The notes below the pieces were generated by a model that did not search any database, was not told the origin of the DNA, and saw only the letters and a list, made by a program, of their open reading frames with translations. Positions 1-64,000 of a DNA stretch of 64,000 nucleotides are shown piece after piece. The stretch is taken from positions 5,952,001 to 6,016,000 of the forward strand of contig NZ_LT607751.1 in NCBI RefSeq assembly GCF_900090305.1, read 5' to 3'. Position numbers and translations under genes: made by a program. The stretch's first letter is position 1, and each line of letters begins with the position of its first letter. Source of the DNA: Micromonospora siamensis. GTDB lineage: Bacteria; Actinomycetota; Actinomycetes; Mycobacteriales; Micromonosporaceae.

Positions 1-418
1 CGACGCCGAGGTCGAGGCCGCCGCCCGGGCGATCGGCGCGCACGACTTCATCGCCGCCCTCCCCGACGGGTACGCCACCGAGGTGCACCGGCGCGGCGGT
101 CGGCTCTCCGCCGGGCAGCGGCAGCTCGTCGCGTTCGCCCGGGCGTTCCTGGCCGACCCGCGCGTGCTGATCCTCGACGAGGCCACCTCGTCGCTGGACG
201 TGCCGAGCGAGCGGCTGGTGCAGCGGGCGCTGGCCACCGTACTGCGGGACCGGACGGCGCTGGTGATCGCGCACCGCCTCTCCACCGTCGAGATCGCCGA
301 CCGGGTGCTGGTCGTCGACGGCGGCAGGATCGTCGAGGACGGCCCGCCCGAACGGCTCACCGCGGCCGGCGGCCGGTACGCGGCCCTGCACCGGCAGTGG
401 CGCGAGTCGCTGCTCTGA
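1..418 (+). CDS. ABC exporter ATP-binding domain, C-terminal fragment (cut by window start)
   Basis: This is the 3' end of an ABC transporter gene, read in frame from base 2; its start lies before the window. Visible motifs are a signature loop of the LSAGQRQL form, a Walker B followed by a D-loop ([13 protein letters not shown]) and the H-loop IAHRLS. The ending, with [13 protein letters not shown] and then ALHRQW, is typical of fused membrane-ATPase exporters of the MsbA/ABCB type, where the nucleotide-binding domain is C-terminal. The substrate cannot be told from this part. The stop lies about 50 nt before valS, on the same strand. Confidence 0.9.
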
Positions 419-465
419 ACCGGAACTGCGTGGCCCGGGTCGGGTCCGCTGCCTACCATCGAGCG

Positions 466-3030
466 ATGACCGACACGGCGAGGACGGCCCGCGCCGGCGT
501 CCCCGAACGTCCGACCCTGGACGGCATCGAGGACACCTGGGCGCGGCACTGGCAGCAGGAGGGCACGTACACGTTCGACCGCAGCAAGGAGCGGCGGGAC
601 GTGTACGCGATCGACACGCCGCCGCCGACCGTATCGGGCGAGCTGCACATGGGGCACGTCTTCTCGTACACGCACACCGACACGGTGGCCCGGTTCCAGC
701 GGATGCGCGGCCGGGCGGTCTTCTACCCGATGGGCTGGGACGACAACGGCCTGCCCACCGAACGCCGGGTGCAGAACGTCTACGGGGTGCGCCCCGATCC
801 GGCCCTGCCGTACGACCCGGGCTGGACGCCGCCCGGCCAGCCGGTGAGCGAGGACGCCCGGAAGAACCCGACCGCCATTTCCCGGCGCAACTTCATCGAG
901 TTGTGCGAGCTGCTGACGGCCGAGGACGAGCAGGTGTTCGAGGCGCTGTGGCGGCGGCTCGGACTGTCGGTGGACTGGTCGCTGACGTACACCACCATCG
1001 GGCGGGCGGCCCGGACGGCCAGCCAGCGGGCGTTCCTGCGGAACCTCACCCGGGGCGAGGCGTACCAGGCGGAGGCGCCCACGCTCTGGGACGTCGGCTT
1101 CGCCACCGCCGTGGCGCAGGCGGAGCTGGAGGACCGGGAGCGGCCCGGCGCGTACCACCGGCTGCGGTTCCACGGCGCCGGCGGGCGGGAGGTGCTGATC
1201 GACACCACCCGTCCCGAGCTGCTGCCGGCCTGTGTGGCGCTGGTCTGCCACCCGGACGACGAGCGGTACGCCGACCTGGTGGGCTCGGCTGTGCGTACCC
1301 CCGTCTTCGACGTCGAGGTGCCGGTGCGCGCGCACCCGCTGGCGGACCCGGCCAAGGGCACCGGCATCGCGATGGTCTGCACGTTCGGCGACCTGACCGA
1401 CGTGACCTGGTGGCGCGACCTGGAGCTGGAGACCCGGGTGGTGATCGGCCGGGACGGCCGGCTGCTGCCGGAGCCACCGGCCGGTGTGCCGGCCGGGGCC
1501 TACGCGGCGCTGGCCGGGCAGACCGTCAACGCCGCCCGGCGGGCCCTGGTGGAGCTGCTGACCGAGGCCGGTGACCTGGTGGGCGAGCCCCGCCCGATCA
1601 CCCATCCGGTGAAGTTCTACGAGCGGGGCGACCGGCCGCTGGAGATCGTCTCGACGCGGCAGTGGTATCTGCGCAACGGCGGCCGGGACGCCGACCTGCG
1701 CGAGGAACTGCTGGCCCGGGGCCGGGAGCTGCGCTGGGTGCCGGAGCACATGCGGCACCGCTACGAGCACTGGGTGGGCGGGCTGACCGGTGACTGGCTG
1801 GTCAGCCGGCAGCGCTTCTTCGGCGTGCCGGTGCCGGTGTGGTACCGGCTCGACGACGCTGGCGAGCCGGACTTCACCCACCCTCTCACACCGGACGAGG
1901 CGGCACTGCCGATCGACCCGTCCAGCGAGCCGCCGCCCGGGTTCGACGAGGCGCAGCGCGGCCGGCCCGGCGGTTTCGTCGGCGACCCGGACGTGCTGGA
2001 CACCTGGGCCACCTCGTCGCTGACCCCGCAGATCGTCGGCGGCTGGGAGACCGACCCGGACCTGTTCGCCCGGGTCTTCCCGATGGACCTGCGCCCGCAG
2101 GGGCAGGAGATCATCCGGACCTGGCTCTTCTCGTCGGTGGTCCGCGCCCACCAGGAGCACGGCGTGCTGCCCTGGCGGGACACGGTCCTCTCCGGCTGGA
2201 TCCTCGACCCGGACCGCAAGAAGATGTCCAAGTCCAAGGGGAACGTGGTCACCCCGATGGCCCTGCTGGAGCAGCACGGCTCGGACGCGGTCCGCTACTG
2301 GGCGGCCAACGGCCGGCCCGGCACCGACCTGGCCTTCGACCCGGCGCAGATCAAGGTGGGCCGGCGGCTCGCCACCAAGCTGCTCAACGCCTCCCGGTTC
2401 GCCCTCGGGCTGGGCGCCGCCGACGCCCTGCGCGCCCCGGCCACGGAACCGCTGGACACCGCCATGCTCACCGAACTGTCCGGCGTGGTCGCCGCGGCCA
2501 CCACCGCCTTCGACGGGTACGACCACACCGCGGCGCTGATGGCCACGGAGGCGTTCTTCTGGCGGTTCTGCGACGACTACATCGAACTGGTGAAGGAACG
2601 CGCCTACGGCACCGGGCCGGGCGCCGACTCGGCCCGGGCGGCGCTGGCCACCGCCCTGTCGGTGCAGTTGCGGCTCTTCGCGCCGGTGCTGCCGTTCGTC
2701 ACCGAGGAGGTCTGGTCGTGGTGGCGGTACGGCTCGGTGCATCGGGCCACCTGGCCCACCACCTACGAGGTCGGCCGGGCCGTCCAGGCGCCCGGTGACC
2801 CGGAGCTGCTGCGCCTGGCGTCGGACGCGCTGGGGCAGATCCGCCGGGCCAAGTCGGAGCGGAAACTGTCGATGAAGGTGGACGTGCCGCTGGCCGAGGC
2901 GCTCGGCCCGGCCGCCCTGCTCGACCGGCTCACCCTGATCGCCGACGACGTCCGCGCCGCCGGCCGGGTGGCCAAGCTGGACCTGCTCCCGGACCGCACC
3001 CCCGAGCTGGTGATCGCCTGCGCGTTCTGA
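466..3030 (+). CDS. valS: Valine--tRNA ligase
   Basis: Class I aminoacyl-tRNA synthetase that charges tRNA(Val) and edits mischarged Thr in the cytoplasm. The HIGH motif appears as HMGH at residues 61-64 and KMSKS at about 586-590, with the CP1 editing domain between them. At 854 residues it is shorter than Escherichia coli ValS, and no C-terminal coiled-coil arm is evident, as in the short actinobacterial type. The frame is open from 397, but ATG 466 is chosen because 397 lies inside the preceding ABC gene and the conserved sequence begins just after 466. An inverted repeat at 3050-3101 follows the gene. Confidence 0.95.
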   Translation: MTDTARTARAGVPERPTLDGIEDTWARHWQQEGTYTFDRSKERRDVYAIDTPPPTVSGELHMGHVFSYTHTDTVARFQRMRGRAVFYPMGWDDNGLPTERRVQNVYGVRPDPALPYDPGWTPPGQPVSEDARKNPTAISRRNFIELCELLTAEDEQVFEALWRRLGLSVDWSLTYTTIGRAARTASQRAFLRNLTRGEAYQAEAPTLWDVGFATAVAQAELEDRERPGAYHRLRFHGAGGREVLIDTTRPELLPACVALVCHPDDERYADLVGSAVRTPVFDVEVPVRAHPLADPAKGTGIAMVCTFGDLTDVTWWRDLELETRVVIGRDGRLLPEPPAGVPAGAYAALAGQTVNAARRALVELLTEAGDLVGEPRPITHPVKFYERGDRPLEIVSTRQWYLRNGGRDADLREELLARGRELRWVPEHMRHRYEHWVGGLTGDWLVSRQRFFGVPVPVWYRLDDAGEPDFTHPLTPDEAALPIDPSSEPPPGFDEAQRGRPGGFVGDPDVLDTWATSSLTPQIVGGWETDPDLFARVFPMDLRPQGQEIIRTWLFSSVVRAHQEHGVLPWRDTVLSGWILDPDRKKMSKSKGNVVTPMALLEQHGSDAVRYWAANGRPGTDLAFDPAQIKVGRRLATKLLNASRFALGLGAADALRAPATEPLDTAMLTELSGVVAAATTAFDGYDHTAALMATEAFFWRFCDDYIELVKERAYGTGPGADSARAALATALSVQLRLFAPVLPFVTEEVWSWWRYGSVHRATWPTTYEVGRAVQAPGDPELLRLASDALGQIRRAKSERKLSMKVDVPLAEALGPAALLDRLTLIADDVRAAGRVAKLDLLPDRTPELVIACAF

Positions 3031-3049
3031 CCCGTCGAGATTCGCCTAT

Positions 3050-3101
3050 CTTCGGGGAAATTGCTGCCTCCCGGCGACAGGAGGCAGCACTTTCCCCGAA
3101 G
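3050..3101. repeat. Long inverted repeat between convergent genes (terminator or REP-like element)
   Basis: Two 22-nt arms (3050-3071 and 3080-3101) are inverted copies with one mismatch, separated by 8 nt. The arms start cttcggggaaa and contain gctgcctcc. The element sits between the valS stop and the stop of the minus-strand ABC permease, so it could end transcription from both sides. It lacks a clear T-tract, and its mixed base composition differs from the pure G/C terminator stems elsewhere in the window, so a dispersed palindromic repeat is also possible. Confidence 0.7.
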
Positions 3102-3112
3102 TTCCCGCCACG

Positions 3113-3823
3113 TCAGCTCGTCTCGCCCGCCACGGAGAAGGAGCGGAGGCGGTCGATCGCCAGGACGGTGAAGCCGACGCTGACCAGGGCGGTCAGCACG
3201 GCGGCGACCGGGACGGAGACGCTGCCCGACAGCAGGTCGGTCGGGGCGATCCGGTCGGCGAGGGTGATCACCCACTGCTGGACCGACAGCACCTTCGTAC
3301 CGTCGATGAAGTTGCCCAGCAGGCCCTCCCAGATCAGCACGTACGCCAGGCCGAGCAGCACCGGCCGCCGGGTGAGCAGGCAGAGCGCCAGGAACAGCGC
3401 CGAGTAGGCCAGGGCGCCGAGCGTCGCCGCGACGGCCAGCCCCAGCCCGAGCCGTACCGAGTCGGCGAGCACCCCGGCGACGAGCAGCGGGACGCCCACC
3501 GTGGCCGCGGTGACGCCGGTGGCCACCGCCAGCTTCGGCAGCACGATCTGCCAGCGGGGCAGCGGCTTGGTCAGGATGTGCACCACCGTGCCGTCGTCGA
3601 TCTCGGCGCCGAGCACGCCGGTGCCGACGACCAGCGCCACCACCGGCAGCACCACGGCCAGGCCGAGGCCGACCAGCACCGGCGGCCCCCAGTCGGCGGG
3701 CGCCACCCGCAGCGCCCGGCAGAGCACGGCGAGCCCGACCAGCAGCAGCGGCAGCGGCAGGAGCAGCAGGAAGCGGCGGCGGCCGAAGAGCCCGCGCGCG
3801 GTGATCCAGGAGACGGTCGACAT
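3113..3823 (-). CDS. ABC-2 type transporter permease
   Basis: A 236-residue integral membrane protein with about six hydrophobic segments and the layout of ABC-2 permeases, including the IDDGTVVHILTKPLPR segment typical of the ABC-2 coupling region (AEIDDGT, then RW). It is the last gene of a four-gene minus-strand operon (6567 to 3113) that alternates ATPase and permease. It starts 5 nt after the stop of the ATPase at 3829-4782, its likely partner. The substrate is unknown; relatives of this arrangement export lipids, drugs or antimicrobial peptides. Confidence 0.85.
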   Translation of the reverse strand: MSTVSWITARGLFGRRRFLLLLPLPLLLVGLAVLCRALRVAPADWGPPVLVGLGLAVVLPVVALVVGTGVLGAEIDDGTVVHILTKPLPRWQIVLPKLAVATGVTAATVGVPLLVAGVLADSVRLGLGLAVAATLGALAYSALFLALCLLTRRPVLLGLAYVLIWEGLLGNFIDGTKVLSVQQWVITLADRIAPTDLLSGSVSVPVAAVLTALVSVGFTVLAIDRLRSFSVAGETS

Positions 3824-3828
3824 GATCC

Positions 3829-4782
3829 TCAGGCCTCCACCAGGTAGGAGAAGACGCTCTCCAACGACTCGTCCTCGGGCAGCAGCTGGCGCACCCGGAT
3901 TCCCTCCCGCAGCGCGATCTTCGGCAGCCTCCGGGTGAAGGCGCCGTAGTCCCCGGCCTTGACGGTCAGGCCGGTACGGCCCAGCTCCACGCCGGTGACC
4001 GAGGGTTCGGCCATCAGCGCCACGGCCAGCGCCCGATCGTCGGTGGAGTGCACGGCGAACACGTGCGGCCGGTTGGTCATCAGCCGGCGGATGGTCCGGA
4101 AGTCGCCGGAGGCGGCGAGCCGCCCGGCCACCATCACCTGCACGGTGCCGGAGACCTGCTCGACCTCCTCCAGGATGTGCGAGCTGAACAGGATCGTCCG
4201 GCCGGCGTCGCCGAGGGAGTGCAGCAGACCCATCATGTGCAGCCGCTGGCGCGGGTCCATCCCGTTGAACGGCTCGTCGAGCAGCAGCACCTGCGGGTCG
4301 TGCACCAGTGCCGCGGCGACCCGGGTGCGCTGCCGCATCCCCTTGGAGTACGTGCCGATCCGCCGGTCCTGCGCGTCGGCCATCTCCACCAGGGCGATCG
4401 CCCGCCGGGCGGCCGCAGCCGGGTCGGCCAGCCGGTGCAGCTTCGCGCTGGCCAGCACGAACTCGTACGCGGTGAGGAAGCCGTGCACCGCCTCCCGCTC
4501 GCTGACCAGGCCGAGTCGCCGGTAGACGGCAGGGTTGCGCCAGGTCGGCTCGCCGCCGAGGGTGACCGTGCCCCGGGACGGGGCGAGGAAGCCGGCCATC
4601 ATGTGCAGCAGCGTGGTCTTGCCGGCGCCGTTCGGGCCGAGCAGGCCGGTCACCCCGGAGCCGAGCCGCATGGTGACGTCGTTGACCGCCACCACGTTGC
4701 CGTACCAGCGGGAGACGCCGGCCAGGTCGACGGTGGCGGCGGGGGTGCTCGGAGCCGCCGGCTCCGCGCTGATCGTGGTCAT
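3829..4782 (-). CDS. ABC transporter ATP-binding protein
   Basis: Cytoplasmic ATPase of an ABC-2 exporter, 317 residues. It has Walker A GPNGAGKTT, signature YSKGMRQRT, Walker B QVLLLDEPFNGMD, and the H-loop in LFSSHILEEV. The frame stays open upstream to 5127, but ATG 4782 is chosen because it overlaps the stop of the upstream permease in an ATGA arrangement, which suggests translational coupling. A C-terminal region of about 90 residues follows the ATPase core, as in DrrA/NatA-like proteins. Confidence 0.88.
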   Translation of the reverse strand: MTTISAEPAAPSTPAATVDLAGVSRWYGNVVAVNDVTMRLGSGVTGLLGPNGAGKTTLLHMMAGFLAPSRGTVTLGGEPTWRNPAVYRRLGLVSEREAVHGFLTAYEFVLASAKLHRLADPAAAARRAIALVEMADAQDRRIGTYSKGMRQRTRVAAALVHDPQVLLLDEPFNGMDPRQRLHMMGLLHSLGDAGRTILFSSHILEEVEQVSGTVQVMVAGRLAASGDFRTIRRLMTNRPHVFAVHSTDDRALAVALMAEPSVTGVELGRTGLTVKAGDYGAFTRRLPKIALREGIRVRQLLPEDESLESVFSYLVEA

Positions 4783-5660
4783 CGGGCAGCCACCTTCCGG
4801 TAACGCAGCAGCAGCAGGGTGACGCAGCCGGCGACGAGCAGCGCGGCGGCGACCGCGTAGAGCGGGCCCCACCGGCCGATCTGCATACCGTCGCCCGCCT
4901 CCGGCGCGAGCCAGTCCCGCAGGGCCCACACCCCGACGCCGTTGACGAGCGTGGACGGTGAGGCGAGGAAGGCCAGCTCGTTGACCGTCCGGGAGGGCAG
5001 GACCGACAGCACGCCGACGATCGGGGTGGTCATCAGGAAGACCGCCACGATGCCACCGGCGGCGAACGCCCGCTTGCCGGTCAGCGAGGCGACCAGCAGC
5101 CCGATCGAGGCGAAGACCACCGCCCACAGGCCGGCGTAGAGCAGCCCGGGCAGCAGGTCCAGCAGCTCGTCCCAGACCCCGCGCATGCCGTTGCCGGTGC
5201 TGAACGCCGCGCCGAGGAACATCAGCAGCTGCGGGCCGCCCAGCAGCAGCCAGAGCGCGGTGACCAGGGCCGTCAGCTTGGCCAGCGCGTAGTCGCCGCG
5301 GGGCAGCGGCCGGGAGAAGTACAGCGGCAGCACCCCGCTGCGCAGGTCGCGGGAGACCAGCTCCGGCGCGGCCACCGCGACGAAGAAGATGACCAGCCAG
5401 GCCATCGCGTCGGCGAACTGGGCGTACGTCATGACGACCTGGCCGAACTGGGCGCGTACCGCGGTCGCTCCGGCGGCCACGACGGTGAGCACGGCGACGA
5501 TCAGCCAGGGGAAGATCTTCGCCTTGGCGCTGCGCCCCAGCCCGAACGCGGTGCGTACGCCGTGCAGGTAGAGCGCGCCGAACACGTGCCCGCGCCCCAG
5601 TCGGGGGCCGGTGTAGCGCTGGTAGCCGATGTCGTGGATGACTCCGGTCGGCTCAGACAT
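4779..5660 (-). CDS. ABC-2 type transporter permease
   Basis: A 293-residue membrane protein with about six hydrophobic helices. The motif DLRSGVLPLYFSRPL is characteristic of ABC-2 permeases (DRRSGTL...RP.). It overlaps the upstream ATPase gene by 8 nt and the downstream ATPase by 4 nt. Together the four genes encode two ATPase-permease pairs, which may form one heteromeric transporter or two related ones. Confidence 0.87.
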   Translation of the reverse strand: MSEPTGVIHDIGYQRYTGPRLGRGHVFGALYLHGVRTAFGLGRSAKAKIFPWLIVAVLTVVAAGATAVRAQFGQVVMTYAQFADAMAWLVIFFVAVAAPELVSRDLRSGVLPLYFSRPLPRGDYALAKLTALVTALWLLLGGPQLLMFLGAAFSTGNGMRGVWDELLDLLPGLLYAGLWAVVFASIGLLVASLTGKRAFAAGGIVAVFLMTTPIVGVLSVLPSRTVNELAFLASPSTLVNGVGVWALRDWLAPEAGDGMQIGRWGPLYAVAAALLVAGCVTLLLLRYRKVAAR

Positions 5661-6567
5661 GGCTGGGCTCCCTCGCGGCGAAGAGTTCGGCCACCCGGTG
5701 CCGGCGCTGGTCCAGCCGGTGCAGCGGCAGGTCCAGCTCGGCCACCGCGCCGAGGATCAGGTCGTAGGTGCCCTCGTCGGCGAGCGGGACGAGCAGCGTC
5801 CGGCCGTCCCGGGTCACCGGCAGGTCGAGCGCGGCCAGCCGACCGGCGAGCTCGTCCGTACCCTCACTGACCTCGACGGCGAGCAGATCGGTGCTGGTGG
5901 TCATCGCGGCGATCCGGTCGGCGCGCAGCAGCCGGCCACCGTCGATGGCAACCAGCGTGTCGCAGATCCGTTCCACCTCGCCGAGCAGGTGCGAGCAGAC
6001 CACCACCGAGATGCCGAACTCGGTGCCGATCCGGTGGATCAGCGCGAGCATGGCGTCCCGACCGGCCGGGTCGAGGCCGTTGGTGGGCTCGTCGAGCAGC
6101 AGCAGGTCCGGGTCGTGCACCAGCGCCTGGGCCAGCTTGACCCGCTGCTTCATGCCGGTGGAGTAGCCGCCGACCGCCCGGTGCCGCTCCTCGTGCAGAC
6201 CGACGTGCCGCAGCGCCTCGGAGGCCCGCTCGCGGGCCACCATGCGGGGCAGGCCGCTGATCCGGCCGAGGTGGGTGACCAGCTCGGCGGCGGAGAGATC
6301 GGGCGGGAGGGCGTCGTGCTCCGGCATGTAGCCGACCCGGGCGCGTACCGCCGCCGGATCGGTGGTCGGGTCCAGGCCCAGCACGCCCACCCGGCCGCTG
6401 GTCGGGGCGAGCAGGCCGAGCAGGATCTTGATCAGGGTGGACTTGCCGGCGCCGTTCGCGCCGACCAGACCGACGATGCCGGGTTCGACGGCGACCGTCA
6501 GGTCGTTCAGGGCGGTGACCCGGCCCGCGTACGTCTTGGTCAGCGACTCGGTCGCTATCAGCGTCAC
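5653..6567 (-). CDS. ABC transporter ATP-binding protein (first gene of operon)
   Basis: A 304-residue ABC ATPase with Walker [10 protein letters not shown], signature YSTGMKQRV, Walker [13 protein letters not shown], and [10 protein letters not shown] at the H-loop. It begins the minus-strand operon 6567-3113 and faces the DM13 gene across a 130-nt intergenic region with a 20-bp palindrome (6624-6643). The combination with ABC-2 permeases is that of export systems of the NatA/DrrA class. The substrate is not evident. Confidence 0.88.
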
Positions 6568-6623
6568 GACGGTCAGCGTATGGACCGGACGCCAGCGCGG
6601 GTATCAGGAATCGCCCGGGGCGG

Positions 6624-6643
6624 GCCCTGAGATGTCTCAGGGC
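6624..6643. promoter_or_regulatory. Perfect 9-bp inverted repeat in a divergent promoter region
   Basis: The arms gccctgaga and tctcagggc are separated only by tg. It lies between the divergent start codons of the ABC operon (6567, minus) and the DM13 gene (about 6712, plus). The nearly gapless symmetry is more like a dimeric repressor site than a terminator. No candidate regulator gene is adjacent. Confidence 0.45.
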
Positions 6644-6711
6644 GGTCGACCGGGCCGGTAAGGGTTCCGTAAGACCGGCGGGCCGGCCACCGGCTCCGGT
6701 TGCCGGCCAGA

Positions 6712-7284
6712 ATGACCGGCATGCTCACCCGCCTGCCGCGCACCGCTGTGCTCTGGACCGCCGTCGTCGTGTTCGCCGCCGGGGCGACGGTCGGGCTGTG
6801 GTGGTTCCAGCCCTGGAAGGCGGTGACCGACACCCGGGTCAGCGAGCAGCTGTCCGAGGTGGCGGAGACCGCGTCGCCGGCCGCCACCGCCAGCGCGGCG
6901 CCGGCCACCTCGGTACGGACCGCCGGGCCGGCGCTGGTCAGCCGGGGTGAGTTCGTCACCCAGGAGCACGACACCTCGGGCACCGCCCGGGTGGTCCGGG
7001 CCGCCGACGGCAGCCACCGGCTGGAACTGGTCGGCCTGGCCACCCTCAACGGCCCCGACCTGCGGGTCTGGCTGAGCGACCAGCCGGTGCGGGCCGGCCG
7101 GTCAGGCTGGGACGTCTTCGACGACGGTCGCTGGGTCGAGCTGGGCCGGCTCAAGGGCAACCGCGGCGACCAGGCGTACGACATCCCGGCCGGCACCGAC
7201 CTCGCCCGGCTGACCAGCGTCTCGATCTGGTGCAAGCGGTTCGCCGTCTCGTTCGGCGCCGCACCGCTGACGTCCGTGAGTTGA
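6712..7284 (+). CDS. Membrane-anchored DM13-domain protein
   Basis: About 190 residues: one N-terminal transmembrane segment (AVLWTAVVVFAAGATVGLWW), an Ala/Thr-rich linker, then a DM13 domain from about residue 70 to the end. DM13 hallmarks visible are GEFVTQEHDTSGTA, LRVWLSD, and the closing SIWCKRFAVSFGAAPL. The family is predicted to be extracellular and possibly redox-related because of the conserved Cys. ATG 6712 and ATG 6721 are both possible starts, as is TTG 6700; no strong ribosome site separates them. Monocistronic on the plus strand. Confidence 0.8.
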   Translation: MTGMLTRLPRTAVLWTAVVVFAAGATVGLWWFQPWKAVTDTRVSEQLSEVAETASPAATASAAPATSVRTAGPALVSRGEFVTQEHDTSGTARVVRAADGSHRLELVGLATLNGPDLRVWLSDQPVRAGRSGWDVFDDGRWVELGRLKGNRGDQAYDIPAGTDLARLTSVSIWCKRFAVSFGAAPLTSVS

Positions 7285-7397
7285 CCTGCCGGCCGATCGG
7301 TCGTCCACCCGCCGGTGAACCCCGGGTGGAGTGGCGGTCTCGACCGATCGGCGGCCGGCTGCGAAACTGTGTGCCGGCCAGGGAGTGGGGGGGTTCG

Positions 7398-8927
7398 ATG
7401 AGCAACGGATGGGTGCTGCCCGACGACGTGCTTCGGGGCGCGCAGGCGTACACGCCGCGGCCGGCGGAGCTGGCCGATCTGGAGCTGCTGCTGTCCGGGG
7501 CGTACGCGCCGCTCACCGGCTTCATGACCCGCGCCGACCTGACCTCGCTGGCCCGCCGGGGCCGGCTGGCCGACGGCACCCCGTGGCCGGTGCCGGTGAC
7601 CCTGCACGTGCCCGCGGCGCTCGCCGAGGGGCTGGACCCGCACGACCCGCAGCGGCGGGGGCTGCTGCTCACCGACGGCGAGGGCGCGCCGGTGGCCGGG
7701 CTGGAGGTGACCGACCTCTGGCCGGCCCGGGACGGGCTGGTCGGGGTCGGCGGCGGCGTACGCCGGATCGGCGACGGCGGGCACGGGCCGTTCCAGCGGC
7801 TGCGCCGCAACGCCGACGAGGTGCGGGCGCTGCTGCCGCCCGGCCGGGTCCTCGGGGTGATCGCCGACCGGCCGCTGCACCGGCCGCAGCTCGCCCAGAT
7901 CGCACACGCCGCCCGGACTCTCGGCGCGCACCTGCTGGTGATGATCCCGGTGGGTGACGGGGTGGCTGGCGCGCTGCCCTCGGAGGCGCTGGTCCGCAGC
8001 GTCTTCGCCGCCCGGGACCGGATGCCCCCGGCCACCATCGTGGCGGTGCCGCTGTCCCGCCGGGTCGACGAGATCAGCGACGCGCTGCTGCGCGCCCGGG
8101 TCTCCGCCGCGTACGGGGTGACCCATCTGCTCACCACCGGCGAGATGCTCTCCGGCGCCGGGCTGCGGGTGCTGGTGCCCCGGGAGCTGGCCTACGACAA
8201 CCGGGACGGCCAGTGGCGGTGGCGGGAGGACATCCCGCCGCGCAACCGGCGGCTGGCGCTCAGCCAGGCCGAGATCGACGACCTGCTGGACCGGGGCTTC
8301 CCGCTGCCCGAGTGGCACACGCCGCCGGCGGTGGCCAAGGAGCTGGCCCGGGCGCGGCCGGCCCGGCGACACCGGGGCCTGGTGATCTTCCTGACCGGGC
8401 TCTCCGGCTCCGGCAAGTCGACCATCGCCCGCGGGCTGGCCGACGTGCTGCGGGAGCAGGGCGACCGGACGATCACCCTGCTCGACGGGGACGTGGTGCG
8501 CCGGGAGCTCTCCGCCGGGCTGGGCTTCAGCAAGGCCGACCGGGACGCCAACGTGCGGCGGATCGGCTGGGTGGCCGCCGAGATCGCGAAGCACCGCGGG
8601 GTCGGCATCTGCTGCCCGATCGCCCCGTACGCGCAGGCCCGGGCGACCGCCCGGGAGATGGCGCTGACCACCGGGGCGGGGTTCCTGCTGGTGCACGTGG
8701 CGACCCCGCTGGAGGTGTGCGAGCAGCGCGACCGCAAGGGCCTGTACGCGCGCGCCCGCGCCGGCCTGCTCACCGGGATGACCGGCATCGACGACCCGTA
8801 CGAGACGCCGGTCGACGCGGACGTCGTGGTGGACACCACCGACCTGACCGTCGACGGGGCGGTCCGCACGGTGATGGAGCACCTGACCGAGCACGGCTGG
8901 GTGGAGCCGCGCCTCCAGTCCACCTGA
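7398..8927 (+). CDS. cysC: Adenylyl-sulfate (APS) kinase fused to a degenerate ATP-sulfurylase-like domain
   Basis: A 509-residue protein. The C-terminal domain (about 325-509) is an APS kinase: P-loop GLSGSGKST, LLDGDVVR, GFSKADRDANVRR, and the lid region LYARARAGLLTGMTGIDDPYE are all intact. It should make PAPS from APS in the cytoplasm. The N-terminal about 320 residues resemble PUA-like/ATP sulfurylase, but the catalytic QxRN-x-x-H-x-x-H site reads ADRPLHRPQ and the GRDHAG site reads THLLTTGEM. Sulfurylase activity is therefore doubtful. ATG 7398 follows a purine-rich ggagtgggggg site. Neighbours are not sulfate genes. Confidence 0.85.
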   Translation: MSNGWVLPDDVLRGAQAYTPRPAELADLELLLSGAYAPLTGFMTRADLTSLARRGRLADGTPWPVPVTLHVPAALAEGLDPHDPQRRGLLLTDGEGAPVAGLEVTDLWPARDGLVGVGGGVRRIGDGGHGPFQRLRRNADEVRALLPPGRVLGVIADRPLHRPQLAQIAHAARTLGAHLLVMIPVGDGVAGALPSEALVRSVFAARDRMPPATIVAVPLSRRVDEISDALLRARVSAAYGVTHLLTTGEMLSGAGLRVLVPRELAYDNRDGQWRWREDIPPRNRRLALSQAEIDDLLDRGFPLPEWHTPPAVAKELARARPARRHRGLVIFLTGLSGSGKSTIARGLADVLREQGDRTITLLDGDVVRRELSAGLGFSKADRDANVRRIGWVAAEIAKHRGVGICCPIAPYAQARATAREMALTTGAGFLLVHVATPLEVCEQRDRKGLYARARAGLLTGMTGIDDPYETPVDADVVVDTTDLTVDGAVRTVMEHLTEHGWVEPRLQST

Positions 8928-9041
8928 CGGCCGCCTTCGCAGGTCGACCTTCCGTCGCGCCCGGCTGCGCGCTAGTGTTCGTTCTTGTTGGAACACGTTC
9001 GACCGCGTGGGAGTGGGCGCGGGAAGCCGGAGGTGCGGAGG

Positions 9042-9830
9042 ATGCTCGCGCGGCAGCGGCAGGCGGCCATCCTGGACCGGGTCCGGAGCACCGGCGGCGT
9101 CCGGGTGACCGACCTGGCCACCGAGTTCGGCGTCTCCGACATGACCATCCGGCGCGACCTGGAGACCCTGCACGAGCGCGGGCTGCTCGCCAAGGTGCAC
9201 GGCGGCGCCACAGCCGCCGGCCCCGGCTCCACCGACGAGCCGGGTTTCGCCGCGAAGTCCGTCCGGCAGCTGGCCGAGAAGGCCGCCATCGCCACCCGGG
9301 CCGCCGAGCTGGTCCGCCCCGGCGCCGCGATCGCCCTCTCCGCCGGCACCACCACCGCCGAGCTGGCCCGCCGGCTGGTCGACGTGCCCGGGCTGACCGT
9401 GGTGACCAACTCGCTACCGGTGGCCGAGGTCTTCCACACCGCCGGCGGGCCGGACCAGACCGTGGTGCTCACCGGCGGTGTGCGTACGCCGTCGAACGCC
9501 CTGGTCGGGCCGCTCGCCGTGGCCGCGGTCCGGTCCCTGCACCTGGACCTGCTCTTCCTCGGCGTGCACGGGATCACCGAACGGGCCGGCTACACCACCC
9601 CGAACCTGATGGAGGCGGAGACCGACCGGGCGCTGGTCGCCGCCGCCGACCGGCTGGTGGTGATCGCCGACCACACCAAGTGGGGCACCGTCGGCATCTC
9701 CTCCATCGTCGAGCTGGCCGCGGCGGACGTACTGGTCACCGACGACCGGTTGGCACCCGAGGCCCGCCGGGTACTCGACGAACACGTGGGCGAGCTGGTG
9801 ATCGTGCCGGGCACCGAGGGGGCGCAGTGA
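9042..9830 (+). CDS. DeoR/GlpR-family transcriptional regulator
   Basis: A 262-residue repressor. The N-terminal winged helix-turn-helix (RQAAILDRVRSTGGVRVTDL, then FGVSDMTIRRDLETL) is the standard DeoR signature. The C-terminal sugar-phosphate sensor domain contains LSAGTTTAELARRL, TVVTNSLPVAEV, and VIADHTKWG. ATG 9042 is preferred to an upstream TTG because of the ggaggtgcggagg ribosome site. The stop overlaps the GTG start of galT (GTGA), so the regulator probably controls its own operon in response to a hexose phosphate. Confidence 0.9.
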   Translation: MLARQRQAAILDRVRSTGGVRVTDLATEFGVSDMTIRRDLETLHERGLLAKVHGGATAAGPGSTDEPGFAAKSVRQLAEKAAIATRAAELVRPGAAIALSAGTTTAELARRLVDVPGLTVVTNSLPVAEVFHTAGGPDQTVVLTGGVRTPSNALVGPLAVAAVRSLHLDLLFLGVHGITERAGYTTPNLMEAETDRALVAAADRLVVIADHTKWGTVGISSIVELAAADVLVTDDRLAPEARRVLDEHVGELVIVPGTEGAQ

Positions 9831-10903
9831 AGCGTACGCAGATCGAACTGGCCGACGGCCGCGACCTGATCTACTTCGACGAGCGGGACGACGCGGTCCG
9901 CGACCAGCCGGACCGCCGCGAGCTGCCTCCGCCGCCGCCCGCCTCCCAGCTGCGGTACGACCCGCTGACCGACGAGTGGGTGGCGGTCGCCGTGCACCGG
10001 CAGACCCGCACCTTCCTCCCCCCGGCCGACCAGTGCCCGCTCTGCCCGTCCCGCGGCGACCGGCACAGCGAGATCCCGGCCCCCGACTACGACGTGGCGG
10101 TCTTCGAGAACCGCTTCCCCTCGCTCAGCCAGCGGGTGGCCGAGGAGCCGGCCGAGATCACCCCGTTCACACCGGTACGCCCCGGTCGCGGGCGGTGCGA
10201 GGTGGTCTGCTTCACCGACGACCACAACACCTCCTTCGCCAGCCTCTCCCCGGAACGGGTCCGCCTGGTGATGGAGGCGCTCGCCGACCGGACCACCGCG
10301 CTGTCCGCGCTGCCCGGCGTCGAGCAGGTCTTCCCGTTCGAGAACCGGGGCGTGGAGATCGGGGTGACCCTGCACCACCCGCACGGGCAGATCTACGCGT
10401 ACCCCTTCGTCACGCCGCGCACCCGGTCGCTGCTCGCCGCCGCCCGCCGGCACGCCGAGCGCACCGACGGTCGCAACCTCTACGCCGACGTGCTCGCCGC
10501 CGAGCGGGCCGCCGGCGACCGGGTGGTCGCCGCCAACGAGCACTGGACGGCGTACGTCCCGGCGGCCGCCCGCTGGCCGTTCGAGGTGCACGTGGCCCCG
10601 CACCGGCCGGTGCCGGACATCCCGGCCCTGGACGACGCCGAGCGGGCCGCCTTCGGGCCGCTCTACCTGGACGTGCTGCGCCGCTTCGACGGCCTGTTCG
10701 AGATGCCGATGCCCTACATCGCCGCCTGGCACCAGGCCCCGGTACGCGTCGACCGCGAACTGGGCCACCTGCACCTTCAGCTGTTCAGCATCCGGCGGGC
10801 CAAGGACAAGCTGAAGTACCTGGCCGGGTCGGAGTCGGGGATGGGCGTCTTCATCAACGACATCGCCCCGGAGCGGGCCGCCGAACTCCTGCGTGCCGTG
10901 TGA
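9827..10903 (+). CDS. galT: Galactose-1-phosphate uridylyltransferase
   Basis: A 358-residue Leloir enzyme that exchanges UMP between UDP-glucose and galactose-1-phosphate. The N-terminal metal site has CPLC and the active-site motif is HPHGQIYAYPF, with the nucleophilic His in HPHGQ. The C-terminal HLHLQLFSIRR is also typical. GTG 9827 overlaps the regulator stop by 4 nt, so the pair is translationally coupled. galK and galE are not adjacent. A YrhK-like membrane gene follows 50 nt downstream. Confidence 0.94.
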   Translation: MKRTQIELADGRDLIYFDERDDAVRDQPDRRELPPPPPASQLRYDPLTDEWVAVAVHRQTRTFLPPADQCPLCPSRGDRHSEIPAPDYDVAVFENRFPSLSQRVAEEPAEITPFTPVRPGRGRCEVVCFTDDHNTSFASLSPERVRLVMEALADRTTALSALPGVEQVFPFENRGVEIGVTLHHPHGQIYAYPFVTPRTRSLLAAARRHAERTDGRNLYADVLAAERAAGDRVVAANEHWTAYVPAAARWPFEVHVAPHRPVPDIPALDDAERAAFGPLYLDVLRRFDGLFEMPMPYIAAWHQAPVRVDRELGHLHLQLFSIRRAKDKLKYLAGSESGMGVFINDIAPERAAELLRAV

Positions 10904-10953
10904 GGAATGGGCGCGGCGTTTCGCTGCGCCCGGGCCGGGTAGCGGTTTCGAGG

Positions 10954-11268
10954 ATGTCTGCGCAGAACCCGACGCTCCGGCAGCACCGGAAGCTCATGCT
11001 GTTCATTCGCCGATACCCGCTGGCCCACTTGGCCATCGGCCTGCTCGGCAACCTTCTCTTCCTCACCGGCAGCACGCTGTTTGTGCTGGGCCTCTCGCAT
11101 CCGGCGGGATATCTCTTCCTGGCCGGCAGCTTCGCCATGCTTCTCGGCGCGCTCGGCGAGGTGGTGAAGGCCATCGGGCGGCGAGCCATCCGGCGACACG
11201 ACGCCGCCCTGCCGAACAGCGAGCGGACGGGCCCGCGAGCGCGGAACCACGAGCTGACGCCGCCGTAG
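10954..11268 (+). CDS. YrhK-like small membrane protein
   Basis: A 104-residue protein with two hydrophobic hairpin helices (LAHLAIGLLGNLLFLTGSTL and a second with LFLAGSFAMLLGA), matching the YrhK domain pattern of RRYPLAH, NLLFLTGS, and FLAGS. It has no assigned function. The charged C-terminal tail (about residues 75-104) probably faces the cytoplasm. It lies 50 nt after galT and before a strong terminator, so it is likely the last gene of that transcript. Confidence 0.72.
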   Translation: MSAQNPTLRQHRKLMLFIRRYPLAHLAIGLLGNLLFLTGSTLFVLGLSHPAGYLFLAGSFAMLLGALGEVVKAIGRRAIRRHDAALPNSERTGPRARNHELTPP

Positions 11269-11299
11269 CCGACGAGCGCCGAACCGGAACGGACAGGGC

Positions 11300-11327
11300 G
11301 CGGGGGGCCCGGGACAGGGCCCCCCGC
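11300..11327 (+). terminator. Hairpin after the galT-YrhK transcript
   Basis: A perfect 11-bp G/C stem (11300-11310 with 11317-11327) and a 6-nt loop, about 30 nt after the YrhK stop. There is no T-tract, as usual for high-GC actinobacterial terminators. Confidence 0.7.
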
Positions 11328-11612
11328 AGGGAAGGGACGGCTGGCTGTGCAGGACAGCCGGGAAGGCCGGCTGGTCGGCACTCGCGTCGCGAGGCGACGG
11401 GTCAACCTTCCAGGACGCGACTGGCACCACGTCCACCCCGTACAACGACGGCGCCGCGGTGGAGTGACGAACGGCCGTCCGCCGCGCGGATGCGGCGGGG
11501 CGGCAGAGCAGCGGCGGCCGAAGTCGACCGCGGATCGAGCGTGATACCTCTGAGTCATATCCATGCCCGAGAGGAATCATGCTCGTCGAGCTTCTGCCCC
11601 CCGGGCACGACG
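11328..11612. other. Intergenic region without a supportable gene
   Basis: Together with the flanking hairpins, this fills the 395-nt gap between the YrhK gene and icd. Short open frames exist on both strands, but none has a ribosome site or recognisable sequence. It lies between convergent genes, so no promoter is expected. Confidence 0.6.
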
Positions 11613-11642
11613 GAGCCCGCCGGCAGCGGGGCCGGCGGGCTC
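11613..11642 (-). terminator. Terminator of icd
   Basis: A perfect 12-bp stem (gagcccgccggc, 11613-11624, with 11631-11642) and a 6-nt loop, just past the icd stop at 11664. Confidence 0.8.
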
Positions 11643-11663
11643 GGTCGGTGACGCGGGCGAGGA

Positions 11664-12881
11664 TCAGGCGTTGATCCGGCGCGCCAGGTTCTCGTCGAGC
11701 GCGTTCATGAACTCGTCGGTGGTCAGCCACGGGGCGTCCCGCGAGATGAGCAGCGCGAGGTCCTTGGTCATCTGCCCGCCCTCGACGGTGTCGACGATGA
11801 CCTTCTCCAGGGTGTTGGCGAACTCGGTGACCGCCGGGGTGCCGTCCAGCTTGCCCCGGTGGGCCAGGCCCCGGGTCCAGGCGTAGATCGACGCGATCGG
11901 GTTGGTCGAGGTCTTCTCGCCCTTCTGGTACTGCCGGTAGTGCCGGGTGACGGTGCCGTGGGCGGCCTCCGCCTCGACGGTACGGCCGTCCGGGGAGAGC
12001 AGCACGGAGGTCATCAGGCCCAGCGAGCCGAAGCCCTGCGCGACGGTGTCGGACTGCACGTCACCGTCGTAGTTCTTGCAGGCCCAGACGTAGCCGCCCT
12101 CCCACTTGAGCGCGGCGGCGACCATGTCGTCGATCAGCCGGTGCTCGTAGGTGATGCCGGCGGCGTCGAACTCGGCCTTGAACTCGCTCTCGAAGACCTC
12201 GGCGAACAGGTCCTTGAACCGGCCGTCGTACGCCTTGAGGATGGTGTTCTTGGTCGACAGGTAGACCGGGTACTTGCGGTCCAGGCCGTACCGGAACGAG
12301 GCGCGGGCGAAGTCCCGGATCGACTCGTCGTAGTTGTACATGCCCATGGCGATGCCGCCGCCGGGGAAGTTGGCGACCTCCATCTCCATCGGGGCGCCAC
12401 CGTCGGTCGGGGTGTAGGTGATGGTCACCTTGCCCGGGCCGGGGACCACGAAGTCGGTGGCCTTGTACTGGTCGCCGTGGGCGTGCCGGCCGATGACGAT
12501 CGGCTTGGTCCAGCCGGGCACCAGGCGGGGCACGTTGGACATGATGATCGGCTCGCGGAACACGACGCCGCCGAGGATGTTGCGGATGGTGCCGTTCGGC
12601 GACCGCCACATCTTCTTCAGGCCGAACTCCTCGACCCGGGCCTCGTCGGGGGTGATGGTCGCGCACTTGACGCCGACGCCGTGCTCCTTGATGGCGTTGG
12701 CGGCGTCGACGGTGACCTGGTCGTCGGTCGCGTCGCGGTTCTCGATCGACAGGTCGTAGTAGTGCAGGTCGACGTCGAGGTACGGCAGGATCAGCTGCTC
12801 GCGGATCTGCTTCCAGATGATCCGGGTCATCTCGTCGCCGTCGATCTCAACGACCGGGTTGTTTACCTTGATCTTCGCCAT
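11664..12881 (-). CDS. icd: Isocitrate dehydrogenase (NADP+)
   Basis: A 405-residue TCA-cycle enzyme that oxidatively decarboxylates isocitrate to 2-oxoglutarate. The beginning [20 protein letters not shown] and motifs [27 protein letters not shown] and [12 protein letters not shown] identify the homodimeric, eukaryote-like subfamily II NADP enzyme rather than the monomeric type. A 7-bp inverted repeat (12916-12933) lies 35-52 nt upstream of the start and may be an operator. mdh lies further downstream on the map on the same strand but as a separate transcript. Confidence 0.96.
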
Positions 12882-12915
12882 CGACCGGCGCTCCTCTCGG
12901 GGGACACGTGCTCAA

Positions 12916-12933
12916 GCAGTACGAGCGTACTGC
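12916..12933. promoter_or_regulatory. Inverted repeat upstream of icd
   Basis: gcagtac and gtactgc flank a 4-nt spacer (gagc), 35 nt before the icd start. The position and symmetry fit an operator for a dimeric regulator. No regulator gene is nearby. Confidence 0.4.
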
Positions 12934-13017
12934 AAACGGGCCGGCACCCCCCAGCCGGCCTCGGTGGGTGGGAAAAACCGGGCGGTCGGCGCGGGAGATC
13001 ACTGGCATCATCGGCCG

Positions 13018-13400
13018 ATGCCACTGAGCCGCACCTTCGGGTCTATCACGGTCACCGCCCTCACCGACGCGGAGGGCCCGTTCTTCCAGCCCTGCGCGGA
13101 GGCGTTCCGGGACGCCACCGAGGCGCAGTGGCGGGAGGCGGACCGGCGGGACCCGGCCGCGGTCACCGCCGACGGCGAATGGTGGCTGCCGTTCCGCGCC
13201 TTCGCGCCGCGTACCGGGGACGGGCCGGCCACCCTGGTCGACGTGGGCCCGCCGGCCAGCTCCGGGTGCTCGACGGCGACACCGACCTCACCCCCGGGGT
13301 ACGCGCCCTGAGCACCCCCGGCCACCAGTGCGTACTGGTGGACGGCCGCGACGAGCGCCTGCCCCTCACCGGCGACCTCCTCGTCCACACCCTCGACCCC
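13018..13400 (+). pseudogene. MBL-fold metallo-hydrolase remnant (frameshifted, internally deleted, 3' truncated)
   Basis: Reading from ATG 13018, one frame gives an N-terminal MBL-family region (SRTFGSITVTALTDAEGPFF, then GEWWLPFRAF and ATLVDVG) up to about 13250. A different frame then continues with QLRVLDGDTDLTPGVRALST and PGHQCVLV, LTGDLLVH, which is the C-terminal half of the same fold. The central segment that should hold the HxHxDH metal site is absent. The coding match ends just where the 13400-13462 palindrome begins. The gene cannot make an active enzyme. Confidence 0.75.
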
Positions 13401-13462
13401 GTTGATCATGAAGTTGGCGGCGGTGGAAGAGATCGACTTCGCCGCTAACTTCATGATCAACG
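13400..13462. repeat. REP-like palindromic element
   Basis: Two 23-nt arms (13400-13422, 13440-13462) are inverted copies with one mismatch and a 17-nt spacer. The arms contain gttgatcatgaagtt, an AT-rich core quite unlike the local base composition. The element abuts the broken 3' end of the MBL pseudogene and lies upstream of the mdh terminator, so it is not needed as a terminator. From memory, similar gatcatgaagtt palindromes recur in Micromonospora and Salinispora intergenic DNA, but this cannot be checked here. Confidence 0.7.
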
Positions 13463-13495
13463 CGGGCAAGGTCCGGGGTGGGTGGGGTCGGGAAA

Positions 13496-13537
13496 GCCGG
13501 AAGGGCGGGCCGGCGGGAGCCGGCCCGCCCTTCCGGC
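13496..13537 (-). terminator. Terminator of mdh
   Basis: An 18-bp perfect stem (13496-13513 with 13520-13537) with a 6-nt loop, 14 nt after the mdh stop. Confidence 0.85.
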
Positions 13538-13550
13538 GGTGGTTCTCAGG

Positions 13551-14501
13551 TCACATGCTGGCCACGTCGGCCTGCTTGGCGCGGACGGCCTCGGCGGCCT
13601 CCTTCAGGGCGGCCAGCTCGTCGGCGTCCAGGTCGGTCTCGACGACCTTCTTGACGCCCTCGGCGCCGATCTGGGCCTCGACGCCCAGGTAGACGCCGGA
13701 GATGCCGTACTCGCCGTCGACCCAGGCGCAGACCGGCATGGTGTCGCCGGAGTCCTCCGCGACGGCCTTCGCCATCCGGGCGGCGGCGGCGGACGGGGCG
13801 TAGTACGCCGAGCCGGTCTTGAGCAGCGCGACGACCTCGGCGCCACCGTTGCGGGTCTTGACGACCAGCTCCTCGATCTGCTCGGCCGGCATGGCCTCGC
13901 GCAGCGGCTTGCCGTTGACGGTGCTCTTCGACGGCACCGGCACCATGGTGTCGCCGTGCGAGCCGAGGGTCAGCGTCCGGACCGACTTCACCGGCACGTT
14001 CAGCGCCTCGGCGACGAAGTTGGTGAACCGGGCGGTGTCGAGCATGCCGGCCTGGCCGAGCACCCGGTTCTTGGGGAACTGGGTGGCGAGCTGGGCCAGC
14101 GCGGTCATCTCGTCGAGCGGGTTCGACACGACGATGACGACGGCGTTGGGGGCGTACTTGGCGACGTTCTCGGCGACCTGACGCACGATCTTGGCGTTGG
14201 TCTCCAGCAGGTCCATCCGGCTCATGCCCGGCTTGCGGGGCAGGCCGGCGGTGATGACGACGACGTCGGAGCCCTCGATGGCCTCGTAGCCCTCACCGTT
14301 CGGGCCGGTGGTGACGCCGACGACCTTGGTCTCGAAGCCCTCGACGGCACGGGACTGGTTGAGGTCCAGGGCCAGGCCGGCCGGCTTGCCCTCCACGATG
14401 TCGGTGATCACGACGGTGTCGAAGACGTCGTACTCGGCCAGGCGCTGTGCGGTGGTGGAGCCGTAGAAGCCGGCCCCGACGACAGTGACCTTCTTACCCA
14501 T
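13551..14501 (-). CDS. mdh: Malate dehydrogenase
   Basis: A 316-residue LDH-like, NAD-dependent malate dehydrogenase of the TCA cycle. It has the Rossmann glycine motif VVGAGFYGS, TAGLPRKPGMSR with the substrate-binding arginines, VVSNPLDE, GQAGMLDTARF, and the catalytic His in LGSHGDTMVP. An inverted repeat, ctgatac/gtatcag (14516-14547), lies just upstream of the start. It is transcribed alone, since folD lies 137 nt upstream and a strong terminator follows. Confidence 0.95.
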   Translation of the reverse strand: MGKKVTVVGAGFYGSTTAQRLAEYDVFDTVVITDIVEGKPAGLALDLNQSRAVEGFETKVVGVTTGPNGEGYEAIEGSDVVVITAGLPRKPGMSRMDLLETNAKIVRQVAENVAKYAPNAVVIVVSNPLDEMTALAQLATQFPKNRVLGQAGMLDTARFTNFVAEALNVPVKSVRTLTLGSHGDTMVPVPSKSTVNGKPLREAMPAEQIEELVVKTRNGGAEVVALLKTGSAYYAPSAAAARMAKAVAEDSGDTMPVCAWVDGEYGISGVYLGVEAQIGAEGVKKVVETDLDADELAALKEAAEAVRAKQADVASM

Positions 14502-14638
14502 GGTCGTCCCACTCCCTGATACCAGTCGGTTTTCCGGACCGTATCAGTCATCGTGGCACCTAACCGGGCAGGGGCGGCGCCCATCGGCTGGATGGGGCGA
14601 ACGTCACCGGTGGGCGGTTCGAACCGGCGCCCCGACCG

Positions 14639-15499
14639 TCAGCCGCGCTCGGCGCGCTCCACCACGTTGGTCAGCAGCATGGCGCGGGTCATCGGGCCGA
14701 CGCCGCCCGGCATCGGGACCACCCGGCCGGCGACCTCGTTGACCTCCGGGTCGACGTCGCCGGTGTAGCGGCCCTTGCCGTCGGCGCCGATCACCCGGGT
14801 GATGCCGACGTCCACCACGGTCGCCCCGGGGGTGACCATGTCGGCGGTGAGCAGACCGGGCACGCCGGCGGCCACGATGACGATCTCCGCGGCGCGGGTG
14901 TGCGCGGCGAGGTCGAGGGTGCCGGTGTGGCAGAGGGTCACCGTGGCGTTCTCGCTGCGCCGGGTGAGCAGCAGGCCGAGCGGCCGGCCGACGGTGTTGC
15001 CCCGGCCGACCACGGCGACCCGGGCGCCACGCAGCGGCACCTCGTACCGGCGCAGCAGCTCGACGATGCCGCGCGGCGTGCAGGGCAGCGGTGCGTCGTA
15101 GCCGAGGACGAGCCGGCCGAGGTTGACCGGGTGCAGGCCGTCGGCGTCCTTGGCCGGGTCGATCATCTCCAGGGCCCGCTGGGTGTCCAGGTGCCCGGGC
15201 AGCGGCAGCTGGACGATGTAGCCGTGGCAGGCCGGGTCGGCGTTGAGCTCGGCGAGCACGTCGTCGACCTGCTGCTGGGTGGCGTCGGGCGGCAGCTCCC
15301 GGCGGATCGAGGCGATGCCCACCTCGGCGCAGTCCCGGTGCTTGCCGTTGACGTACGCCTGGGAGCCGGGGTCGGCCCCGACCAGGACGGTGCCGAGCCC
15401 GGGGGTGATCCCGCGCTCCGCCAGTGCCTTCACCCGCGTCCGCAGCTCGTCCTTGATCTCGGCCGCGGTCGCCTTGCCGTCCAGGATGATCGCCGTCAC
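14639..15499 (-). CDS. folD: Bifunctional methylenetetrahydrofolate dehydrogenase/cyclohydrolase
   Basis: A 286-residue cytoplasmic enzyme of one-carbon metabolism that interconverts 5,10-methylene-, methenyl- and 10-formyl-THF. Motifs visible are [18 protein letters not shown] with the catalytic Lys, [36 protein letters not shown] for the dinucleotide site, and [14 protein letters not shown] near the C-terminus. The length is standard. The product 10-formyl-THF is used by PurN and PurH, encoded at 25.9-28.1 kb. Confidence 0.96.
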
Positions 15500-15912
15500 G
15501 AAGCGATCGTCTCACGTCCGGCCGCCGCCGGTCCGAACGGAACGCTCGATCACTTTGCGTGACGTGTTCTTCGTCACCGAGAGTGACGTTTTGTGGAACA
15601 GGCCACAGCTCGACCGGGACGCGACACCACGAAGCCGGACATTTCCGCTTCCGGGTCGGGCGGTACGCTGCCGGCGCGAAACCGGACGACCCTCCGGCGA
15701 CTCGGGCGCCGGATCGGCCCTGAGCTGCCCCTGGGCGGCCAATTCGCTAGCAGACGACGAGGCGGCCGACAAGACCGGCGACCCCGGAACGTTATCCGTT
15801 CGCAACCCTCGCGTTGTCGAAGCCATCCCGGCGACTTACCGTTGCGGATCGTTGCGCAGCGTCACCCAGCGCCGGGCCTGACTGCGCAGCGTGAGGAGAT
15901 GAGGAGACCCCC
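15500..15912. other. Intergenic region upstream of the first Opp operon
   Basis: It holds the divergent promoters of folD (minus) and the Opp operon (plus). Three copies of the hexamer gtgacg or its complement (15559-15564, 15572-15577, 15583-15588) form an inverted plus direct repeat near the folD side and could be regulator half-sites. The end carries tandem gaggag-type ribosome sites directly before ATG 15913. No gene is supported inside. Confidence 0.5.
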
Positions 15913-17514
15913 ATGCGTGTTCGTAGGCTTGCCGCCTGGACCGCCCTCCCGCTCGCGGTGACCCTGGGCCTGGTGGCCTGCGGCTCGGGCGGCGACGGCG
16001 GTGGCCAGAGCGACCCCAACGGGGCCGTGCGGATCGAGATCGCCGAGCCCCAGCACCTGGTGCCGACCAACACCAACGAGACCAACGGCTCCCAGGTGCT
16101 CAGCGCCCTGTTCAGCCCGCTGGTCGACTACGACGAGGCCAACAAGCCCTACGAGGTCGCGGCCCAGTCGGTGGAGTCGTCGGACAACAAGGTCTGGACG
16201 ATCAAGCTCAAGGACGGCTACACCTTCCACAACGGCGAGAAGGTCACCGCCGACAGCTACCTCGACGCCTGGAACTACGGCGCGTACGCCCCGAACGGGC
16301 AGAACTCCAGCTACTTCTTCGAGAAGATCGCCGGGTACGACGACCTCCAGGGCGAGTCGCCCGCGGCGAAGACGCTGTCCGGGCTGAAGAAGGTCGACGA
16401 CCTCACCTTCACCGTGACGCTCTCCCAGCCGTACTCCGAGTTCAAGACCATGCTCGGCTACACGGCCTTCTATCCGCTGCCCAAGGCGGCCTTCTCCGCC
16501 CCCGGCGTGCTGAAGGAGGGCTACGAGCAGGCCCCGATCGGGCAGGGCCCGTTCAAGATGAAGGGCACCTGGCAGCACGACGCCAAGGTCGACGTGGAGC
16601 GCTACGACGCCTTCCCGGGCGAGAAGCCCAAGGTGGCCGGCGTCGAGTTCCGGATCTACCAGCAGCCCACCGCCGCGTACGCGGACGTGCTCTCGGACAA
16701 CCTCGACGTGATCAAGACGATCCCGACCGAGAACCTGTCGACCGCCGCCGACGACCTCGGTGACCGGTTCCAGCAGAGCCCCGCCTCGTCGCTCCAGGTG
16801 CTCTCCTTCCCGACCTTCCAGAAGGAGTTCAGCAAGCCCGAGGTGCGCAAGGCGATCTCGATGGCGATCGACCGGGACGAGATCAGCAAGTCGATCTTCA
16901 AGGGCTCGCAGAAGTCGGCCCGCTCGTTCGTCTCCCCGGTCGTCGCCGGCTACCGGGAGAACACCATCGGCGACGCCGGCACCTTCGACCCGGCCAAGGC
17001 CAAGGCGATGTACGAGGCCGCGGGCGGCCCGAAGAAGATCGAGCTCTCCTACAACGGCGACGGTGGCCACAAGGACTGGATCGACGCGACCTGCAACCAG
17101 CTCAAGGCCAACCTGGGCGTGGACTGCGTCGGCACCGCCGAGCCGAAGTTCGCCGACCTGCTGACCAAGCTCAAGCAGAAGCAGCCGGTGGGCCTGTTCC
17201 GGATGGGCTGGGTCATGGACTACCCGTCCATGGAGAACTACCTGGGCCCGCTGTACAGCACCAACGGGTCGTCGAACTACTACGGCTACAGCAACCCGCA
17301 GTTCGACAAGCTGCTCACCCAGGGCGCCCAGGCGCCGACCGAGGAAGAGGCGATCAAGAAGTACCAGGCGGCCGAGGACCTGCTGGCCAAGGACCTGCCG
17401 GTGATCCCGCTGCGGTACGGCCAGAACAACTTCGGCCACTCGACCAAGGTCAAGAACGTCGAGATGGACCTCTTCGACCGGATCAACCTGCTGAAGATCG
17501 AGGCCGTGAAGTAA
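15913..17514 (+). CDS. Oligopeptide/dipeptide ABC transporter substrate-binding lipoprotein
   Basis: A 533-residue family 5 solute-binding protein. The signal peptide ends in a lipobox LVAC, with Cys23 as the lipid anchor, followed by a Gly-rich linker. SBP_bac_5 features are LKDGYTFHNGEKVTADSYLD, WNYGAYAPN, and VRKAISMAIDRDEI. Such proteins deliver peptides (or sometimes nickel or sugars) to the membrane permeases. It begins an operon of the order SBP-permease-permease-ATPase-ATPase. A hairpin at 17558-17589 separates it from the permeases and may keep their expression lower. Confidence 0.93.
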   Translation: MRVRRLAAWTALPLAVTLGLVACGSGGDGGGQSDPNGAVRIEIAEPQHLVPTNTNETNGSQVLSALFSPLVDYDEANKPYEVAAQSVESSDNKVWTIKLKDGYTFHNGEKVTADSYLDAWNYGAYAPNGQNSSYFFEKIAGYDDLQGESPAAKTLSGLKKVDDLTFTVTLSQPYSEFKTMLGYTAFYPLPKAAFSAPGVLKEGYEQAPIGQGPFKMKGTWQHDAKVDVERYDAFPGEKPKVAGVEFRIYQQPTAAYADVLSDNLDVIKTIPTENLSTAADDLGDRFQQSPASSLQVLSFPTFQKEFSKPEVRKAISMAIDRDEISKSIFKGSQKSARSFVSPVVAGYRENTIGDAGTFDPAKAKAMYEAAGGPKKIELSYNGDGGHKDWIDATCNQLKANLGVDCVGTAEPKFADLLTKLKQKQPVGLFRMGWVMDYPSMENYLGPLYSTNGSSNYYGYSNPQFDKLLTQGAQAPTEEEAIKKYQAAEDLLAKDLPVIPLRYGQNNFGHSTKVKNVEMDLFDRINLLKIEAVK

Positions 17515-17557
17515 CACCGTCGTGAGGTAACACCGCCGTACGGCACCAGCACACGGA

Positions 17558-17589
17558 GCGGGTCGGGTCACCAAGGTGACCCGACCCGC
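17558..17589 (+). terminator. Hairpin between the substrate-binding protein gene and permease genes (Opp operon 1)
   Basis: A 15-bp perfect stem, gcgggtcgggtcacc with its complement, and only 2 nt between the arms (17573-17574). It is inside the operon, so it is probably a partial terminator or an mRNA-stabilising hairpin that gives more binding protein than permease. Confidence 0.7.
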
Positions 17590-17616
17590 CACGCGCTTCG
17601 CACCTTTTCCGGAAGA

Positions 17617-18564
17617 ATGCACAATATGCTCAGGTTCGTTCTGCGGCGACTGCTCCAGATGGTCCTCGCCTTCTTCGGGACCACGCTGATCGTCTACGCG
17701 CTGATGTTCGCCGGCCAGGGCGACCCGATCCAGGCGCTCGCCGGGGAACGGCCCGTAACCGCGGCCCAGCGGGCGTACCTGACGCAGAAGTACCACCTGG
17801 ACGCGACCGGGGTCGGCGGCTTCTTCTACCGCTACTTCGACTACCTCAAGAACCTGCTCCGGGGCGACCTGGGCCAGTCGCTCACCGGCCGGTCGATCGG
17901 CGACATCCTGGTCGCCGCCTGGCCGGTCACCGTCAAGCTGGCGCTGATCGCGATGGCCGTGACCATCCTGATCGGGGTCACCGCCGGGGTGATCGCCGGC
18001 ATCCGCCGGGCCAGCGTCTTCGACAACTCGACGCTGGTGCTGACCCTGCTGGTGCTCGGCATCCCGACCATCGTGCTGGCCCCGCTCGCGCAGTACTTCC
18101 TCGGCGTGAAGTGGCAGCTTTTCCCGCCCACCGCCGGCGCCCAGCCCGACCTGTACGCGCTGCTGCTGCCCGGCATCGTGCTCGGCTCGCTGTCGCTGGC
18201 CACCGCGCTGCGGCTGACCCGGACCTCGGTGGCGGAGAACCTGCGCGCCGACTACGTGCGTACCGCCCGGTCGAAGGGGCTGGTCAAGCGCCGGATCGTC
18301 GGCGTCCACGTGCTGCGCAACTCGCTCATCCCGGTGGTCACCTTCCTCGGCGTCGAGCTGGGCAACCTGATGAGCGGCGCGATCATCACCGAGGGCGTCT
18401 TCAACATCCCCGGCGTCGGCTTCAACCTGTTCCGCGGCATCCGCACCGAGGACGGCCCGCTGGTGGTGGGCATCGTCAGCGTGCTGGTCGTGGTCTACCT
18501 GATCTCCAACCTGGTGGTGGACGTGCTCTACGCCGTACTCGACCCGAGGATCCGCTATGAGTGA
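17617..18564 (+). CDS. Peptide ABC transporter permease (DppB/OppB type)
   Basis: A 315-residue inner-membrane permease with six predicted helices. The start RFVLRRLLQMVLAFFGTTLI and the coupling motif ENLRADYVRTARSKGL with IVGVHVLRNSLIPV are characteristic of OppB/DppB. The last bases overlap the next permease by 8 nt. It acts as a heterodimer with the DppC-type product at 18557-19504. Confidence 0.93.
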   Translation: MHNMLRFVLRRLLQMVLAFFGTTLIVYALMFAGQGDPIQALAGERPVTAAQRAYLTQKYHLDATGVGGFFYRYFDYLKNLLRGDLGQSLTGRSIGDILVAAWPVTVKLALIAMAVTILIGVTAGVIAGIRRASVFDNSTLVLTLLVLGIPTIVLAPLAQYFLGVKWQLFPPTAGAQPDLYALLLPGIVLGSLSLATALRLTRTSVAENLRADYVRTARSKGLVKRRIVGVHVLRNSLIPVVTFLGVELGNLMSGAIITEGVFNIPGVGFNLFRGIRTEDGPLVVGIVSVLVVVYLISNLVVDVLYAVLDPRIRYE

Positions 18565-19504
18565 CTTTGAAACGGTGGCCGCCACGGAGGACCAGTCGGC
18601 GCGGCGCGGGGTCTCCGGGGAGCCCGGCACGCCGGCCGCCCGGCAGCGGCCCCGCAGCCTGGCCGGGGACGCCTGGCGCGACCTGCGCCGCAAGCCGGTC
18701 TTCTGGATCAGCCTCGTGCTGGTCGTGCTGGTCGCCGCGATGGCCGCCGTGCCGTCGCTGTTCACCACCAACGACCCGCGCGACTGCCTGCTCTCCCGCC
18801 AGCACGCCGGGCCGTCCGGCGGAGCCATCTTCGGGTACGACTTCCAGGGCTGCGACACGTACGCCCGGGCGGTCTACGGCGCCCGCGCCTCGCTGCTGGT
18901 CGGCGCGTTATCGGCGCTGCTCACCGGCGTGATCGCGCTGGGGGTCGGGATGGTCGCCGGCTTCTTCGGTGGCTGGGTCGACACCGTGCTCTCCCGGGTG
19001 ATCGACATCGTGCTCGGCATCCCGCTGCTGCTCGCCGCGATCGTGCTGCTCAAGCGGGTCAGCACCGCCAGCGACAACGTCCGGCTCTTCGCGGTCATCT
19101 TCGTGCTGGCCGTGCTGGGCTGGACCACCGCCGCCCGGGTGGTCCGCTCCTCGGTGATCACGGCGAAGGAGCAGGACTACGTGGCCGCGGCCCGGATGCT
19201 CGGCGCCGGCAACGGCCGGATCATGTGGCGGCACATCCTGCCCAACGCGCTGGCCCCGGCCATCGTGGTGCTCACCATCGCGCTCGGCTCGTTCATCGCC
19301 GCCGAGGCGACGCTGAGCTTCCTCGGCATCGGCCTCAAGGCCCCGACGATCTCCTGGGGGATCGAGATCGACGCCGGCCGGGTGCACATGCGCGAGAGCG
19401 CGACCCCGCTGGTGGTGCCGTCGGTGTTCCTGGCGCTGACCGTGCTCGCCTTCATCATGCTGGGCGACGCGATCCGCGACGCCTTCGACCCGAAGCTGCG
19501 GTGA
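18557..19504 (+). CDS. Peptide ABC transporter permease (DppC/OppC type)
   Basis: A 315-residue permease with the N-terminal cytoplasmic extension typical of OppC and a motif AWRDLRRKPVFWISLVLV before the first helix. The EAA coupling loop is KEQDYVAAARMLGAGNGRIM, followed by RHILPNALAP. It ends in GDAIRDAFDPKLR, the usual OppC C-terminus. It overlaps the upstream permease by 8 nt and lies 7 nt before the ATPase gene. Confidence 0.93.
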   Translation: MSDFETVAATEDQSARRGVSGEPGTPAARQRPRSLAGDAWRDLRRKPVFWISLVLVVLVAAMAAVPSLFTTNDPRDCLLSRQHAGPSGGAIFGYDFQGCDTYARAVYGARASLLVGALSALLTGVIALGVGMVAGFFGGWVDTVLSRVIDIVLGIPLLLAAIVLLKRVSTASDNVRLFAVIFVLAVLGWTTAARVVRSSVITAKEQDYVAAARMLGAGNGRIMWRHILPNALAPAIVVLTIALGSFIAAEATLSFLGIGLKAPTISWGIEIDAGRVHMRESATPLVVPSVFLALTVLAFIMLGDAIRDAFDPKLR

Positions 19505-19511
19505 CGATCTC

Positions 19512-20549
19512 ATGACCCACGCTGCCGTCCGGCCCACGCCGGCCTCCCCCACCCCGCCCGGTGGACACCTGCTCGAGGTACGGGACCTGCACGTCGAGTT
19601 CCGCACCGGTGAGGGCGTCGCCAAGGTGATCAACGGGGTGTCGTACCACCTGGACGCCGGGGAGACCCTGGCCGTGCTCGGCGAGTCCGGCTCCGGCAAG
19701 TCGGTGACCGCCCAGGCGATCATGGGCATCCTGGACACTCCCCCGGCGCACGTCCGCGCCGGCCAGATCCTCTACCAGGGGCAGGACCTGCTCACCCGGT
19801 CCGAGGAGCAGCGCCGGCAGGTGCGCGGCACGGAGATCGCGATCATCTTCCAGGACGCGCTCTCCGCGTTGAACCCGACCTTCCCGGTGGGCTGGCAGAT
19901 CGGCGAGACGCTGCGCCAACGGGCCGGGATGTCCCGCGCCGACGCCCGGGCCCGGGTGGTCGAGCTGATGGACCTGGTCCGCATCCCGGGCGCGGCGAAC
20001 CGGCTCGGCGACTACCCGCACCAGTTCTCCGGCGGCATGCGGCAACGCGTCATGATCGCGATGGCGCTGGCGATGAACCCGAAGGTGCTGATCGCCGACG
20101 AGCCGACCACCGCCCTGGACGTCACCGTGCAGGCCCAGATCATGGACCTCCTGGCCGACCTGCGGCGCGACCTCGACATGGCGATGATCCTGATCACCCA
20201 CGACCTCGGGGTGGTCGCCGGCGTCGCCGACCGGATCGCCGTGATGTACGCCGGCCGGATCGTCGAGCACGCCGACGTGCGTTCGCTCTACCGGGCGCCC
20301 GCCCACCCGTACACGAAGGGGTTGCTGGAGTCGATCCCGCGCCTCGACGTGCGTGGCCAGGCGCTCTCGACGATCAAGGGGTTGCCGCCCAACCTGATGC
20401 GGATCCCCTCCGGCTGCCCGTTCCACCCCCGGTGCCCGTACGCGCAGCAGGTCTGCGTGGACGTGGTGCCGCACGACCTGGTCCTCGGCGACGGCCGGAC
20501 CAGCGCGTGCCACTTCGCCCAGGAGGTCCGCGATGACAGCGCCCGCTAG
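19512..20549 (+). CDS. Peptide ABC transporter ATP-binding protein (OppD type)
   Basis: A 345-residue ATPase: Walker [10 protein letters not shown]-loop [13 protein letters not shown], signature [12 protein letters not shown], Walker [15 protein letters not shown], and H-loop ITHDLGVV. The C-terminal oligopeptide-transporter extension holds [15 protein letters not shown]. It partners with the OppF-type ATPase that follows. The ribosome site of that gene (aggagg at 20521) lies inside this gene's last codons. Confidence 0.93.
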
Positions 20550-21561
20550 CCCGGCAAAGGTCCGCGGCGAGACGATCCTCGCGGTCGACAACGTGGTCAA
20601 GCACTTCCCGATCACCCGGGGAGTGCTGCTCCAGAAGCAGGTCGGCGCGGTCAGGGCCGTCGACGGGGTGAGCTTCGAGCTGCGCCGCGGCGAGACCCTC
20701 GGCATCGTCGGCGAGTCCGGCTGCGGCAAGTCCACCCTGGCCCGGCTGCTGATGCGGCTGGAGACGCCGACCGCCGGGCGGGCCGTCCTGGAGGGGCGGG
20801 ACCTGTTCGCCGCGAAGGGCGCCGAGCTGCGCCGGCTGCGCCGCAACATGCAGATGGTGATGCAGGACCCGTACACCTCGCTGAACCCGCGGATGACCGT
20901 CGGCGACATCATCGGCGAACCGTTCGAGATCCACCCCGACGCCGCCCCGAAGGGCAGCAAGCAGAAGCGGGTACGCGAGCTGCTGGACGTGGTCGGCCTG
21001 AACCCGGAGCACATCAACCGCTATCCGCACCAGTTCTCCGGCGGCCAGCGGCAGCGCATCGGCATCGCCCGGGCGCTCGCCCTGCGCCCCGAGATCATCG
21101 TCTGCGACGAGCCGGTCTCCGCCCTCGACGTCTCCATCCAGGCGCAGGTGATCAACCTGCTGGAGCAGCTCCAGGACGAGTTCGGGCTGTCGTACATCTT
21201 CATCGCCCACGACCTGTCGGTGGTCCGGCACATCTCCGACCGGGTCGCCGTGATGTACCTGGGCCGGATCGTGGAGATCGGTACCGAGAACGAGATCTAC
21301 GAGCGGGCCACCCACCCGTACACCCAGGCGCTGCTCTCCGCCGTGCCCGTCCCCGACCCGGACGCCCGGGAGAACCGGAACATGATCCGGCTGACCGGCG
21401 ACGTGCCCAGCCCGGCCGACCCGCCGTCCGGCTGCCACTTCCGCACCCGCTGCTGGAAGGCGCAGGAGATCTGCGCGACGCAGGACCCGGCGACGGTGCC
21501 GAGGGCCGCCGACCCGCACCCGTCGGCCTGCCACTTCGCCGAGCTGCGCCCGGTCGCCTGA
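20533..21561 (+). CDS. Peptide ABC transporter ATP-binding protein (OppF type)
   Basis: A 342-residue ATPase with Walker [11 protein letters not shown]-loop [13 protein letters not shown], signature [12 protein letters not shown], Walker [15 protein letters not shown] and H-loop IAHDLSVV, then the OppF-type Cys-containing tail ([15 protein letters not shown]). It overlaps the OppD gene by 17 nt and ends the operon. Its closest relative in the window is the OppF of the second operon at 39942-40955, with long identical stretches. Confidence 0.93.
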
Positions 21562-21596
21562 CCGGACGGGGTTGACGCCCGCGGGAGACTCGACAC

Positions 21597-22133
21597 ATGG
21601 GGGCGCGTCGATCGGCGATCGGACTGGCGGTGGCGACCGGGCTCCTGGTCGCCGGATGCGACGGGGCGGCGCCGGCGGCCGGACCGGGTCCCGGCCGACC
21701 GGCCGGCGCCGGACCGGAAGCCTCCGCCGGTGGCCGCAGCGCGCCGGCCCATCCCCCGGCGGCCGCGCCCACCCCGACCTGTCCGCCGGACAACCGGCTC
21801 GACACCCTCACGGCCGGCGGTGGTGGCGAACTGGTCGGCAACCCCGGGGTGTTCTGGGCGTTGCTCTTCCACACCGAGGAACGCCTGCGCCCCGGCCAGC
21901 GGCTCAAGATCGCGCTCAAGATGACCGGCTCCGGCGCGCTGACGGCGCGGGCCGTCGGGCCCGACGGCGCGACCGTCGAGCCCGAGGGGCTGGACACCCA
22001 CGGCGACAGCGACTGGCGCCGCCCCGGTGACGAGTGGGGTTCCTACTGGGTTTTCCCCACGGCCGGTTGCTGGACCGTCCAGGCGGAACGCGCCGACGGT
22101 ACCCGGGGCGCCTTCAGCCTGCGCGCCGGCTGA
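21597..22133 (+). CDS. Putative secreted lipoprotein of unknown function
   Basis: A 178-residue protein with a signal peptide ending in the lipobox VAGC (Cys21). A Pro/Ala-rich linker runs to about residue 60. The remaining roughly 115-residue domain contains two Trp-rich strands (GVFWALLFHTEE, then WGSYWVFPTAGCWTVQAE) and looks like an all-beta fold. It is 35 nt after the OppF gene and could be co-transcribed with it. The domain is not recognised. Confidence 0.65.
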   Translation: MGARRSAIGLAVATGLLVAGCDGAAPAAGPGPGRPAGAGPEASAGGRSAPAHPPAAAPTPTCPPDNRLDTLTAGGGGELVGNPGVFWALLFHTEERLRPGQRLKIALKMTGSGALTARAVGPDGATVEPEGLDTHGDSDWRRPGDEWGSYWVFPTAGCWTVQAERADGTRGAFSLRAG

Positions 22134-22148
22134 ACGACCCCGACGCGA

Positions 22149-22186
22149 GAGGCCCCGCCCCCTGGAGGAAGAGGGGGCGGGGCCTC
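22149..22186. terminator. Bidirectional terminator between convergent genes
   Basis: A perfect 15-bp stem (22149-22163 with 22172-22186) and an 8-nt loop between the lipoprotein stop and the stop of the minus-strand BNR gene. Confidence 0.85.
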
Positions 22187-22234
22187 CGCCGTCCGGTCCG
22201 GGCCGCGGGACCGGCCCGGACCGGACGACGTCTG

Positions 22235-24868
22235 CTACAGCTGGGCCAGGTCGAACGCCCAGATGCCGCGTCCGTGGGTGGCGACGTAGAGCGAGTTGGT
22301 CGCCGCGTCGTACTCGACGTCCATCCCGACGGTCAGCGGCAGGCCGCTGCCGAGCCGCTGCCAGGTGGTCGCCCCCGGCGCCCGGTAGAAGGAGGCCAGG
22401 TCGGTGGCGAGCACCAGCGCGCCGTTGGGCAGCTCCTTGACCGAGCTGGCCGGCACGTCCGGCAGGTTCGCCGAGACGTCCTTCCAGGTCGCGCCCGCGT
22501 CCGTGGTCTCGAAGACGTGGCCGAAGCCGGCCCCCGGGCCCTCGGTGAACCGGCGGGAGAAGCCGTTGACCGCCACGAAGGCGTGCGAGGCGTTCGCCGG
22601 GTCGACCCCGACGCCCTGCACGAACCGGTTCGGGAACTCCGCCGGCAGGGTCAGCTGGTGCCAGCTGGCCGGGTCGTTCACCTTGCCGACCGCGACACCC
22701 CGGGTGAAGCCCGAGTTGTTGCACGGCCCGCACCAACCGACGTACGCGGTGCCGCCGGAGACGCCGACCGAGGTGGCGGTGTGTCCGGCACCCAGGTCGA
22801 ACACGTTGCTCCAGCCCTTGCCGTCCGGGATCGAGTAGCCCTTGGTGTTCACCCAGACGTGCTGGCCACCGGCCACCCAGACGTTGGCGTCCCTGGTGTC
22901 CCCCGAGAACGGCGCGATGAACCGGGCCGGCTCGTCACCCGGCGACGAGGTGTACGGCTGGATGTCCCGCGAGGTGGAGGTCTCCGCCGTGCCCGGACCG
23001 GGGTTGGCGTTGCAGTTCTCCGTCACCCGCATGGCCAGGTTGGTGTACTCCTGCACCTGGCGGCAGCCGTTGGCCGGGTCGGCCAGCGAGTCGCCGCCGT
23101 CACCGCCGAAGTTGGAACCCATCACGGTGTCGCCGGGCCGCAGCACCGACACGCCGTTGTCCTGGAGACCGCCGCTGACCACGTTGCCGGCCTTCGCCGG
23201 GTCCTTGCCGACCGCCACCGCGTAGTACTGGAGGGCGTCGATGGTGCCGTCGTTCAGGCTCTGCCAGTCGGTGGCGTGGCCTTCCTTGTCGGTCTTGCCG
23301 CTGATCGGCCGGCGGTAGATGCCGCCGTCGTTGCCGACGTAGACGAACCCGTTGCCGACCGCCACCGAGTGCTGGTCGGAGTGGGTGGTCTTGTTGCACT
23401 TGTTCTGCGCGTCGTAGATGTTCCAGCAGGCGAAGCCGAAGTTCCAGTACGGCCCGACGGTCTTCCAGTTGGCGCCCGCGTCGGTCGACTCGTAGACCTC
23501 CTCCAGACCCGCCCAGACATGGTTCGGGTTGGCCGGGTCGACGGTGAGGAACTGGTTGTACCAGGCCTGGATGCCGGGGCCGTACCCCTTGCCGATCACC
23601 GTCTGCTTGAGCGCGGAACCGGAGTTGCCCAGCTTCGACGAGTCGGCGATCTTGTTCCACGGGCCGGCCGGGTTGCCGGTGTTGGATACGTAGATGCCGT
23701 CCAGGTAGCTGTTGACGTTGCCGGCCGGCTTGTTCAGCAGCTTCGGCGACTGGTTGATCGCGTACAGCTTGCCCCCGTCGGCGGAGAACGCGAACGTCAC
23801 GTAGCCGATGTCGTCGGCCGGCATGGCGCCGGTCGGGTTGACCTTCGCCCAGCCGCCCGCGGTGTAGTCGGTGGTCTCGTAGAAGCCGTTGTACGTGTCG
23901 CCGGACCGCCAGGCGGAGGCCACCACGACGTGCTTCGGGTTGCGCGGGTCGTCGGCCACGTCGTTGACGATGTTCTTGTACGCGGCGTTGGCCGTGCCGG
24001 CGTTCGCGCCGCCCGGCAGGTACGACGGGTTCGGCGCCCACTCGAACTTCCACGCGCCGGAGGCGCTGCTCATCGAGTGCGAGTACAGGCCCCGGTTGGT
24101 GGCCGCCCAGACCTTGCCGTCGAAGAAGCGCAGCTTGTTGATGACCGAGCTCTCCAGCTCGGTGCCGCCGACCCGGTCGCTCGGGCTGAACGTGCCGGTC
24201 GTCGGGTTGGCCAGCCGGTAGACGCCGGCGCCCACGAAGGAGGTGGCGCCGGTGTTCGCCTCGCCGGTCGCGTACCAGAGGGAGCCGTCGGAGGCGAGCA
24301 CGACGTCGCCGCTGGACAGGGTGGGCAGCTTGTCCGTGATCGGCGTCCAGCTCCCGCCGCCGATCGAGGACCGCCACACACCGCCGTCGGCGCCGGCCGC
24401 GTACACGTGACCGCTGTTGTCGGCCGCGAGGCCGGTGATCCGGCCGGTCTGCAGGCCGGCGCCCCCGGAGGAGTTGGAGGCGTAGTCGCGGTAGCGGGGG
24501 TCGTCACCGTCGTACTTGATCCTCGTGACCTCGCGCCAGTTGCCCGCGGTCGCCGGCATGCTGCCCAGCTCGCTGAACGCGTTGGCGTACGCGCCCGGCG
24601 CGACGATGCCCGGCGCGGACCGGGCCTGGGCGAACTGCTCGGCGATCACCCGGGCCTCGAAGGCCTCCTCGCCCGCCTCGGCCGAGTCCTCCCCGGCCGC
24701 CATCTCCATGAACTCCCGGGCGTGCCAGGGCATGTTGGCGCCCGGCTCGTCGGCCAGGCCGAGAGCTTCCTGCACCTCGTGGTTGGTGGCTACCACGCCA
24801 CCGAGCGCGGCGGTCAGCACCAGCGCGCCCGCGATTGTCGCCGGCTTGCGCCAGCGGGACTTCGACAT
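22235..24868 (-). CDS. Secreted BNR/sortilin-like beta-propeller protein (glycosyl hydrolase-like)
   Basis: An 877-residue exported protein. A signal sequence (TIAGALVLTAALGGVVA) precedes an acidic segment, then repeated blades with BNR/Asp-box motifs such as STDAGANWK, TTDAGATWKDV, and ADGGVWRSS. The ending YVATHGRGIWAFDL is typical of VPS10/sortilin-like and sialidase-superfamily propellers. Whether it has hydrolase activity cannot be told. ATG 24868 follows a ggagga ribosome site; the frame is open much further upstream but without a start of equal quality. Confidence 0.8.
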   Translation of the reverse strand: MSKSRWRKPATIAGALVLTAALGGVVATNHEVQEALGLADEPGANMPWHAREFMEMAAGEDSAEAGEEAFEARVIAEQFAQARSAPGIVAPGAYANAFSELGSMPATAGNWREVTRIKYDGDDPRYRDYASNSSGGAGLQTGRITGLAADNSGHVYAAGADGGVWRSSIGGGSWTPITDKLPTLSSGDVVLASDGSLWYATGEANTGATSFVGAGVYRLANPTTGTFSPSDRVGGTELESSVINKLRFFDGKVWAATNRGLYSHSMSSASGAWKFEWAPNPSYLPGGANAGTANAAYKNIVNDVADDPRNPKHVVVASAWRSGDTYNGFYETTDYTAGGWAKVNPTGAMPADDIGYVTFAFSADGGKLYAINQSPKLLNKPAGNVNSYLDGIYVSNTGNPAGPWNKIADSSKLGNSGSALKQTVIGKGYGPGIQAWYNQFLTVDPANPNHVWAGLEEVYESTDAGANWKTVGPYWNFGFACWNIYDAQNKCNKTTHSDQHSVAVGNGFVYVGNDGGIYRRPISGKTDKEGHATDWQSLNDGTIDALQYYAVAVGKDPAKAGNVVSGGLQDNGVSVLRPGDTVMGSNFGGDGGDSLADPANGCRQVQEYTNLAMRVTENCNANPGPGTAETSTSRDIQPYTSSPGDEPARFIAPFSGDTRDANVWVAGGQHVWVNTKGYSIPDGKGWSNVFDLGAGHTATSVGVSGGTAYVGWCGPCNNSGFTRGVAVGKVNDPASWHQLTLPAEFPNRFVQGVGVDPANASHAFVAVNGFSRRFTEGPGAGFGHVFETTDAGATWKDVSANLPDVPASSVKELPNGALVLATDLASFYRAPGATTWQRLGSGLPLTVGMDVEYDAATNSLYVATHGRGIWAFDLAQL

Positions 24869-25148
24869 GTGAATCCTCCGGGATTCAGGGGGATCCCGGG
24901 CGGCTGTGGCCCGGGGAGGGGGATCCGGGACGGCGGACGGCCGGCCACGAACCTGGGGAGACGGACGGGTGTCGGGACACGACGGTCCCCGGTGGTGGTC
25001 GACGCAGGAACGGCCGGCGACGAGGCGTTCGGACCAGGTCACTGGTCGGGTGGCCGCCGCACGGCGGGGGCCGGTGCGCCGGCGGTCGTCGTGCCGCGGG
25101 GGCCGCGGCCGGCTGACCGGCGTCGTGGGGCGGGTCGACGTGGCCCGG
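24869..25148. other. Intergenic region upstream of the BNR gene
   Basis: 280 nt of G/C-rich DNA between two minus-strand genes. It contains the ribosome site of the BNR gene and presumably its promoter. No supportable gene or strong hairpin was seen. Confidence 0.5.
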
Positions 25149-25625
25149 TCAGGCGACGGGTGGGGCCCGGGAGGGCAGCGTGCCGCGCGGCGGCAGCGGG
25201 ACGGCCGGCGCCCGGTAACGCGGGGCGGCCACGACGACGGTCGACGGGCCACCGGCGCGCACGGGCGGGCCGAGGAGGGGATCGTCCGGTCCGTCGCTGG
25301 TGACGACGCCGGCGCGGTGGTCACCACACGGCCCGCCGCACGCGCCCTCCCGCAGCTCCGACGGTGCGCCGGGCCGCGCGAGGCGGTCCGCGACGGCACG
25401 GGGGTCGCCGGTGGCCGGGACGGTGCGGTGCGGGGTGGTGACCGGAGCGTCGACGCGCCGCGCGTCCCCGGCGGGGAGGTGCGACGCGTCGTGGACGATC
25501 GACCGGTGCGCGGCGGTGACCACCGCGCCGGGCTGATGGGTCTCCGCACAGGCCGGGGCGCCCAGTCCCGCCAGGACGAACGCCAACGCGACGGCGACGG
25601 CGCTCAGCCGTTCGAACACGCGCAT
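25149..25625 (-). CDS. Small secreted protein of unknown function
   Basis: A 158-residue reading with a good signal peptide (LSAVAVALAFVLAGLGAPAC, cleavage near AETHQ), followed by a low-complexity Ala/Pro/Arg-rich region without a recognised domain. It contains a few Cys (PAC near the cleavage site, then CGGPC). ATG 25625 is the start that places the signal peptide at the N-terminus. The high GC content keeps many frames open, so the evidence is the signal peptide alone. Confidence 0.45.
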   Translation of the reverse strand: MRVFERLSAVAVALAFVLAGLGAPACAETHQPGAVVTAAHRSIVHDASHLPAGDARRVDAPVTTPHRTVPATGDPRAVADRLARPGAPSELREGACGGPCGDHRAGVVTSDGPDDPLLGPPVRAGGPSTVVVAAPRYRAPAVPLPPRGTLPSRAPPVA

Positions 25626-25825
25626 GGGCGGACCTGCCGGGGGATTCGGGGAGCCGCTCAGGCCGGCGGCCGCACGGGCCGGGGGCGGGAGGCGGCGGCG
25701 GGGAGAACGGGGAGGGTCGATCGCTTGCTGCCGCGACCACGCTAGCAACAACATTTGACCGACGGCAACGGCCGGGTCGTCGTACTTTCGGCTGCTCAGC
25801 GCCGCCCGGTCCGCAGTGGAGCAGA

Positions 25826-25858
25826 CGGCGCGGGACGCGACGACCGCGTCCCGCGCCG
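25826..25858 (-). terminator. Terminator of purNH
   Basis: A perfect 14-bp stem (25826-25839 with 25845-25858) and a 5-nt loop, directly after the purH stop. Confidence 0.8.
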
Positions 25859-25863
25859 CGGCC

Positions 25864-27435
25864 TCAGTGGAAGAAGTGCCGGGTGCCGGTGAAGTACATC
25901 GTCACGCCGGCCTCCTTGCAGGCGGCGATGGTCTCCTCGTCGCGGATCGAACCACCGGGCTGCACGATCGCCGTGACGCCCGCGTCGAGCAGGATCTTCG
26001 GCCCGTCGGCGAACGGGAAGAACGCGTCCGAGGCCGCCACCGCGCCCCGGGCCCGCTCGGCGCCGGCCCGGTCGACCGCCAGCCGCGCCGAGTCCACCCG
26101 GTTCACCTGGCCCATGCCCACCCCGACCGAGGCGCCGTCGCGGGCGAGCAGGATGGCGTTGCTCTTCACCGCGCGTACCGCCCGCCAGGCGAAGACCAGG
26201 TCGGCCAGGGTCGCCTCGTCCGCCGCCTCGCCGGCCGCCAGCCGCCAGTTCGCCGGGTCGTCGCCCTCGGCGTCGATCAGGTCCCGGGTCTGCACCAGCA
26301 GGCCGCCGGTGACCTCCCGCGACTCCACCCGCGGCGGGGCGTACGCGGGGGCGCGCAGCAGCCGGACGTTCTTCTTGGCCCGGAGCACCTCCAGGGCGCC
26401 CTCGTCGTACCCGGGGGCCACCACGACCTCGGTAAAGATCTCCGCGACCTGCCGGGCCAGCTCCACCGAGACCGGCCGGTTGACCGCGATCACGCCGCCG
26501 AACGCGGAGACCGGGTCGCAGGCGTGCGCCTTGCGGTGCGCCTCGGCCACGTCCGCGCCGACCGCGATGCCGCACGGGTTGGCGTGCTTGATGATCGCCA
26601 CCGCCGGCTGGCCGGTGAAGTCGTTCGCCGACCGCCACGCGGCGTCCGCGTCGACGTAGTTGTTGTAGGACATCTCCTTGCCGTGCAGCTGCTCGGCCTG
26701 GGCCAGCCCGGCCGGGGCGGCCGGGTCGACGTAGACCGCCGCGCCCTGGTGCGGGTTCTCGCCGTAGCGCAGCACCGCCTGCCGGCGCAGCGCCGACCCG
26801 GTGAACCGCGGCCAGGTGTCGGCCTCCGGCGCCAGCTCCCGCGCGAACCAGTCGGCGACCGCCACGTCGTACTCGGCGATGTCGGCGAAGGCGCGGGCCG
26901 CGAGCGCCCGGCGCTGCGCCAGCGTGAAACCGCCCGCGCCGAGGGCGGCGACCAGCCCCGGGTACGCGGCCGGGTCGGTCACCACGGCCACCGACGCGTG
27001 GTTCTTCGCGGCGGCCCGGACCATCGCCGGCCCACCGATGTCGATCTGCTCGACGCACTCGTCCTGGGTCGCGCCGGAGGCGACGGTGGCCTGGAACGGG
27101 TAGAGGTTGGAGACCAGCAGGTCGATCCCGCCGATGCCGTGCTCGTCGAGCTGGGCGGCGTGCGAGTCCTTGCGCAGGTCGGCCAGGAGGCCGCCGTGGA
27201 TCTTCGGGTGCAGGGTCTTCACCCGGCCGTCGAGGATCTCCGGGAAGCCGGTCACCTGCTCCACGGCGGTCACCGGGACGCCGGCCCCGGCGATCGTCGA
27301 GGCGGTGCTGCCGGTCGAGACGATCTCCACCCCGGCGGCGTGCAGCGCCCCGGCCAGCTCGACCAGGCCGCTCTTGTCGTAGACGCTGACCAGCGCCCGC
27401 CGGATCGGGCGGCGCTCGTCCCCAGTGGCACTCAC
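25864..27435 (-). CDS. purH: Bifunctional AICAR formyltransferase/IMP cyclohydrolase
   Basis: A 523-residue enzyme for the last two steps of IMP synthesis. The N-terminal IMP cyclohydrolase domain (about 1-190) includes [11 protein letters not shown] and IVSTGSTA; the AICAR transformylase domain holds [24 protein letters not shown], and [11 protein letters not shown], with the catalytic Lys-His. The end is TGTRHFFH, as in other PurH proteins. GTG 27435 overlaps the purN stop by 4 nt (GTGA), so it is preferred to an ATG 33 nt upstream. Confidence 0.95.
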
Positions 27436-28052
27436 GGAATGGTGACCTTTCTCCCGGTGATCGTCCAACCTTCACGGACCAGGCGGCCGACCTGCTCGAC
27501 GAGCTGGCGCCGCTCGGCTTCCTTGATGCGCTCGGTGAGCGCCTCCTCGTCGTCGCCGTCGAGGACCGGCACGGCGACCTGCGCGACGATCGGACCGGTG
27601 TCCATCCCCGCGTCGACGAAGAAGAGGGTGGCCCCGGTGACCTTGACGCCGTAGGCCAGCGCGTCGCGGGGGCCGTGGATGCCGGGGAACGCCGGCAGCA
27701 GGGTGTTGTGCGTGTTCAGGTAGCGGTCGCCGAACGCGCCCAGGAAGTGCGGGCCGACCAGCTTGAGGAACCCGGCGCTGATCACCAGGTCGGGCCGGTG
27801 CTCCGCGACGTGCGCGGTCAGCGCCTTGTCCCAGTCCTCCCGGGTCGGGTGGTCCTTCAGCCGGTCCACGAAGGTCGGCACCCCGGCCGCCGCCGCCCGG
27901 TCCAGGCCGGCGATGCCGTCCCGGTCCGCGCCGACCGCCACCACCCGGGCGCCGTACCCGGGGTCGGCGGCGGCGTCCAGCAGCGCCTGGAGGTTGCTGC
28001 CGGAACCGGAGACGAGGACGACGAGGCGGGCGGCGGACGCGGGCTCGGTCAC
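27432..28052 (-). CDS. purN: Phosphoribosylglycinamide formyltransferase
   Basis: A 206-residue enzyme that transfers a formyl group from 10-formyl-THF to GAR in purine synthesis. It has the phosphate loop [11 protein letters not shown] and the catalytic region [14 protein letters not shown] with the essential Asn and His, followed by [17 protein letters not shown] with the catalytic Asp. The residue after the catalytic His is Asn where Pro is common. It is coupled to purH by a 4-nt overlap. Confidence 0.95.
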
Positions 28053-28243
28053 GCGGCAACCCTATCGGGCTGCCCCGGACGCCCGGCGGACGGGCGGTAC
28101 GGCACGGCACGCGGCGTCCGCCGGGTGGGCGACGCGGCGTTCGTCTCGATCATCGGTCGCGCGGACGCGATACGCTGCCGATCGCTCGGTGTCCGGCGTA
28201 CGCCCGGCCCGGGGACCGCCGTCGCCAACGAGGAGTACGCCGA

Positions 28244-28894
28244 ATGCAGCCCGGACAGCCCGGACAGGACCCGTACGGCCAGCAGCCCAACCAGGACCCG
28301 ACCGCTCCCCACTACCCCGCCGACCCGTACGCGCCGCCGCCGCAGGCGCCCTACGGGCAGCAGCCCCCCGCCGGGCAGGACCCGTACGCCCCGCCGCCGC
28401 AGGCCCCGTACGGCCAGCCCTACGGCCAGCAGCCCACCTCGGGCCAGCCGTACGGCCAGCCGACCTCGGGCCAGCCCTATGGTCAGCCGACGTCGGGGCA
28501 GCCGTACGGCCAGCCCACCTCCGGGCAGCCCTACGGCCAGCAGCAGCCGTACCAGGACCCGTACGGCCAGCAGCAGCCGCCGTTCGGCGCGCCGTCGTAC
28601 CCGGGGGCCGGCTACCCGCAGCCGCAGGCGCAGAACAACACCCTCGGTCTGGTGTCGATGATCCTCGGCATCGCCGCGATCCCGATGCTCTGCTGCCTCT
28701 ACCTGGGCATCCCGATCGGCATCGCCGCGGTGATCACCGGTTACCTGGGCCAGCAGAAGGTCGCCCAGGGCGTGGCCAACAACGGTGGCCAGGCCAAGGC
28801 GGGCATCATCTGCGGCGCCATCGCGGCGGTCCTCGGCATCGTGCTGATCATCCTGGCGGTGGCCGGCGGCCTGAAGATGCCGACCAACCCCTGA
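28244..28894 (+). CDS. DUF4190 membrane protein with Gln/Pro/Tyr-Gly repeats
   Basis: A 216-residue protein. The N-terminal about 130 residues are low-complexity repeats of the form GQPYGQPTS and YGQQ, then a DUF4190 domain with two membrane helices (LGLVSMILGIAAIPMLCCLY and IICGAIAAVLGIVLIILAVA). Such proteins are common in actinobacteria and have no firm function. ATG 28244 is preceded by aggag. The repeat units are visible in DNA at 28401-28545. Confidence 0.8.
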   Translation: MQPGQPGQDPYGQQPNQDPTAPHYPADPYAPPPQAPYGQQPPAGQDPYAPPPQAPYGQPYGQQPTSGQPYGQPTSGQPYGQPTSGQPYGQPTSGQPYGQQQPYQDPYGQQQPPFGAPSYPGAGYPQPQAQNNTLGLVSMILGIAAIPMLCCLYLGIPIGIAAVITGYLGQQKVAQGVANNGGQAKAGIICGAIAAVLGIVLIILAVAGGLKMPTNP

Positions 28895-28910
28895 TCCACC
28901 GGCGTCACGA

Positions 28911-28942
28911 AGGGGCGTCCCGGCTCGCGCCGGGGCGCCCCT
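28911..28942. terminator. Terminator between the DUF4190 gene and the convergent DUF6350 gene
   Basis: A 14-bp stem (28911-28924 with 28929-28942) with one mismatch (G-U in RNA) and a 4-nt loop; it probably serves both strands. Confidence 0.75.
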
Positions 28943-28955
28943 CGCCGTCTCCCGG

Positions 28956-30239
28956 TCAGCGGGAGGTGGCGCGGGGAGCCAGCACCTTCGCCGCCGCGCT
29001 CCCCAGCACGGCGCCCACGGCGACGACGCCGGTCGCCACCGCCGCCACCTGCCACGGCACCGGCCCCACCTCGGCCAGCCGGCCACCACCGACCGGCCCG
29101 CGGGAGGCCGCCGCCGCGGCGCCGAGGAGCAGCCCGGCCACCGGGCCGGCGAGCGCCGCCGACCCGACCAGCGCCGCCCAGCCCAGCTCGGCCCGGCGCT
29201 CCGCGGCGTCCCGGAGCAGCCGGCGACCGAGCAGCCAACCGGCGGCCATGGCGACCAGCACCGGGACGGCCAGCAGCGCGCCGCCCACCCCGTCGACCGG
29301 GCCGCGCGGCAGCCCGGCCAGCAGCGGTACGGCCGGCAGCGCGCCGACGGAGACCTCGCTGGTGCGTACGGCCGTGTCGACGCCGACGGCGAAGCCCGGC
29401 CCGAGCAGGTAGCTGGCCGACCAGACCGCGGCGTTCGGCGCGTAGGCGAGGCTGACCAGGGTGATCCCCGCCTGACCGGCCGCCCCGGTCCGGTACGCGC
29501 CGATCATGTCGGCGGCGTCCCCGCCGCCGGTGGCCACGGCCAGCCCGGCCGCGCCGGCGCCCGCCCCGAGCAGCAGCAGCACGGCGACCACGCCGGCCCG
29601 GGCACCGTGGGCCAGCCACCCCGGCGTCGCCCGGGTGAGCAGGGCGCCGACGCCGGTGGTGCCCAGCGCGCCGAGCAGCGCGCCCGGCACGCCGACGGCC
29701 AGGCAGGTGAGCGCGGCCCGGAGCGGGGAGACGTGCGGGCCGGAGATCCCGACCAGCACCGCGGCGAGCGCTCCGACCAGGGCGTACGCGATGCCGACCG
29801 CGCCGGCCACGGTGAGTGCCGCCCGGGGTGAACGGCCGCCGCGGGCGCCGACGGCCCGGCTGGCGTGCACACCCGCGCGGGTGAGCCGCCAGATGCTCAG
29901 CCCGGTGAGCGCCAGCGGGCTCAGCCCGAGCGGGCCCGCGGCGGTCTCCAGCGGAACGCCGTGACCGAGCAGCCAGCCCGCTCCCCCGGCGCCGAGGGCG
30001 CCCCACAGGGATCCGGTCCCGTCACCGAGCCGCACCAGGGCCAGCACCACGACCACCGGCAGCCAGCCGGTGAGGGCGGCCCAGAGCGCCGCGACACCGG
30101 CGGCGACGGGCAGCGGCGCCCGGCTGCGGGGCGGCTCGCCGGCCCGTGGCGCGGGCACCCTCGGGCCCGCGCCGGGACGACCGGGCGGCCGGGTGCCGGC
30201 GCTGGGGCGGCGCGGCTGGTCAGGGGTGACGGAGGACAT
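28956..30239 (-). CDS. DUF6350 multi-pass membrane protein
   Basis: A 427-residue protein with a Pro/Arg-rich cytoplasmic start and about ten hydrophobic segments. The pattern SLWGALGAGGAGWLLGHGVP, TGLSIWRLTRAGVHASRAVG and AYAPNAAVWSASYLLGPGFA fits the actinobacterial DUF6350 family, usually found beside purN as here. Its role is unknown. In this window, purN and this gene are on the same strand but are separated by the DUF4190 gene on the other strand. Confidence 0.8.
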   Translation of the reverse strand: MSSVTPDQPRRPSAGTRPPGRPGAGPRVPAPRAGEPPRSRAPLPVAAGVAALWAALTGWLPVVVVLALVRLGDGTGSLWGALGAGGAGWLLGHGVPLETAAGPLGLSPLALTGLSIWRLTRAGVHASRAVGARGGRSPRAALTVAGAVGIAYALVGALAAVLVGISGPHVSPLRAALTCLAVGVPGALLGALGTTGVGALLTRATPGWLAHGARAGVVAVLLLLGAGAGAAGLAVATGGGDAADMIGAYRTGAAGQAGITLVSLAYAPNAAVWSASYLLGPGFAVGVDTAVRTSEVSVGALPAVPLLAGLPRGPVDGVGGALLAVPVLVAMAAGWLLGRRLLRDAAERRAELGWAALVGSAALAGPVAGLLLGAAAAASRGPVGGGRLAEVGPVPWQVAAVATGVVAVGAVLGSAAAKVLAPRATSR

Positions 30240-30397
30240 CGCGTCTACTCTGGCATGCCCGGCGGGTCGGGGCCGCCCGGTACCGCCCCCGACCGGCGGC
30301 GAGTTCCGTGATCCACGGATCCGGCCCCCCGATCCGGTCTAGCCTCGGGCCAGGGACGCGACCTTCCCGTCGCGGCACCGACCGCTCGGAGGAAGCT

Positions 30398-30667
30398 GTG
30401 AACGCTCCGTATCCGCCGCCACCGCCGCCGCCGGCCGCGGGCCGGGACCGCACCACCCTGTGGGGTGTCCTCGGCATCGTGCTCGGCCTGATCTGCTGCG
30501 GCATCCTGGGCATCGTCTTCGGCTACCTGTCGATCCGGGACGCCAGACGCTTCGGGAAGTCGCCGCTGCTCGGCTGGCTGGCCATCGCGGCCGGTGTACT
30601 CAACATCATCATCAGCCTGATCGTGCGGGCGCGGGGCAGCTACTACTACCCGTACTGGTACCGCTGA
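30398..30667 (+). CDS. Small DUF4190-like membrane protein
   Basis: An 89-residue protein with a Pro-rich start and two hydrophobic helices (TLWGVLGIVLGLICCGILGI and LLGWLAIAAGVLNIIISLIV), ending in a Tyr-rich tail (YYYPYWYR). GTG 30398 has a good cggagga site. It resembles the membrane part of the DUF4190 protein at 28244-28894. It is divergent from the DUF6350 gene. Confidence 0.75.
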   Translation: MNAPYPPPPPPPAAGRDRTTLWGVLGIVLGLICCGILGIVFGYLSIRDARRFGKSPLLGWLAIAAGVLNIIISLIVRARGSYYYPYWYR

Positions 30668-30674
30668 GAAGCCC

Positions 30675-30706
30675 GAGGGGGCCGACCGTGACCGGTCGAC
30701 CCCCTC
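30675..30706. terminator. Terminator after the small membrane protein gene
   Basis: A 14-bp stem (30675-30688 with 30693-30706) with one mismatch and a 4-nt loop, close to the stop at 30667 and facing sucD on the other strand. Confidence 0.7.
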
Positions 30707-30782
30707 GTCGTCAGTGGGCCGCTGTGCGGCCCCAGGTGATCCCCCGGCCGCCGGAACGGCCGATGGGGATCCAGCCGGCCGC

Positions 30783-31670
30783 TCAACGGCCGGACATGAT
30801 CTCCCGCATCAGCTTGGCGGTCTCGGTCGGCGTCTTGCCGACCTTGACGCCGACCGCCTCCAGCGCCTCCTTCTTGGCGTCCGCGGTGCCCGCCGAGCCG
30901 GAGATGATGGCGCCGGCGTGACCCATGGTCTTGCCGGGCGGGGCGGTGAAGCCGGCGATGTAGCCGACCACCGGCTTGGTGACGTTCGCCTTGATGAACT
31001 CGGCGGCCCGCTCCTCGGCGTCGCCGCCGATCTCGCCGATCATCACGATCGCGTCGGTCTCCGGGTCGGCCTCGAACGCGGCCAGGGCGTCGATGTGGGT
31101 GGTCCCGATGATCGGGTCACCGCCGATGCCGACGCAGGTGGAGAAGCCGATGTCGCGCAGCTCGTACATCATCTGGTAGGTCAGCGTGCCGCTCTTGCTG
31201 ACCAGGCCGATCCGGCCGGAGCCGGTGATGTCGGCCGGGATGATGCCGGCGTTGGACGCGCCCGGCGAGGCGATGCCCGGGCAGTTCGGGCCGATGATCC
31301 GGGTCTGCTCACCCTTGGCCACGTTGTACGCCCAGAACGCGGCGGTGTCGTGCACCGGCACGCCCTCGGTGATCACCACGGCCAGGTCGATGCCGGCGTC
31401 GATCGCCTCGACCACCGCGCCCTTGGTGAACTGCGGCGGCACGAAGATGACCGTGACGTCCGCCCCGGTCTCCTTCATCGCGTCCGCGACGGAGGCGAAG
31501 ACCGGCAGCTCGGTGCCGTCGAAGTCGACCGTGGTGCCGGCCTTGCGCGGGTTCACGCCGCCGACCACGTTGGTGCCCGCGGCGAGCATCCGCCGGGTGT
31601 GCTTGGACCCCTCGGAGCCGGTCATGCCCTGCACGATGACCTTGGAGTCCTTGGTCAGCCAGATAGCCAT
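30783..31670 (-). CDS. sucD: Succinate--CoA ligase, alpha subunit
   Basis: A 295-residue subunit of the TCA-cycle enzyme that makes ATP or GTP from succinyl-CoA. It shows the CoA-binding Rossmann fold ([18 protein letters not shown]), [16 protein letters not shown], and the phosphohistidine region [10 protein letters not shown]. It starts 2 nt after the sucC stop, so the two subunits are made from one transcript. The frame is open upstream inside sucC, but ATG 31670 gives the normal family length. Confidence 0.96.
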
Positions 31671-31672
31671 TG

Positions 31673-32851
31673 TCAGACCCCCGCAGCTGCCAGCTCGGCG
31701 GCCCGCTCGGCCGCGCCGTCCATGGTGTCGACCCGCTGGATGAGCGGGTTGTTCGCGTCGTCGAGGATCGCCCGGCCGGCCTCGGCGTTGTTGCCGTCGA
31801 GGCGGACGACGAGCGGCTTGGTGACCTCCTCGCCGCGCTGCTTGAGCAGGTCGAGCGCCTGCACGATGCCGTTGGCGACGGCGTCGCAGGCGGTGATCCC
31901 ACCGAAGACGTTGACGAAGACGCTCTTCACCGCCGGGTCGGAGAGGACGATCTCCAGGCCGTTGGCCATGACCGCGGCGCTCGCGCCGCCGCCGATGTCG
32001 AGGAAGTTGGCCGGCTTGACGCCGCCGTGCCGCTCGCCCGCGTACGCGACCACGTCGAGGGTCGACATGACCAGACCCGCGCCGTTGCCGATGATGCCGA
32101 CCTCGCCGTCGAGCTTGACGTAGTTGAGGTCCTTCTCCTTGGCGGCCTGCTCGAGCGGGTCCACCGACGCCTGGTCGACCAGGGCCTCGTGGTCCGGGTG
32201 CCGGAAGCCGGCGTTCTCGTCCAGGGTGATCTTGGCGTCGAGCAGCAGCACCTTGCCGTCGCCCGTCTTGGCCAGCGGGTTCACCTCGACCAGCGTGGCG
32301 TCCTCGGCGACGAAGGCCTTCCACAGGCCCACCGCGACCTCGACGACCTGGTCGGCGACCTCGGCCGGGAAGCCGGCGGCGGTCACGATCTCGCGGGCCT
32401 TCGCCTCGTCCACGCCCTTGACGGCGTCGATCGGGGCCTTGACCACCTTGTCGGGGGTCTCCGCGGCGACCTGCTCGATGTCCATGCCGCCGGCGACGCT
32501 GGCGATGCAGAGGAAGGTGCGGTTCGCCCGGTCGAGCAGGTACGAGAAGTAGTACTCCTCGGCCACGTCCGCGGTCACGGTGATCATGACCTTGTGGACG
32601 GTGTGACCCTTGATGTCCATGCCGAGGATGTCGGTGGACCGGGCCACCGTCTCCTCCGCGCCCTCGGCCAGCTTGACGCCGCCGGCCTTACCGCGGCCAC
32701 CGACCTTCACCTGCGCCTTGACGACCACTCGACCGCCGAGGCGTTCGGCGATCGCGCGGGCCTCCTCCGGGGTAGTGGCGACGCCGCCGGCGAGCACGGG
32801 CAAACCGTGCCGCTCGAACAGGTCCCGCCCCTGGTACTCGTACAGGTCCAC
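31673..32851 (-). CDS. sucC: Succinate--CoA ligase, beta subunit
   Basis: A 392-residue subunit with an ATP-grasp domain. The start [20 protein letters not shown] is typical; downstream are [31 protein letters not shown] and [13 protein letters not shown] 32851 gives this conserved beginning; an upstream start at 32929 would add 26 unrelated residues. First gene of sucCD. Confidence 0.95.
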
Positions 32852-33030
32852 GATTGCGCGTCCCGTCCCGTCTCCGCGGCGCGCCGTCGCGCCGCCACCA
32901 GCGTTGGAAATCAGTTTGACGCCTGTCATCAGATGAGACAGGCCATTTGCCGCAGCCTAACGAGATGGGAACCGGCGGCAACCGAGCGGGTGTGGGGTGT
33001 GCGGTAATGCACAGCCGCCGGGCCATCGGG

Positions 33031-33600
33031 TCAGTCGATCGGAGCGCGGCCGCGGGCGTACCGGCGCAGGGCCGCCACCACCTCCGGCGTCGACCGGTCG
33101 GTGTGGCGCAGTCGGGCGGTGAACCCGGGGTGCGGCACCCGGCCCCGCCCGGCCGGACCGGGCGCGTACGCGTCCAGCCAGGCGAGCAGCCCCAACCGGC
33201 GGAACAGGCCGCGGTCCCGCGGCTCGACGCAGAGCACCCGCTCGCCGCCGTACCACCGTTGGTGCACCAGGGCGACGTCCGACCAGGGCAGATGGACCAC
33301 CTGCCCGCGGAACGCGCGGGCCCGGACCCAGAGGCCATCCGGCCCGGCGGCCAGGGTGGGGGTGTTCGGGTTGGACAGCCAGAACAGCAGCGCCAGCAGC
33401 AGACACCAGCCGACGGCCGGGACGGCGAGCGCGGCGACCGGCCCACCCACCACCACACCGGTCACGGCGAGCCCGAGGGGCGGTGCGGCCAGCAGGGCGG
33501 CGCCCCGGAGTGCCCGGCGACGCACGTCCGGCCACACCACGAAGGGCTGACCCTCCGGGATCCGTCGGGCGACCGGGACAGGCGAGGGCGGGCTGATCAC
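33031..33600 (-). CDS. Membrane protein of unknown function (PH-like)
   Basis: A 189-residue protein with two closely spaced hydrophobic segments (about residues 33-73) followed by a soluble region with Trp and Tyr residues (LPWSDVALVHQRWYGGERVL), which resembles bacterial PH-like domains. The GTG 33600 start has a ggagg site at good spacing. The family is not recognised with certainty. It is the only gene between sucCD and the B12-binding gene. Confidence 0.55.
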   Translation of the reverse strand: MISPPSPVPVARRIPEGQPFVVWPDVRRRALRGAALLAAPPLGLAVTGVVVGGPVAALAVPAVGWCLLLALLFWLSNPNTPTLAAGPDGLWVRARAFRGQVVHLPWSDVALVHQRWYGGERVLCVEPRDRGLFRRLGLLAWLDAYAPGPAGRGRVPHPGFTARLRHTDRSTPEVVAALRRYARGRAPID

Positions 33601-34050
33601 GACGGCCTCCGGCTACGGAACGGGTGGCACCGGCATCCGCAGGATAGAACCGTACGTCAATGGCCGGTGACCCCTTGTCACCGAGCCGGGTCCGGGCCGC
33701 CGCCGCCCCGACCGCAGAAGAGGGCCAGCCGGCCACCGCTCCGGGCGTCAGGAAGGGTGCCTTCCCTGCGCGCGGGCACCACCCGTTCGGGGGACGGCCG
33801 AAGAGTTCCGGAGGGGGCGCGTAACCCCCGCTGGGGGACGTCGTTGAGTGTGATGTCGGAGCGCTGATGCAGCGCGAGGACGGGAGCGGCCGATGCCCTG
33901 TCGGTCGAGGGGTGGCGGCGGGGCATCGTGCATAGAAGGGCCGGGCGTGTGAGGGGTGCGTCCGGCCCTTCCCCCTGTCCGGAAACCGGCGGTCGCCGCC
34001 GGCTCAGCCGCGCCGGGTTCCGGCGGGCTCAGCCGCGGCGGGGCCGACGG
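33601..34050. other. 450-nt region without a supportable gene
   Basis: Between a minus-strand membrane protein start and the stop of the B12-binding gene. It contains the imperfect hairpin caggaagggtgccttccctg (33750-33769). Open frames on both strands lack ribosome sites and recognisable sequence. Tandem ccgcgcc/cgggctcagccg words at about 34000-34040 look like simple duplicated sequence. Confidence 0.5.
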
Positions 34051-34455
34051 TCAGGCGACGGCCTGCGCGACGTTCGCCCGGACCCACTCGACGATCGACT
34101 GGGTGGTGGCGCCCGGCGTGAAGATCTTGGCGACGCCGAGCTGCTGGAGCTCGGGGATGTCGGCCTCGGGGATGATGCCCCCGCCGAAGACCACGATGTC
34201 CCGCGCGTCGCGCTCACCGAGCAGTTCGAGCACCCGGCGGAAGAGCGTCATGTGCGCCCCGGAGAGGACGGACAGGCCGACCGCGTCGGCGTCCTCCTGG
34301 ATCGCGGTCTCCACGATCTGCTCCGGGGTCTGGTGCAGGCCGGTGTAGATGACCTCCATGCCGGCGTCACGCAGGGCGCGCGCGACCACCTTGGCGCCCC
34401 GGTCGTGGCCGTCCAGGCCCGGCTTCGCGACGACGACCCGGATACGAGAGCTCAT
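34051..34455 (-). CDS. Stand-alone cobalamin (B12)-binding domain protein
   Basis: A 134-residue protein that is nearly all B12-binding domain, like the C-terminal part of methylmalonyl-CoA mutase. The cofactor motif DGHDRG (DxHxxG, near residue 14) with the later SVLSGAHM and [12 protein letters not shown] matches the family. ATG 34455 is preferred because of an aaagg site. Such small subunits work with a separate catalytic mutase subunit (for example ethylmalonyl-, isobutyryl- or methylmalonyl-CoA mutase), which is not in this window. Confidence 0.9.
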
Positions 34456-34843
34456 CAGCGCACTACCTTTCACGGGCTCCGCGACTCTTCACCTGAACGA
34501 ACGGTAACCCGCCGCGTCCGGGCCGGGAAATCGGGGCTGCGTCACTACCGTGACTTCGTTCCGCCGCGAAGCCGGACACCTCCGCCGTTCGGTCACTCTG
34601 CGCGACGAACGGGCAGTATCGGGGACGGCCATCTGGAGGGCCAAGCTATGACAATGTCGTACGGAAATGGACAGAAAGAAACGCCGGTTCGGCGCTTCCG
34701 CTTGTGACCAGGGCAGGGGTTGGCTAACGTGTCCACGGTTGTCATCAGGTCCACGGACGGGTGACGACGCGGCCCCGGACGTTCGGCAGAACTTCACCGA
34801 ACGGTCGGACGTCGCATCGGATCCCCGACAACGGAGGGTGTGC
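34456..34843. other. Regulatory region between the B12-binding gene and the first M23 peptidase gene
   Basis: A 388-nt divergent region, more AT-rich than its surroundings. Its only coding candidate is a 19-codon frame at 34648-34707. No known riboswitch core could be fitted by eye. Confidence 0.4.
34648..34707 (+). CDS. Candidate 19-residue upstream peptide
   Basis: ATG 34648 follows a ggaggg site by 8 nt and reads MTMSYGNGQKETPVRRFRL before TGA. It lies 137 nt upstream of the M23 gene start, so it could be a leader peptide or a short functional peptide. The only support is the ribosome site and codon composition. Confidence 0.3.
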   Translation: MTMSYGNGQKETPVRRFRL

Positions 34844-35551
34844 GTGCGCCAGCGCCTGTCGTCTGAGCCCGATAGATATCGCGGTCGCCGCCGCGTACCC
34901 ACCCCACCGCGGAGCCGCTACGCCGCCGTCGTCACCACCGCCTTCGTCGGCGCCGGTGTCGTCGCGCTGGGCGCCGGCGCCCTGCCCGACGCCAAGAGCG
35001 TCAGCCCGTCGGTCCTCGACGAGCTCAAGCAGGCCTCGATCACCAGCCAGGATGTCGCCGACCGCGCCGACTCCGCCGACCGGGCCGACCGTTCCTCGCG
35101 GGACAGCGAGGCCAGCCGGGACGAGGTCTGGCTCCTCCCGCTCCAGGGCTACGACTTCAACTCGCCCTACGGCATGCGCTGGGGCAAGCTGCACACCGGC
35201 ATCGACCTGGTCGCCCCGGAGGGCACCCCGTTCGTCGCCATCCACGAGGGCAAGGTCACCAAGGCCGGCTGGTTCGGCGGCTACGGCTACGCGGTGATCG
35301 TCCAGCACGCCGACGGCAGCGAGGCGATCTACGGTCACGCCTCGCAGGTCAGCGTGCGCGAGGGCCAGCAGGTCAAGGCGGGCGACCAGCTCGGGCTGGT
35401 GGGCAACACCGGCCACTCCTACGGCTCGCACCTGCACCTGGAGGTCCACGTCAAGGGCCAGCCACTGGACCCGGTGCCGTGGCTCGCCGAGCGCGGAGTG
35501 GACATCAAGCTCCAGGTGGAGGCAATCTACAGCGAGGTAGCCGCGTCCTGA
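34844..35551 (+). CDS. Secreted M23-family peptidoglycan peptidase
   Basis: About 235 residues: an Arg-rich start, one hydrophobic segment (AAVVTTAFVGAGVVALGAGA), a charged Asp/Arg/Ser-rich linker, then an LytM/M23 domain with the zinc-binding HTGIDL and HLHLEVH motifs and IYGHASQVSVREGQ. It probably cleaves peptide cross-links of the cell wall outside the membrane. GTG 34844 is preferred, with ggaggg just upstream; GTG 34838 is an alternative, and the frame is open back to 34667. A terminator with a T-run follows at 35571. Confidence 0.88.
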   Translation: MRQRLSSEPDRYRGRRRVPTPPRSRYAAVVTTAFVGAGVVALGAGALPDAKSVSPSVLDELKQASITSQDVADRADSADRADRSSRDSEASRDEVWLLPLQGYDFNSPYGMRWGKLHTGIDLVAPEGTPFVAIHEGKVTKAGWFGGYGYAVIVQHADGSEAIYGHASQVSVREGQQVKAGDQLGLVGNTGHSYGSHLHLEVHVKGQPLDPVPWLAERGVDIKLQVEAIYSEVAAS

Positions 35552-35570
35552 CGCTGCGTACCGCCCGTTG

Positions 35571-35602
35571 ACCGCCCGGATCGATCGATCCGGGCGGTTT
35601 TT
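35571..35602 (+). terminator. Rho-independent terminator
   Basis: A perfect 28-bp palindrome (35571-35598) ending in five T, the clearest classical terminator in the window. It follows the first M23 gene. Confidence 0.92.
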
Positions 35603-35824
35603 CGTCGCGGTCGCCGGTCGCATGTCTGCCGGGTCACAGCCGGCGATGTGGTCGACGCCACCGACGGCCAAGATCACTTATCCGGCCGAACCGTCCAGTG
35701 AGGCAGAAAGTCGGGCAGCGGGCTGTCGCGTCCCCGGCTTCGCCCCGGGACCCCTACCCGCCGGTCACCTTTCGCACACCAGTATTTGCGGGGTCAAGTG
35801 CCCCGAGAATCTGCGAAGGTCCCC

Positions 35825-36625
35825 GTGCAGGAAGACAGCAACAGCCGCGACGACACACGTATCGCCCCCGCCCGCCACCGGCTACGGCGGCGCGGGCGTG
35901 GCCTGGTCGTCGGCGCGGTCGCCCTGGTCGCCGTGGGCGTCACCGGGGTGTCGGCCGCCACCCTGAGCCGCCACGACTCCCCGGAACCCGCCGTGGTCTC
36001 GCTGGACGCGCAGGCCCGCGCCGAGGCCGCCGGCCGGGCCGACCGGTCCACCCGCGAGTCGGCCGCGCCGGCCAGCCCGTCCGCCACCACCGCGCCGAGC
36101 CCGGCCGCCACCACCGCCAGCCCTTCGGCCCGCCCCACCCGTACCGCCACCACGAAACCCCGGCCGAAGCCGAAGCCCACCCCCACGGCCACCGCCACCG
36201 TCAAGCGCACGGCCAAGCCGAAGCCCAGCTGGGTCGTCCCGATGAAGGGCGCCGAGATCACCTCCTGCTACGGGCAGCGGTGGGGCACCCTGCACGCCGG
36301 CATCGACTTCGCGATGCCCGCCGGCACCCCGATCCACGCCGCTGCCGCCGGCACCGTGGTCAAGGCCGGCGACGCCGGCGACGGGTACGGCAACTCGGTC
36401 TTCATCGACCACGGCAACGGCTACCTGACCCACTACGCGCACCAGAGCAGCCTCGAGGTGAGCGTGGGCGACAAGGTCGCCGCCGGTGAGGTGATCGGCT
36501 ACGAGGGGGCCACCGGCGACGCCACCGGCCCCCACCTGCACTTCGAGGTGCACCAGGGCCAGATGTGGAACCAGATCGACCCGGCGCCGTTCCTGCGCGC
36601 CCGGGGCATCGACGTGGCCTGCTGA
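35825..36625 (+). CDS. Secreted M23-family peptidoglycan peptidase (second copy)
   Basis: About 266 residues: an N-terminal membrane/signal segment (GLVVGAVALVAVGVTGVSAA), a long Pro/Ser/Thr/Lys linker (about 70-140), and an M23 domain with HAGIDFAMPAG, HYAHQSSLEVSVGD, and HLHFEVH, the last being the second zinc ligand. The linker suggests it spans the wall. GTG 35825 follows a gaagg site; an upstream GTG at 35786 is also in frame. Related to, but well diverged from, the preceding M23 protein. Confidence 0.87.
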   Translation: MQEDSNSRDDTRIAPARHRLRRRGRGLVVGAVALVAVGVTGVSAATLSRHDSPEPAVVSLDAQARAEAAGRADRSTRESAAPASPSATTAPSPAATTASPSARPTRTATTKPRPKPKPTPTATATVKRTAKPKPSWVVPMKGAEITSCYGQRWGTLHAGIDFAMPAGTPIHAAAAGTVVKAGDAGDGYGNSVFIDHGNGYLTHYAHQSSLEVSVGDKVAAGEVIGYEGATGDATGPHLHFEVHQGQMWNQIDPAPFLRARGIDVAC

Positions 36626-36641
36626 CACCACCCGCACGGCA

Positions 36642-36682
36642 GAGGGCCCGGCCGCCGGCATGTCGCCGACGACCGGGCCCTC
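36642..36682. terminator. Hairpin between convergent M23 and pcrA genes
   Basis: A 10-bp perfect stem (gagggcccgg, 36642-36651 with 36673-36682) with a 21-nt loop between the two stop codons. Confidence 0.6.
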
Positions 36683-36689
36683 GCCCCGT

Positions 36690-39089
36690 TCAGATCTTCT
36701 CGACCGGAGCGTGCCGGAGCACCAGCCACATCGTCTGGTCGCCGAAGTCGATCTGCGCCCGCGCGCCCGGGCCGTGCCCCTCCACCGCGAGCACCCGGCC
36801 GAGGCCGTACCGCTGGTGGTTGACCCGGTCCCCGGCGGCGACCTTCGGGGCCTGCGGCAGCTCGCTGGCGGTGGCCAGCCGGCTGCCGTCGACGCCGAGC
36901 TTGCGCGCCAGCTCCGCCGCCTTGGGGGTGCCCCCGGCGAAGCCGCCGCGCGGCGCGCGGTCCGCGCGGCCACCGACGCCGCCGCCCCCGCCGGCCCACG
37001 AGGTGTACGACCCCTCGGTGCGCTCCCAGCGCACCAGCTCCGTCGGCAGCTCCTCCAGGAACCGGGACGGAGGGTTGTAGGCCGGCTGCCCCCAGGCCGA
37101 ACGGGTGACCGCCCGGGACAGGTAGAGCCGTTCCCGGGCCCGGGTGATGCCGACATAGGCCAGCCGGCGCTCCTCCTCCAGCTCGCGGGTGTCGCCCAGC
37201 GACCGCAGGTGCGGGAAGACCCCGTCCTCCAGGCCGGTCAGGAAGACCACCGGGAACTCCAGGCCCTTGGCGGTGTGCAGCGTCATCAGGGTGACCACGC
37301 CCTGGTGGTCGGGATCGTCGGAGGGGATCTGGTCGGCGTCGGCGACCAGCGCCACCTGCTCCAGGAAGCCGGCCAGGGTGGCGCGCTCCCCGTCGGCGCC
37401 CAGCGCCTCGATCCGCTCGGTGTACTCCCGGGCGACGCTGACCAGCTCCTGGAGGTTGTCCACCCGGCCGGCGTCCTGCGGGTCGAGGCTCTCCTCCAGC
37501 TCGGTGAGGTAGCCCGAGCGGGTCAGCAGCGCCTCCAGCACCTCCTCCGGGGTGCCGGTCTCGGCGAGCTCCCGGGCGCCGTCGAGCAGCGCCACGAAGT
37601 CCGCGATGCCGTTGGCCGCCCGGGTGGAGATGCCCGGCGCGTCCCTGGCCCGGCGCAGCGCGGCGCCGAAGGAGACCCGGTCCCGGCTGGAGAGCGCCTC
37701 GACGCAGGCCTCGGCCCGGTCGCCGATGCCCCGGCGCGGGGTGTTCAGGATCCGGCGCAGGCTGACCGTGTCGTCGTCGTTGACCACGGCGCGCAGGTAG
37801 GCCAGCGCGTCGCGGACCTCCTTGCGCTCGTAGAAGCGCACCCCGCCGACCACCTTGTAGGGCAGGCCGACCCGGATGAACACCTCCTCGAAGACCCGGG
37901 ACTGGGCGTTGGTGCGGTAGAAGACCGCCACGTCGCCGGGGCGGGTCTCGTCGGCGTCGACCAGCCGGTCGATCTCCCGGCCCACCCAGTCCGCCTCGGC
38001 GTGCTCGGTGTCGGCGACGTAGCCCACGATCCGCTCGCCGGCCCCGGCGTCGCTCCACAGCCGCTTCGGCTTCCGGGAGGTGTTCCGGTCGATCACGGCG
38101 TTGGCGGCGTTGAGGATGGTCTGGGTGGAGCGGTAGTTCTGCTCCAGCAGGATCGTGCGGGCGTCGGTGAAGTCCCGCTCGAACTCCAGGATGTTGCGGA
38201 TCGTCGCGCCGCGGAACGCGTAGATCGACTGGTCGGCGTCGCCGACCACGCAGAGCTCCGCCGGTGCCAGCCCCTCGGTGCCGGCGACCAGCTCCTTGAT
38301 CAGCGTGTACTGCGCGTGGTTGGTGTCCTGGTATTCGTCCACCAGCACGTGCCGGAACCGGCGGCGGTAGGTCTCGGCGACGTGCGGGTGCGACTGGAGC
38401 AGGTGCACGGTCGTCATGATCAGATCGTCGAAGTCCAGCGCGTGCGCCTCGCGCAGCCGCCGCTGGTAGAGCGTGTACGCCTCGGCGAGCGCCCGCTCGT
38501 TGGGGCCCTTCGCCCCGGCGGCGAACGTCTCCGGGTCGGTCAGCTCGTTCTTCAGGTTGGAGACCTGCGCGGCCAGCCCCCGGGCCGGGTAGCGCTTGGG
38601 GTCCAGGTCCAGCTCGCGGGTCACCATCTGCATCAGTCGGCGGGAGTCGTCCGCGTCGTAGATCGAGAAGGTCGACTTCAACCCGGCGTGCTCGTGCTCG
38701 GCGCGCAGGATCCGCACGCAGGCGGAGTGGAACGTCGACACCCACATCAGCCGGGCGCGCGGGCCGACCAGGTTGGCCACCCGCTCCTTCATCTCACCGG
38801 CGGCCTTGTTGGTGAAGGTGATCGCGATGATCTCGCCGGGGTGCACGTCCCGGGCGGCGAGCAGGTAGGCGATCCGGTGGGTCAGCACCCGGGTCTTGCC
38901 GGAGCCGGCGCCGGCCACGATCAGCAGCGGGGAGCCGGAGTGGGTCACCGCGTCCCGCTGGGGCCCGTTGAGGCCCTCGACCAGCTGCTGCGGGTCGAGG
39001 TGGCCGCGGGCGGGCCCGGGCCGGTGCGGCGCGGGGCGGGCGGGCTCGGGCGCGGACGGGGACGCGGGGATGTCGAAGAGAGGATGCAT
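36690..39089 (-). CDS. pcrA: ATP-dependent DNA helicase (UvrD/PcrA)
   Basis: A 799-residue superfamily 1 helicase for repair and replication. Motifs in order: I AGAGSGKT, Ia ITFTNKAAGEM, II VLVDEYQDTN, III GDADQSIYAFRGA, IV EQNYRST, V HTAKGLEF, VI VGITRARERLYL. The C-terminus carries the Gly-rich, Tudor-like domain (GDRVNHQRYGLGRVLAVEGH) found in PcrA proteins that bind RNA polymerase. The N-terminal 35 residues are Pro-rich and variable. Confidence 0.95.
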   Translation of the reverse strand: MHPLFDIPASPSAPEPARPAPHRPGPARGHLDPQQLVEGLNGPQRDAVTHSGSPLLIVAGAGSGKTRVLTHRIAYLLAARDVHPGEIIAITFTNKAAGEMKERVANLVGPRARLMWVSTFHSACVRILRAEHEHAGLKSTFSIYDADDSRRLMQMVTRELDLDPKRYPARGLAAQVSNLKNELTDPETFAAGAKGPNERALAEAYTLYQRRLREAHALDFDDLIMTTVHLLQSHPHVAETYRRRFRHVLVDEYQDTNHAQYTLIKELVAGTEGLAPAELCVVGDADQSIYAFRGATIRNILEFERDFTDARTILLEQNYRSTQTILNAANAVIDRNTSRKPKRLWSDAGAGERIVGYVADTEHAEADWVGREIDRLVDADETRPGDVAVFYRTNAQSRVFEEVFIRVGLPYKVVGGVRFYERKEVRDALAYLRAVVNDDDTVSLRRILNTPRRGIGDRAEACVEALSSRDRVSFGAALRRARDAPGISTRAANGIADFVALLDGARELAETGTPEEVLEALLTRSGYLTELEESLDPQDAGRVDNLQELVSVAREYTERIEALGADGERATLAGFLEQVALVADADQIPSDDPDHQGVVTLMTLHTAKGLEFPVVFLTGLEDGVFPHLRSLGDTRELEEERRLAYVGITRARERLYLSRAVTRSAWGQPAYNPPSRFLEELPTELVRWERTEGSYTSWAGGGGGVGGRADRAPRGGFAGGTPKAAELARKLGVDGSRLATASELPQAPKVAAGDRVNHQRYGLGRVLAVEGHGPGARAQIDFGDQTMWLVLRHAPVEKI

Positions 39090-39180
39090 CGCACGGCGAG
39101 TCTATGCCGCCGGCCGGACACTTCCCGTCCGCGTACGCGCCGGGGAGATGTAGCCGTCATCCCACTGGTTGGCGGAATCC

Positions 39181-39210
39181 TTGCGAGGCCCGCGGAGCAG
39201 CCGGCATACT
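39181..39210 (+). promoter_or_regulatory. Candidate promoter of the chorismate mutase leader
   Basis: ttgcga (39181-39186) and catact (39205-39210) are 18 nt apart, resembling -35 and -10 boxes. The predicted start falls at about 39217, at the GTG of the leader peptide, so the transcript may be leaderless. No ribosome site precedes the GTG, which agrees with this. Confidence 0.5.
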
Positions 39211-39217
39211 CGACGAC

Positions 39218-39283
39218 GTGTTCGGTCAGCGCTTCTACTTTTACTACGGCACCGGGAGTCCGGCAGCCGTGGGTCGCGCCTGA
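39218..39283 (+). CDS. Aromatic-rich leader peptide of chorismate mutase
   Basis: GTG at 39218 and TGA at 39281 enclose 21 codons that read MFGQRFYFYYGTGSPAAVGR with a final Ala. Six of the first ten residues are Phe or Tyr, including the run F-Y-F-Y-Y. An intrinsic terminator follows 15 nt after the stop and the chorismate mutase gene 50 nt after that. This is the layout of ribosome-mediated attenuation, where lack of charged Phe/Tyr tRNA stalls the ribosome on these codons. Inference from layout and codon content. Confidence 0.75.
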   Translation: MFGQRFYFYYGTGSPAAVGRA

Positions 39284-39298
39284 TCAACCAGACCTACG

Positions 39299-39333
39299 AA
39301 AAGCCCCGGGCTCGAGGAGCCCGGGGCTTTTTC
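39299..39333 (+). terminator. Attenuator terminator upstream of chorismate mutase
   Basis: A 15-bp stem (39299-39313 with 39317-39331), a 3-nt loop and a T-run, between leader peptide and structural gene. An alternative structure is possible: 39256-39263 (gagtccgg) can pair with 39306-39313, enclosing a second 7-bp helix (39269-39275 with 39291-39297). This would act as an antiterminator. Confidence 0.8.
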
Positions 39334-39379
39334 GTCCCGGTTCCCGGCACCGGGCCCGATCTCGGCGAGGAGTACGGCG

Positions 39380-39754
39380 ATGATGGCAGATGTGATGCAG
39401 TCGGACGGCGCGCAGCGGGCGGCCGGTGACCGGCCCGACGCGGTGGACGGCGGCGCAGGCGACGACCGGCCGGCCGGCACCGGCACCGGCACCGGCACCG
39501 AGGATTCGGCGGCCGCCGCCCGGATCGTCGCCATCCGGGAGCGGATCGACGAGATCGACCGCACGATGATCGACCTCTGGCAGGAGCGGGCCGCCCTCTC
39601 CCAGCAGGTGGGGGCCACCCGGATCGCCTCCGGCGGCACCCGGCTCGTGCTCTCCCGCGAGCGGCAGATCCTGGAGCGGTTCCGCGAGGCCCTGGGCGCC
39701 GACGGCACCCAACTGGCCCTGCTGCTGCTGCGGGCCGGCCGCGGACCGCTGTGA
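39380..39754 (+). CDS. Chorismate mutase (AroQ type)
   Basis: A 124-residue protein: about 45 variable residues, then an all-helical AroQ domain with ARIVAIRERIDEIDRTMIDL, ERAALSQQVGATRI, and RERQILERFREALG, which supply the catalytic Arg, Lys/Arg and Glu positions of the family. It converts chorismate to prephenate at the branch to Phe and Tyr. ATG 39380 follows a gaggag site. The aromatic-rich leader upstream supports control by Phe/Tyr supply. Confidence 0.88.
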   Translation: MMADVMQSDGAQRAAGDRPDAVDGGAGDDRPAGTGTGTGTEDSAAAARIVAIRERIDEIDRTMIDLWQERAALSQQVGATRIASGGTRLVLSRERQILERFREALGADGTQLALLLLRAGRGPL

Positions 39755-39888
39755 GGCGTACCGTCCGCACCGGGAGCCGGGCGGCACGCCCGGTCCACCC
39801 GACGGGCGGCGTACCCCTGGCAGCCGGCGCGGGCGGGCGGCCGGGACCGGCGGGCGGACGTCGCCGGCCGACGGCCCGGGCCGGGATA

Positions 39889-39927
39889 CGCCGAACCGCC
39901 CGTCGGCGTCGTGCTGACGCGGGCGGG
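39889..39927. terminator. Terminator of Opp operon 2, possibly bidirectional
   Basis: A perfect 14-bp stem (cgccgaaccgcccg, 39889-39902, with 39914-39927) and an 11-nt loop, 14 nt after the last gene of the minus-strand operon. Confidence 0.75.
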
Positions 39928-39941
39928 CGGTTCGGCGAGGG

Positions 39942-40955
39942 TCACCCCTCGTAGCTGCCGACGATCTCCCGCTTCTCAGCGAAGTGGCAGGCGCTCGGGT
40001 GGTCCGAGCCCGGCCGGATCTCCAGCAGCGGCGCCTCCTGGGCACAGACATCCTGCGCCTTCCAGCACCGGGTGCGGAAGCGGCAGCCCGACGGCGGGCT
40101 GATCGGCGAGGGGACGTCACCGGTGAGCCGGATGATCGACTTGCTCTCCCGCAGGGTCGGGTCCGGCACCGGCACCGCCGAGAGCAGCGCCTGGGTGTAC
40201 GGGTGGGTCGGCCGCTCGTAGATCTCGTCCTCGGTGCCGATCTCCACCATCTTGCCCAGGTACATCACCGCGACCCGGTCGGAGAGGTGGCGCACGACCG
40301 ACAGGTCGTGGGCGATGAACACGTACGACAGGCCGAACTCCTTCTGGAGCTGCTCCAGCAGGTTCATCACCTGCGCCTGGATCGACACGTCGAGCGCGGA
40401 GACCGGCTCGTCGCAGACGATCACCTCGGGCCGCAGGGCCAGCGCCCGGGCGATGCCGATGCGCTGCCGCTGCCCGCCGGAGAACTGGTGCGGGTAGCGG
40501 TTGATGTGCTCCGGGTTCAGGCCGACCAGGTCGAGCAGTTCCTTGACCTTGTCCCGGCGGCTGCCCTTGGGGGCGACGTCGGGGTGGATCTCGAACGGCT
40601 CGCCGATCAGGTCACCGACCGTCATCCGCGGGTTCAGCGAGGTGTACGGGTCCTGCATGACCAGCTGGATCTGCCGGCGCAGTCGACGCAGCGCGCCGCC
40701 GGACAGCCGGGAGATGTCCTGGCCCTTGTAGAGCACGCTGCCGGCGGTCGGCTTCTCCAGGTTCATCAGGACCCGGGCCAGCGTCGACTTGCCGCAGCCG
40801 GACTCACCCACCACGCCGAGCGTCTCACCGGTCTTCAGCTCGAAGGAGACGCCGTCGACCGCCTTCACGTGACCGATGGTCTTCTTGAACACCACCCCGC
40901 TGGTGACGGGGTAGTGCTTGACCAGGTCACGGACCTCGATGATGTTCTCAGTCAC
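39942..40955 (-). CDS. Peptide ABC transporter ATP-binding protein (OppF type), operon 2
   Basis: A 337-residue ATPase: Walker [23 protein letters not shown], signature [12 protein letters not shown], Walker [15 protein letters not shown], and the C-terminal [15 protein letters not shown]. It is clearly a paralogue of the OppF at 20533-21561; for example both share the segment around [19 protein letters not shown]. It overlaps the preceding OppD gene by 8 nt and is the last gene of the minus-strand operon. Confidence 0.93.
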
Positions 40956-41991
40956 GGTTCACGAGCTCCTCGGCGAAGTGGCACGCACTGGCCCGACCGG
41001 CGCCGACCTGCAGCAGCGGCGGCACCTTCTCCGTGCACACCGGCTGGGCCATCGGGCAGCGCGGGTTGAACGGGCAGCCCGTCGGGATGTTCATCAGGTT
41101 CGGCGGCAGGCCCTTGATCGTACGCAGCTCCTGGCCCCGCTCGTCCATCCGCGGGATCGAGTTGAGCAGGCCGAGCGTGTACGGGTGCGCCGGCTTGCGG
41201 TACAGCTCGAACACGTCGGCTTCCTCGACGATCCGGCCGGCGTACATGACCGCGATCCGGTCCGCGACGTCGGCGACCACGCCGAGGTCGTGGGTGATCA
41301 GGATCATGCCCATCTGCCGCTCCCGCTGAAGCTCACCGAGCAGGTCCATGATCTGGGCCTGCACGGTCACGTCCAGCGCGGTGGTCGGCTCGTCCGCGAT
41401 CAGCACCTCGGGGTCGAGCGCCAGCGACATCGCGATCATCGCGCGCTGCCGCATACCGCCGGAGAACTGGTGCGGGTAGTTGCTGTACCGACCCTTGGCG
41501 TTCGGGATCTTCACCTGGTCGAGCATCTCGATCGCGCGCTTCTTGGCGTCCGCGCGGCTCATGCCGCGGCGGATGCGGAACTGCTCGGCGATCTGGAAAC
41601 CGACGGTGAAAACCGGGTTGAGGGCGGAGAGCGAGTCCTGGAAGATCATGGCGATGCCCTCGCCACGGATCCGCCGCCGCTCCTCGGAGGACATCTTGAG
41701 CATGTCCTTGCCGTGGAAGCGGACCTGGCCGTTGGTGACGAACCCCGGCGGGGTGTCCAGGATGCCCATGATGGTCTGGGCCGTCACGCTCTTGCCGGAG
41801 CCGGACTCGCCGAGCACGGCGAGGGTCTCCCCCGCGTCGACGTGGTACGTGACCCCGTTGATGACCTTGGCGACGCCGTCCCGGGTACGGAACTCGACCC
41901 GCAGGTCTTCCACCTCGAGCAGCCGACCCGACGGGCGGCCGGATCCGTCGGCGCCCGGTGCGGACTGCTCGGACACGAGAATGTCGGACAC
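40948..41991 (-). CDS. Peptide ABC transporter ATP-binding protein (OppD type), operon 2
   Basis: A 347-residue ATPase with Walker [22 protein letters not shown], signature [12 protein letters not shown], Walker [15 protein letters not shown], and the tail [15 protein letters not shown]. It pairs with the OppF at 39942-40955. The start ATG 41991 is 11 nt after the upstream permease stop and has a ggggag site. Confidence 0.93.
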
Positions 41992-42002
41992 TTCAGTCTC
42001 CC

Positions 42003-42980
42003 CTATCGGAGCTTCGGGTCGAGGGCCTCGCGGACCGCTTCACCGAGCATCACGAAGCTCAGCACGGCGAGAACGAGGAACAGCGAGGGGAAGAACAGCA
42101 GGGACGGCGAGACCCGGATGAAGCTCTGCGACTCGCTGATCATGATGCCCCAGGAGACCACCGGGCTCTTCAGGCCGACGCCCAGGAAGGAGAGCGTCGC
42201 CTCGGCGCCGATGAAGGAGCCGACCATGATCGTGCCGTAGACCAGCAGTGGCGCCAGGCAGTTCGGCAGCAGGTGCTTGAGGATGATCCGGCCGGTGCCG
42301 GCGCCGAGCGCCCGGGCGGCGACGATGTAGTCCGCCTCCTTGGTGGCGAGCACCGAGGAACGCATCAGCCGCATCACGACCGGCCAGCTCAGCACGATCA
42401 GGGAGGCGGTGACCAGCCCCATGATCTTCCACTGGCTGTTGCTGGTGCCGGAGCCGTTGAAGGTGGTCAGGATGACGATCGCGCCGAGCACGAACGGCAG
42501 GCCGAAGAAGACGTCGGCGACCCGGCTCAGCACCGCGTCGACCCAGCCGCCGCGGTAACCGGCGATGATGCCCATCGTCCCGCCGACCAGCAGGGTGCCG
42601 AGCACGGAGAGCACCGAGACCACGATCGACGCGCGGGCGCCGTAGATCACCCGGGCGTACACGTCGCGACCCTGGAAGTCGTAGCCGAACCAGGCGTCCC
42701 CGGAGGGCTTGACCAGGCTCCGGTCCAGCGAGCCGTTGACCGCGTCACCCGAGGTGAACAGCTGCGGGAAGGCGGCCATCAGCAGGAAGACCAGGATGAA
42801 GAAGGCCGAGATCCAGAACAGCGGCTTGCGGCGCAGGTCGAGCCAGGCGTCGCCGAGGAGGCCGCGCACCTTCTGCTGGCGGGTGTTCTCCACAAGCTCG
42901 GGCTCGCCCGGCGGGACGGCACCGGCCGGCTGCTCGGCTCGGGGCGGGCTGGCGATCGAAGCGGCGTTCGGGTCACTCAT
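42003..42980 (-). CDS. Peptide ABC transporter permease (DppC/OppC type), operon 2
   Basis: A 325-residue permease with a long cytoplasmic N-terminus, DAWLDLRRKPLFWISAFFIL before helix 1, the coupling loop TKEADYIVAARALGAGTGRI with ILKHLLPNCLAP, and an end (EAVREALDPKLR) close to that of the paralogue at 18557-19504. It overlaps the other permease by 8 nt. Confidence 0.93.
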   Translation of the reverse strand: MSDPNAASIASPPRAEQPAGAVPPGEPELVENTRQQKVRGLLGDAWLDLRRKPLFWISAFFILVFLLMAAFPQLFTSGDAVNGSLDRSLVKPSGDAWFGYDFQGRDVYARVIYGARASIVVSVLSVLGTLLVGGTMGIIAGYRGGWVDAVLSRVADVFFGLPFVLGAIVILTTFNGSGTSNSQWKIMGLVTASLIVLSWPVVMRLMRSSVLATKEADYIVAARALGAGTGRIILKHLLPNCLAPLLVYGTIMVGSFIGAEATLSFLGVGLKSPVVSWGIMISESQSFIRVSPSLLFFPSLFLVLAVLSFVMLGEAVREALDPKLR

Positions 42981-43899
42981 AACGGATCCTCGGGTCCAGG
43001 GCGGCGTAGAGCAGGTCCACCAGCAGGTTCATCAGCAGGTAGACGAGCACCAGGACCACCACGATGGAGACAACGGTAGCGCTCTCCTTGGTGACGATCG
43101 CGCGGTAGACCTGCCGGCCGATGCCGTTGATGCCGAAGATGCCCTCGGTCACGATCGCGCCGCCCATCAGGGCGCCGAGGTCGGTGCCGAGCAGGGTCAC
43201 CACGGGGATCAGCGAGTTGCGTAGCAGGTGCACACCGACGACCCGCCGCATGGGCAGGCCCTTGGCGATCGCGGTGCGGACGTAGTCGGCGCGCCGGTTC
43301 TCGGCGATGCTCGTACGGGCCACCCGGGCGATGTACGCCATCGAGGCGCTACCGAGCACGAAGCCGGGCACCAGCAGTTCGGTGATCCGCATCTCACTGG
43401 AGACGGTGGGGGTCACGATGCCCCACTTCACGCCGAGCAGCCACTGGAGCACGAAGGCGATGACGAAGATCGGCAGCGCCAGGAGGAAGAGCGTGGACAC
43501 CAGGACCAGGTTGTCCAGGAAGCCGTTGCGGCGCAGGCCGGTCAGCACGCCGGCGCCGAGGCCGATGACGGCCTCGATCAGCAGGGCGACCACGGCCAGC
43601 TTCAGCGTGTTGGGGTACGACGTCATGATGATGTCGTTGATCGACCGGCCGCCGAACGTCTGCCCGAAGTCCCCCTGGAACAGGTTCTTCATGTAGGTGG
43701 CGTACTGCACGAAGATCGACTGGTCGAGCTGGTACTTGTCGGTCATGAAGTCGACGTACTGCTGCGGGCAGCGTCGTTCGCCGCACTTGCCGGCGAACGG
43801 GTCACCCGGCACCGACCAGACGAGCCAGTAGATCAAGAACGTCGTGCCGATGAAGACCGGCACGAGTTGCAGTAGCCGTCTCAACAGATAACGGCCCAT
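42973..43899 (-). CDS. Peptide ABC transporter permease (DppB/OppB type), operon 2
   Basis: A 308-residue permease beginning MGRYLLRRLLQLVPVFIGTT, with about six helices and the motif ENRRADYVRTAIAKGL, then VVGVHLLRNSLIPV. ATG 43899 is chosen for its aggagga ribosome site; the frame is open for 24 more codons. The extracellular loop has two Cys (GKCGERRCPQQ) not present in the operon 1 permease. Confidence 0.93.
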   Translation of the reverse strand: MGRYLLRRLLQLVPVFIGTTFLIYWLVWSVPGDPFAGKCGERRCPQQYVDFMTDKYQLDQSIFVQYATYMKNLFQGDFGQTFGGRSINDIIMTSYPNTLKLAVVALLIEAVIGLGAGVLTGLRRNGFLDNLVLVSTLFLLALPIFVIAFVLQWLLGVKWGIVTPTVSSEMRITELLVPGFVLGSASMAYIARVARTSIAENRRADYVRTAIAKGLPMRRVVGVHLLRNSLIPVVTLLGTDLGALMGGAIVTEGIFGINGIGRQVYRAIVTKESATVVSIVVVLVLVYLLMNLLVDLLYAALDPRIRYE

Positions 43900-44017
43900 G
43901 GGGTGGTCCTCCTGACAGGGGGCGCGTCGGGCGGCCGACACGGGGGTGGCGACAAACGCGAGGGGAGCCATCTCGCGGAACGCGAGGGAAGCTACACCCT
44001 CTCGTGGAACGGCCCCA

Positions 44018-44049
44018 GGTCGGGCTCACCGGAGGTGGTGAGCCCGACC
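44018..44049 (-). terminator. Hairpin between substrate-binding protein gene and permease genes (Opp operon 2)
   Basis: A perfect 13-bp stem (ggtcgggctcacc with its complement, 44018-44030 and 44037-44049) and a 6-nt loop, 20 nt after the binding-protein stop. The position matches the hairpin in operon 1. Confidence 0.7.
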
Positions 44050-44069
44050 CGGGGGTCATGCCGTGTGGA

Positions 44070-45710
44070 TCAGAGCTCGATCGAGGTGATGTCCGCCTCG
44101 CCGACGTTGTTCAGCTCCATCTTCTTGATCTTCTCCGAGTGGCCGGACTGCTGGCCGTAGAAGTAGATCGGGATGGACGGAACCTTCTGGTCGACGATCG
44201 CGACGGCCTCGGCGAACTTCTCGTGCGAAGCCTCCAGGCTCGGCGCGGCGGAGGCCTCCTTGGCCAGGGCGTCGACCTGCGGGTCGCTGAACTTGCCGTC
44301 GTTCGAGGAACCGCCGGTCACGAAGAGCGGGTTGACCCAGTTCTCCACGTCCGGGTAGTCCTGCTGCCAGGCCGCGCGGTACGGGCCCTTCATCTTGTAC
44401 GCGTTGATGTTCTGGCGGAACACCGCGAAGGTCGGCACACCCTCGGCGCGGGCGTTGATGCCCAGGTTGGTCTTGACCTGCTGCGCGACCGCGTCCATCC
44501 ACTCCTTGTGGCTGGAGTCGGCGTTGTAGTAGAAGACCATCTCACCCTGGAAGCCACCGGCCTCGGTGAGGAGCTGCTTGGCCTGCGTCGGGTCGAACTT
44601 GCAGACGGTGCAGTTGCCCGGCTTGGCGCCCGGGGTCAGCGGGTTGGCCCAGCTGTCAGCCGGCTTGCGGGTACCGAAGAAGATCTTCTCGGAGATCTCC
44701 TGCCGGTTGATCGACAGCGAGACGGCCTTGCGCAGCTTCTCGTTGGTGAAGCGCTTGTCGTACAGCGGGAACGCGATGAACGCGGTCGACGGCGTGACGG
44801 TGTTCATGGCGCGGTCGCCCAGGTCGGACTTCCACTTCTCACCGGCCAGCGCGGAGGTCGGGATCGTCTCCAGGAAGTCCAGGTTGCCGGAGAGCAGGTC
44901 GTTGTAGGCCGCCCCCTCGTCCTGGTAGATCTTGACGGTGACGTCCTTGATCTTCATCTTGTCGCGCAGGTTGTAGTCGTCGAACTTGGTCAGCTTGATC
45001 GCGACGTCGTCTTCCCACGACACGAACTTGACCGGGCCGTTACCGATCGGCTTCTTGCCGAAGTCCTCGGGCTTCTGGCTGAAGAAGGCGTCCGGCAGCG
45101 GCATGAAGGCGCTGTAGCCCAGCTTGGTCGGGAACACGGCGGTCGGCGCGGAGAGCGTGACCTCGAAGTTCCAGTCGTCGACGACCTTCAGACCGGACAT
45201 CTTGTCGGTCTTCGGCTCCGGGGCCTTCTTCGGGCCGTCGCCGTCCGGGTCGGCGGTGTTCACGTCGGCGAAGCCGGCGATGTCCGCGAAGAAGCTGGAG
45301 TTCGCCGCGCCGTTGGGCGAGTAGGCGGCCCAGTTCCAGGCGTCCACGAAGTTCTTGGCCTTGACGGGGGTCCCGTCGTGGAACTTCGTGTTCTCCTTGA
45401 TCTTGATCTTGAAGACCTTGGAGTCACTGGTGTCGATCGACTCGGCGACCGCGTTCTGCGGGGCGCCACCGTTGTTCGGGTACTCGACCAGGCCGGTCCA
45501 CAGCCAGTCGACGACCTTGCCGCCACCGGTCTCGGTGGTGTTCGACGGCACCAGGGGGTTCTCCGGCTGCACGCCGTTGATGACGACCGCGCCGTCAGCG
45601 TTGCCGCTGCCGCCCTCGTTGTCACCGCTACCGCCGCTCGAGCAACCGGACGCGATGAGCGCGACTGCCGCGCTCAGCGCAACCGCGCTCGCCCGCTTCG
45701 AGACTCTCAT
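44070..45710 (-). CDS. Oligopeptide/dipeptide ABC transporter substrate-binding lipoprotein, operon 2
   Basis: A 546-residue SBP_bac_5 protein with lipobox ASGC (Cys23), a Gly/Ser-rich linker, KENTKFHDGTPVKAKNFVDA, WNWAAYSPNG, and LRKAVSLSINRQEI. It is paralogous to the binding protein of operon 1. A strong aggagg ribosome site precedes the start. First gene of the operon 45710-39942. Confidence 0.93.
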   Translation of the reverse strand: MRVSKRASAVALSAAVALIASGCSSGGSGDNEGGSGNADGAVVINGVQPENPLVPSNTTETGGGKVVDWLWTGLVEYPNNGGAPQNAVAESIDTSDSKVFKIKIKENTKFHDGTPVKAKNFVDAWNWAAYSPNGAANSSFFADIAGFADVNTADPDGDGPKKAPEPKTDKMSGLKVVDDWNFEVTLSAPTAVFPTKLGYSAFMPLPDAFFSQKPEDFGKKPIGNGPVKFVSWEDDVAIKLTKFDDYNLRDKMKIKDVTVKIYQDEGAAYNDLLSGNLDFLETIPTSALAGEKWKSDLGDRAMNTVTPSTAFIAFPLYDKRFTNEKLRKAVSLSINRQEISEKIFFGTRKPADSWANPLTPGAKPGNCTVCKFDPTQAKQLLTEAGGFQGEMVFYYNADSSHKEWMDAVAQQVKTNLGINARAEGVPTFAVFRQNINAYKMKGPYRAAWQQDYPDVENWVNPLFVTGGSSNDGKFSDPQVDALAKEASAAPSLEASHEKFAEAVAIVDQKVPSIPIYFYGQQSGHSEKIKKMELNNVGEADITSIEL

Positions 45711-46301
45711 TCCGAGGGGCCTCCTCTTTCTGACCTGATGCCGTCGTGGGTTTCACGCACGTCTTGGGGGGTGACACCGCCGGTGGCCCCACGGGGCCGC
45801 CGGCTTACCGCAGTGAAATCGGGACACCCCTGATGTACCGATCCGCCGGGCTGCCGCGCCTCCGCGATCGGCACCGCGCAGGGCCGATGGCCACGGAGCC
45901 GCGCTCAGGGGCGGGGTCCCATGGCCCTCGGGCCGAACGGGGTGCCTCACCCGGGGGCGAGGTGCTGCAACTGTGACACCAACCGGCCGCTTCCGTGAAG
46001 GTGCCGTTATCAAGCCGTTAGTTGGCTGGCACGTTGCCGATACTTGAGAAAAGATCATGAAACATCGCGGTCGCACCGTTCTGAGCAGGTAAGACCTGGC
46101 GACGCACCGGGCGAGAGCGGCCGCAGCTGCCGAATTCGGGCAAGCAGGATCCGGTCCGTGCAGGTCAACCGCCCGGAACCGGAATCTGGCCGTCCGACCG
46201 ACGCCGGGCTCAGCCGTGGGGACCGAGCCGACCTCCAGGCGTACGAGGGCGGAACCGGGCACACGCCGCCACCGGGTCCGGCCGGAGACGACCAGACGCC
46301 G
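45711..46301. other. 591-nt intergenic region upstream of Opp operon 2
   Basis: It contains the promoter and 5' leader of the second Opp operon and the 3' flank of the response-regulator gene. A hairpin with one mismatch (about 45779-45804) lies in the leader. The segment 45990-46075 is clearly more AT-rich than the rest and is the likely promoter area. No gene is supported. Confidence 0.5.
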
Positions 46302-46994
46302 TCACACCAGCCGACGGTCGGCCGCCCAGCGGGACAACTCGTACCGGTTCGACATCTGGAGCTTGCGCAGCACGTTCGACACGTGCGTCTCCACCGTCTT
46401 GATGGAGATGAAGAGCTCCTTGGCGATCTCCTTGTACGCGTACCCCCGGGCCAGCAGGCGCAGCACCTCGCGCTCCCGGTTGGTGAGCTGGTCCAGCTCG
46501 GGGTCGGCCACCGGCGCGTCCGGCCGGGCCGCGAAGGCGTCCAGCACGAACCCGGCCAGCCGGGGGCTGAACACCGCGTCCCCGTCGGCCACCCGGCGGA
46601 TCGCGTCGGTCAGCTCGTCCGGCGAGATGGTCTTGGTGACGTAGCCGCGGGCACCGGCCCGGATCAGCCCGATCACGTCCTCCGCCGCGTCGGAGACGCT
46701 CAACGCCAGGAACCGCACCTGCGGGTGGGTACGCCGCATCGCCTCCAACACCGCCCGGCCACCGCCGTCGGGCATGTGCACGTCCAGCAGCACCACGTCC
46801 GGCCCGGTGGCGGCGATCCGGCTGACCGCCTCGGCGACCGTGCTCGCCTCCCCCACCACCTCGACGTGGCCGCCCAGCTCCGACCGGACCCCGGCGCGGA
46901 ACATGGCGTGGTCGTCGACGAGGAAGACCCGCAGGCGCCCGGCCGGCGCCGACGCGCCCTCGACCGGTCCCGACCCGTGCTCGGCCATGGTCAT
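46302..46994 (-). CDS. NarL/LuxR-family response regulator
   Basis: A 230-residue regulator. The receiver domain has the acidic pair DD at 27-28, phospho-acceptor Asp71 in VVLLDVHMPDGGG, and the Lys in YVTKTI. The C-terminal LuxR helix-turn-helix contains LTNREREVLRLLARGYAYKE and IKTVETHVSNVLRKL. Its ATG overlaps the TGA of the kinase gene (ATGA), so the two are translationally coupled. It probably acts on envelope-stress genes, perhaps the divergent PspC gene at 48425. Confidence 0.94.
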   Translation of the reverse strand: MTMAEHGSGPVEGASAPAGRLRVFLVDDHAMFRAGVRSELGGHVEVVGEASTVAEAVSRIAATGPDVVLLDVHMPDGGGRAVLEAMRRTHPQVRFLALSVSDAAEDVIGLIRAGARGYVTKTISPDELTDAIRRVADGDAVFSPRLAGFVLDAFAARPDAPVADPELDQLTNREREVLRLLARGYAYKEIAKELFISIKTVETHVSNVLRKLQMSNRYELSRWAADRRLV

Positions 46995-48229
46995 CTGTCC
47001 CTCTCCGCTGTGCCGCCGTTGCCGGTGATCGGCAGGATCAACCGGACCTCGGTGCCCTCACCCGGGCCGGAGCGGATCTCCGCCCGGCCGCCGTGCCGCT
47101 TCATCCGGCCGATGATGGAACCTCGTACTCCGTGCCGATGGTCCTCCACCGTATCGGGGTCGAAGCCCCTGCCCCGGTCGCGCACGAAGACGCTGACCTG
47201 ATCGGGCTCCACCTCGGCATAGAGCGAGACGGTCCGTACCTCGGCGTGCCGGGCGGCGTTCACCAGCGCCTCCCGGGCCGCGGCGATCAGCGCGCCGACC
47301 CGCTCGTCGGTCTCCCGGTCACCGACCACCACCGCCTCGACGGTGATCGCGAAGGTGTCCTCGACCTCGGCGGCGGCCTGCTCCAGGGCGGCCGCGAAGC
47401 GCTCGTTGGGCGACGCGGTGGGCCGGTAGAGCCAGTTGCGCAGGGACCGTTCCTGGCCCCGGGCCAACCGCTGCACGGTCTTCACGTCGGCGGCGTTGCG
47501 CTGGATCAGCGCCAGCGTGTGCAGCACCTGGTCGTGCACCATCGCCGCCAGTTCGGCGCGCTCCTGCTCCCGGATCCGCCCCTCCCGCTCGGAGCGGAGC
47601 TGGTTCCAGGTGCGCCACAGCACGGGTGCCGCGACCACCCCGACGCCGGCCAGGCCGACCAGGGCGAAGATGACGCCGTTGACCACGACGTCGAAGTTCT
47701 GCACCGGGGAGTAGACGGCGACGACGCCGATGATGCCGACCGCGACGAGCACCCCGCCGCCGATGAACCGGAGCACGAAGGCCCGCCGGTCGCTCTCCTC
47801 CACCACCGCACCCAGCCAGGGCACCGGCATCGACTCGCCCCACTGCCGGCGGCGCTCCGGGGCGGACTGGTGCCAGATCACCCCGGCCCCGACCGCGATG
47901 ATCGCGACCAGCCAGCCGGCGGTGCCGGCGGCGCCCACCGAGTGGAAGACCATCATCTGGACCAGCAGCACGCCCAGCCCGATCGCCACGAACGGCAGCA
48001 GCTCGGCGACGTCCCGCCGGGCCGGGGCGGCGGTGTCGCCGGGGCGCAGCGGGACGACCGCCCAGAAGGCGGCGTAGAGCAGCAGGCCCAGCCCGCTCAG
48101 CCCGAGCAGGACCATGAAGGCGATCCGTACCCGCACCACCGAGATGCCGAGGTGCTCGGCGATGCCTGCGGCGACGCCCGCCGCCATCCGGTGCTCGGGC
48201 GCCCGGTAGAGGCGGGGTGGCTGGGTCAC
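46991..48229 (-). CDS. PspC-domain membrane histidine kinase
   Basis: A 412-residue sensor kinase. An N-terminal PspC domain (about 5-65, LYRAPEHRMAAGVAAGIAEH) is followed by several membrane helices, a HisKA_3 dimerisation domain with His232 in MVHDQVLHTLALI, and a HATPase domain (EALVNAARHAEV, then VRDRGRGFD). Its architecture is that of actinobacterial MacS-like, antibiotic- or envelope-stress kinases. GTG 48229 is chosen because the conserved PspC sequence starts right after it; the frame is open to 48289. Confidence 0.92.
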   Translation of the reverse strand: MTQPPRLYRAPEHRMAAGVAAGIAEHLGISVVRVRIAFMVLLGLSGLGLLLYAAFWAVVPLRPGDTAAPARRDVAELLPFVAIGLGVLLVQMMVFHSVGAAGTAGWLVAIIAVGAGVIWHQSAPERRRQWGESMPVPWLGAVVEESDRRAFVLRFIGGGVLVAVGIIGVVAVYSPVQNFDVVVNGVIFALVGLAGVGVVAAPVLWRTWNQLRSEREGRIREQERAELAAMVHDQVLHTLALIQRNAADVKTVQRLARGQERSLRNWLYRPTASPNERFAAALEQAAAEVEDTFAITVEAVVVGDRETDERVGALIAAAREALVNAARHAEVRTVSLYAEVEPDQVSVFVRDRGRGFDPDTVEDHRHGVRGSIIGRMKRHGGRAEIRSGPGEGTEVRLILPITGNGGTAERDR

Positions 48230-48424
48230 GGTGCTGATCGGAGGCTCCCGGGTGCGGTGGGCGGCGGTGCCGTCGCGGGGTGGCGGCACCGGTACCGATC
48301 GTCACACGCGGTGCACCCCACGGACCACGGGGACGCCCCCGACATTCGCCGCCCAGGGATCTCAGGGTGGGGTCAGGGTCGGTTCCTGAGGACGCTCGGG
48401 CGGATCGCGCAGCAGGATCGACGC

Positions 48425-50212
48425 ATGACCGACGACGCCGCCCGTCCGCCCCTGCCCGGGGCGTCACCGCAGGACGCGCCACCACCGCCGGCGGCGGCCA
48501 CCCCCGCCGGCGCGGAGCCCGCAGCGGACTCCGCCACGCCACCGCCGCCCGGGCCGCCCCGGCCGGGCGAGGGCCCCGCCGGCCCGCCGCCGGGCGCCGG
48601 GCAGCAACCCCCTCCCGGGTACGCTCCGCCGCCCGGCGCCAGCTTCACCTCCCGGTACGGCCTGGTCCGTCCCCGGGAGGGCCGCTACCTGGCGGGCGTC
48701 TGCGCGGCGATCGGCCGGGCCACCAACACCGATCCGGTGCTCTGGCGGGTGATCCTCGCGGTGCTGGGCTTCTTCGGCGGCATCGGCGTCCTGGTCTACG
48801 TGTCCGCCTGGCTGATCATCCCCGGCGAGGGGGACACCGCCTCCCCGGTCGAGTCGATGCTGGGACGCGGCCGGTCGAGCATGTCCCCGGTCACGGTGAT
48901 CGTGCTCGGCATCCTGGTGGCGGTGAGTTTCGGCTACATCGTCACCGACGCCTTCCGGGCGGTGCTGCTCGGCGCGGCCATCCTGGTCGGCGGCGCCCTG
49001 CTGCTCAACCGGGAAGACCGACGGCCGGTCGCCGGGCCCGGCCCGGTCCCGCCGCCGGGCCCGCCGGGCGCACCACCCGGTCCGGTGCCGCCGGTCGCCT
49101 GGCCGGCGCCGGCCCCCACCGTCGCGCCGCCGCCCGTCGTGCCGACGGCACCGGTCTCCGGCGGTCCGGCGGCTGCTCCGGTGACCGCTCCACCGGCCCA
49201 CCAGCAGGCGGCCCCACCTGAAGTGGGCTATCCACCAGCCGCCTGCGCGGAGGCCGGCCACCCACCGCCGGCCCCACCTGAGGTGGGCTACCCACCGGCC
49301 GCCCGCGCGGAGGCCGGCTACCCACCGCCGGCCCCACCTGAGGTGGGCTATCCACCGGCCGCCCCACCTGAGGTGGGCTACCCACCGGCCGCCCGCGCGG
49401 AGGCCGGCTACCCACCGGCCGCCCACCCCGTGCCGGGGTACCGGCCGGAGCCGGCGTCGCCGGTCGGCGTACCGCCGGTCGGCCCGCTGCCCCCGGCCGG
49501 CTACCGCCCGCCGTTCGCCCCCGGTGGCCCCTGGGCGGCCGGTCCCCGGCCACCGGCCGCACCGCCGGCCCCACCGAGCAAACCGCCGAAGCGGCCGCGC
49601 GAGCGGTCCCCGCTCGGTGCGGTCACCTTCTCGCTGATCTTCCTGGCGCTGGGGGTGGTGGCGCTGCTGGACCTGCTGGACGTCTTCCCCATCGGGGCGG
49701 CCGCGTACTTCGCGGCGGCGCTCACGGTGATCGGCCTCGGCCTGCTCGTCGGCGCCTGGTTCGGTCGGGCCCGCTGGCTGGTGGCGCTGGGCCTGGTCAC
49801 CGCCGCCGCCCTGGGCGTGGCCACGGTGGCCGACTCCTACGACGGGGTCGGCGGCCTCGAGGGCGACGTGACCTGGGCTCCGACCAGCTACCAGGAGCTC
49901 GCCGTGCGGTATCGCAACGACCTCGGCAACGCGGTGCTGGACCTGCGCGCCGTGGACTTCGACAAGCGGGAGACGACGGTCGACGTGACGGTGAACCTGG
50001 GCAACGCCACCGTGGTGGTGCCACCGGACGTCGACGTGACGACGGTCGCCGAGGTCCGGGCCGGTGAGGCGGTGGTCTTCGGGGAACGCACCACCGGCCC
50101 CGGTGGCCAGCCCCGGAAGGAGGTGACCGACCTGGGTCGGGACGGACCGGGCGGTGGCCGGCTGCGGTTGGTCGCCCACGTCAACGCGGGCAATCTGGAG
50201 GTGACCCGGTGA
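48425..50212 (+). CDS. PspC-domain protein with LiaF-like C-terminal domain and long Pro-rich linker
   Basis: A 595-residue protein: Pro/Ala-rich start (1-75), PspC domain (about 76-140, SRYGLVRPREGRYLAGVCAA), two further helices, a very Pro-rich linker (about 200-390) with tandem repeats, two more helices (about 400-455), and a C-terminal beta-rich region (about 470-595; YRNDLGNAVLDLRAVDF, TVNLGNATVVVPPDVDV) like the LiaF/DUF2154 or toastrack fold. It is divergent from the PspC kinase and probably senses or relays envelope stress with it. Confidence 0.85.
   Translation: MTDDAARPPLPGASPQDAPPPPAAATPAGAEPAADSATPPPPGPPRPGEGPAGPPPGAGQQPPPGYAPPPGASFTSRYGLVRPREGRYLAGVCAAIGRATNTDPVLWRVILAVLGFFGGIGVLVYVSAWLIIPGEGDTASPVESMLGRGRSSMSPVTVIVLGILVAVSFGYIVTDAFRAVLLGAAILVGGALLLNREDRRPVAGPGPVPPPGPPGAPPGPVPPVAWPAPAPTVAPPPVVPTAPVSGGPAAAPVTAPPAHQQAAPPEVGYPPAACAEAGHPPPAPPEVGYPPAARAEAGYPPPAPPEVGYPPAAPPEVGYPPAARAEAGYPPAAHPVPGYRPEPASPVGVPPVGPLPPAGYRPPFAPGGPWAAGPRPPAAPPAPPSKPPKRPRERSPLGAVTFSLIFLALGVVALLDLLDVFPIGAAAYFAAALTVIGLGLLVGAWFGRARWLVALGLVTAAALGVATVADSYDGVGGLEGDVTWAPTSYQELAVRYRNDLGNAVLDLRAVDFDKRETTVDVTVNLGNATVVVPPDVDVTTVAEVRAGEAVVFGERTTGPGGQPRKEVTDLGRDGPGGGRLRLVAHVNAGNLEVTR
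49211..49430 (+). repeat. In-frame tandem repeats of 30/60 bp in the PspC/LiaF-like gene
   Basis: Two 30-nt units alternate: A encodes APPEVGYPPA and B encodes ARAEAGYPPP. The order from 49211 is A-B-A-B-A-A-B, with few mismatches. Unit A holds the 15-nt palindrome cccacctgaggtggg, with two exact copies plus variants. The near-identity points to recent slippage or recombination. Confidence 0.85.
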
Positions 50213-50769
50213 AGGCGCACCGCACGGACGTCGTCTCGCTCGGCTTCGGGCTGGTCTTCCTCGCGCTGTCGGCCTGGTGGCTGCTCGCCCAACTGCTCGG
50301 GCTGGCCCTGCCGCCGATCGGCTGGTTCCTCGCCGGCGGTCTGCTCCTGGTCGGCGTGCTCGGGCTGGTCGGCGCCCTGCGCTCGGCCCGGCCCGACCCG
50401 GCCGTACCCGCCGGCGAACAGGGCTGGCCGGCCGCACCCGCCGCCGCGGAACAGGTATGGCCAACCTCATCCGCCGCCGCGGAGCAGGGCTGGTCGGGCG
50501 GAGAGGTGCCACCGGTCGACCCGGCAGCGGCCGCCTGGGGCAACCCGGACGCCGGCCGGCCGGCCGACGACGAAGGGCCCACGGCCGAGTTGTCGCCGGA
50601 GCGACCGGACGCCGACGAGTGGCGCACCGAGGCGTCCACGGACGAGCCGCGTACGGCGGTCGAGGACCGGGTGGCCGACGAGCCGGCCGGCCCGCCCGGC
50701 CGGTCCGACCCGGCACCGCCGGCCGACCCGACCGACCCACCGTTCCCGCGGTCGGGTCGGGACGGTTGA
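50209..50769 (+). CDS. Small membrane protein with acidic/Pro-rich tail
   Basis: A 186-residue protein with two hydrophobic segments (VVSLGFGLVFLALSAWWLLA and PIGWFLAGGLLLVGVLGLVG) and a long cytoplasmic or wall-facing tail rich in Ala, Pro, Glu and Asp. Its GTG overlaps the previous stop by 4 nt (GTGA), so it is part of the PspC/LiaF-like transcript. LiaI-like small partners have a similar layout. No domain is recognised. Confidence 0.75.
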   Translation: MKAHRTDVVSLGFGLVFLALSAWWLLAQLLGLALPPIGWFLAGGLLLVGVLGLVGALRSARPDPAVPAGEQGWPAAPAAAEQVWPTSSAAAEQGWSGGEVPPVDPAAAAWGNPDAGRPADDEGPTAELSPERPDADEWRTEASTDEPRTAVEDRVADEPAGPPGRSDPAPPADPTDPPFPRSGRDG

Positions 50770-50932
50770 CCACGGCGGTGGGCGGCCCGCGGTCCGGCGC
50801 TTATGCTGACCGTGGAGAACTCGCTCCGCCGGCCGGCCCGCGCCGCCGGGCCCCGACCGCCGCCGAGCCGCTCGGCACGTGCGTCCGGTCCCGCCGCGAT
50901 TCCCTCCCTACCTCGTCAGGAGTCCTTCCGAG

Positions 50933-52180
50933 ATGACCCAGTCCCCCGCCGTGCGGACCTCCGGCCAGCCCGGTCCGGTCCGCATCGGCGAGCGCGCCGC
51001 CCGTGCCCTCGTCAGCGAACTCGCCCGTCGCAACGACCCGAAGTCCGCCCTGCTGGTGGGGGCGACGCCGGAGTCCGCGGTGCTCGCCGCGGCGGTCGAC
51101 GCGCTGCTGCCCGGTGACACGCTCACCGTCGTGCCGGCCGAGGCGGCCACCTCGGCCGCGCTGCGCGATCACGTGACGGCCCAGGGACGCTGGGTCGCCG
51201 ACCGGGTCCGGGTCGTGGACTCGCTCGCCGAGGCCGACGCCGCCGAGGTGGTGATCGCGGCCGAGCCGTTCGCCGGCACCGCGGAGGAGACCCGCGCCGC
51301 CGTGGACGGCCTCGCGAAGTACCTCACCGACGGCGCGGTGCTCAGCGTGGCCGGCCCGCTCTACCGCACCGCCGGGGCGAGCGCCGAGCTGGACCGGCAC
51401 GGCGTGCTGTACGGGTTCCGCACCGACCTGGTGCTGCGCAACACCCCGCCGGTGCGGGTTCACCACCTGCGCTTCACCCCGGCGAGCGCGGCGCTGGCCG
51501 GCCGGCTGGCGCCCGCGTACCGGCCGTCGAGCGTGCCGCTGACCCGGGGCATGCACATCGACTCCAACGGTGTGGCCGCGGCCGGCATCACGCTCGGCCT
51601 GGCCGCGCTGGCCCGGATCAGCCGGCCGAAGTCCAAGCTCTGGCTGCTGCCGGCGCTGGCCGCCGCCCCGGTGGCCGCCTTCTTCCGGGACCCGGAGCGG
51701 GACGTGCCGGAGGACGCGTCGGCCGTGGTGGCCTCCGCGGACGGGCAGGTCCTCTCGGTGCAGCGGCTGCGCGACGAGCGGTTCGGCGAGGGCGAGTGGC
51801 TGCGGATCGCCGTCTTCCTCTCGGTGCTGGACGTGCACGTCAACCGCTCGCCGGTGGCCGGCAAGGTGGTCGACTACTTCGTGGCCGACGGCGGCTTCGT
51901 CAACGCGATGAAGCCGGACGCCGAGCACAACGTCGCGGCGTACACGGTGCTGGACACCGAGCACGGCACCGTGGTGGTGGCCCAGCGGACCGGGCTGATC
52001 GCCCGGCGCATCGTGCAGCGGGCACCGATCGGCTCGCTGCTGGCCCGTGGCGAGCGCTTCGGGCTGATCCGGTTCGGGTCGCGCACCGACGTCTACCTGC
52101 CGGCCGACGCGGCCGAGCCGCTGGTCGGCCCGGGTGACAAGGTGGTGGGCGGCTCGACCGTCATCGCCCGCTGGAGCTGA
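50933..52180 (+). CDS. psd: Phosphatidylserine decarboxylase proenzyme with N-terminal extension
   Basis: A 415-residue protein. The C-terminal about 210 residues are a short-type PS decarboxylase: FFRDPERDVPED, LSVLDVHVNRSPVAG, and the self-cleavage site RFGSRTDVYLP (Gly382-Ser383), which would generate a pyruvoyl alpha chain of 33 residues. It makes phosphatidylethanolamine. The first about 190 residues form an additional domain resembling a Rossmann methyltransferase (SALLVGATPESAVLAAAVDA), of unknown role. ATG 50933 has an aggag site. pssA, the enzyme of the preceding step, is the convergent neighbour. Confidence 0.88.
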   Translation: MTQSPAVRTSGQPGPVRIGERAARALVSELARRNDPKSALLVGATPESAVLAAAVDALLPGDTLTVVPAEAATSAALRDHVTAQGRWVADRVRVVDSLAEADAAEVVIAAEPFAGTAEETRAAVDGLAKYLTDGAVLSVAGPLYRTAGASAELDRHGVLYGFRTDLVLRNTPPVRVHHLRFTPASAALAGRLAPAYRPSSVPLTRGMHIDSNGVAAAGITLGLAALARISRPKSKLWLLPALAAAPVAAFFRDPERDVPEDASAVVASADGQVLSVQRLRDERFGEGEWLRIAVFLSVLDVHVNRSPVAGKVVDYFVADGGFVNAMKPDAEHNVAAYTVLDTEHGTVVVAQRTGLIARRIVQRAPIGSLLARGERFGLIRFGSRTDVYLPADAAEPLVGPGDKVVGGSTVIARWS

Positions 52181-52192
52181 CGAACGACATGA

Positions 52193-52225
52193 GAAAGGGG
52201 CGCCGCTCGTCGCGGCGCCCCTTTC
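52193..52225. terminator. Bidirectional terminator between psd and pssA
   Basis: A perfect 14-bp stem (gaaaggggcgccgc, 52193-52206, with 52212-52225) and a 5-nt loop; A/T at both ends makes it work in either direction. Confidence 0.88.
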
Positions 52226-52238
52226 TTCGTGCTTCGGG

Positions 52239-53228
52239 TCAGACCGCCCGGCGCTGGTGCAGCCAGAGCAGCGGACCGCTGACCAGGTAACCCACCACCA
52301 CCAGGGCGAAGGTGAGCCGGATGTCGACCAGCGCGCCGACGACCGGGGCGAGCCAGAGCCACGGCGGGAGCTTGACCAGCCGGGCGAGCTTGGCGTACGG
52401 GAAGCTGGAGACCATCGCGAAGGCGAGCAGCGCCACCCCGGCCACCAGCACCGCGCCGGGGACGGGCAGCCCGATGGCGACCGTCAGGGCCAGCACCGCC
52501 GCCGACATGGTGGTCGGTACGCCGCAGAAGAACCGGCCGTCCTTCGGCGAGACGTTGAACCGGGCCAACCGGATGGCGGCACAGGAGGCGACCAGCGCGC
52601 AGGCCACCGCCGCGGCGGCCGGCGGGGCCGAACCGGCCAGCGAGGCGTAGACCACCACCGGCGCGGCCAGGCCGAACGAGCACATGTCGGCCAGCGAGTC
52701 CATCTGGGCGCCGAACGGGCTGGCCACCCCGAACTTGCGGGCCAGGGCGCCGTCCAGGCCGTCGAAGACCACGCAGGCGATCAGGAAGAAGGCCGCGATC
52801 CGGGCCTGGCCGTTCATCGCCACGAAGATCGCGTTGATGCCGAGCATCAGGCTGGCCAGGGTGCACGCCTGGACCAGCGCGAACTTCATCCGGCGGGACG
52901 CGGTGCGCTCGCCCGGGAGCAGCGGGATCGACATCGCCGGCGACTCGTCCACCGGCTGGCTCGGCGCGAGGGCCGGGCTGACCGGCATGACGGCCTCGAC
53001 CTCGGCGCGCTCGTAGCGGGCGCGGCCGCGCCGGCGGAGCTGCCGGTCGACGTAGCGGGGCTCGGGCAGGTCGGTGCCGGGCATCAGGTCGCCGTCGCGG
53101 CGGCCCACCCGGACCAGCAGCACCTGGCGGGCGAACGTGCTGCTGCGGCGCAACGGGCCCGCCCAGCGACGCCCTGCGGGGCGCGGACTGTCAGTCGTAC
53201 GACGCCGGCGCCATGGGGCTCTCGGCAC
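52239..53228 (-). CDS. pssA: CDP-diacylglycerol--serine O-phosphatidyltransferase
   Basis: About 329 residues: an Arg-rich N-terminal region of about 130 residues, then a CDP-alcohol phosphotransferase domain with the catalytic motif DGLDGALARKFG, then FGAQMDSLADM (D-G-x2-A-R-x8-G-x3-D-x3-D) and about six helices. It makes phosphatidylserine, which Psd decarboxylates. GTG 53228 is chosen for its strong ggaggaaac site; ATG 53084 is an alternative that removes 48 residues. Confidence 0.87.
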   Translation of the reverse strand: MPRAPWRRRRTTDSPRPAGRRWAGPLRRSSTFARQVLLVRVGRRDGDLMPGTDLPEPRYVDRQLRRRGRARYERAEVEAVMPVSPALAPSQPVDESPAMSIPLLPGERTASRRMKFALVQACTLASLMLGINAIFVAMNGQARIAAFFLIACVVFDGLDGALARKFGVASPFGAQMDSLADMCSFGLAAPVVVYASLAGSAPPAAAAVACALVASCAAIRLARFNVSPKDGRFFCGVPTTMSAAVLALTVAIGLPVPGAVLVAGVALLAFAMVSSFPYAKLARLVKLPPWLWLAPVVGALVDIRLTFALVVVGYLVSGPLLWLHQRRAV

Positions 53229-53498
53229 GTTTCCTCCATCACCGGATCGACTGGCCGCCACGGGGGCGGGTGTCCGGCTGTCTCGTGCCGGACCGCTCTT
53301 GGCCCGGCAGCCGTTAGCGGAGTACACCATTGCACAGGGGAACGGGGCTTGGCGATAGCTGCCGGCGGTACTTATATCAGGCTTAAACCGCTCGAACCGC
53401 CTTCTTATTCCCATCCCGGGCTCCATCGCCCGTTTTCTTCGCCTGCCCTCACCGCTGACTGTACCGGAGGCCGCCGATGTCGGCCCGGCGAGCGGTAT

Positions 53499-54410
53499 CT
53501 ATCGCCCCCGACGTCCGGTTGCCAGCGCGGCCACCTCGGTGAGCCTCAGGGCATCGAGTTCAGCGGGTGGGAACCACGCCGCACTGGCGGTGGAACCGCC
53601 CGCCAGCTCGGTCACCCGCGCCTCGGTGGGGTCGTCCACCACCACCCGGTAGATCACCCGCACCCCGTGCCAGTCCAGCGGGCGGCCCTCCGGCCCCAAC
53701 GCTGCCGGGTTGTGCAGATTGTCCACGCCGATCAGCTCGACCACCCGACCCAACTGGCCGGCCTCCTCGACCAGCTCGCGGAGCAGCCCGGCGGCCGGCT
53801 GCTCGCCGTGGTCGGTGCCGCCACCGGGCAGGTGCCAGCGGCCGGCACCCGGGTAGCCGGGAGCGATCTGGGTCAGCAGCACCCGGCCCGTCGGATCGGT
53901 GACCAGCCCGTACGCGCCGAACCGCAGGCGCCGGTCGAGCGGCGGCTCGGCCGCGGCCGGAGTCGGGGCGGACCGGGGCAGGCCGGCCGGCAGCGGTGTG
54001 ACCGGCAGCCCGAGCAGCTCGGCGGTGAACGGCATCAGCGACAGCCCGGCGGCTTCCTCCGGGGTCACCCAGGCCAGCTCGTCGGTGCCGCCGGCGACCT
54101 CCGGCCGCAGCTCACCGGAACGGACCTCGACGTCGAAGACCAGCCGGTCCACGTGCAGCGCCACCCCCGCGTCCCGGAGGGTCAGCACGTCGGCCACCGC
54201 GGCCCGCAGCCCGGTCGGGGCCACGGTCAGCCCGGTCTCCTCGGCGAACTCGCGGACCAGCGCGTCGGCCGGGTGCTCGGCGTGCTCCAGCCCGCCACCC
54301 GGCACCTGCCACACCCCGGGGGCCGGGCCGGCCGCCGAACCCCGGGTCAGCAGCACCCGCTCACCCTCGCGCAGCACCCCGTACGCGCCGACCCGCCGCT
54401 CCTGCCGCAT
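53499..54410 (-). CDS. Double NUDIX-domain hydrolase (A)
   Basis: A 303-residue protein with two NUDIX domains. The first box is GGLEHAEHPADALVREFAEE with TGL; the second is GGTDHGEQPAAGLLRELVEE with AGQ. Both keep the GX5EX7REUXEEXGU metal-binding pattern, so both may be active on nucleotide-diphosphate substrates. The two halves are each about 150 residues. The gene follows the paralogous double NUDIX gene (54471-55418) by 60 nt and is probably co-transcribed. Confidence 0.88.
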   Translation of the reverse strand: MRQERRVGAYGVLREGERVLLTRGSAAGPAPGVWQVPGGGLEHAEHPADALVREFAEETGLTVAPTGLRAAVADVLTLRDAGVALHVDRLVFDVEVRSGELRPEVAGGTDELAWVTPEEAAGLSLMPFTAELLGLPVTPLPAGLPRSAPTPAAAEPPLDRRLRFGAYGLVTDPTGRVLLTQIAPGYPGAGRWHLPGGGTDHGEQPAAGLLRELVEEAGQLGRVVELIGVDNLHNPAALGPEGRPLDWHGVRVIYRVVVDDPTEARVTELAGGSTASAAWFPPAELDALRLTEVAALATGRRGR

Positions 54411-54470
54411 CGACCGCTTCCCCCGCCTCCCGTAGCGCTTCGTCGATCATGAGCGTACGGGAGAAGGGGC

Positions 54471-55418
54471 TCAGGTGAGCTGGGCGGCGTGCACGGCCTC
54501 GGCGGTCACCTCGGTCAGCCGGTCGGTGGGCAGGGCGCCCAGCTCGTCCCGGGCGAACCAGCGGGCCTCACAGGTCGAACCGCCGACGTCGGCCACGGTG
54601 GGCGGGGCGGGCTGGTCGACCACTACCCGGTAGAAGGCGCGCACCCCGTGCCAGTCGATCGGGTAGCCCTCCGGGCCGAGCGAGGCGGCGTCCCGGTGGC
54701 TGGCCACCCCGAGCAACTCCACCAGGCGGCCGGTCTGGCCGGTCTCCTCGACCAACTCGCGGATCAGCGCCGCGCCGGGCTGCTCGCCGTAGTCGGTGCC
54801 GCCGCCGGGCAGGTGCCAGCAGCCGGCGCCCGGGTAGCCGTCGGAGACCCGGGTCAGCAGCACCCGGCCGTCCGGGTCGGTCACCACGGCGTACGCGGCG
54901 AAGCGCTGGGCCCGGTGCAGCCCGTCGGGACCGGGCACGGCGTAGAAGGAGGGGAACTCCGGGGCCTCGTCCGGGACGATGTCGGCGGAGGAGGCGGGCA
55001 GCCCGAGCGCCCGGGCGGTGAACGAGCGCAGCGGCAGCTCGCGAGCCTCGTCCAGGGTGAACCAGCGGGCCAGGTCGGTGGGGCGGTCGACCCGTTCGGT
55101 CAGCGTGCCGCCGCGCACCGTCACCCGGTAGAGCAGCCGGTCGGTGTGGATGGTGATGCCCCGCTCGGGCAGGGCCCGCATGTCGGCGAGGACGTCGTGC
55201 AGGCCGGACACGGCGACCGAGAGGCCGGTCTCGGCGGCGGTCTCCCGGACGACCGTGTGTTTCGGGTCCTCGCCGTGGTCGACCGCCCCACCGGGCAGGG
55301 ACCACGTGCCGGGGGTGCCGGAGCGCTCCGATGCGCGGACCAGCAACACTCGGCCGACTGAATCAGCACAAACTGCGTATGCCGCGATCCTGCGGAGCGG
55401 CTCCAGCAAGGTGGTCAC
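54471..55418 (-). CDS. Double NUDIX-domain hydrolase (B)
   Basis: A 315-residue paralogue of the adjacent protein. The first box is GGAVDHGEDPKHTVVRETAA with ETGL, in which the REUXEE core reads RETAAE; the second is GGTDYGEQPGAALIRELVEE with TGQ and is canonical. GTG 55418 is chosen because family sequence (LLEPLRRIAAYAVC) starts there and a ggggaga site precedes it. It shares long similar stretches with protein A in the second half (GYPGAG.WHLPGGGTD). Confidence 0.87.
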   Translation of the reverse strand: MTTLLEPLRRIAAYAVCADSVGRVLLVRASERSGTPGTWSLPGGAVDHGEDPKHTVVRETAAETGLSVAVSGLHDVLADMRALPERGITIHTDRLLYRVTVRGGTLTERVDRPTDLARWFTLDEARELPLRSFTARALGLPASSADIVPDEAPEFPSFYAVPGPDGLHRAQRFAAYAVVTDPDGRVLLTRVSDGYPGAGCWHLPGGGTDYGEQPGAALIRELVEETGQTGRLVELLGVASHRDAASLGPEGYPIDWHGVRAFYRVVVDQPAPPTVADVGGSTCEARWFARDELGALPTDRLTEVTAEAVHAAQLT

Positions 55419-55457
55419 GGGTGCAAATTCTCCCCCGACCGGGTTACCTCCATCGAA

Positions 55458-55479
55458 AAGAGTCAGATTCCTGACTCTT
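55458..55479. promoter_or_regulatory. Inverted repeat between divergent NUDIX and PspC genes
   Basis: aagagtcag and ctgactctt are perfect inverted 9-mers with a 4-nt centre (attc). The site is AT-rich, 40 nt upstream of NUDIX B and 84 nt upstream of the PspC gene, and looks like an operator. Confidence 0.5.
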
Positions 55480-55562
55480 CGCTGGCGTCTCAGGGATCGA
55501 TCAGGGTAGGAGTCCGGGCGGTCACCGAGGTCGTCGCGCGGGCGGCGAGCGACCGTGGGGAC

Positions 55563-55850
55563 ATGACCTCCACATTCCCGCCCCAGGCCCCGTACAAGCA
55601 GCTCCGCCGACCCACCACCGACCGGATGCTGGCCGGCGTGGCCAGCGGCCTCGGTCGCTACTTCGACGTCGACCCCACCCTGGTCCGGGTGGTGTTCGCG
55701 GTGAGCGCGCTGCTCACCGGCGGCTTCGCCGCGCTGGCGTACCCGATCATGTGGTTCCTGATGCCCGAGGAGCCGGCGGGCGCCCCCGCCTGGCCGCACC
55801 CCACGGACACCGCGCCCCGACCCACCCCACCGGCCCCGCCGGCCGGGTGA
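55563..55850 (+). CDS. Small PspC-domain protein
   Basis: A 95-residue protein with a PspC domain covering residues 10-72 (QLRRPTTDRMLAGVASGLGR, then YFDVDPTLVRVVFAV) and a second hydrophobic segment, ending in a Pro-rich tail. It is the third PspC-domain protein within 9 kb. PspC proteins sit in the membrane and take part in envelope-stress response. Its stop is 7 nt from that of guaA on the other strand. Confidence 0.88.
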   Translation: MTSTFPPQAPYKQLRRPTTDRMLAGVASGLGRYFDVDPTLVRVVFAVSALLTGGFAALAYPIMWFLMPEEPAGAPAWPHPTDTAPRPTPPAPPAG

Positions 55851-55855
55851 GCCGG

Positions 55856-57414
<1,559 letters not shown>

Positions 57415-57426
57415 GGTCTGCAGATC

Positions 57427-58302
57427 CTATCCGTCGCGCCCTGGCGCCCCACCACGGCCGCCCCGCCCGCCCCTCGCGACGCCACGGTCGTCCGTGACGC
57501 CACCGCGGGGCAGTGCCAACTCGTCGTCCATGGCGGGGGCGTAGCCCTCGACGGCGCTGACCCGGCGGGCGATGAGCCCGAGCAGGACGCCGTAGACCAC
57601 CTTCGACGTGACGTCGGCAACCGTGTAGGTGATCTGCCGGGCCACCACCCCGTCGGCTGAGTCCCACATCGCCGGCATCAGGTACGCCCCGGGATAGAGC
57701 AGCCAGGAGACGACGACCAGCCAGAACACCCCCCTGGCCATGCCCCGTGCCGACTCGGGCAGCCGATGGAGGTTGCCGAAGATCACCCGCGCCACCAGGG
57801 CGAGCAGGAGCAGGAAGAAGACCGTGCTGATCAACCCCCACACCCAGAACGGCGCGTTGCGATCGACCTCGTGGAACTGCCCGACATAACCGGTGTAGAT
57901 CATCGCCAGGCCGCCGACCACGAACGCCACCCAGCTCAGGTGGAACCGACGACCGGTCACCCCCATCACGACCAACAACTGGATCAACAACACCGGCACG
58001 TCGATCGACCAGTTGACGTACCGGTAGCCATTGGAAAAGAGGGTGCCAGCCTGGACGAAGGCGGAGCCGTTCCACTGAAAGGCACCGACCCAACGTTGGT
58101 AGAGCAGCAGCAGCTCAAAGAAGGCCGACACCATCACCACCGCGGAGAGCAGCGACGCCGACTGGTAGCGAGGGGCGACGGTACGCCTGTTGACCAGGAA
58201 GTAGACCAGCCCCGCGGCCATCACTGCGAAGCCCAGGCTCAGCACGTGGGAGATCAACGTGAACTGATCCACGTTGTACGAGAACGTGTTCTCGAAGTTC
58301 AC
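57427..58302 (-). CDS. NDQ-type microbial rhodopsin (light-driven sodium pump)
   Basis: A 291-residue seven-helix opsin. Helix C reads YRYVNWSIDVPVLLIQ and gives the motif Asn97-Asp101-Gln108, with the spacing of the sodium pump KR2 (N112, D116, Q123). Helix G holds Asp230 and the retinal Lys234 in ADVTSKVVYG; Arg222 matches KR2 Arg243. Further matches to KR2 are the N-terminal NFEN, ISHVLSLGFAVM and the WLLYPGAYLMP segment of helix F. About 40 extra, Gly/Arg-rich residues follow helix G. GTG 58302 has a ggagg site. Divergent from the second rhodopsin and 12 nt upstream of guaA. Confidence 0.93.
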   Translation of the reverse strand: MNFENTFSYNVDQFTLISHVLSLGFAVMAAGLVYFLVNRRTVAPRYQSASLLSAVVMVSAFFELLLLYQRWVGAFQWNGSAFVQAGTLFSNGYRYVNWSIDVPVLLIQLLVVMGVTGRRFHLSWVAFVVGGLAMIYTGYVGQFHEVDRNAPFWVWGLISTVFFLLLLALVARVIFGNLHRLPESARGMARGVFWLVVVSWLLYPGAYLMPAMWDSADGVVARQITYTVADVTSKVVYGVLLGLIARRVSAVEGYAPAMDDELALPRGGVTDDRGVARGGRGGRGGAPGRDG

Positions 58303-58465
58303 CTCTGCCTCCGGTCGGCATCACGGCTTTCAGCTTTTGACGCGTTTATGTCGGTTTATCCTATGGATCGTCGGAGGGCACGCGGACGGATCTCCCGAAC
58401 CCGAGCCCGGAACCGACGGCGACCGGCCGGGACCGATCCGGCCCGGTGGACGGGCGGAGCGGGCG
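58303..58465. promoter_or_regulatory. Divergent promoter region between the two rhodopsin genes
   Basis: 163 nt between the two opsin starts, with an AT-rich core at about 58330-58370. The core has ttgacg (58337-58342) and tatcct (58357-58362) on the plus strand, spaced 14 nt, and two gtttat words (58344-58349, 58354-58359). It must contain the promoters for both directions. A light-responsive control is possible but not shown. Confidence 0.55.
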
Positions 58466-59173
58466 ATGAGCGGGTGGTGGCTGTGGGGCTACGTCGCCGC
58501 CATGGCGGCCGGCGCACTGCTGTTCCTGCGCTGGTGGGCCGACCCGAAGGGGGTGCCGTCGGTCGAGTACCGGGTGGCCCTCGCAGTCCCGGTCTGGTCT
58601 GGCCTCTGGTACACCCTGCTGGCCCTCGGCGGCGGCCGCACGGACGGCGGTGGCCATCCGGTCTACTGGGCGCGGTACGCCGACTGGGCAGTCAGCGCCT
58701 CACTGCTGCTGACCGCGCTGGCCCTCACCGCGACACACGCCCTACCCCACCGGCACCCCCGGCTGCTGACGACGCTGGTCGGCGCGAACCTGGTGATGAT
58801 CCTCAGCGGCCTGCTCGGCGACCTCGCCGTCGATCCATGGAGCCGATACCTTCTCTTCGGGTTCGGAGCTCTCAGCCTGCTCGCCATCCTCACCTTGATC
58901 TACGGACCGCTCCGCGCCGTCGCCCGCCGGCAGCCGACCGAGCTTTACCGGGCCTATCGGGAGGCGGCCCTGCTGCTCGGCGCGCTCTGGCTCGGATACC
59001 CCGTGTTCTGGTTGCTCGGGCCCTCCGGCGTGGGGCTGCTCGGCGGCACCACCGACACGGCCCTGTTCGTCCTGTTGTCCGTCGCGTCCAAGGTCGGCTG
59101 GGGAGCCCTCGACCTCGCCCGGCTCCGCGAACTGGGCGCGCGGCACGAACTCCCACTCGGATCAACCCGGTGA
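58466..59173 (+). CDS. Second microbial rhodopsin (xenorhodopsin-like, D-S-A motif)
   Basis: A 235-residue seven-helix opsin. Helix C is YWARYADWAVSASLLLTA, so Asp73, Ser77 and Ala84 stand at bacteriorhodopsin positions 85, 89 and 96. The retinal pocket Trp74, Trp175, Tyr178 and Trp182 is intact, as is the retinal Lys209 in VASKVGWGALDL. The usual Asp four residues before the Lys is Ser205. Asp216, seven residues after the Lys, and the ending LDLARLREL match Anabaena sensory rhodopsin and xenorhodopsins. ATG 58466 follows cggag. It overlaps the Blh gene by 4 nt. Predicted inward H+ pump or sensor. Confidence 0.88.
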   Translation: MSGWWLWGYVAAMAAGALLFLRWWADPKGVPSVEYRVALAVPVWSGLWYTLLALGGGRTDGGGHPVYWARYADWAVSASLLLTALALTATHALPHRHPRLLTTLVGANLVMILSGLLGDLAVDPWSRYLLFGFGALSLLAILTLIYGPLRAVARRQPTELYRAYREAALLLGALWLGYPVFWLLGPSGVGLLGGTTDTALFVLLSVASKVGWGALDLARLRELGARHELPLGSTR

Positions 59174-60213
59174 CCGTCCCCGCCGCCGGCGACGCCGCAT
59201 GCACCGCAGCGGACAGCGGGGCCCGAACCGCCTCCCCGCCGTACGCCACCGGCGCAGGAGGTGCGGGCACCCGCCGAGTGCTGTCCCGGTCCGGCGGAGC
59301 CGCCACACTGGTGGCACTGGCACTGCTCGTCCTGGCCCCCGTCCTGCGCCGGTACGACCTGGGCGCGTCCCCGCCGTACCTCGTCGCCGGGCTGCTCCTC
59401 GGCCTGCCGCACGGGGCGGTCGACCACCTCGTGCCGGCCTGGCGGTCGACCCGGACGCGCCCCCTGCGCACCCGGCTGGCGGTACTGCTCGGCTACGCCA
59501 CGATCGCCACTGCCGCCCTGCTGGCGTTCCGGGCCGCCCCGACCCCGGCGACCCTCACCTTCCTCGCCCTCTCGGTCCTCCACTTCGGCACCGCCGACGA
59601 GGGATTCCACGCCGAACGCGCCGGGCGGCCGATCCGGTACCCGGTGTCGGGGGTCCTGGCCCGCGGCGGCCCGCCGGTGGTCGTACCCCTGGCACTGTGG
59701 CCCGGGACGGTGGATCCGCTGATGACATCGGTGGCCCCCGGCGCCGCGGCCCTGCTCACCGTCGAGGTCCGGCTGCTGGCGGCGGCCGGGCTGCTGCTGG
59801 CGGTGACGGCGACCGTCGTCCGCGCGCTACGGGCCGGCCGGACGGCCGAGGCCGGTGAACCGGTCCTGCTGATCCTGCTCTTCGCCGCGGTGCCACCCGC
59901 GCTGGCCGTCGGCGCCTACTTCGCCGCCTGGCACTCGACACGGCACGTCGCCCGGCTGCTGTCCGATGACCCCGCCAACCGGGACGATCTGGCCGCCGGC
60001 CGCCTCGGGCCGCCGGTACACCGCTTCATCCGCCGGGCGGCGCTGCCGTCGCTCGCCGCGGTCGCCGTCCTGGCGGCACTGGTCGGCGGGCCGGCCGATC
60101 CGCTGCCGGCCACCGTCGCCGTCCTGGCCGCGCTGACCGTTCCGCACGCGGCGCTGGTGGCCTGGACGGACCGGTCCGGATCCGCCGGCACCCCTCGCCA
60201 CGACCACAGCTAG
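59170..60213 (+). CDS. blh: Brp/Blh-family beta-carotene 15,15'-dioxygenase (retinal synthase)
   Basis: A 347-residue membrane protein with about eight to ten helices. The four likely iron ligands are His81 in GLLLGLPHGAVDH, His138 in LHFGTAD, and His255 and His259 in YFAAWHSTRHVARLL; TVPHAALVAWTD near the end is also typical. The enzyme cleaves beta-carotene into two retinals, the chromophore of both rhodopsins. GTG 59170 overlaps the rhodopsin stop (GTGA). An extension of about 45 residues precedes the first helix. The TAG stop shares a CTAG with the convergent GMC gene. Confidence 0.9.
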   Translation: MTVPAAGDAACTAADSGARTASPPYATGAGGAGTRRVLSRSGGAATLVALALLVLAPVLRRYDLGASPPYLVAGLLLGLPHGAVDHLVPAWRSTRTRPLRTRLAVLLGYATIATAALLAFRAAPTPATLTFLALSVLHFGTADEGFHAERAGRPIRYPVSGVLARGGPPVVVPLALWPGTVDPLMTSVAPGAAALLTVEVRLLAAAGLLLAVTATVVRALRAGRTAEAGEPVLLILLFAAVPPALAVGAYFAAWHSTRHVARLLSDDPANRDDLAAGRLGPPVHRFIRRAALPSLAAVAVLAALVGGPADPLPATVAVLAALTVPHAALVAWTDRSGSAGTPRHDHS

Positions 60214-61907
60214 TGGCGCAGCGCGGCCGGGGCGTCCGCCGGGACGGCCGGCGCCCGCGGCGGGACCGGGTCGAGCCGGCGGTACGGCGCGCCGAGCGGC
60301 GGCCGGGGATCCTCCTCGCCCTTGTTCGGCCAGAACGACATCGCCCGCTCCGCCTGCGCGGTGATCGTCAGCGACGGGTTGACGCCCAGGTTCGCCGAGA
60401 CCGCCGCCCCGTCCACGACGTGCAGCCCCGGGTGCCCGAACACCCGGTGGTACGGGTCGACCACCCCGTCGGCCGGGGTGGCTCCGATCGCCGCGCCGCC
60501 GAGGATGTGCGCCGTCATCGGGATGTTGAACGGCTCGGTGAGCGCGCCGCCGGGCGTACCGCCGATCTCCTCGGCGAGCAGCCGGACGGCCTGGTTGCCG
60601 GCCGGGATCCAGGTCGGGTTCGGCGCGCCGTGACCGGGACCGGCCACCAGCCGCCGGCCCAGCGGGCCGCGCCGGAACCGGGTGGTCAGCGAGTTGTCCA
60701 CCGACTGCATCACCAGGGCGATCACCGTCCGCTCGGACCAGCCCCGCACCGACAGCATCCGGGCGGCCAGGCCCGGCTGCCGCAGGATGCTGCCCAGCCA
60801 GCGGCGGACCCGGTGCGGCCCGCCGTCGACCAGCAACGACTGGAGCAGCCCCATCGCGTTGGAACCCCGGCCGTAGCGGACCGGCTCGATGTGGGTCTGC
60901 GGGTCCGGGTGGAACGAGCTGGTGATCGCCACCCCCTCGGTGAAGTCGGTCCCCGCGGAGCGGGCCCGCTGCCGGGGCACCGACGCGCCGAGGATCGCCT
61001 CGGAGTTGGTCCGGGTCAGCTCGCCCAGTCGCGGCGAGAGGCCGGGCAGCGCGCCGGTCGCCCTCATCTCGTGCAGCAGCCGCTGGGTGCCGAGCGCGCC
61101 GGCCGCGAAGACCACCTGGTCGGCGTGGAGCACCTGGCGCCGCCTGCGCAGCCAGGCGCCCGTCCGCTCGGTGTGCACCTCGTAGCCGCCACCGGCGGCG
61201 GGGCGGACCGCGGTCACCGTGGTCAGCGGGTGGACCTGGACGCCGAGCTTCTCGGCCAGCCAGAGGTAGTTCTTGACCAGGGTGTTCTTGGCGCCGTGCC
61301 GGCAGCCGGTCATGCAGGAGCCGCAGTGCGTGCAGCCGGTGCGCTCCGGCCCGGCCCCGCCGAAGTACGGGTCGGCGACCCGCTGCCCGGGCCGGCCGAT
61401 GTGCACGCCCACCGGGGTGGCGTGGAAGGTGTGCCCCACCCCCATCCGCTCGGCCACCGACCGCATCACCCGGTCGGCGCCGGTGTGGACCGGGTACGTG
61501 GTGACGCCCAGCATCCGCTTCGCCTGGTCGTAGTGGGGGGCCAGCTCGGCCCGCCAGTCCGTCACGTCCCGCCACTGCGGGTCGGCGTAGAAGGCGTCCA
61601 GTGGCTCGTAGAGGGTGTTGGCGTAGACCAGCGAGCCGCCGCCCACCCCGGCCCCGGAGAGCACCATGACGCCCCCACCGGCGCTCCGGTCGGCCGACCG
61701 GAGCAGGGTGATCCGTTGCAGGCCGTAGCAGCCCAGCCGCGGCGCCCAGAGGAAGCGGCGCAGCCGCCAGGAGGTCTGCGGGAACTCGTCGTCGGCGAAC
61801 CGCCGGCCGGCCTCGAGCACCCCGACGGTCCAGCCCTTCTCGGCCAGCCGCAGCGCGGTGACGCTGCCGCCGAAGCCGGACCCGATGACGAGCACGTCGT
61901 ACCGCAT
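60210..61907 (-). CDS. GMC-family FAD oxidoreductase (cholesterol oxidase-like)
   Basis: A 565-residue FAD enzyme. The N-terminal dinucleotide motif is VIGSGFGGSVTALRLAEKGW; GAGVGGGSLVYANTL and the C-terminal HILGGAAIG with NPSLTITAQAER are typical of actinobacterial GMC oxidases annotated as cholesterol oxidase. Cys192-x2-Cys195-x2-Cys198-x3-Cys202 forms a ferredoxin-like cluster. The substrate is not known. ATG 61907 has no clear ribosome site. It ends within the same CTAG as the Blh gene. Confidence 0.85.
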   Translation of the reverse strand: MRYDVLVIGSGFGGSVTALRLAEKGWTVGVLEAGRRFADDEFPQTSWRLRRFLWAPRLGCYGLQRITLLRSADRSAGGGVMVLSGAGVGGGSLVYANTLYEPLDAFYADPQWRDVTDWRAELAPHYDQAKRMLGVTTYPVHTGADRVMRSVAERMGVGHTFHATPVGVHIGRPGQRVADPYFGGAGPERTGCTHCGSCMTGCRHGAKNTLVKNYLWLAEKLGVQVHPLTTVTAVRPAAGGGYEVHTERTGAWLRRRRQVLHADQVVFAAGALGTQRLLHEMRATGALPGLSPRLGELTRTNSEAILGASVPRQRARSAGTDFTEGVAITSSFHPDPQTHIEPVRYGRGSNAMGLLQSLLVDGGPHRVRRWLGSILRQPGLAARMLSVRGWSERTVIALVMQSVDNSLTTRFRRGPLGRRLVAGPGHGAPNPTWIPAGNQAVRLLAEEIGGTPGGALTEPFNIPMTAHILGGAAIGATPADGVVDPYHRVFGHPGLHVVDGAAVSANLGVNPSLTITAQAERAMSFWPNKGEEDPRPPLGAPYRRLDPVPPRAPAVPADAPAALRH

Positions 61908-61965
61908 GAACGCATCATTACCGACGGGTAGCGGTCGCGCCAGGGTCGGTTTTCGCGCGATCATG

Positions 61966-62009
61966 CTGCGGTCCACCGGCCGGTACGCTGCGGTCCGCCG
62001 GCCGGTACG
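61966..62009 (+). repeat. Tandem 22-nt direct repeat upstream of the LCP gene
   Basis: Two adjacent 22-nt units (61966-61987, 61988-62009) starting ctgcggtcc differ at one base. The second ends 16 nt before the LCP start. They may be duplicated promoter or operator sequence. Confidence 0.6.
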
Positions 62010-62025
62010 GGGAAAGGGAGCCGGA

Positions 62026-63168
62026 ATGGTTGAGCAGGGAGCGGCGCCGCGCCGGCGCTGGCACTGGGGCTGGGCGGTGCTCGCCGCCGTGGTGCTGGTC
62101 GCGGCGGGCTCGGTGGTGGTCACCCGGCTGGTCGGCCGGTCGACCGTCGAGTCGCCGCCACCGCCGGCCGCCGCGCCTACCAGCGCCACTCCGAGCCCGA
62201 GCCCGACCGTCACCGTCGCGCCGCCCACCCCGAGCCCGACCCGGCCCCCGGGCGCGGACATCAAGGGGCCGCTGACCCTGCTGCTGGTCGGCGTGGACAC
62301 CCGGGTCAAGATCCCCGGCTGGGAGCCGCACTCCGACGCGGTGCTGGTGCTGCACGTGCCGAAGGGGCTGCGCCGGGCGTACCTCTTCTCCCTCCCCCGC
62401 GATCTGCTGGTGGACATTCCGGCTTACCCGAAGGCCGGCTACTCCGGCGGCCGGACCAAGCTCACCCACGCGATGGGCTACGGCAGCCGGGTCGCCGGCC
62501 GGCCCGGGCGACACAGCACCGCCCAGGGGTACGAGCTGCTGCGTACCACGGTGAGCCGGTACACCGGGCTGAAGATCGACGCCGGCGCGGTGATCACCTT
62601 CAACGGCTTCGACGACCTGGTGGACAGCCTCGGCGGCGTCGACCTCTACGTCGACCAGCGGGTCCCCTCCAAGCACCGGCGACCGGACGGGCAGCACCGG
62701 CCGCCGGGCCCGGGCGGCTACGTCGGCCCGCAGATGGTGTACGAGAAGGGCAACCGGCACCTCAACGGCTGGCAGGCGCTGGACTACGCCCGGCAGCGCT
62801 ACATCCCCGGCGGCGACTACGCCCGGCAGCGCCACCAGCAGCAGCTGATCCGGGCGCTGGCCCGGGAGATCCTGAGCCAGCGGCTGGCCCGCGACCCGGA
62901 GCGGGTGCAGCGGGTCGCCCGGGCCCTCGGCGCCACCGTGCTCTTCGCCGGCGGCGGACTCAAGCTGGTCGACCTGGCGTACGCGCTGGGCGGGCTACCG
63001 CCGACCGCGTTCACCCTGGTCGGCCTGCCTGGCAGCGGGGTCGGTTCGGGCAGCGCCTACCGGGGCGAGCAGCTGTCGCCGCTGGGCCGGGGCTTCCTGC
63101 CGGCGCTGCGGAGCGGTAAAGCCGACGCCTACCTCGCCGCCCACCCGCAGCTCCGCGTCCGCAGCTGA
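62026..63168 (+). CDS. LytR-CpsA-Psr (LCP) family cell-wall glycopolymer ligase
   Basis: A 380-residue protein with a short cytoplasmic start, one membrane helix (WAVLAAVVLVAAGSVVVTRL), a Pro/Thr/Ser-rich linker and an extracellular LCP domain. Family motifs are LLLVGVDTR, SDAVLVLHV, the Arg-containing FSLPRDLLVDIP, VITFNGFDDLVDSLGGVDLY, and ALDYARQRYIPGGDYARQRH. LCP enzymes attach teichoic-acid-like polymers or arabinogalactan to peptidoglycan. ATG 62026 has a gggag site. Probably a single-gene transcript. Confidence 0.92.
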   Translation: MVEQGAAPRRRWHWGWAVLAAVVLVAAGSVVVTRLVGRSTVESPPPPAAAPTSATPSPSPTVTVAPPTPSPTRPPGADIKGPLTLLLVGVDTRVKIPGWEPHSDAVLVLHVPKGLRRAYLFSLPRDLLVDIPAYPKAGYSGGRTKLTHAMGYGSRVAGRPGRHSTAQGYELLRTTVSRYTGLKIDAGAVITFNGFDDLVDSLGGVDLYVDQRVPSKHRRPDGQHRPPGPGGYVGPQMVYEKGNRHLNGWQALDYARQRYIPGGDYARQRHQQQLIRALAREILSQRLARDPERVQRVARALGATVLFAGGGLKLVDLAYALGGLPPTAFTLVGLPGSGVGSGSAYRGEQLSPLGRGFLPALRSGKADAYLAAHPQLRVRS

Positions 63169-63171
63169 GGC

Positions 63172-63210
63172 GGGGCCCTCGTCGACGCTCGGTGTGTCGA
63201 CGAGGGCCCC
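63172..63210. terminator. Bidirectional terminator between the LCP and M1 peptidase genes
   Basis: A perfect 15-bp stem (ggggccctcgtcgac, 63172-63186, with 63196-63210) and a 9-nt loop between two convergent stop codons. Confidence 0.87.
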
Positions 63211-63218
63211 GTCCTTCC

Positions 63219-64000
63219 CTACGCCTTCTTCGGCAGCGGGGGACGCTTCTTGCCGTACAGCCAGGCGTCGAAGAGCTTGTCGAGCTGCTTGCCGGAGACC
63301 TTCTCGGCGAGCGCCACGAACTCGGCGGTGGTGGCGTTGCCGTCCTTCTTCTCCGCCGCCCAGGTCTTCATGATCTTGAAGAAGGCGGCGTCGCCGACGG
63401 TCAGCCGCAGCGCGTGCACGGTCATCGCGCCGCGCTCGTAGACCGACTCGCCGAACAGCTCCTTCATGCCCGGCTTGCCCGGCGGCACCTGCCACATCGA
63501 CTGCGGCGCCCGCTGGTAGCGCACGTCGAACGCCCGCTGCGCGGTCCACTCGCCGCTGTGCTCCATCCAGAGCCAGGCGCCGTACGAGGCCAGCCCCTCG
63601 TTGAGCCAGATGTCCTGCCACTTCGCCAGCGCCACGCTGTCGCCGAACCACTGGTGGGCCAGCTCGTGCGCGACCACCTCGGTGTTCTCGCCCCGGCGGA
63701 AGAAGCCACCGGAGTAGACCGGCCGGCTCTGCGTCTCCAGCGCGAAGTGGATCCGGTCGTCGGAGATCACCACCCCGCCGTACGCGTCGAACGGGTACGG
63801 CCCGAAGACCGTCTCCAGGTAGTCGGCCACCTTGACGGTCTGCTTGATCGACGCGTCCGCGGCGCCCTTGGGCAGCGAGGTGGTGACCGCGCTGTAGACC
63901 GGGCGTCCCTTGTGGGTGCCTTCGGTTACCCGGAACTTACCGATCACCACGGTGCTCAGGTAGCTGGCCATCGGCGCCGACTCGGCCCACTTCCAGGTGG
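63219..64000 (-). CDS. M1-family zinc metallopeptidase, C-terminal part (cut by window end)
   Basis: The catalytic and C-terminal portion of an M1 aminopeptidase. It is read in frame to the window edge, where TWKWAESAPMASYL is the known M1 substrate-binding vicinity. The zinc site is VVAHELAHQWFGDSVALAKW with the second Glu in LNEGLASYGAWLWMEHSGEW. YERGAMTVHALRLTVGD follows. The protein ends about 80 residues after this, without the long C-terminal alpha-solenoid of PepN, so it belongs to the short actinobacterial type. The N-terminal part lies beyond 64000. Confidence 0.92.
   Translation of the reverse strand, partial: TWKWAESAPMASYLSTVVIGKFRVTEGTHKGRPVYSAVTTSLPKGAADASIKQTVKVADYLETVFGPYPFDAYGGVVISDDRIHFALETQSRPVYSGGFFRRGENTEVVAHELAHQWFGDSVALAKWQDIWLNEGLASYGAWLWMEHSGEWTAQRAFDVRYQRAPQSMWQVPPGKPGMKELFGESVYERGAMTVHALRLTVGDAAFFKIMKTWAAEKKDGNATTAEFVALAEKVSGKQLDKLFDAWLYGKKRPPLPKKA

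Follow-up and report, generated by a model that had tools for sequence, protein, structure and literature searches.

A divergent rhodopsin cassette of Micromonospora siamensis pairs a candidate sodium pump with a candidate inward proton pump and a retinal-forming enzyme

The genome of Parvularcula oceani encodes three rhodopsins, PoXeR, PoNaR and PoClR, and its published account raises the unanswered question of what makes bacteria retain an inward proton pump (PMC5118547). ErNaR, a sodium-pump rhodopsin, pumps Na+ even at pH 5 (PMC11006869), and in BcXeR the residue Ser211 forms the end of a cytoplasmic water chain (PMC13093656). Opsins of Micromonospora have been published before (PMC5765111; PMC5531490). 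The sodium-pump rhodopsin of Micromonospora sp. CNB 394-2 gave a photocurrent of only 1–2 pA and a weak membrane signal in mammalian cells (PMC5531490), while a 'proteorhodopsin' and an 'SRII' are listed for M. siamensis, M. coxensis, M. halophytica and M. echinofusca, and a 'proteorhodopsin' for five others (PMC5765111). The genes behind these labels are probably the same as the opsin genes described below.

The window, i.e. the whole 64,000-nucleotide stretch of M. siamensis DNA analysed here, contains a cassette of two rhodopsin genes and a retinal synthase gene (57427..60213), which was profiled for DNA identity against the nearest relative. The first-pass annotation had placed these genes between guaA and a GMC oxidoreductase gene; Pfam and NCBIfam matches and ORF coordinates agree, and the three-gene observation is confirmed, with all genes in place and far beyond chance. 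The left flank, guaA (55858..57414, minus strand), encodes the glutamine-hydrolysing GMP synthase (ORF with an NCBIfam match of 766 bits vs a cut-off of 400), with 99% protein identity to genome G061 and, along most of the gene, 97–98% identity to the nearest relative at the DNA level. Opsin 1 (57427..58302, minus strand), an NDQ rhodopsin and candidate sodium pump of the ErNaR type (Subgroup 2), is followed by a divergent intergenic region of 163 bp between both opsin starts (58303..58465), by opsin 2 (58466..59173, plus strand), a xenorhodopsin and candidate inward proton pump, and by blh (59170..60213, plus strand, GTG start), encoding a Brp/Blh beta-carotene 15,15'-dioxygenase. The right flank is a GMC oxidoreductase reading frame (60210..61931, minus strand), cholesterol-oxidase-like yet below the cut-off of that model. 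Opsin 1 and opsin 2 were the only two PF01036 (Bac_rhodopsin) matches in the complete genome, in a search confined to this family. Computed gene content, residues, family placement, distribution and exchange point to a transferable chromosomal phototrophy cassette, in which opsin 1 would export Na+ and opsin 2 would import H+ on common Blh-derived retinal; we give this reading a probability of roughly 0.6.

Opsin 1 (Pfam Bac_rhodopsin, E = 8.3e-41) carries N97, D101, Q108, D230 and K234, that is, the Asn-Asp-Gln motif of the NaR family in helix C, an Asp four residues before the retinal Lys (K-4) and the Lys itself, in line with its first-pass designation as an NDQ sodium-pump type. Its helix-B Glu63 lies at the KR2 L74/ErNaR E64 position, where a Glu marks NDQ Subgroup 2; the match to E64 is gap-free and comes from a residue-level alignment to ErNaR. 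The N, D, Q and K-4 Asp residues were found in 17/17 genus copies and in all 120 homologues listed out of 1103 (the own copy being counted in both), and the Glu in 17/17 genus copies and 101 of the 120 listed homologues. Judged by these residues, opsin 1 is most likely a light-driven Na+ exporter. A chloride pump was considered, since an NTQ chloride pump gave the best fold match, but was rejected on the NDQ motif.

Opsin 2 (Pfam Bac_rhodopsin, E = 9.8e-42) carries E34, R70, D73, S77, A84, S205, K209, W212, G213 and D216. Both sequence scores and fold group it with Anabaena sensory rhodopsin (ASR) and BcXeR over other rhodopsin families: these are its best solved relatives (162–167 bits, against 92 bits for the next other entry), and its structure model matches BcXeR best (TM 0.90/0.94). 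This agrees with the earlier view of a different rhodopsin of the inward-pump or sensor type. The opsin 2 tree was built with FastTree from xenorhodopsins plus one distant row as root; its 143 rows remained after 12 were dropped (>45 gaps or identical), with some proteins still present twice and the root on one long branch. The counterion D73 is kept, the D96 donor position is occupied by A84 rather than Asp, and the two marks of pumping xenorhodopsins are present, namely D216, the acceptor Asp at K+7, and the helix-B Glu E34. The PoXeR counterparts of D73, D216 and E34 are D74, D216 and E35 (PMC5118547). An absent retinal Lys had been named at the outset as a finding that would speak against a rhodopsin pair; it is present in both proteins, as K234 and K209.

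The negative charge at the bacteriorhodopsin (BR) D212 position (K-4) is lost, as is common to xenorhodopsins, and the residue there is Ser205 instead of Pro; at K+4, the site of BcXeR Ser211, opsin 2 has G213. Residues were counted over 155 rows, 139 of them distinct: 37 Micromonospora-type sequences (loci L032–L077 and hits P0001–P0020, of which P0002 is from Plantactinospora) and 102 others, among which are ASR, BcXeR and a distant row whose K-4 residue is Asp. The counterion Asp, the retinal Lys and the K+7 acceptor Asp occur in all 37 distinct Micromonospora-type sequences; 36 of these have Glu at the position of E34 and one has a gap there. The K-4 residue is Ser in 33 and Pro in four of the 37, vs Pro in 100/102 others, and the K+4 residue is Gly in 12 and Ser in 25 of the 37. 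One row outside the Micromonospora-type set, P0042, also has Ser at K-4. Opsin 2 is most likely an inward proton pump candidate; with its S205 and G213 departures, it could pump poorly or be a photochromic sensor. A sensory rhodopsin II in the halobacterial sense was rejected, being a weaker match with no adjacent transducer.

Blh (Pfam BCD, E = 2.1e-46) belongs to the Brp/Blh family (NCBIfam blh_monoox TIGR03753, 166.2 bits vs a cut-off of 95.25), and its H81, H86, H138, H147, H255, H259 and H326 are invariant in an alignment of 12 rows in which the window's own protein appears twice. The 4-bp overlap with opsin 2 (59170–59173) holds only with the GTG start; the database copy starts 47 residues later, and the long-form N-terminus MT-PA is also present in two homologues. 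Blh was found in 24/24 opsin genomes vs 1/136 other Micromonospora genomes. The description of the set as a self-contained photosystem holds from beta-carotene onward but not before it, and the expectation that beta-carotene comes from elsewhere in the genome was borne out: the only phytoene-synthase-family match lies at 0.87 Mb and a lycopene cyclase (PF05834 type) at 3.82 Mb, both outside the window, in a search that covered these two enzymes. The heterodimeric lycopene cyclase model TIGR03462 had no match in this genome.

Opsins above cut-off were found in 24 of 160 Micromonospora genomes; Bac_rhodopsin matches in G006, G023 and G109 were sub-threshold (20.7–21.8 bits vs 24.6) and were rejected as opsins. 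The divergent opsin 1/opsin 2-blh unit is present in 14 of the 160, and in 11 of these 14 it lies between guaA and the GMC gene. An opsin 2 free of internal stops was present in 23/24 opsin genomes, as against 17/24 for opsin 1, with opsin 2 only in seven and opsin 1 only in one. An NDQ opsin accompanies the xenorhodopsin in 16/23 xenorhodopsin genomes inside the genus, against 3/49 of those searched outside it (of 124 loci the best 80 were kept, of which 70 lay outside the genus; 50 of these entered the NaR search, which covered 49 genomes). The pairing, which the first-pass annotation called unusual, is thus so outside Micromonospora but not inside it, and Parvularcula oceani offers an earlier example of it (PMC5118547). 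For other Micromonosporaceae, the distribution comes from protein hits only, e.g. Plantactinospora sp. GCM10030261. Comparison of guaA–GMC synteny found both presence and absence: besides the 11 cassettes, 20 sites that lack opsins were sampled, and 18 of them were direct junctions with 94–209 bp between match ends (sites hand-picked from the 152 genomes that had a GMC match, as 14 opsin-free ones, G072, and five whose opsins lie elsewhere). Within the genus, the site may carry the two opsins together, opsin 2 alone, just a partial blh, or nothing, and these natural variants constitute a ready comparative experiment.

In the proposed working of the cassette, Blh would convert beta-carotene, made by crt genes elsewhere, into retinal, which both opsins would bind. 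On the one hand, opsin 1 would export Na+ in the light and, being ErNaR-like, perhaps also at acid pH. On the other hand, opsin 2 would carry H+ inward towards D216 on the cytoplasmic side, because D73 is the sole Schiff-base carboxylate and the proton would exit towards D216. Both directions are taken from characterised relatives. If both opsins are run, and co-expressed, from the divergent region between them, inside Na+ would be swapped for outside H+ while hardly any net charge is moved, resembling a light-powered Na+/H+ antiporter. No sigma-70-type site scored above the scan threshold in the 163-bp region, and neither a common operator nor a common sigma-70-type promoter was found across the divergent regions of the 14 cassettes. 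By eye, several of these regions have a TAnnnT-like core, with no alignable motif, and the crtE–crtB gap has a similar look. The missing operator and the 1–2 pA photocurrent of the CNB 394-2 rhodopsin (PMC5531490) both weigh against the proposed working. The opsin genes are separable in one-opsin genomes, so net exchange would not be the only use. The fullest form of the proposal, i.e. a two-protein light-powered Na+/H+ exchanger, co-expressed on one retinal supply, moved as a unit at a fixed site between soil actinobacteria and including a Ser-for-Pro (K-4) xenorhodopsin subclade, is tentative, and we consider it rather less probable than its negation.

Counted against our preferred reading is that ASR, a sensor, scores as high with opsin 2 as BcXeR does (167 and 166 bits), and helix G of opsin 2 differs from those of ASR and the pumping xenorhodopsins alike. 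Both points would suit a photochromic, ASR-like sensor that reports light to the cell, with ion work left to opsin 1. This alternative is possible but doubtful, given that the complete genome has no ASRT-family (PF07100) match, that ASRT is unassociated with opsins in the genus (10/24 opsin genomes vs 44/136 others, Fisher p = 0.48), and that the neighbour of opsin 2 is blh and no transducer, although some other transducer is possible. Among the five genes, constraint is weakest on opsin 2 and blh (median dN/dS: opsin 2 0.47, blh 0.44, GMC 0.22, opsin 1 0.20, guaA 0.13), and several genomes have one opsin only, which might indicate an ordinary phototrophy island where the illuminated sodium pump contributes to the membrane potential and opsin 2 rides along as a decaying passenger. 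However, opsin 2 is intact in more opsin genomes than opsin 1, its D73, K209 and D216 are kept in all 37 distinct sequences, and its median dN/dS is well under 1, making such decay improbable.

The cassette appears to have been exchanged between Micromonospora species at one chromosomal spot, because it coincides with an identity trough and raised synonymous divergence, and its tree and that of the flanks reject each other. DNA identity to the nearest relative is 66–83% inside the cassette vs mostly 92–99% in the flanks, dS to G061 rises from 0.08 and 0.12 in the flanks to 0.58–0.68 inside, a roughly five- to eightfold difference, and the trees, from 11 genomes, conflict at AU p values of 9e-7 and 3e-4. 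GC3 (0.89–0.91 against 0.97) also counted for exchange, while overall GC has no one-way shift (0.66, 0.72 and 0.78 in the cassette vs 0.72 and 0.75 in the flanks). Faster evolution in place under relaxed or diversifying selection, with which the dN/dS of opsin 2 and blh above that of the flanks is consistent, is very improbable, since synonymous divergence is raised too in the same genome pair, flanks and cassette agree in the G024–G044 pair (dS 0.08–0.12 and 0.10–0.16), and a local rise in mutation rate alone would not alter the strongly supported conflicting topology. Under the exchange interpretation, the cassette would be gained, lost and swapped among Micromonosporaceae at the guaA–GMC site. 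The exchange, the extra Glu of opsin 1 and the Ser of opsin 2 were absent from the first-pass annotation and emerged in this analysis.

Compared with described systems, opsin 1 resembles the rhodopsin of Micromonospora sp. CNB 394-2 in that both are of the sodium-pump type and come from one genus, a likeness drawn from description (PMC5531490). It shares with ErNaR and Subgroup 2 the NDQ motif, the K-4 Asp, the helix-B Glu (E63; E64 in ErNaR) and a Leu at the KR2 Q78 site (L67; L68 in ErNaR) (PMC11006869), but is actinobacterial, has its divergent region in common with a xenorhodopsin, and has 44% identity in the fold match. Opsin 2 is like BcXeR, NsXeR and PoXeR in its counterion Asp, lack of an Asp at the D96 position, uncharged D212 position and cytoplasmic acceptor Asp, and its helix-B Glu is also found in ASR and PoXeR. 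It differs from ASR and BcXeR, the aligned relatives, in having Ser where they have Pro at K-4, and Trp where they have Phe at K+3, from BcXeR in Gly for Ser at K+4, and from the published PoXeR account in Ser instead of Pro at K-4 (PMC5118547). With ASR it shares an equal sequence score, a similar fold and the counterion and acceptor residues; unlike the ASR case, the genome is without an ASRT-family gene, and ASR has Pro at K-4. The Pro-to-Ser change at the BR-D212 position of a xenorhodopsin is new relative to the literature compared, where no study of such a subclade was found, and provides a natural test of this position's role in inward pumps. The labels in PMC5765111 are general, whereas here the genes are assigned to an NDQ sodium pump and a xenorhodopsin, with cassette structure and exchange added. 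The linked arrangement of predicted opposed pumps is likewise new relative to the literature compared. In a culturable genus, it links the gene of a likely inward proton pump with those of a candidate sodium exporter and the retinal enzyme, and the role of the proton pump becomes testable by gene removal. The Parvularcula oceani genome likewise encodes both an inward proton pump and a rhodopsin of the sodium-pump type (PMC5118547), a likeness in gene content; in M. siamensis the two opsins are divergent neighbours with blh.

The island of two rhodopsins and a retinal synthase that the first-pass annotation described in the window is real: positions 57427-60213 are occupied by three genes, all of whose products match their protein families far above the cut-offs. 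Opsin 1 (57427-58302, minus strand; 291 aa) and opsin 2 (58466-59173, plus strand; 235 aa) both match Bac_rhodopsin, and blh (59170-60213, plus strand) encodes 347 aa from a GTG start, matching BCD and also exceeding the TIGR03753 cut-off. No PF01036 gene besides these two opsins was present in the complete genome (6,250,119 bases). The cassette is flanked on the left by guaA (55858-57414, minus strand) and on the right by a cholesterol-oxidase-like GMC oxidoreductase frame (60210-61931, minus strand), which scores 546.9 bits with the cholesterol oxidase model and does not reach that cut-off of 850. By eye, the ORF list also places two adjoining genes at 53499-55799, each seemingly with two Nudix-type motifs. 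The protein kinds are already known; M. siamensis, from peat-swamp soil, is reported both among nine Micromonospora type strains with 'proteorhodopsin' and among four with 'SRII' (PMC5765111). No description of a unit of sodium-pump rhodopsin, xenorhodopsin and Blh was found in the literature searched, and accounts elsewhere are possible. Relative to that literature, the linked arrangement and the xenorhodopsin variant are new, and the evolution of the cassette is somewhat more interesting than its parts.

Across 160 Micromonospora genomes, opsin 2 was found in 23, opsin 1 in 17 and both in 16. The divergent opsin 1/opsin 2-blh unit occurs in 14 genomes, 11 of which carry it between guaA and GMC; the other nine opsin-2 genomes have opsin 2-blh at this site (four), a lone opsin 2 there (two), or a more distant opsin 2-blh elsewhere (three). 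Three loci (L051, L052 and L053, from genomes G111, G099 and G069) hold a second, divergent opsin-2 type (42-44% identity), situated elsewhere and accompanied by a blh of its own; in this type the helix-C Arg (BR R82) is replaced by His, and the Ser preceding the retinal Lys by Met. Outside the genus, no opsin-1 relative was detected in the flanking sequence retrieved (at most 8 kb, in some cases less) around 70 xenorhodopsin loci, taken from the best 80 of 124, and whole-genome searches of 49 of those genomes found an NDQ rhodopsin in three and an NTQ rhodopsin in two. An NDQ rhodopsin is present in 3/49 genomes outside versus 16/23 in Micromonospora (Fisher p 4e-8, the genomes not being independent). 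Relatives of both opsins lie on separate contigs (L079 and L197) of uncultured Pseudokineococcus, an actinobacterium from a different genus, at 58% and 63% identity, and it is a possible source or sister lineage.

The signs of exchange at one site are clear. At 20 chosen guaA-GMC sites without opsins there, guaA and GMC join directly in 18, their match ends lying 94-209 bp apart, and the remaining two hold a partial blh match (genome G072) and a different 4.6-kb gene (genome G135). The Blh match in G072 (L186:2008-2754) spans query residues 90-335 only, no opsin exceeds the cut-off in that genome, and the fragment is likely a relic of the cassette. The G135 gene (L189:2777-7360) encodes a protein of 1527 aa whose N-terminal part matches a caspase domain (43.2 bits for PF00656, 29.1 bits for PADLOC caspase), which indicates that the site accepts other cargo too; this genome has opsin 1 only, located away from the guaA-GMC site.

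Among the 11 syntenic genomes, the nearest by flanks (guaA 99%, GMC 97%) is G061, belonging to M. mirobrigensis, to which M. siamensis is reported to be highly related (PMC5765111). In 250-bp steps, DNA identity between the two is mostly 92-99% in the flanks (range 86-100%) versus 66-83% in the cassette, and the shift falls at both cassette ends. Likewise, dS is 0.08 for guaA and 0.12 for GMC, versus 0.68, 0.58 and 0.61 for opsin 1, opsin 2 and blh. Trees of the 11 genomes conflict: with support 100 in both cases, the window forms a pair with G061 in the flank tree, whereas G061 groups with two other genomes, G058 and G059, in the cassette tree. Each topology is rejected by the other data set, with AU 9e-7 for the cassette tree on the flank data and AU 2.7e-4 for the flank tree on the cassette data. 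The cassette genes have GC3 values of 0.89-0.91, compared with 0.97 for the flanks, and no common shift in overall GC separates cassette from flanks. It therefore seems that one of the two species, either M. siamensis or that of G061, obtained its cassette from another lineage.

Blh was found in 25 of the 160 genomes, namely all 24 with an opsin above the cut-off plus G072 (Fisher p 1e-27, the genomes not being independent). Two genomes (G065 and G078) have their sole blh beside opsin 1 and distant from opsin 2, so the opsins can draw on retinal in trans. L047, L049 and L050 (from G065, G078 and G135) show a second arrangement, in which opsin 1 is oriented divergently to a blh of another type (46-47% identity) and neither guaA nor GMC lies within the fetched stretch. 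For carotenoid supply, the M. siamensis genome contains a cluster near 0.87 Mb made up of a gene of the phytoene desaturase family (520 bits for TIGR02734, against a cut-off of 238), a polyprenyl synthetase gene and the sole SQS_PSY gene of the genome, the latter two being named crtE-like and crtB-like from their neighbours, as the naming models score below cut-off; at 3.82 Mb there is a lycopene cyclase of the PF05834 type (241 bits). Adjoining the crt genes (L066:2800-9346) are a MerR gene with B12-binding domains, whose match to CarH falls below the cut-off of that model, and a photolyase-like ORF recognized by eye, which suggests that the carotenoid supply is under light control.

Among solved structures, opsin 1 is matched best in sequence by IaNaR and ErNaR, and the chloride pump ClR comes just behind. 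Its predicted model (pLDDT 90.1) matches ClR, ErNaR and KR2, which the fold cannot tell apart but the residues can: helix C carries N97, D101 and Q108, accompanied by R94, D230 and K234. Glu63 pairs with ErNaR Glu64, with a gap-free alignment between, and Glu at this site is described as defining Subgroup 2 of the NDQ pumps, a studied member of which still pumps Na+ at acid pH (PMC11006869). It is kept in all 17 copies of the genus and in 101 of the 120 homologues listed out of 1103, own copy included. Expression in mammalian cells of a sodium-pump rhodopsin from Micromonospora sp. CNB 394-2 is reported to have given 1-2 pA and a weak membrane signal (PMC5531490).

The nearest solved sequences to opsin 2 are Anabaena sensory rhodopsin (ASR) and the xenorhodopsin BcXeR (162-167 bits; the next other entry, 92 bits), and its predicted model (pLDDT 91.6) fits BcXeR best, then ASR. 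Judging from relatives and anatomy, opsin 1 would probably export Na+ and opsin 2 probably import H+, both driven by light with retinal from Blh. With opposite charge flow in the same membrane, the two acting together would swap Na+ for H+ and leave the potential nearly unchanged. The main rival is that opsin 2 acts as a sensor; however, an ASRT-family gene is absent from the M. siamensis genome, and across the genus ASRT is not associated with the opsins.

Alignment places the counterion of opsin 2 at D73, donor site at A84, retinal Lys at K209 and acceptor site at D216, and pairs E34 with ASR E36; D73, D216 and E34 are the counterparts of D74, D216 and E35 in the xenorhodopsin PoXeR (residue numbers from PMC5118547). 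Four residues before the retinal Lys, at the D212 site, 33 of 37 distinct Micromonospora-type sequences have Ser and four have Pro, versus 100 Pro, one Ser and one Asp in 102 other distinct sequences. In the tree, the Ser sequences form one group (support 0.968), nested in a wider clade (support 1.0), and the Pro sequences of M. phaseoli, two former Verrucosispora strains with Micromonospora sp. C95, and uncultured Pseudokineococcus fall outside it, in no firm order, which suggests that Ser arose by a single change from Pro. Three residues after the Lys, Trp replaces Phe in 37/37 (3/102 of the others), and at the next position Gly replaces Ser in 12/37, including opsin 2 itself (4/102). With these three residues, opsin 2 combines a xenorhodopsin frame with a changed Schiff-base floor and a changed cytoplasmic relay. 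The authors of the PoXeR study link inward transport to loss of the second negative charge, with Pro replacing D212 (PMC5118547), whereas opsin 2 has Ser205 at this site; the Ser replaced by Gly maps by alignment to BcXeR Ser211, which is described as the L-state terminus of a chain of three waters (PMC13093656).
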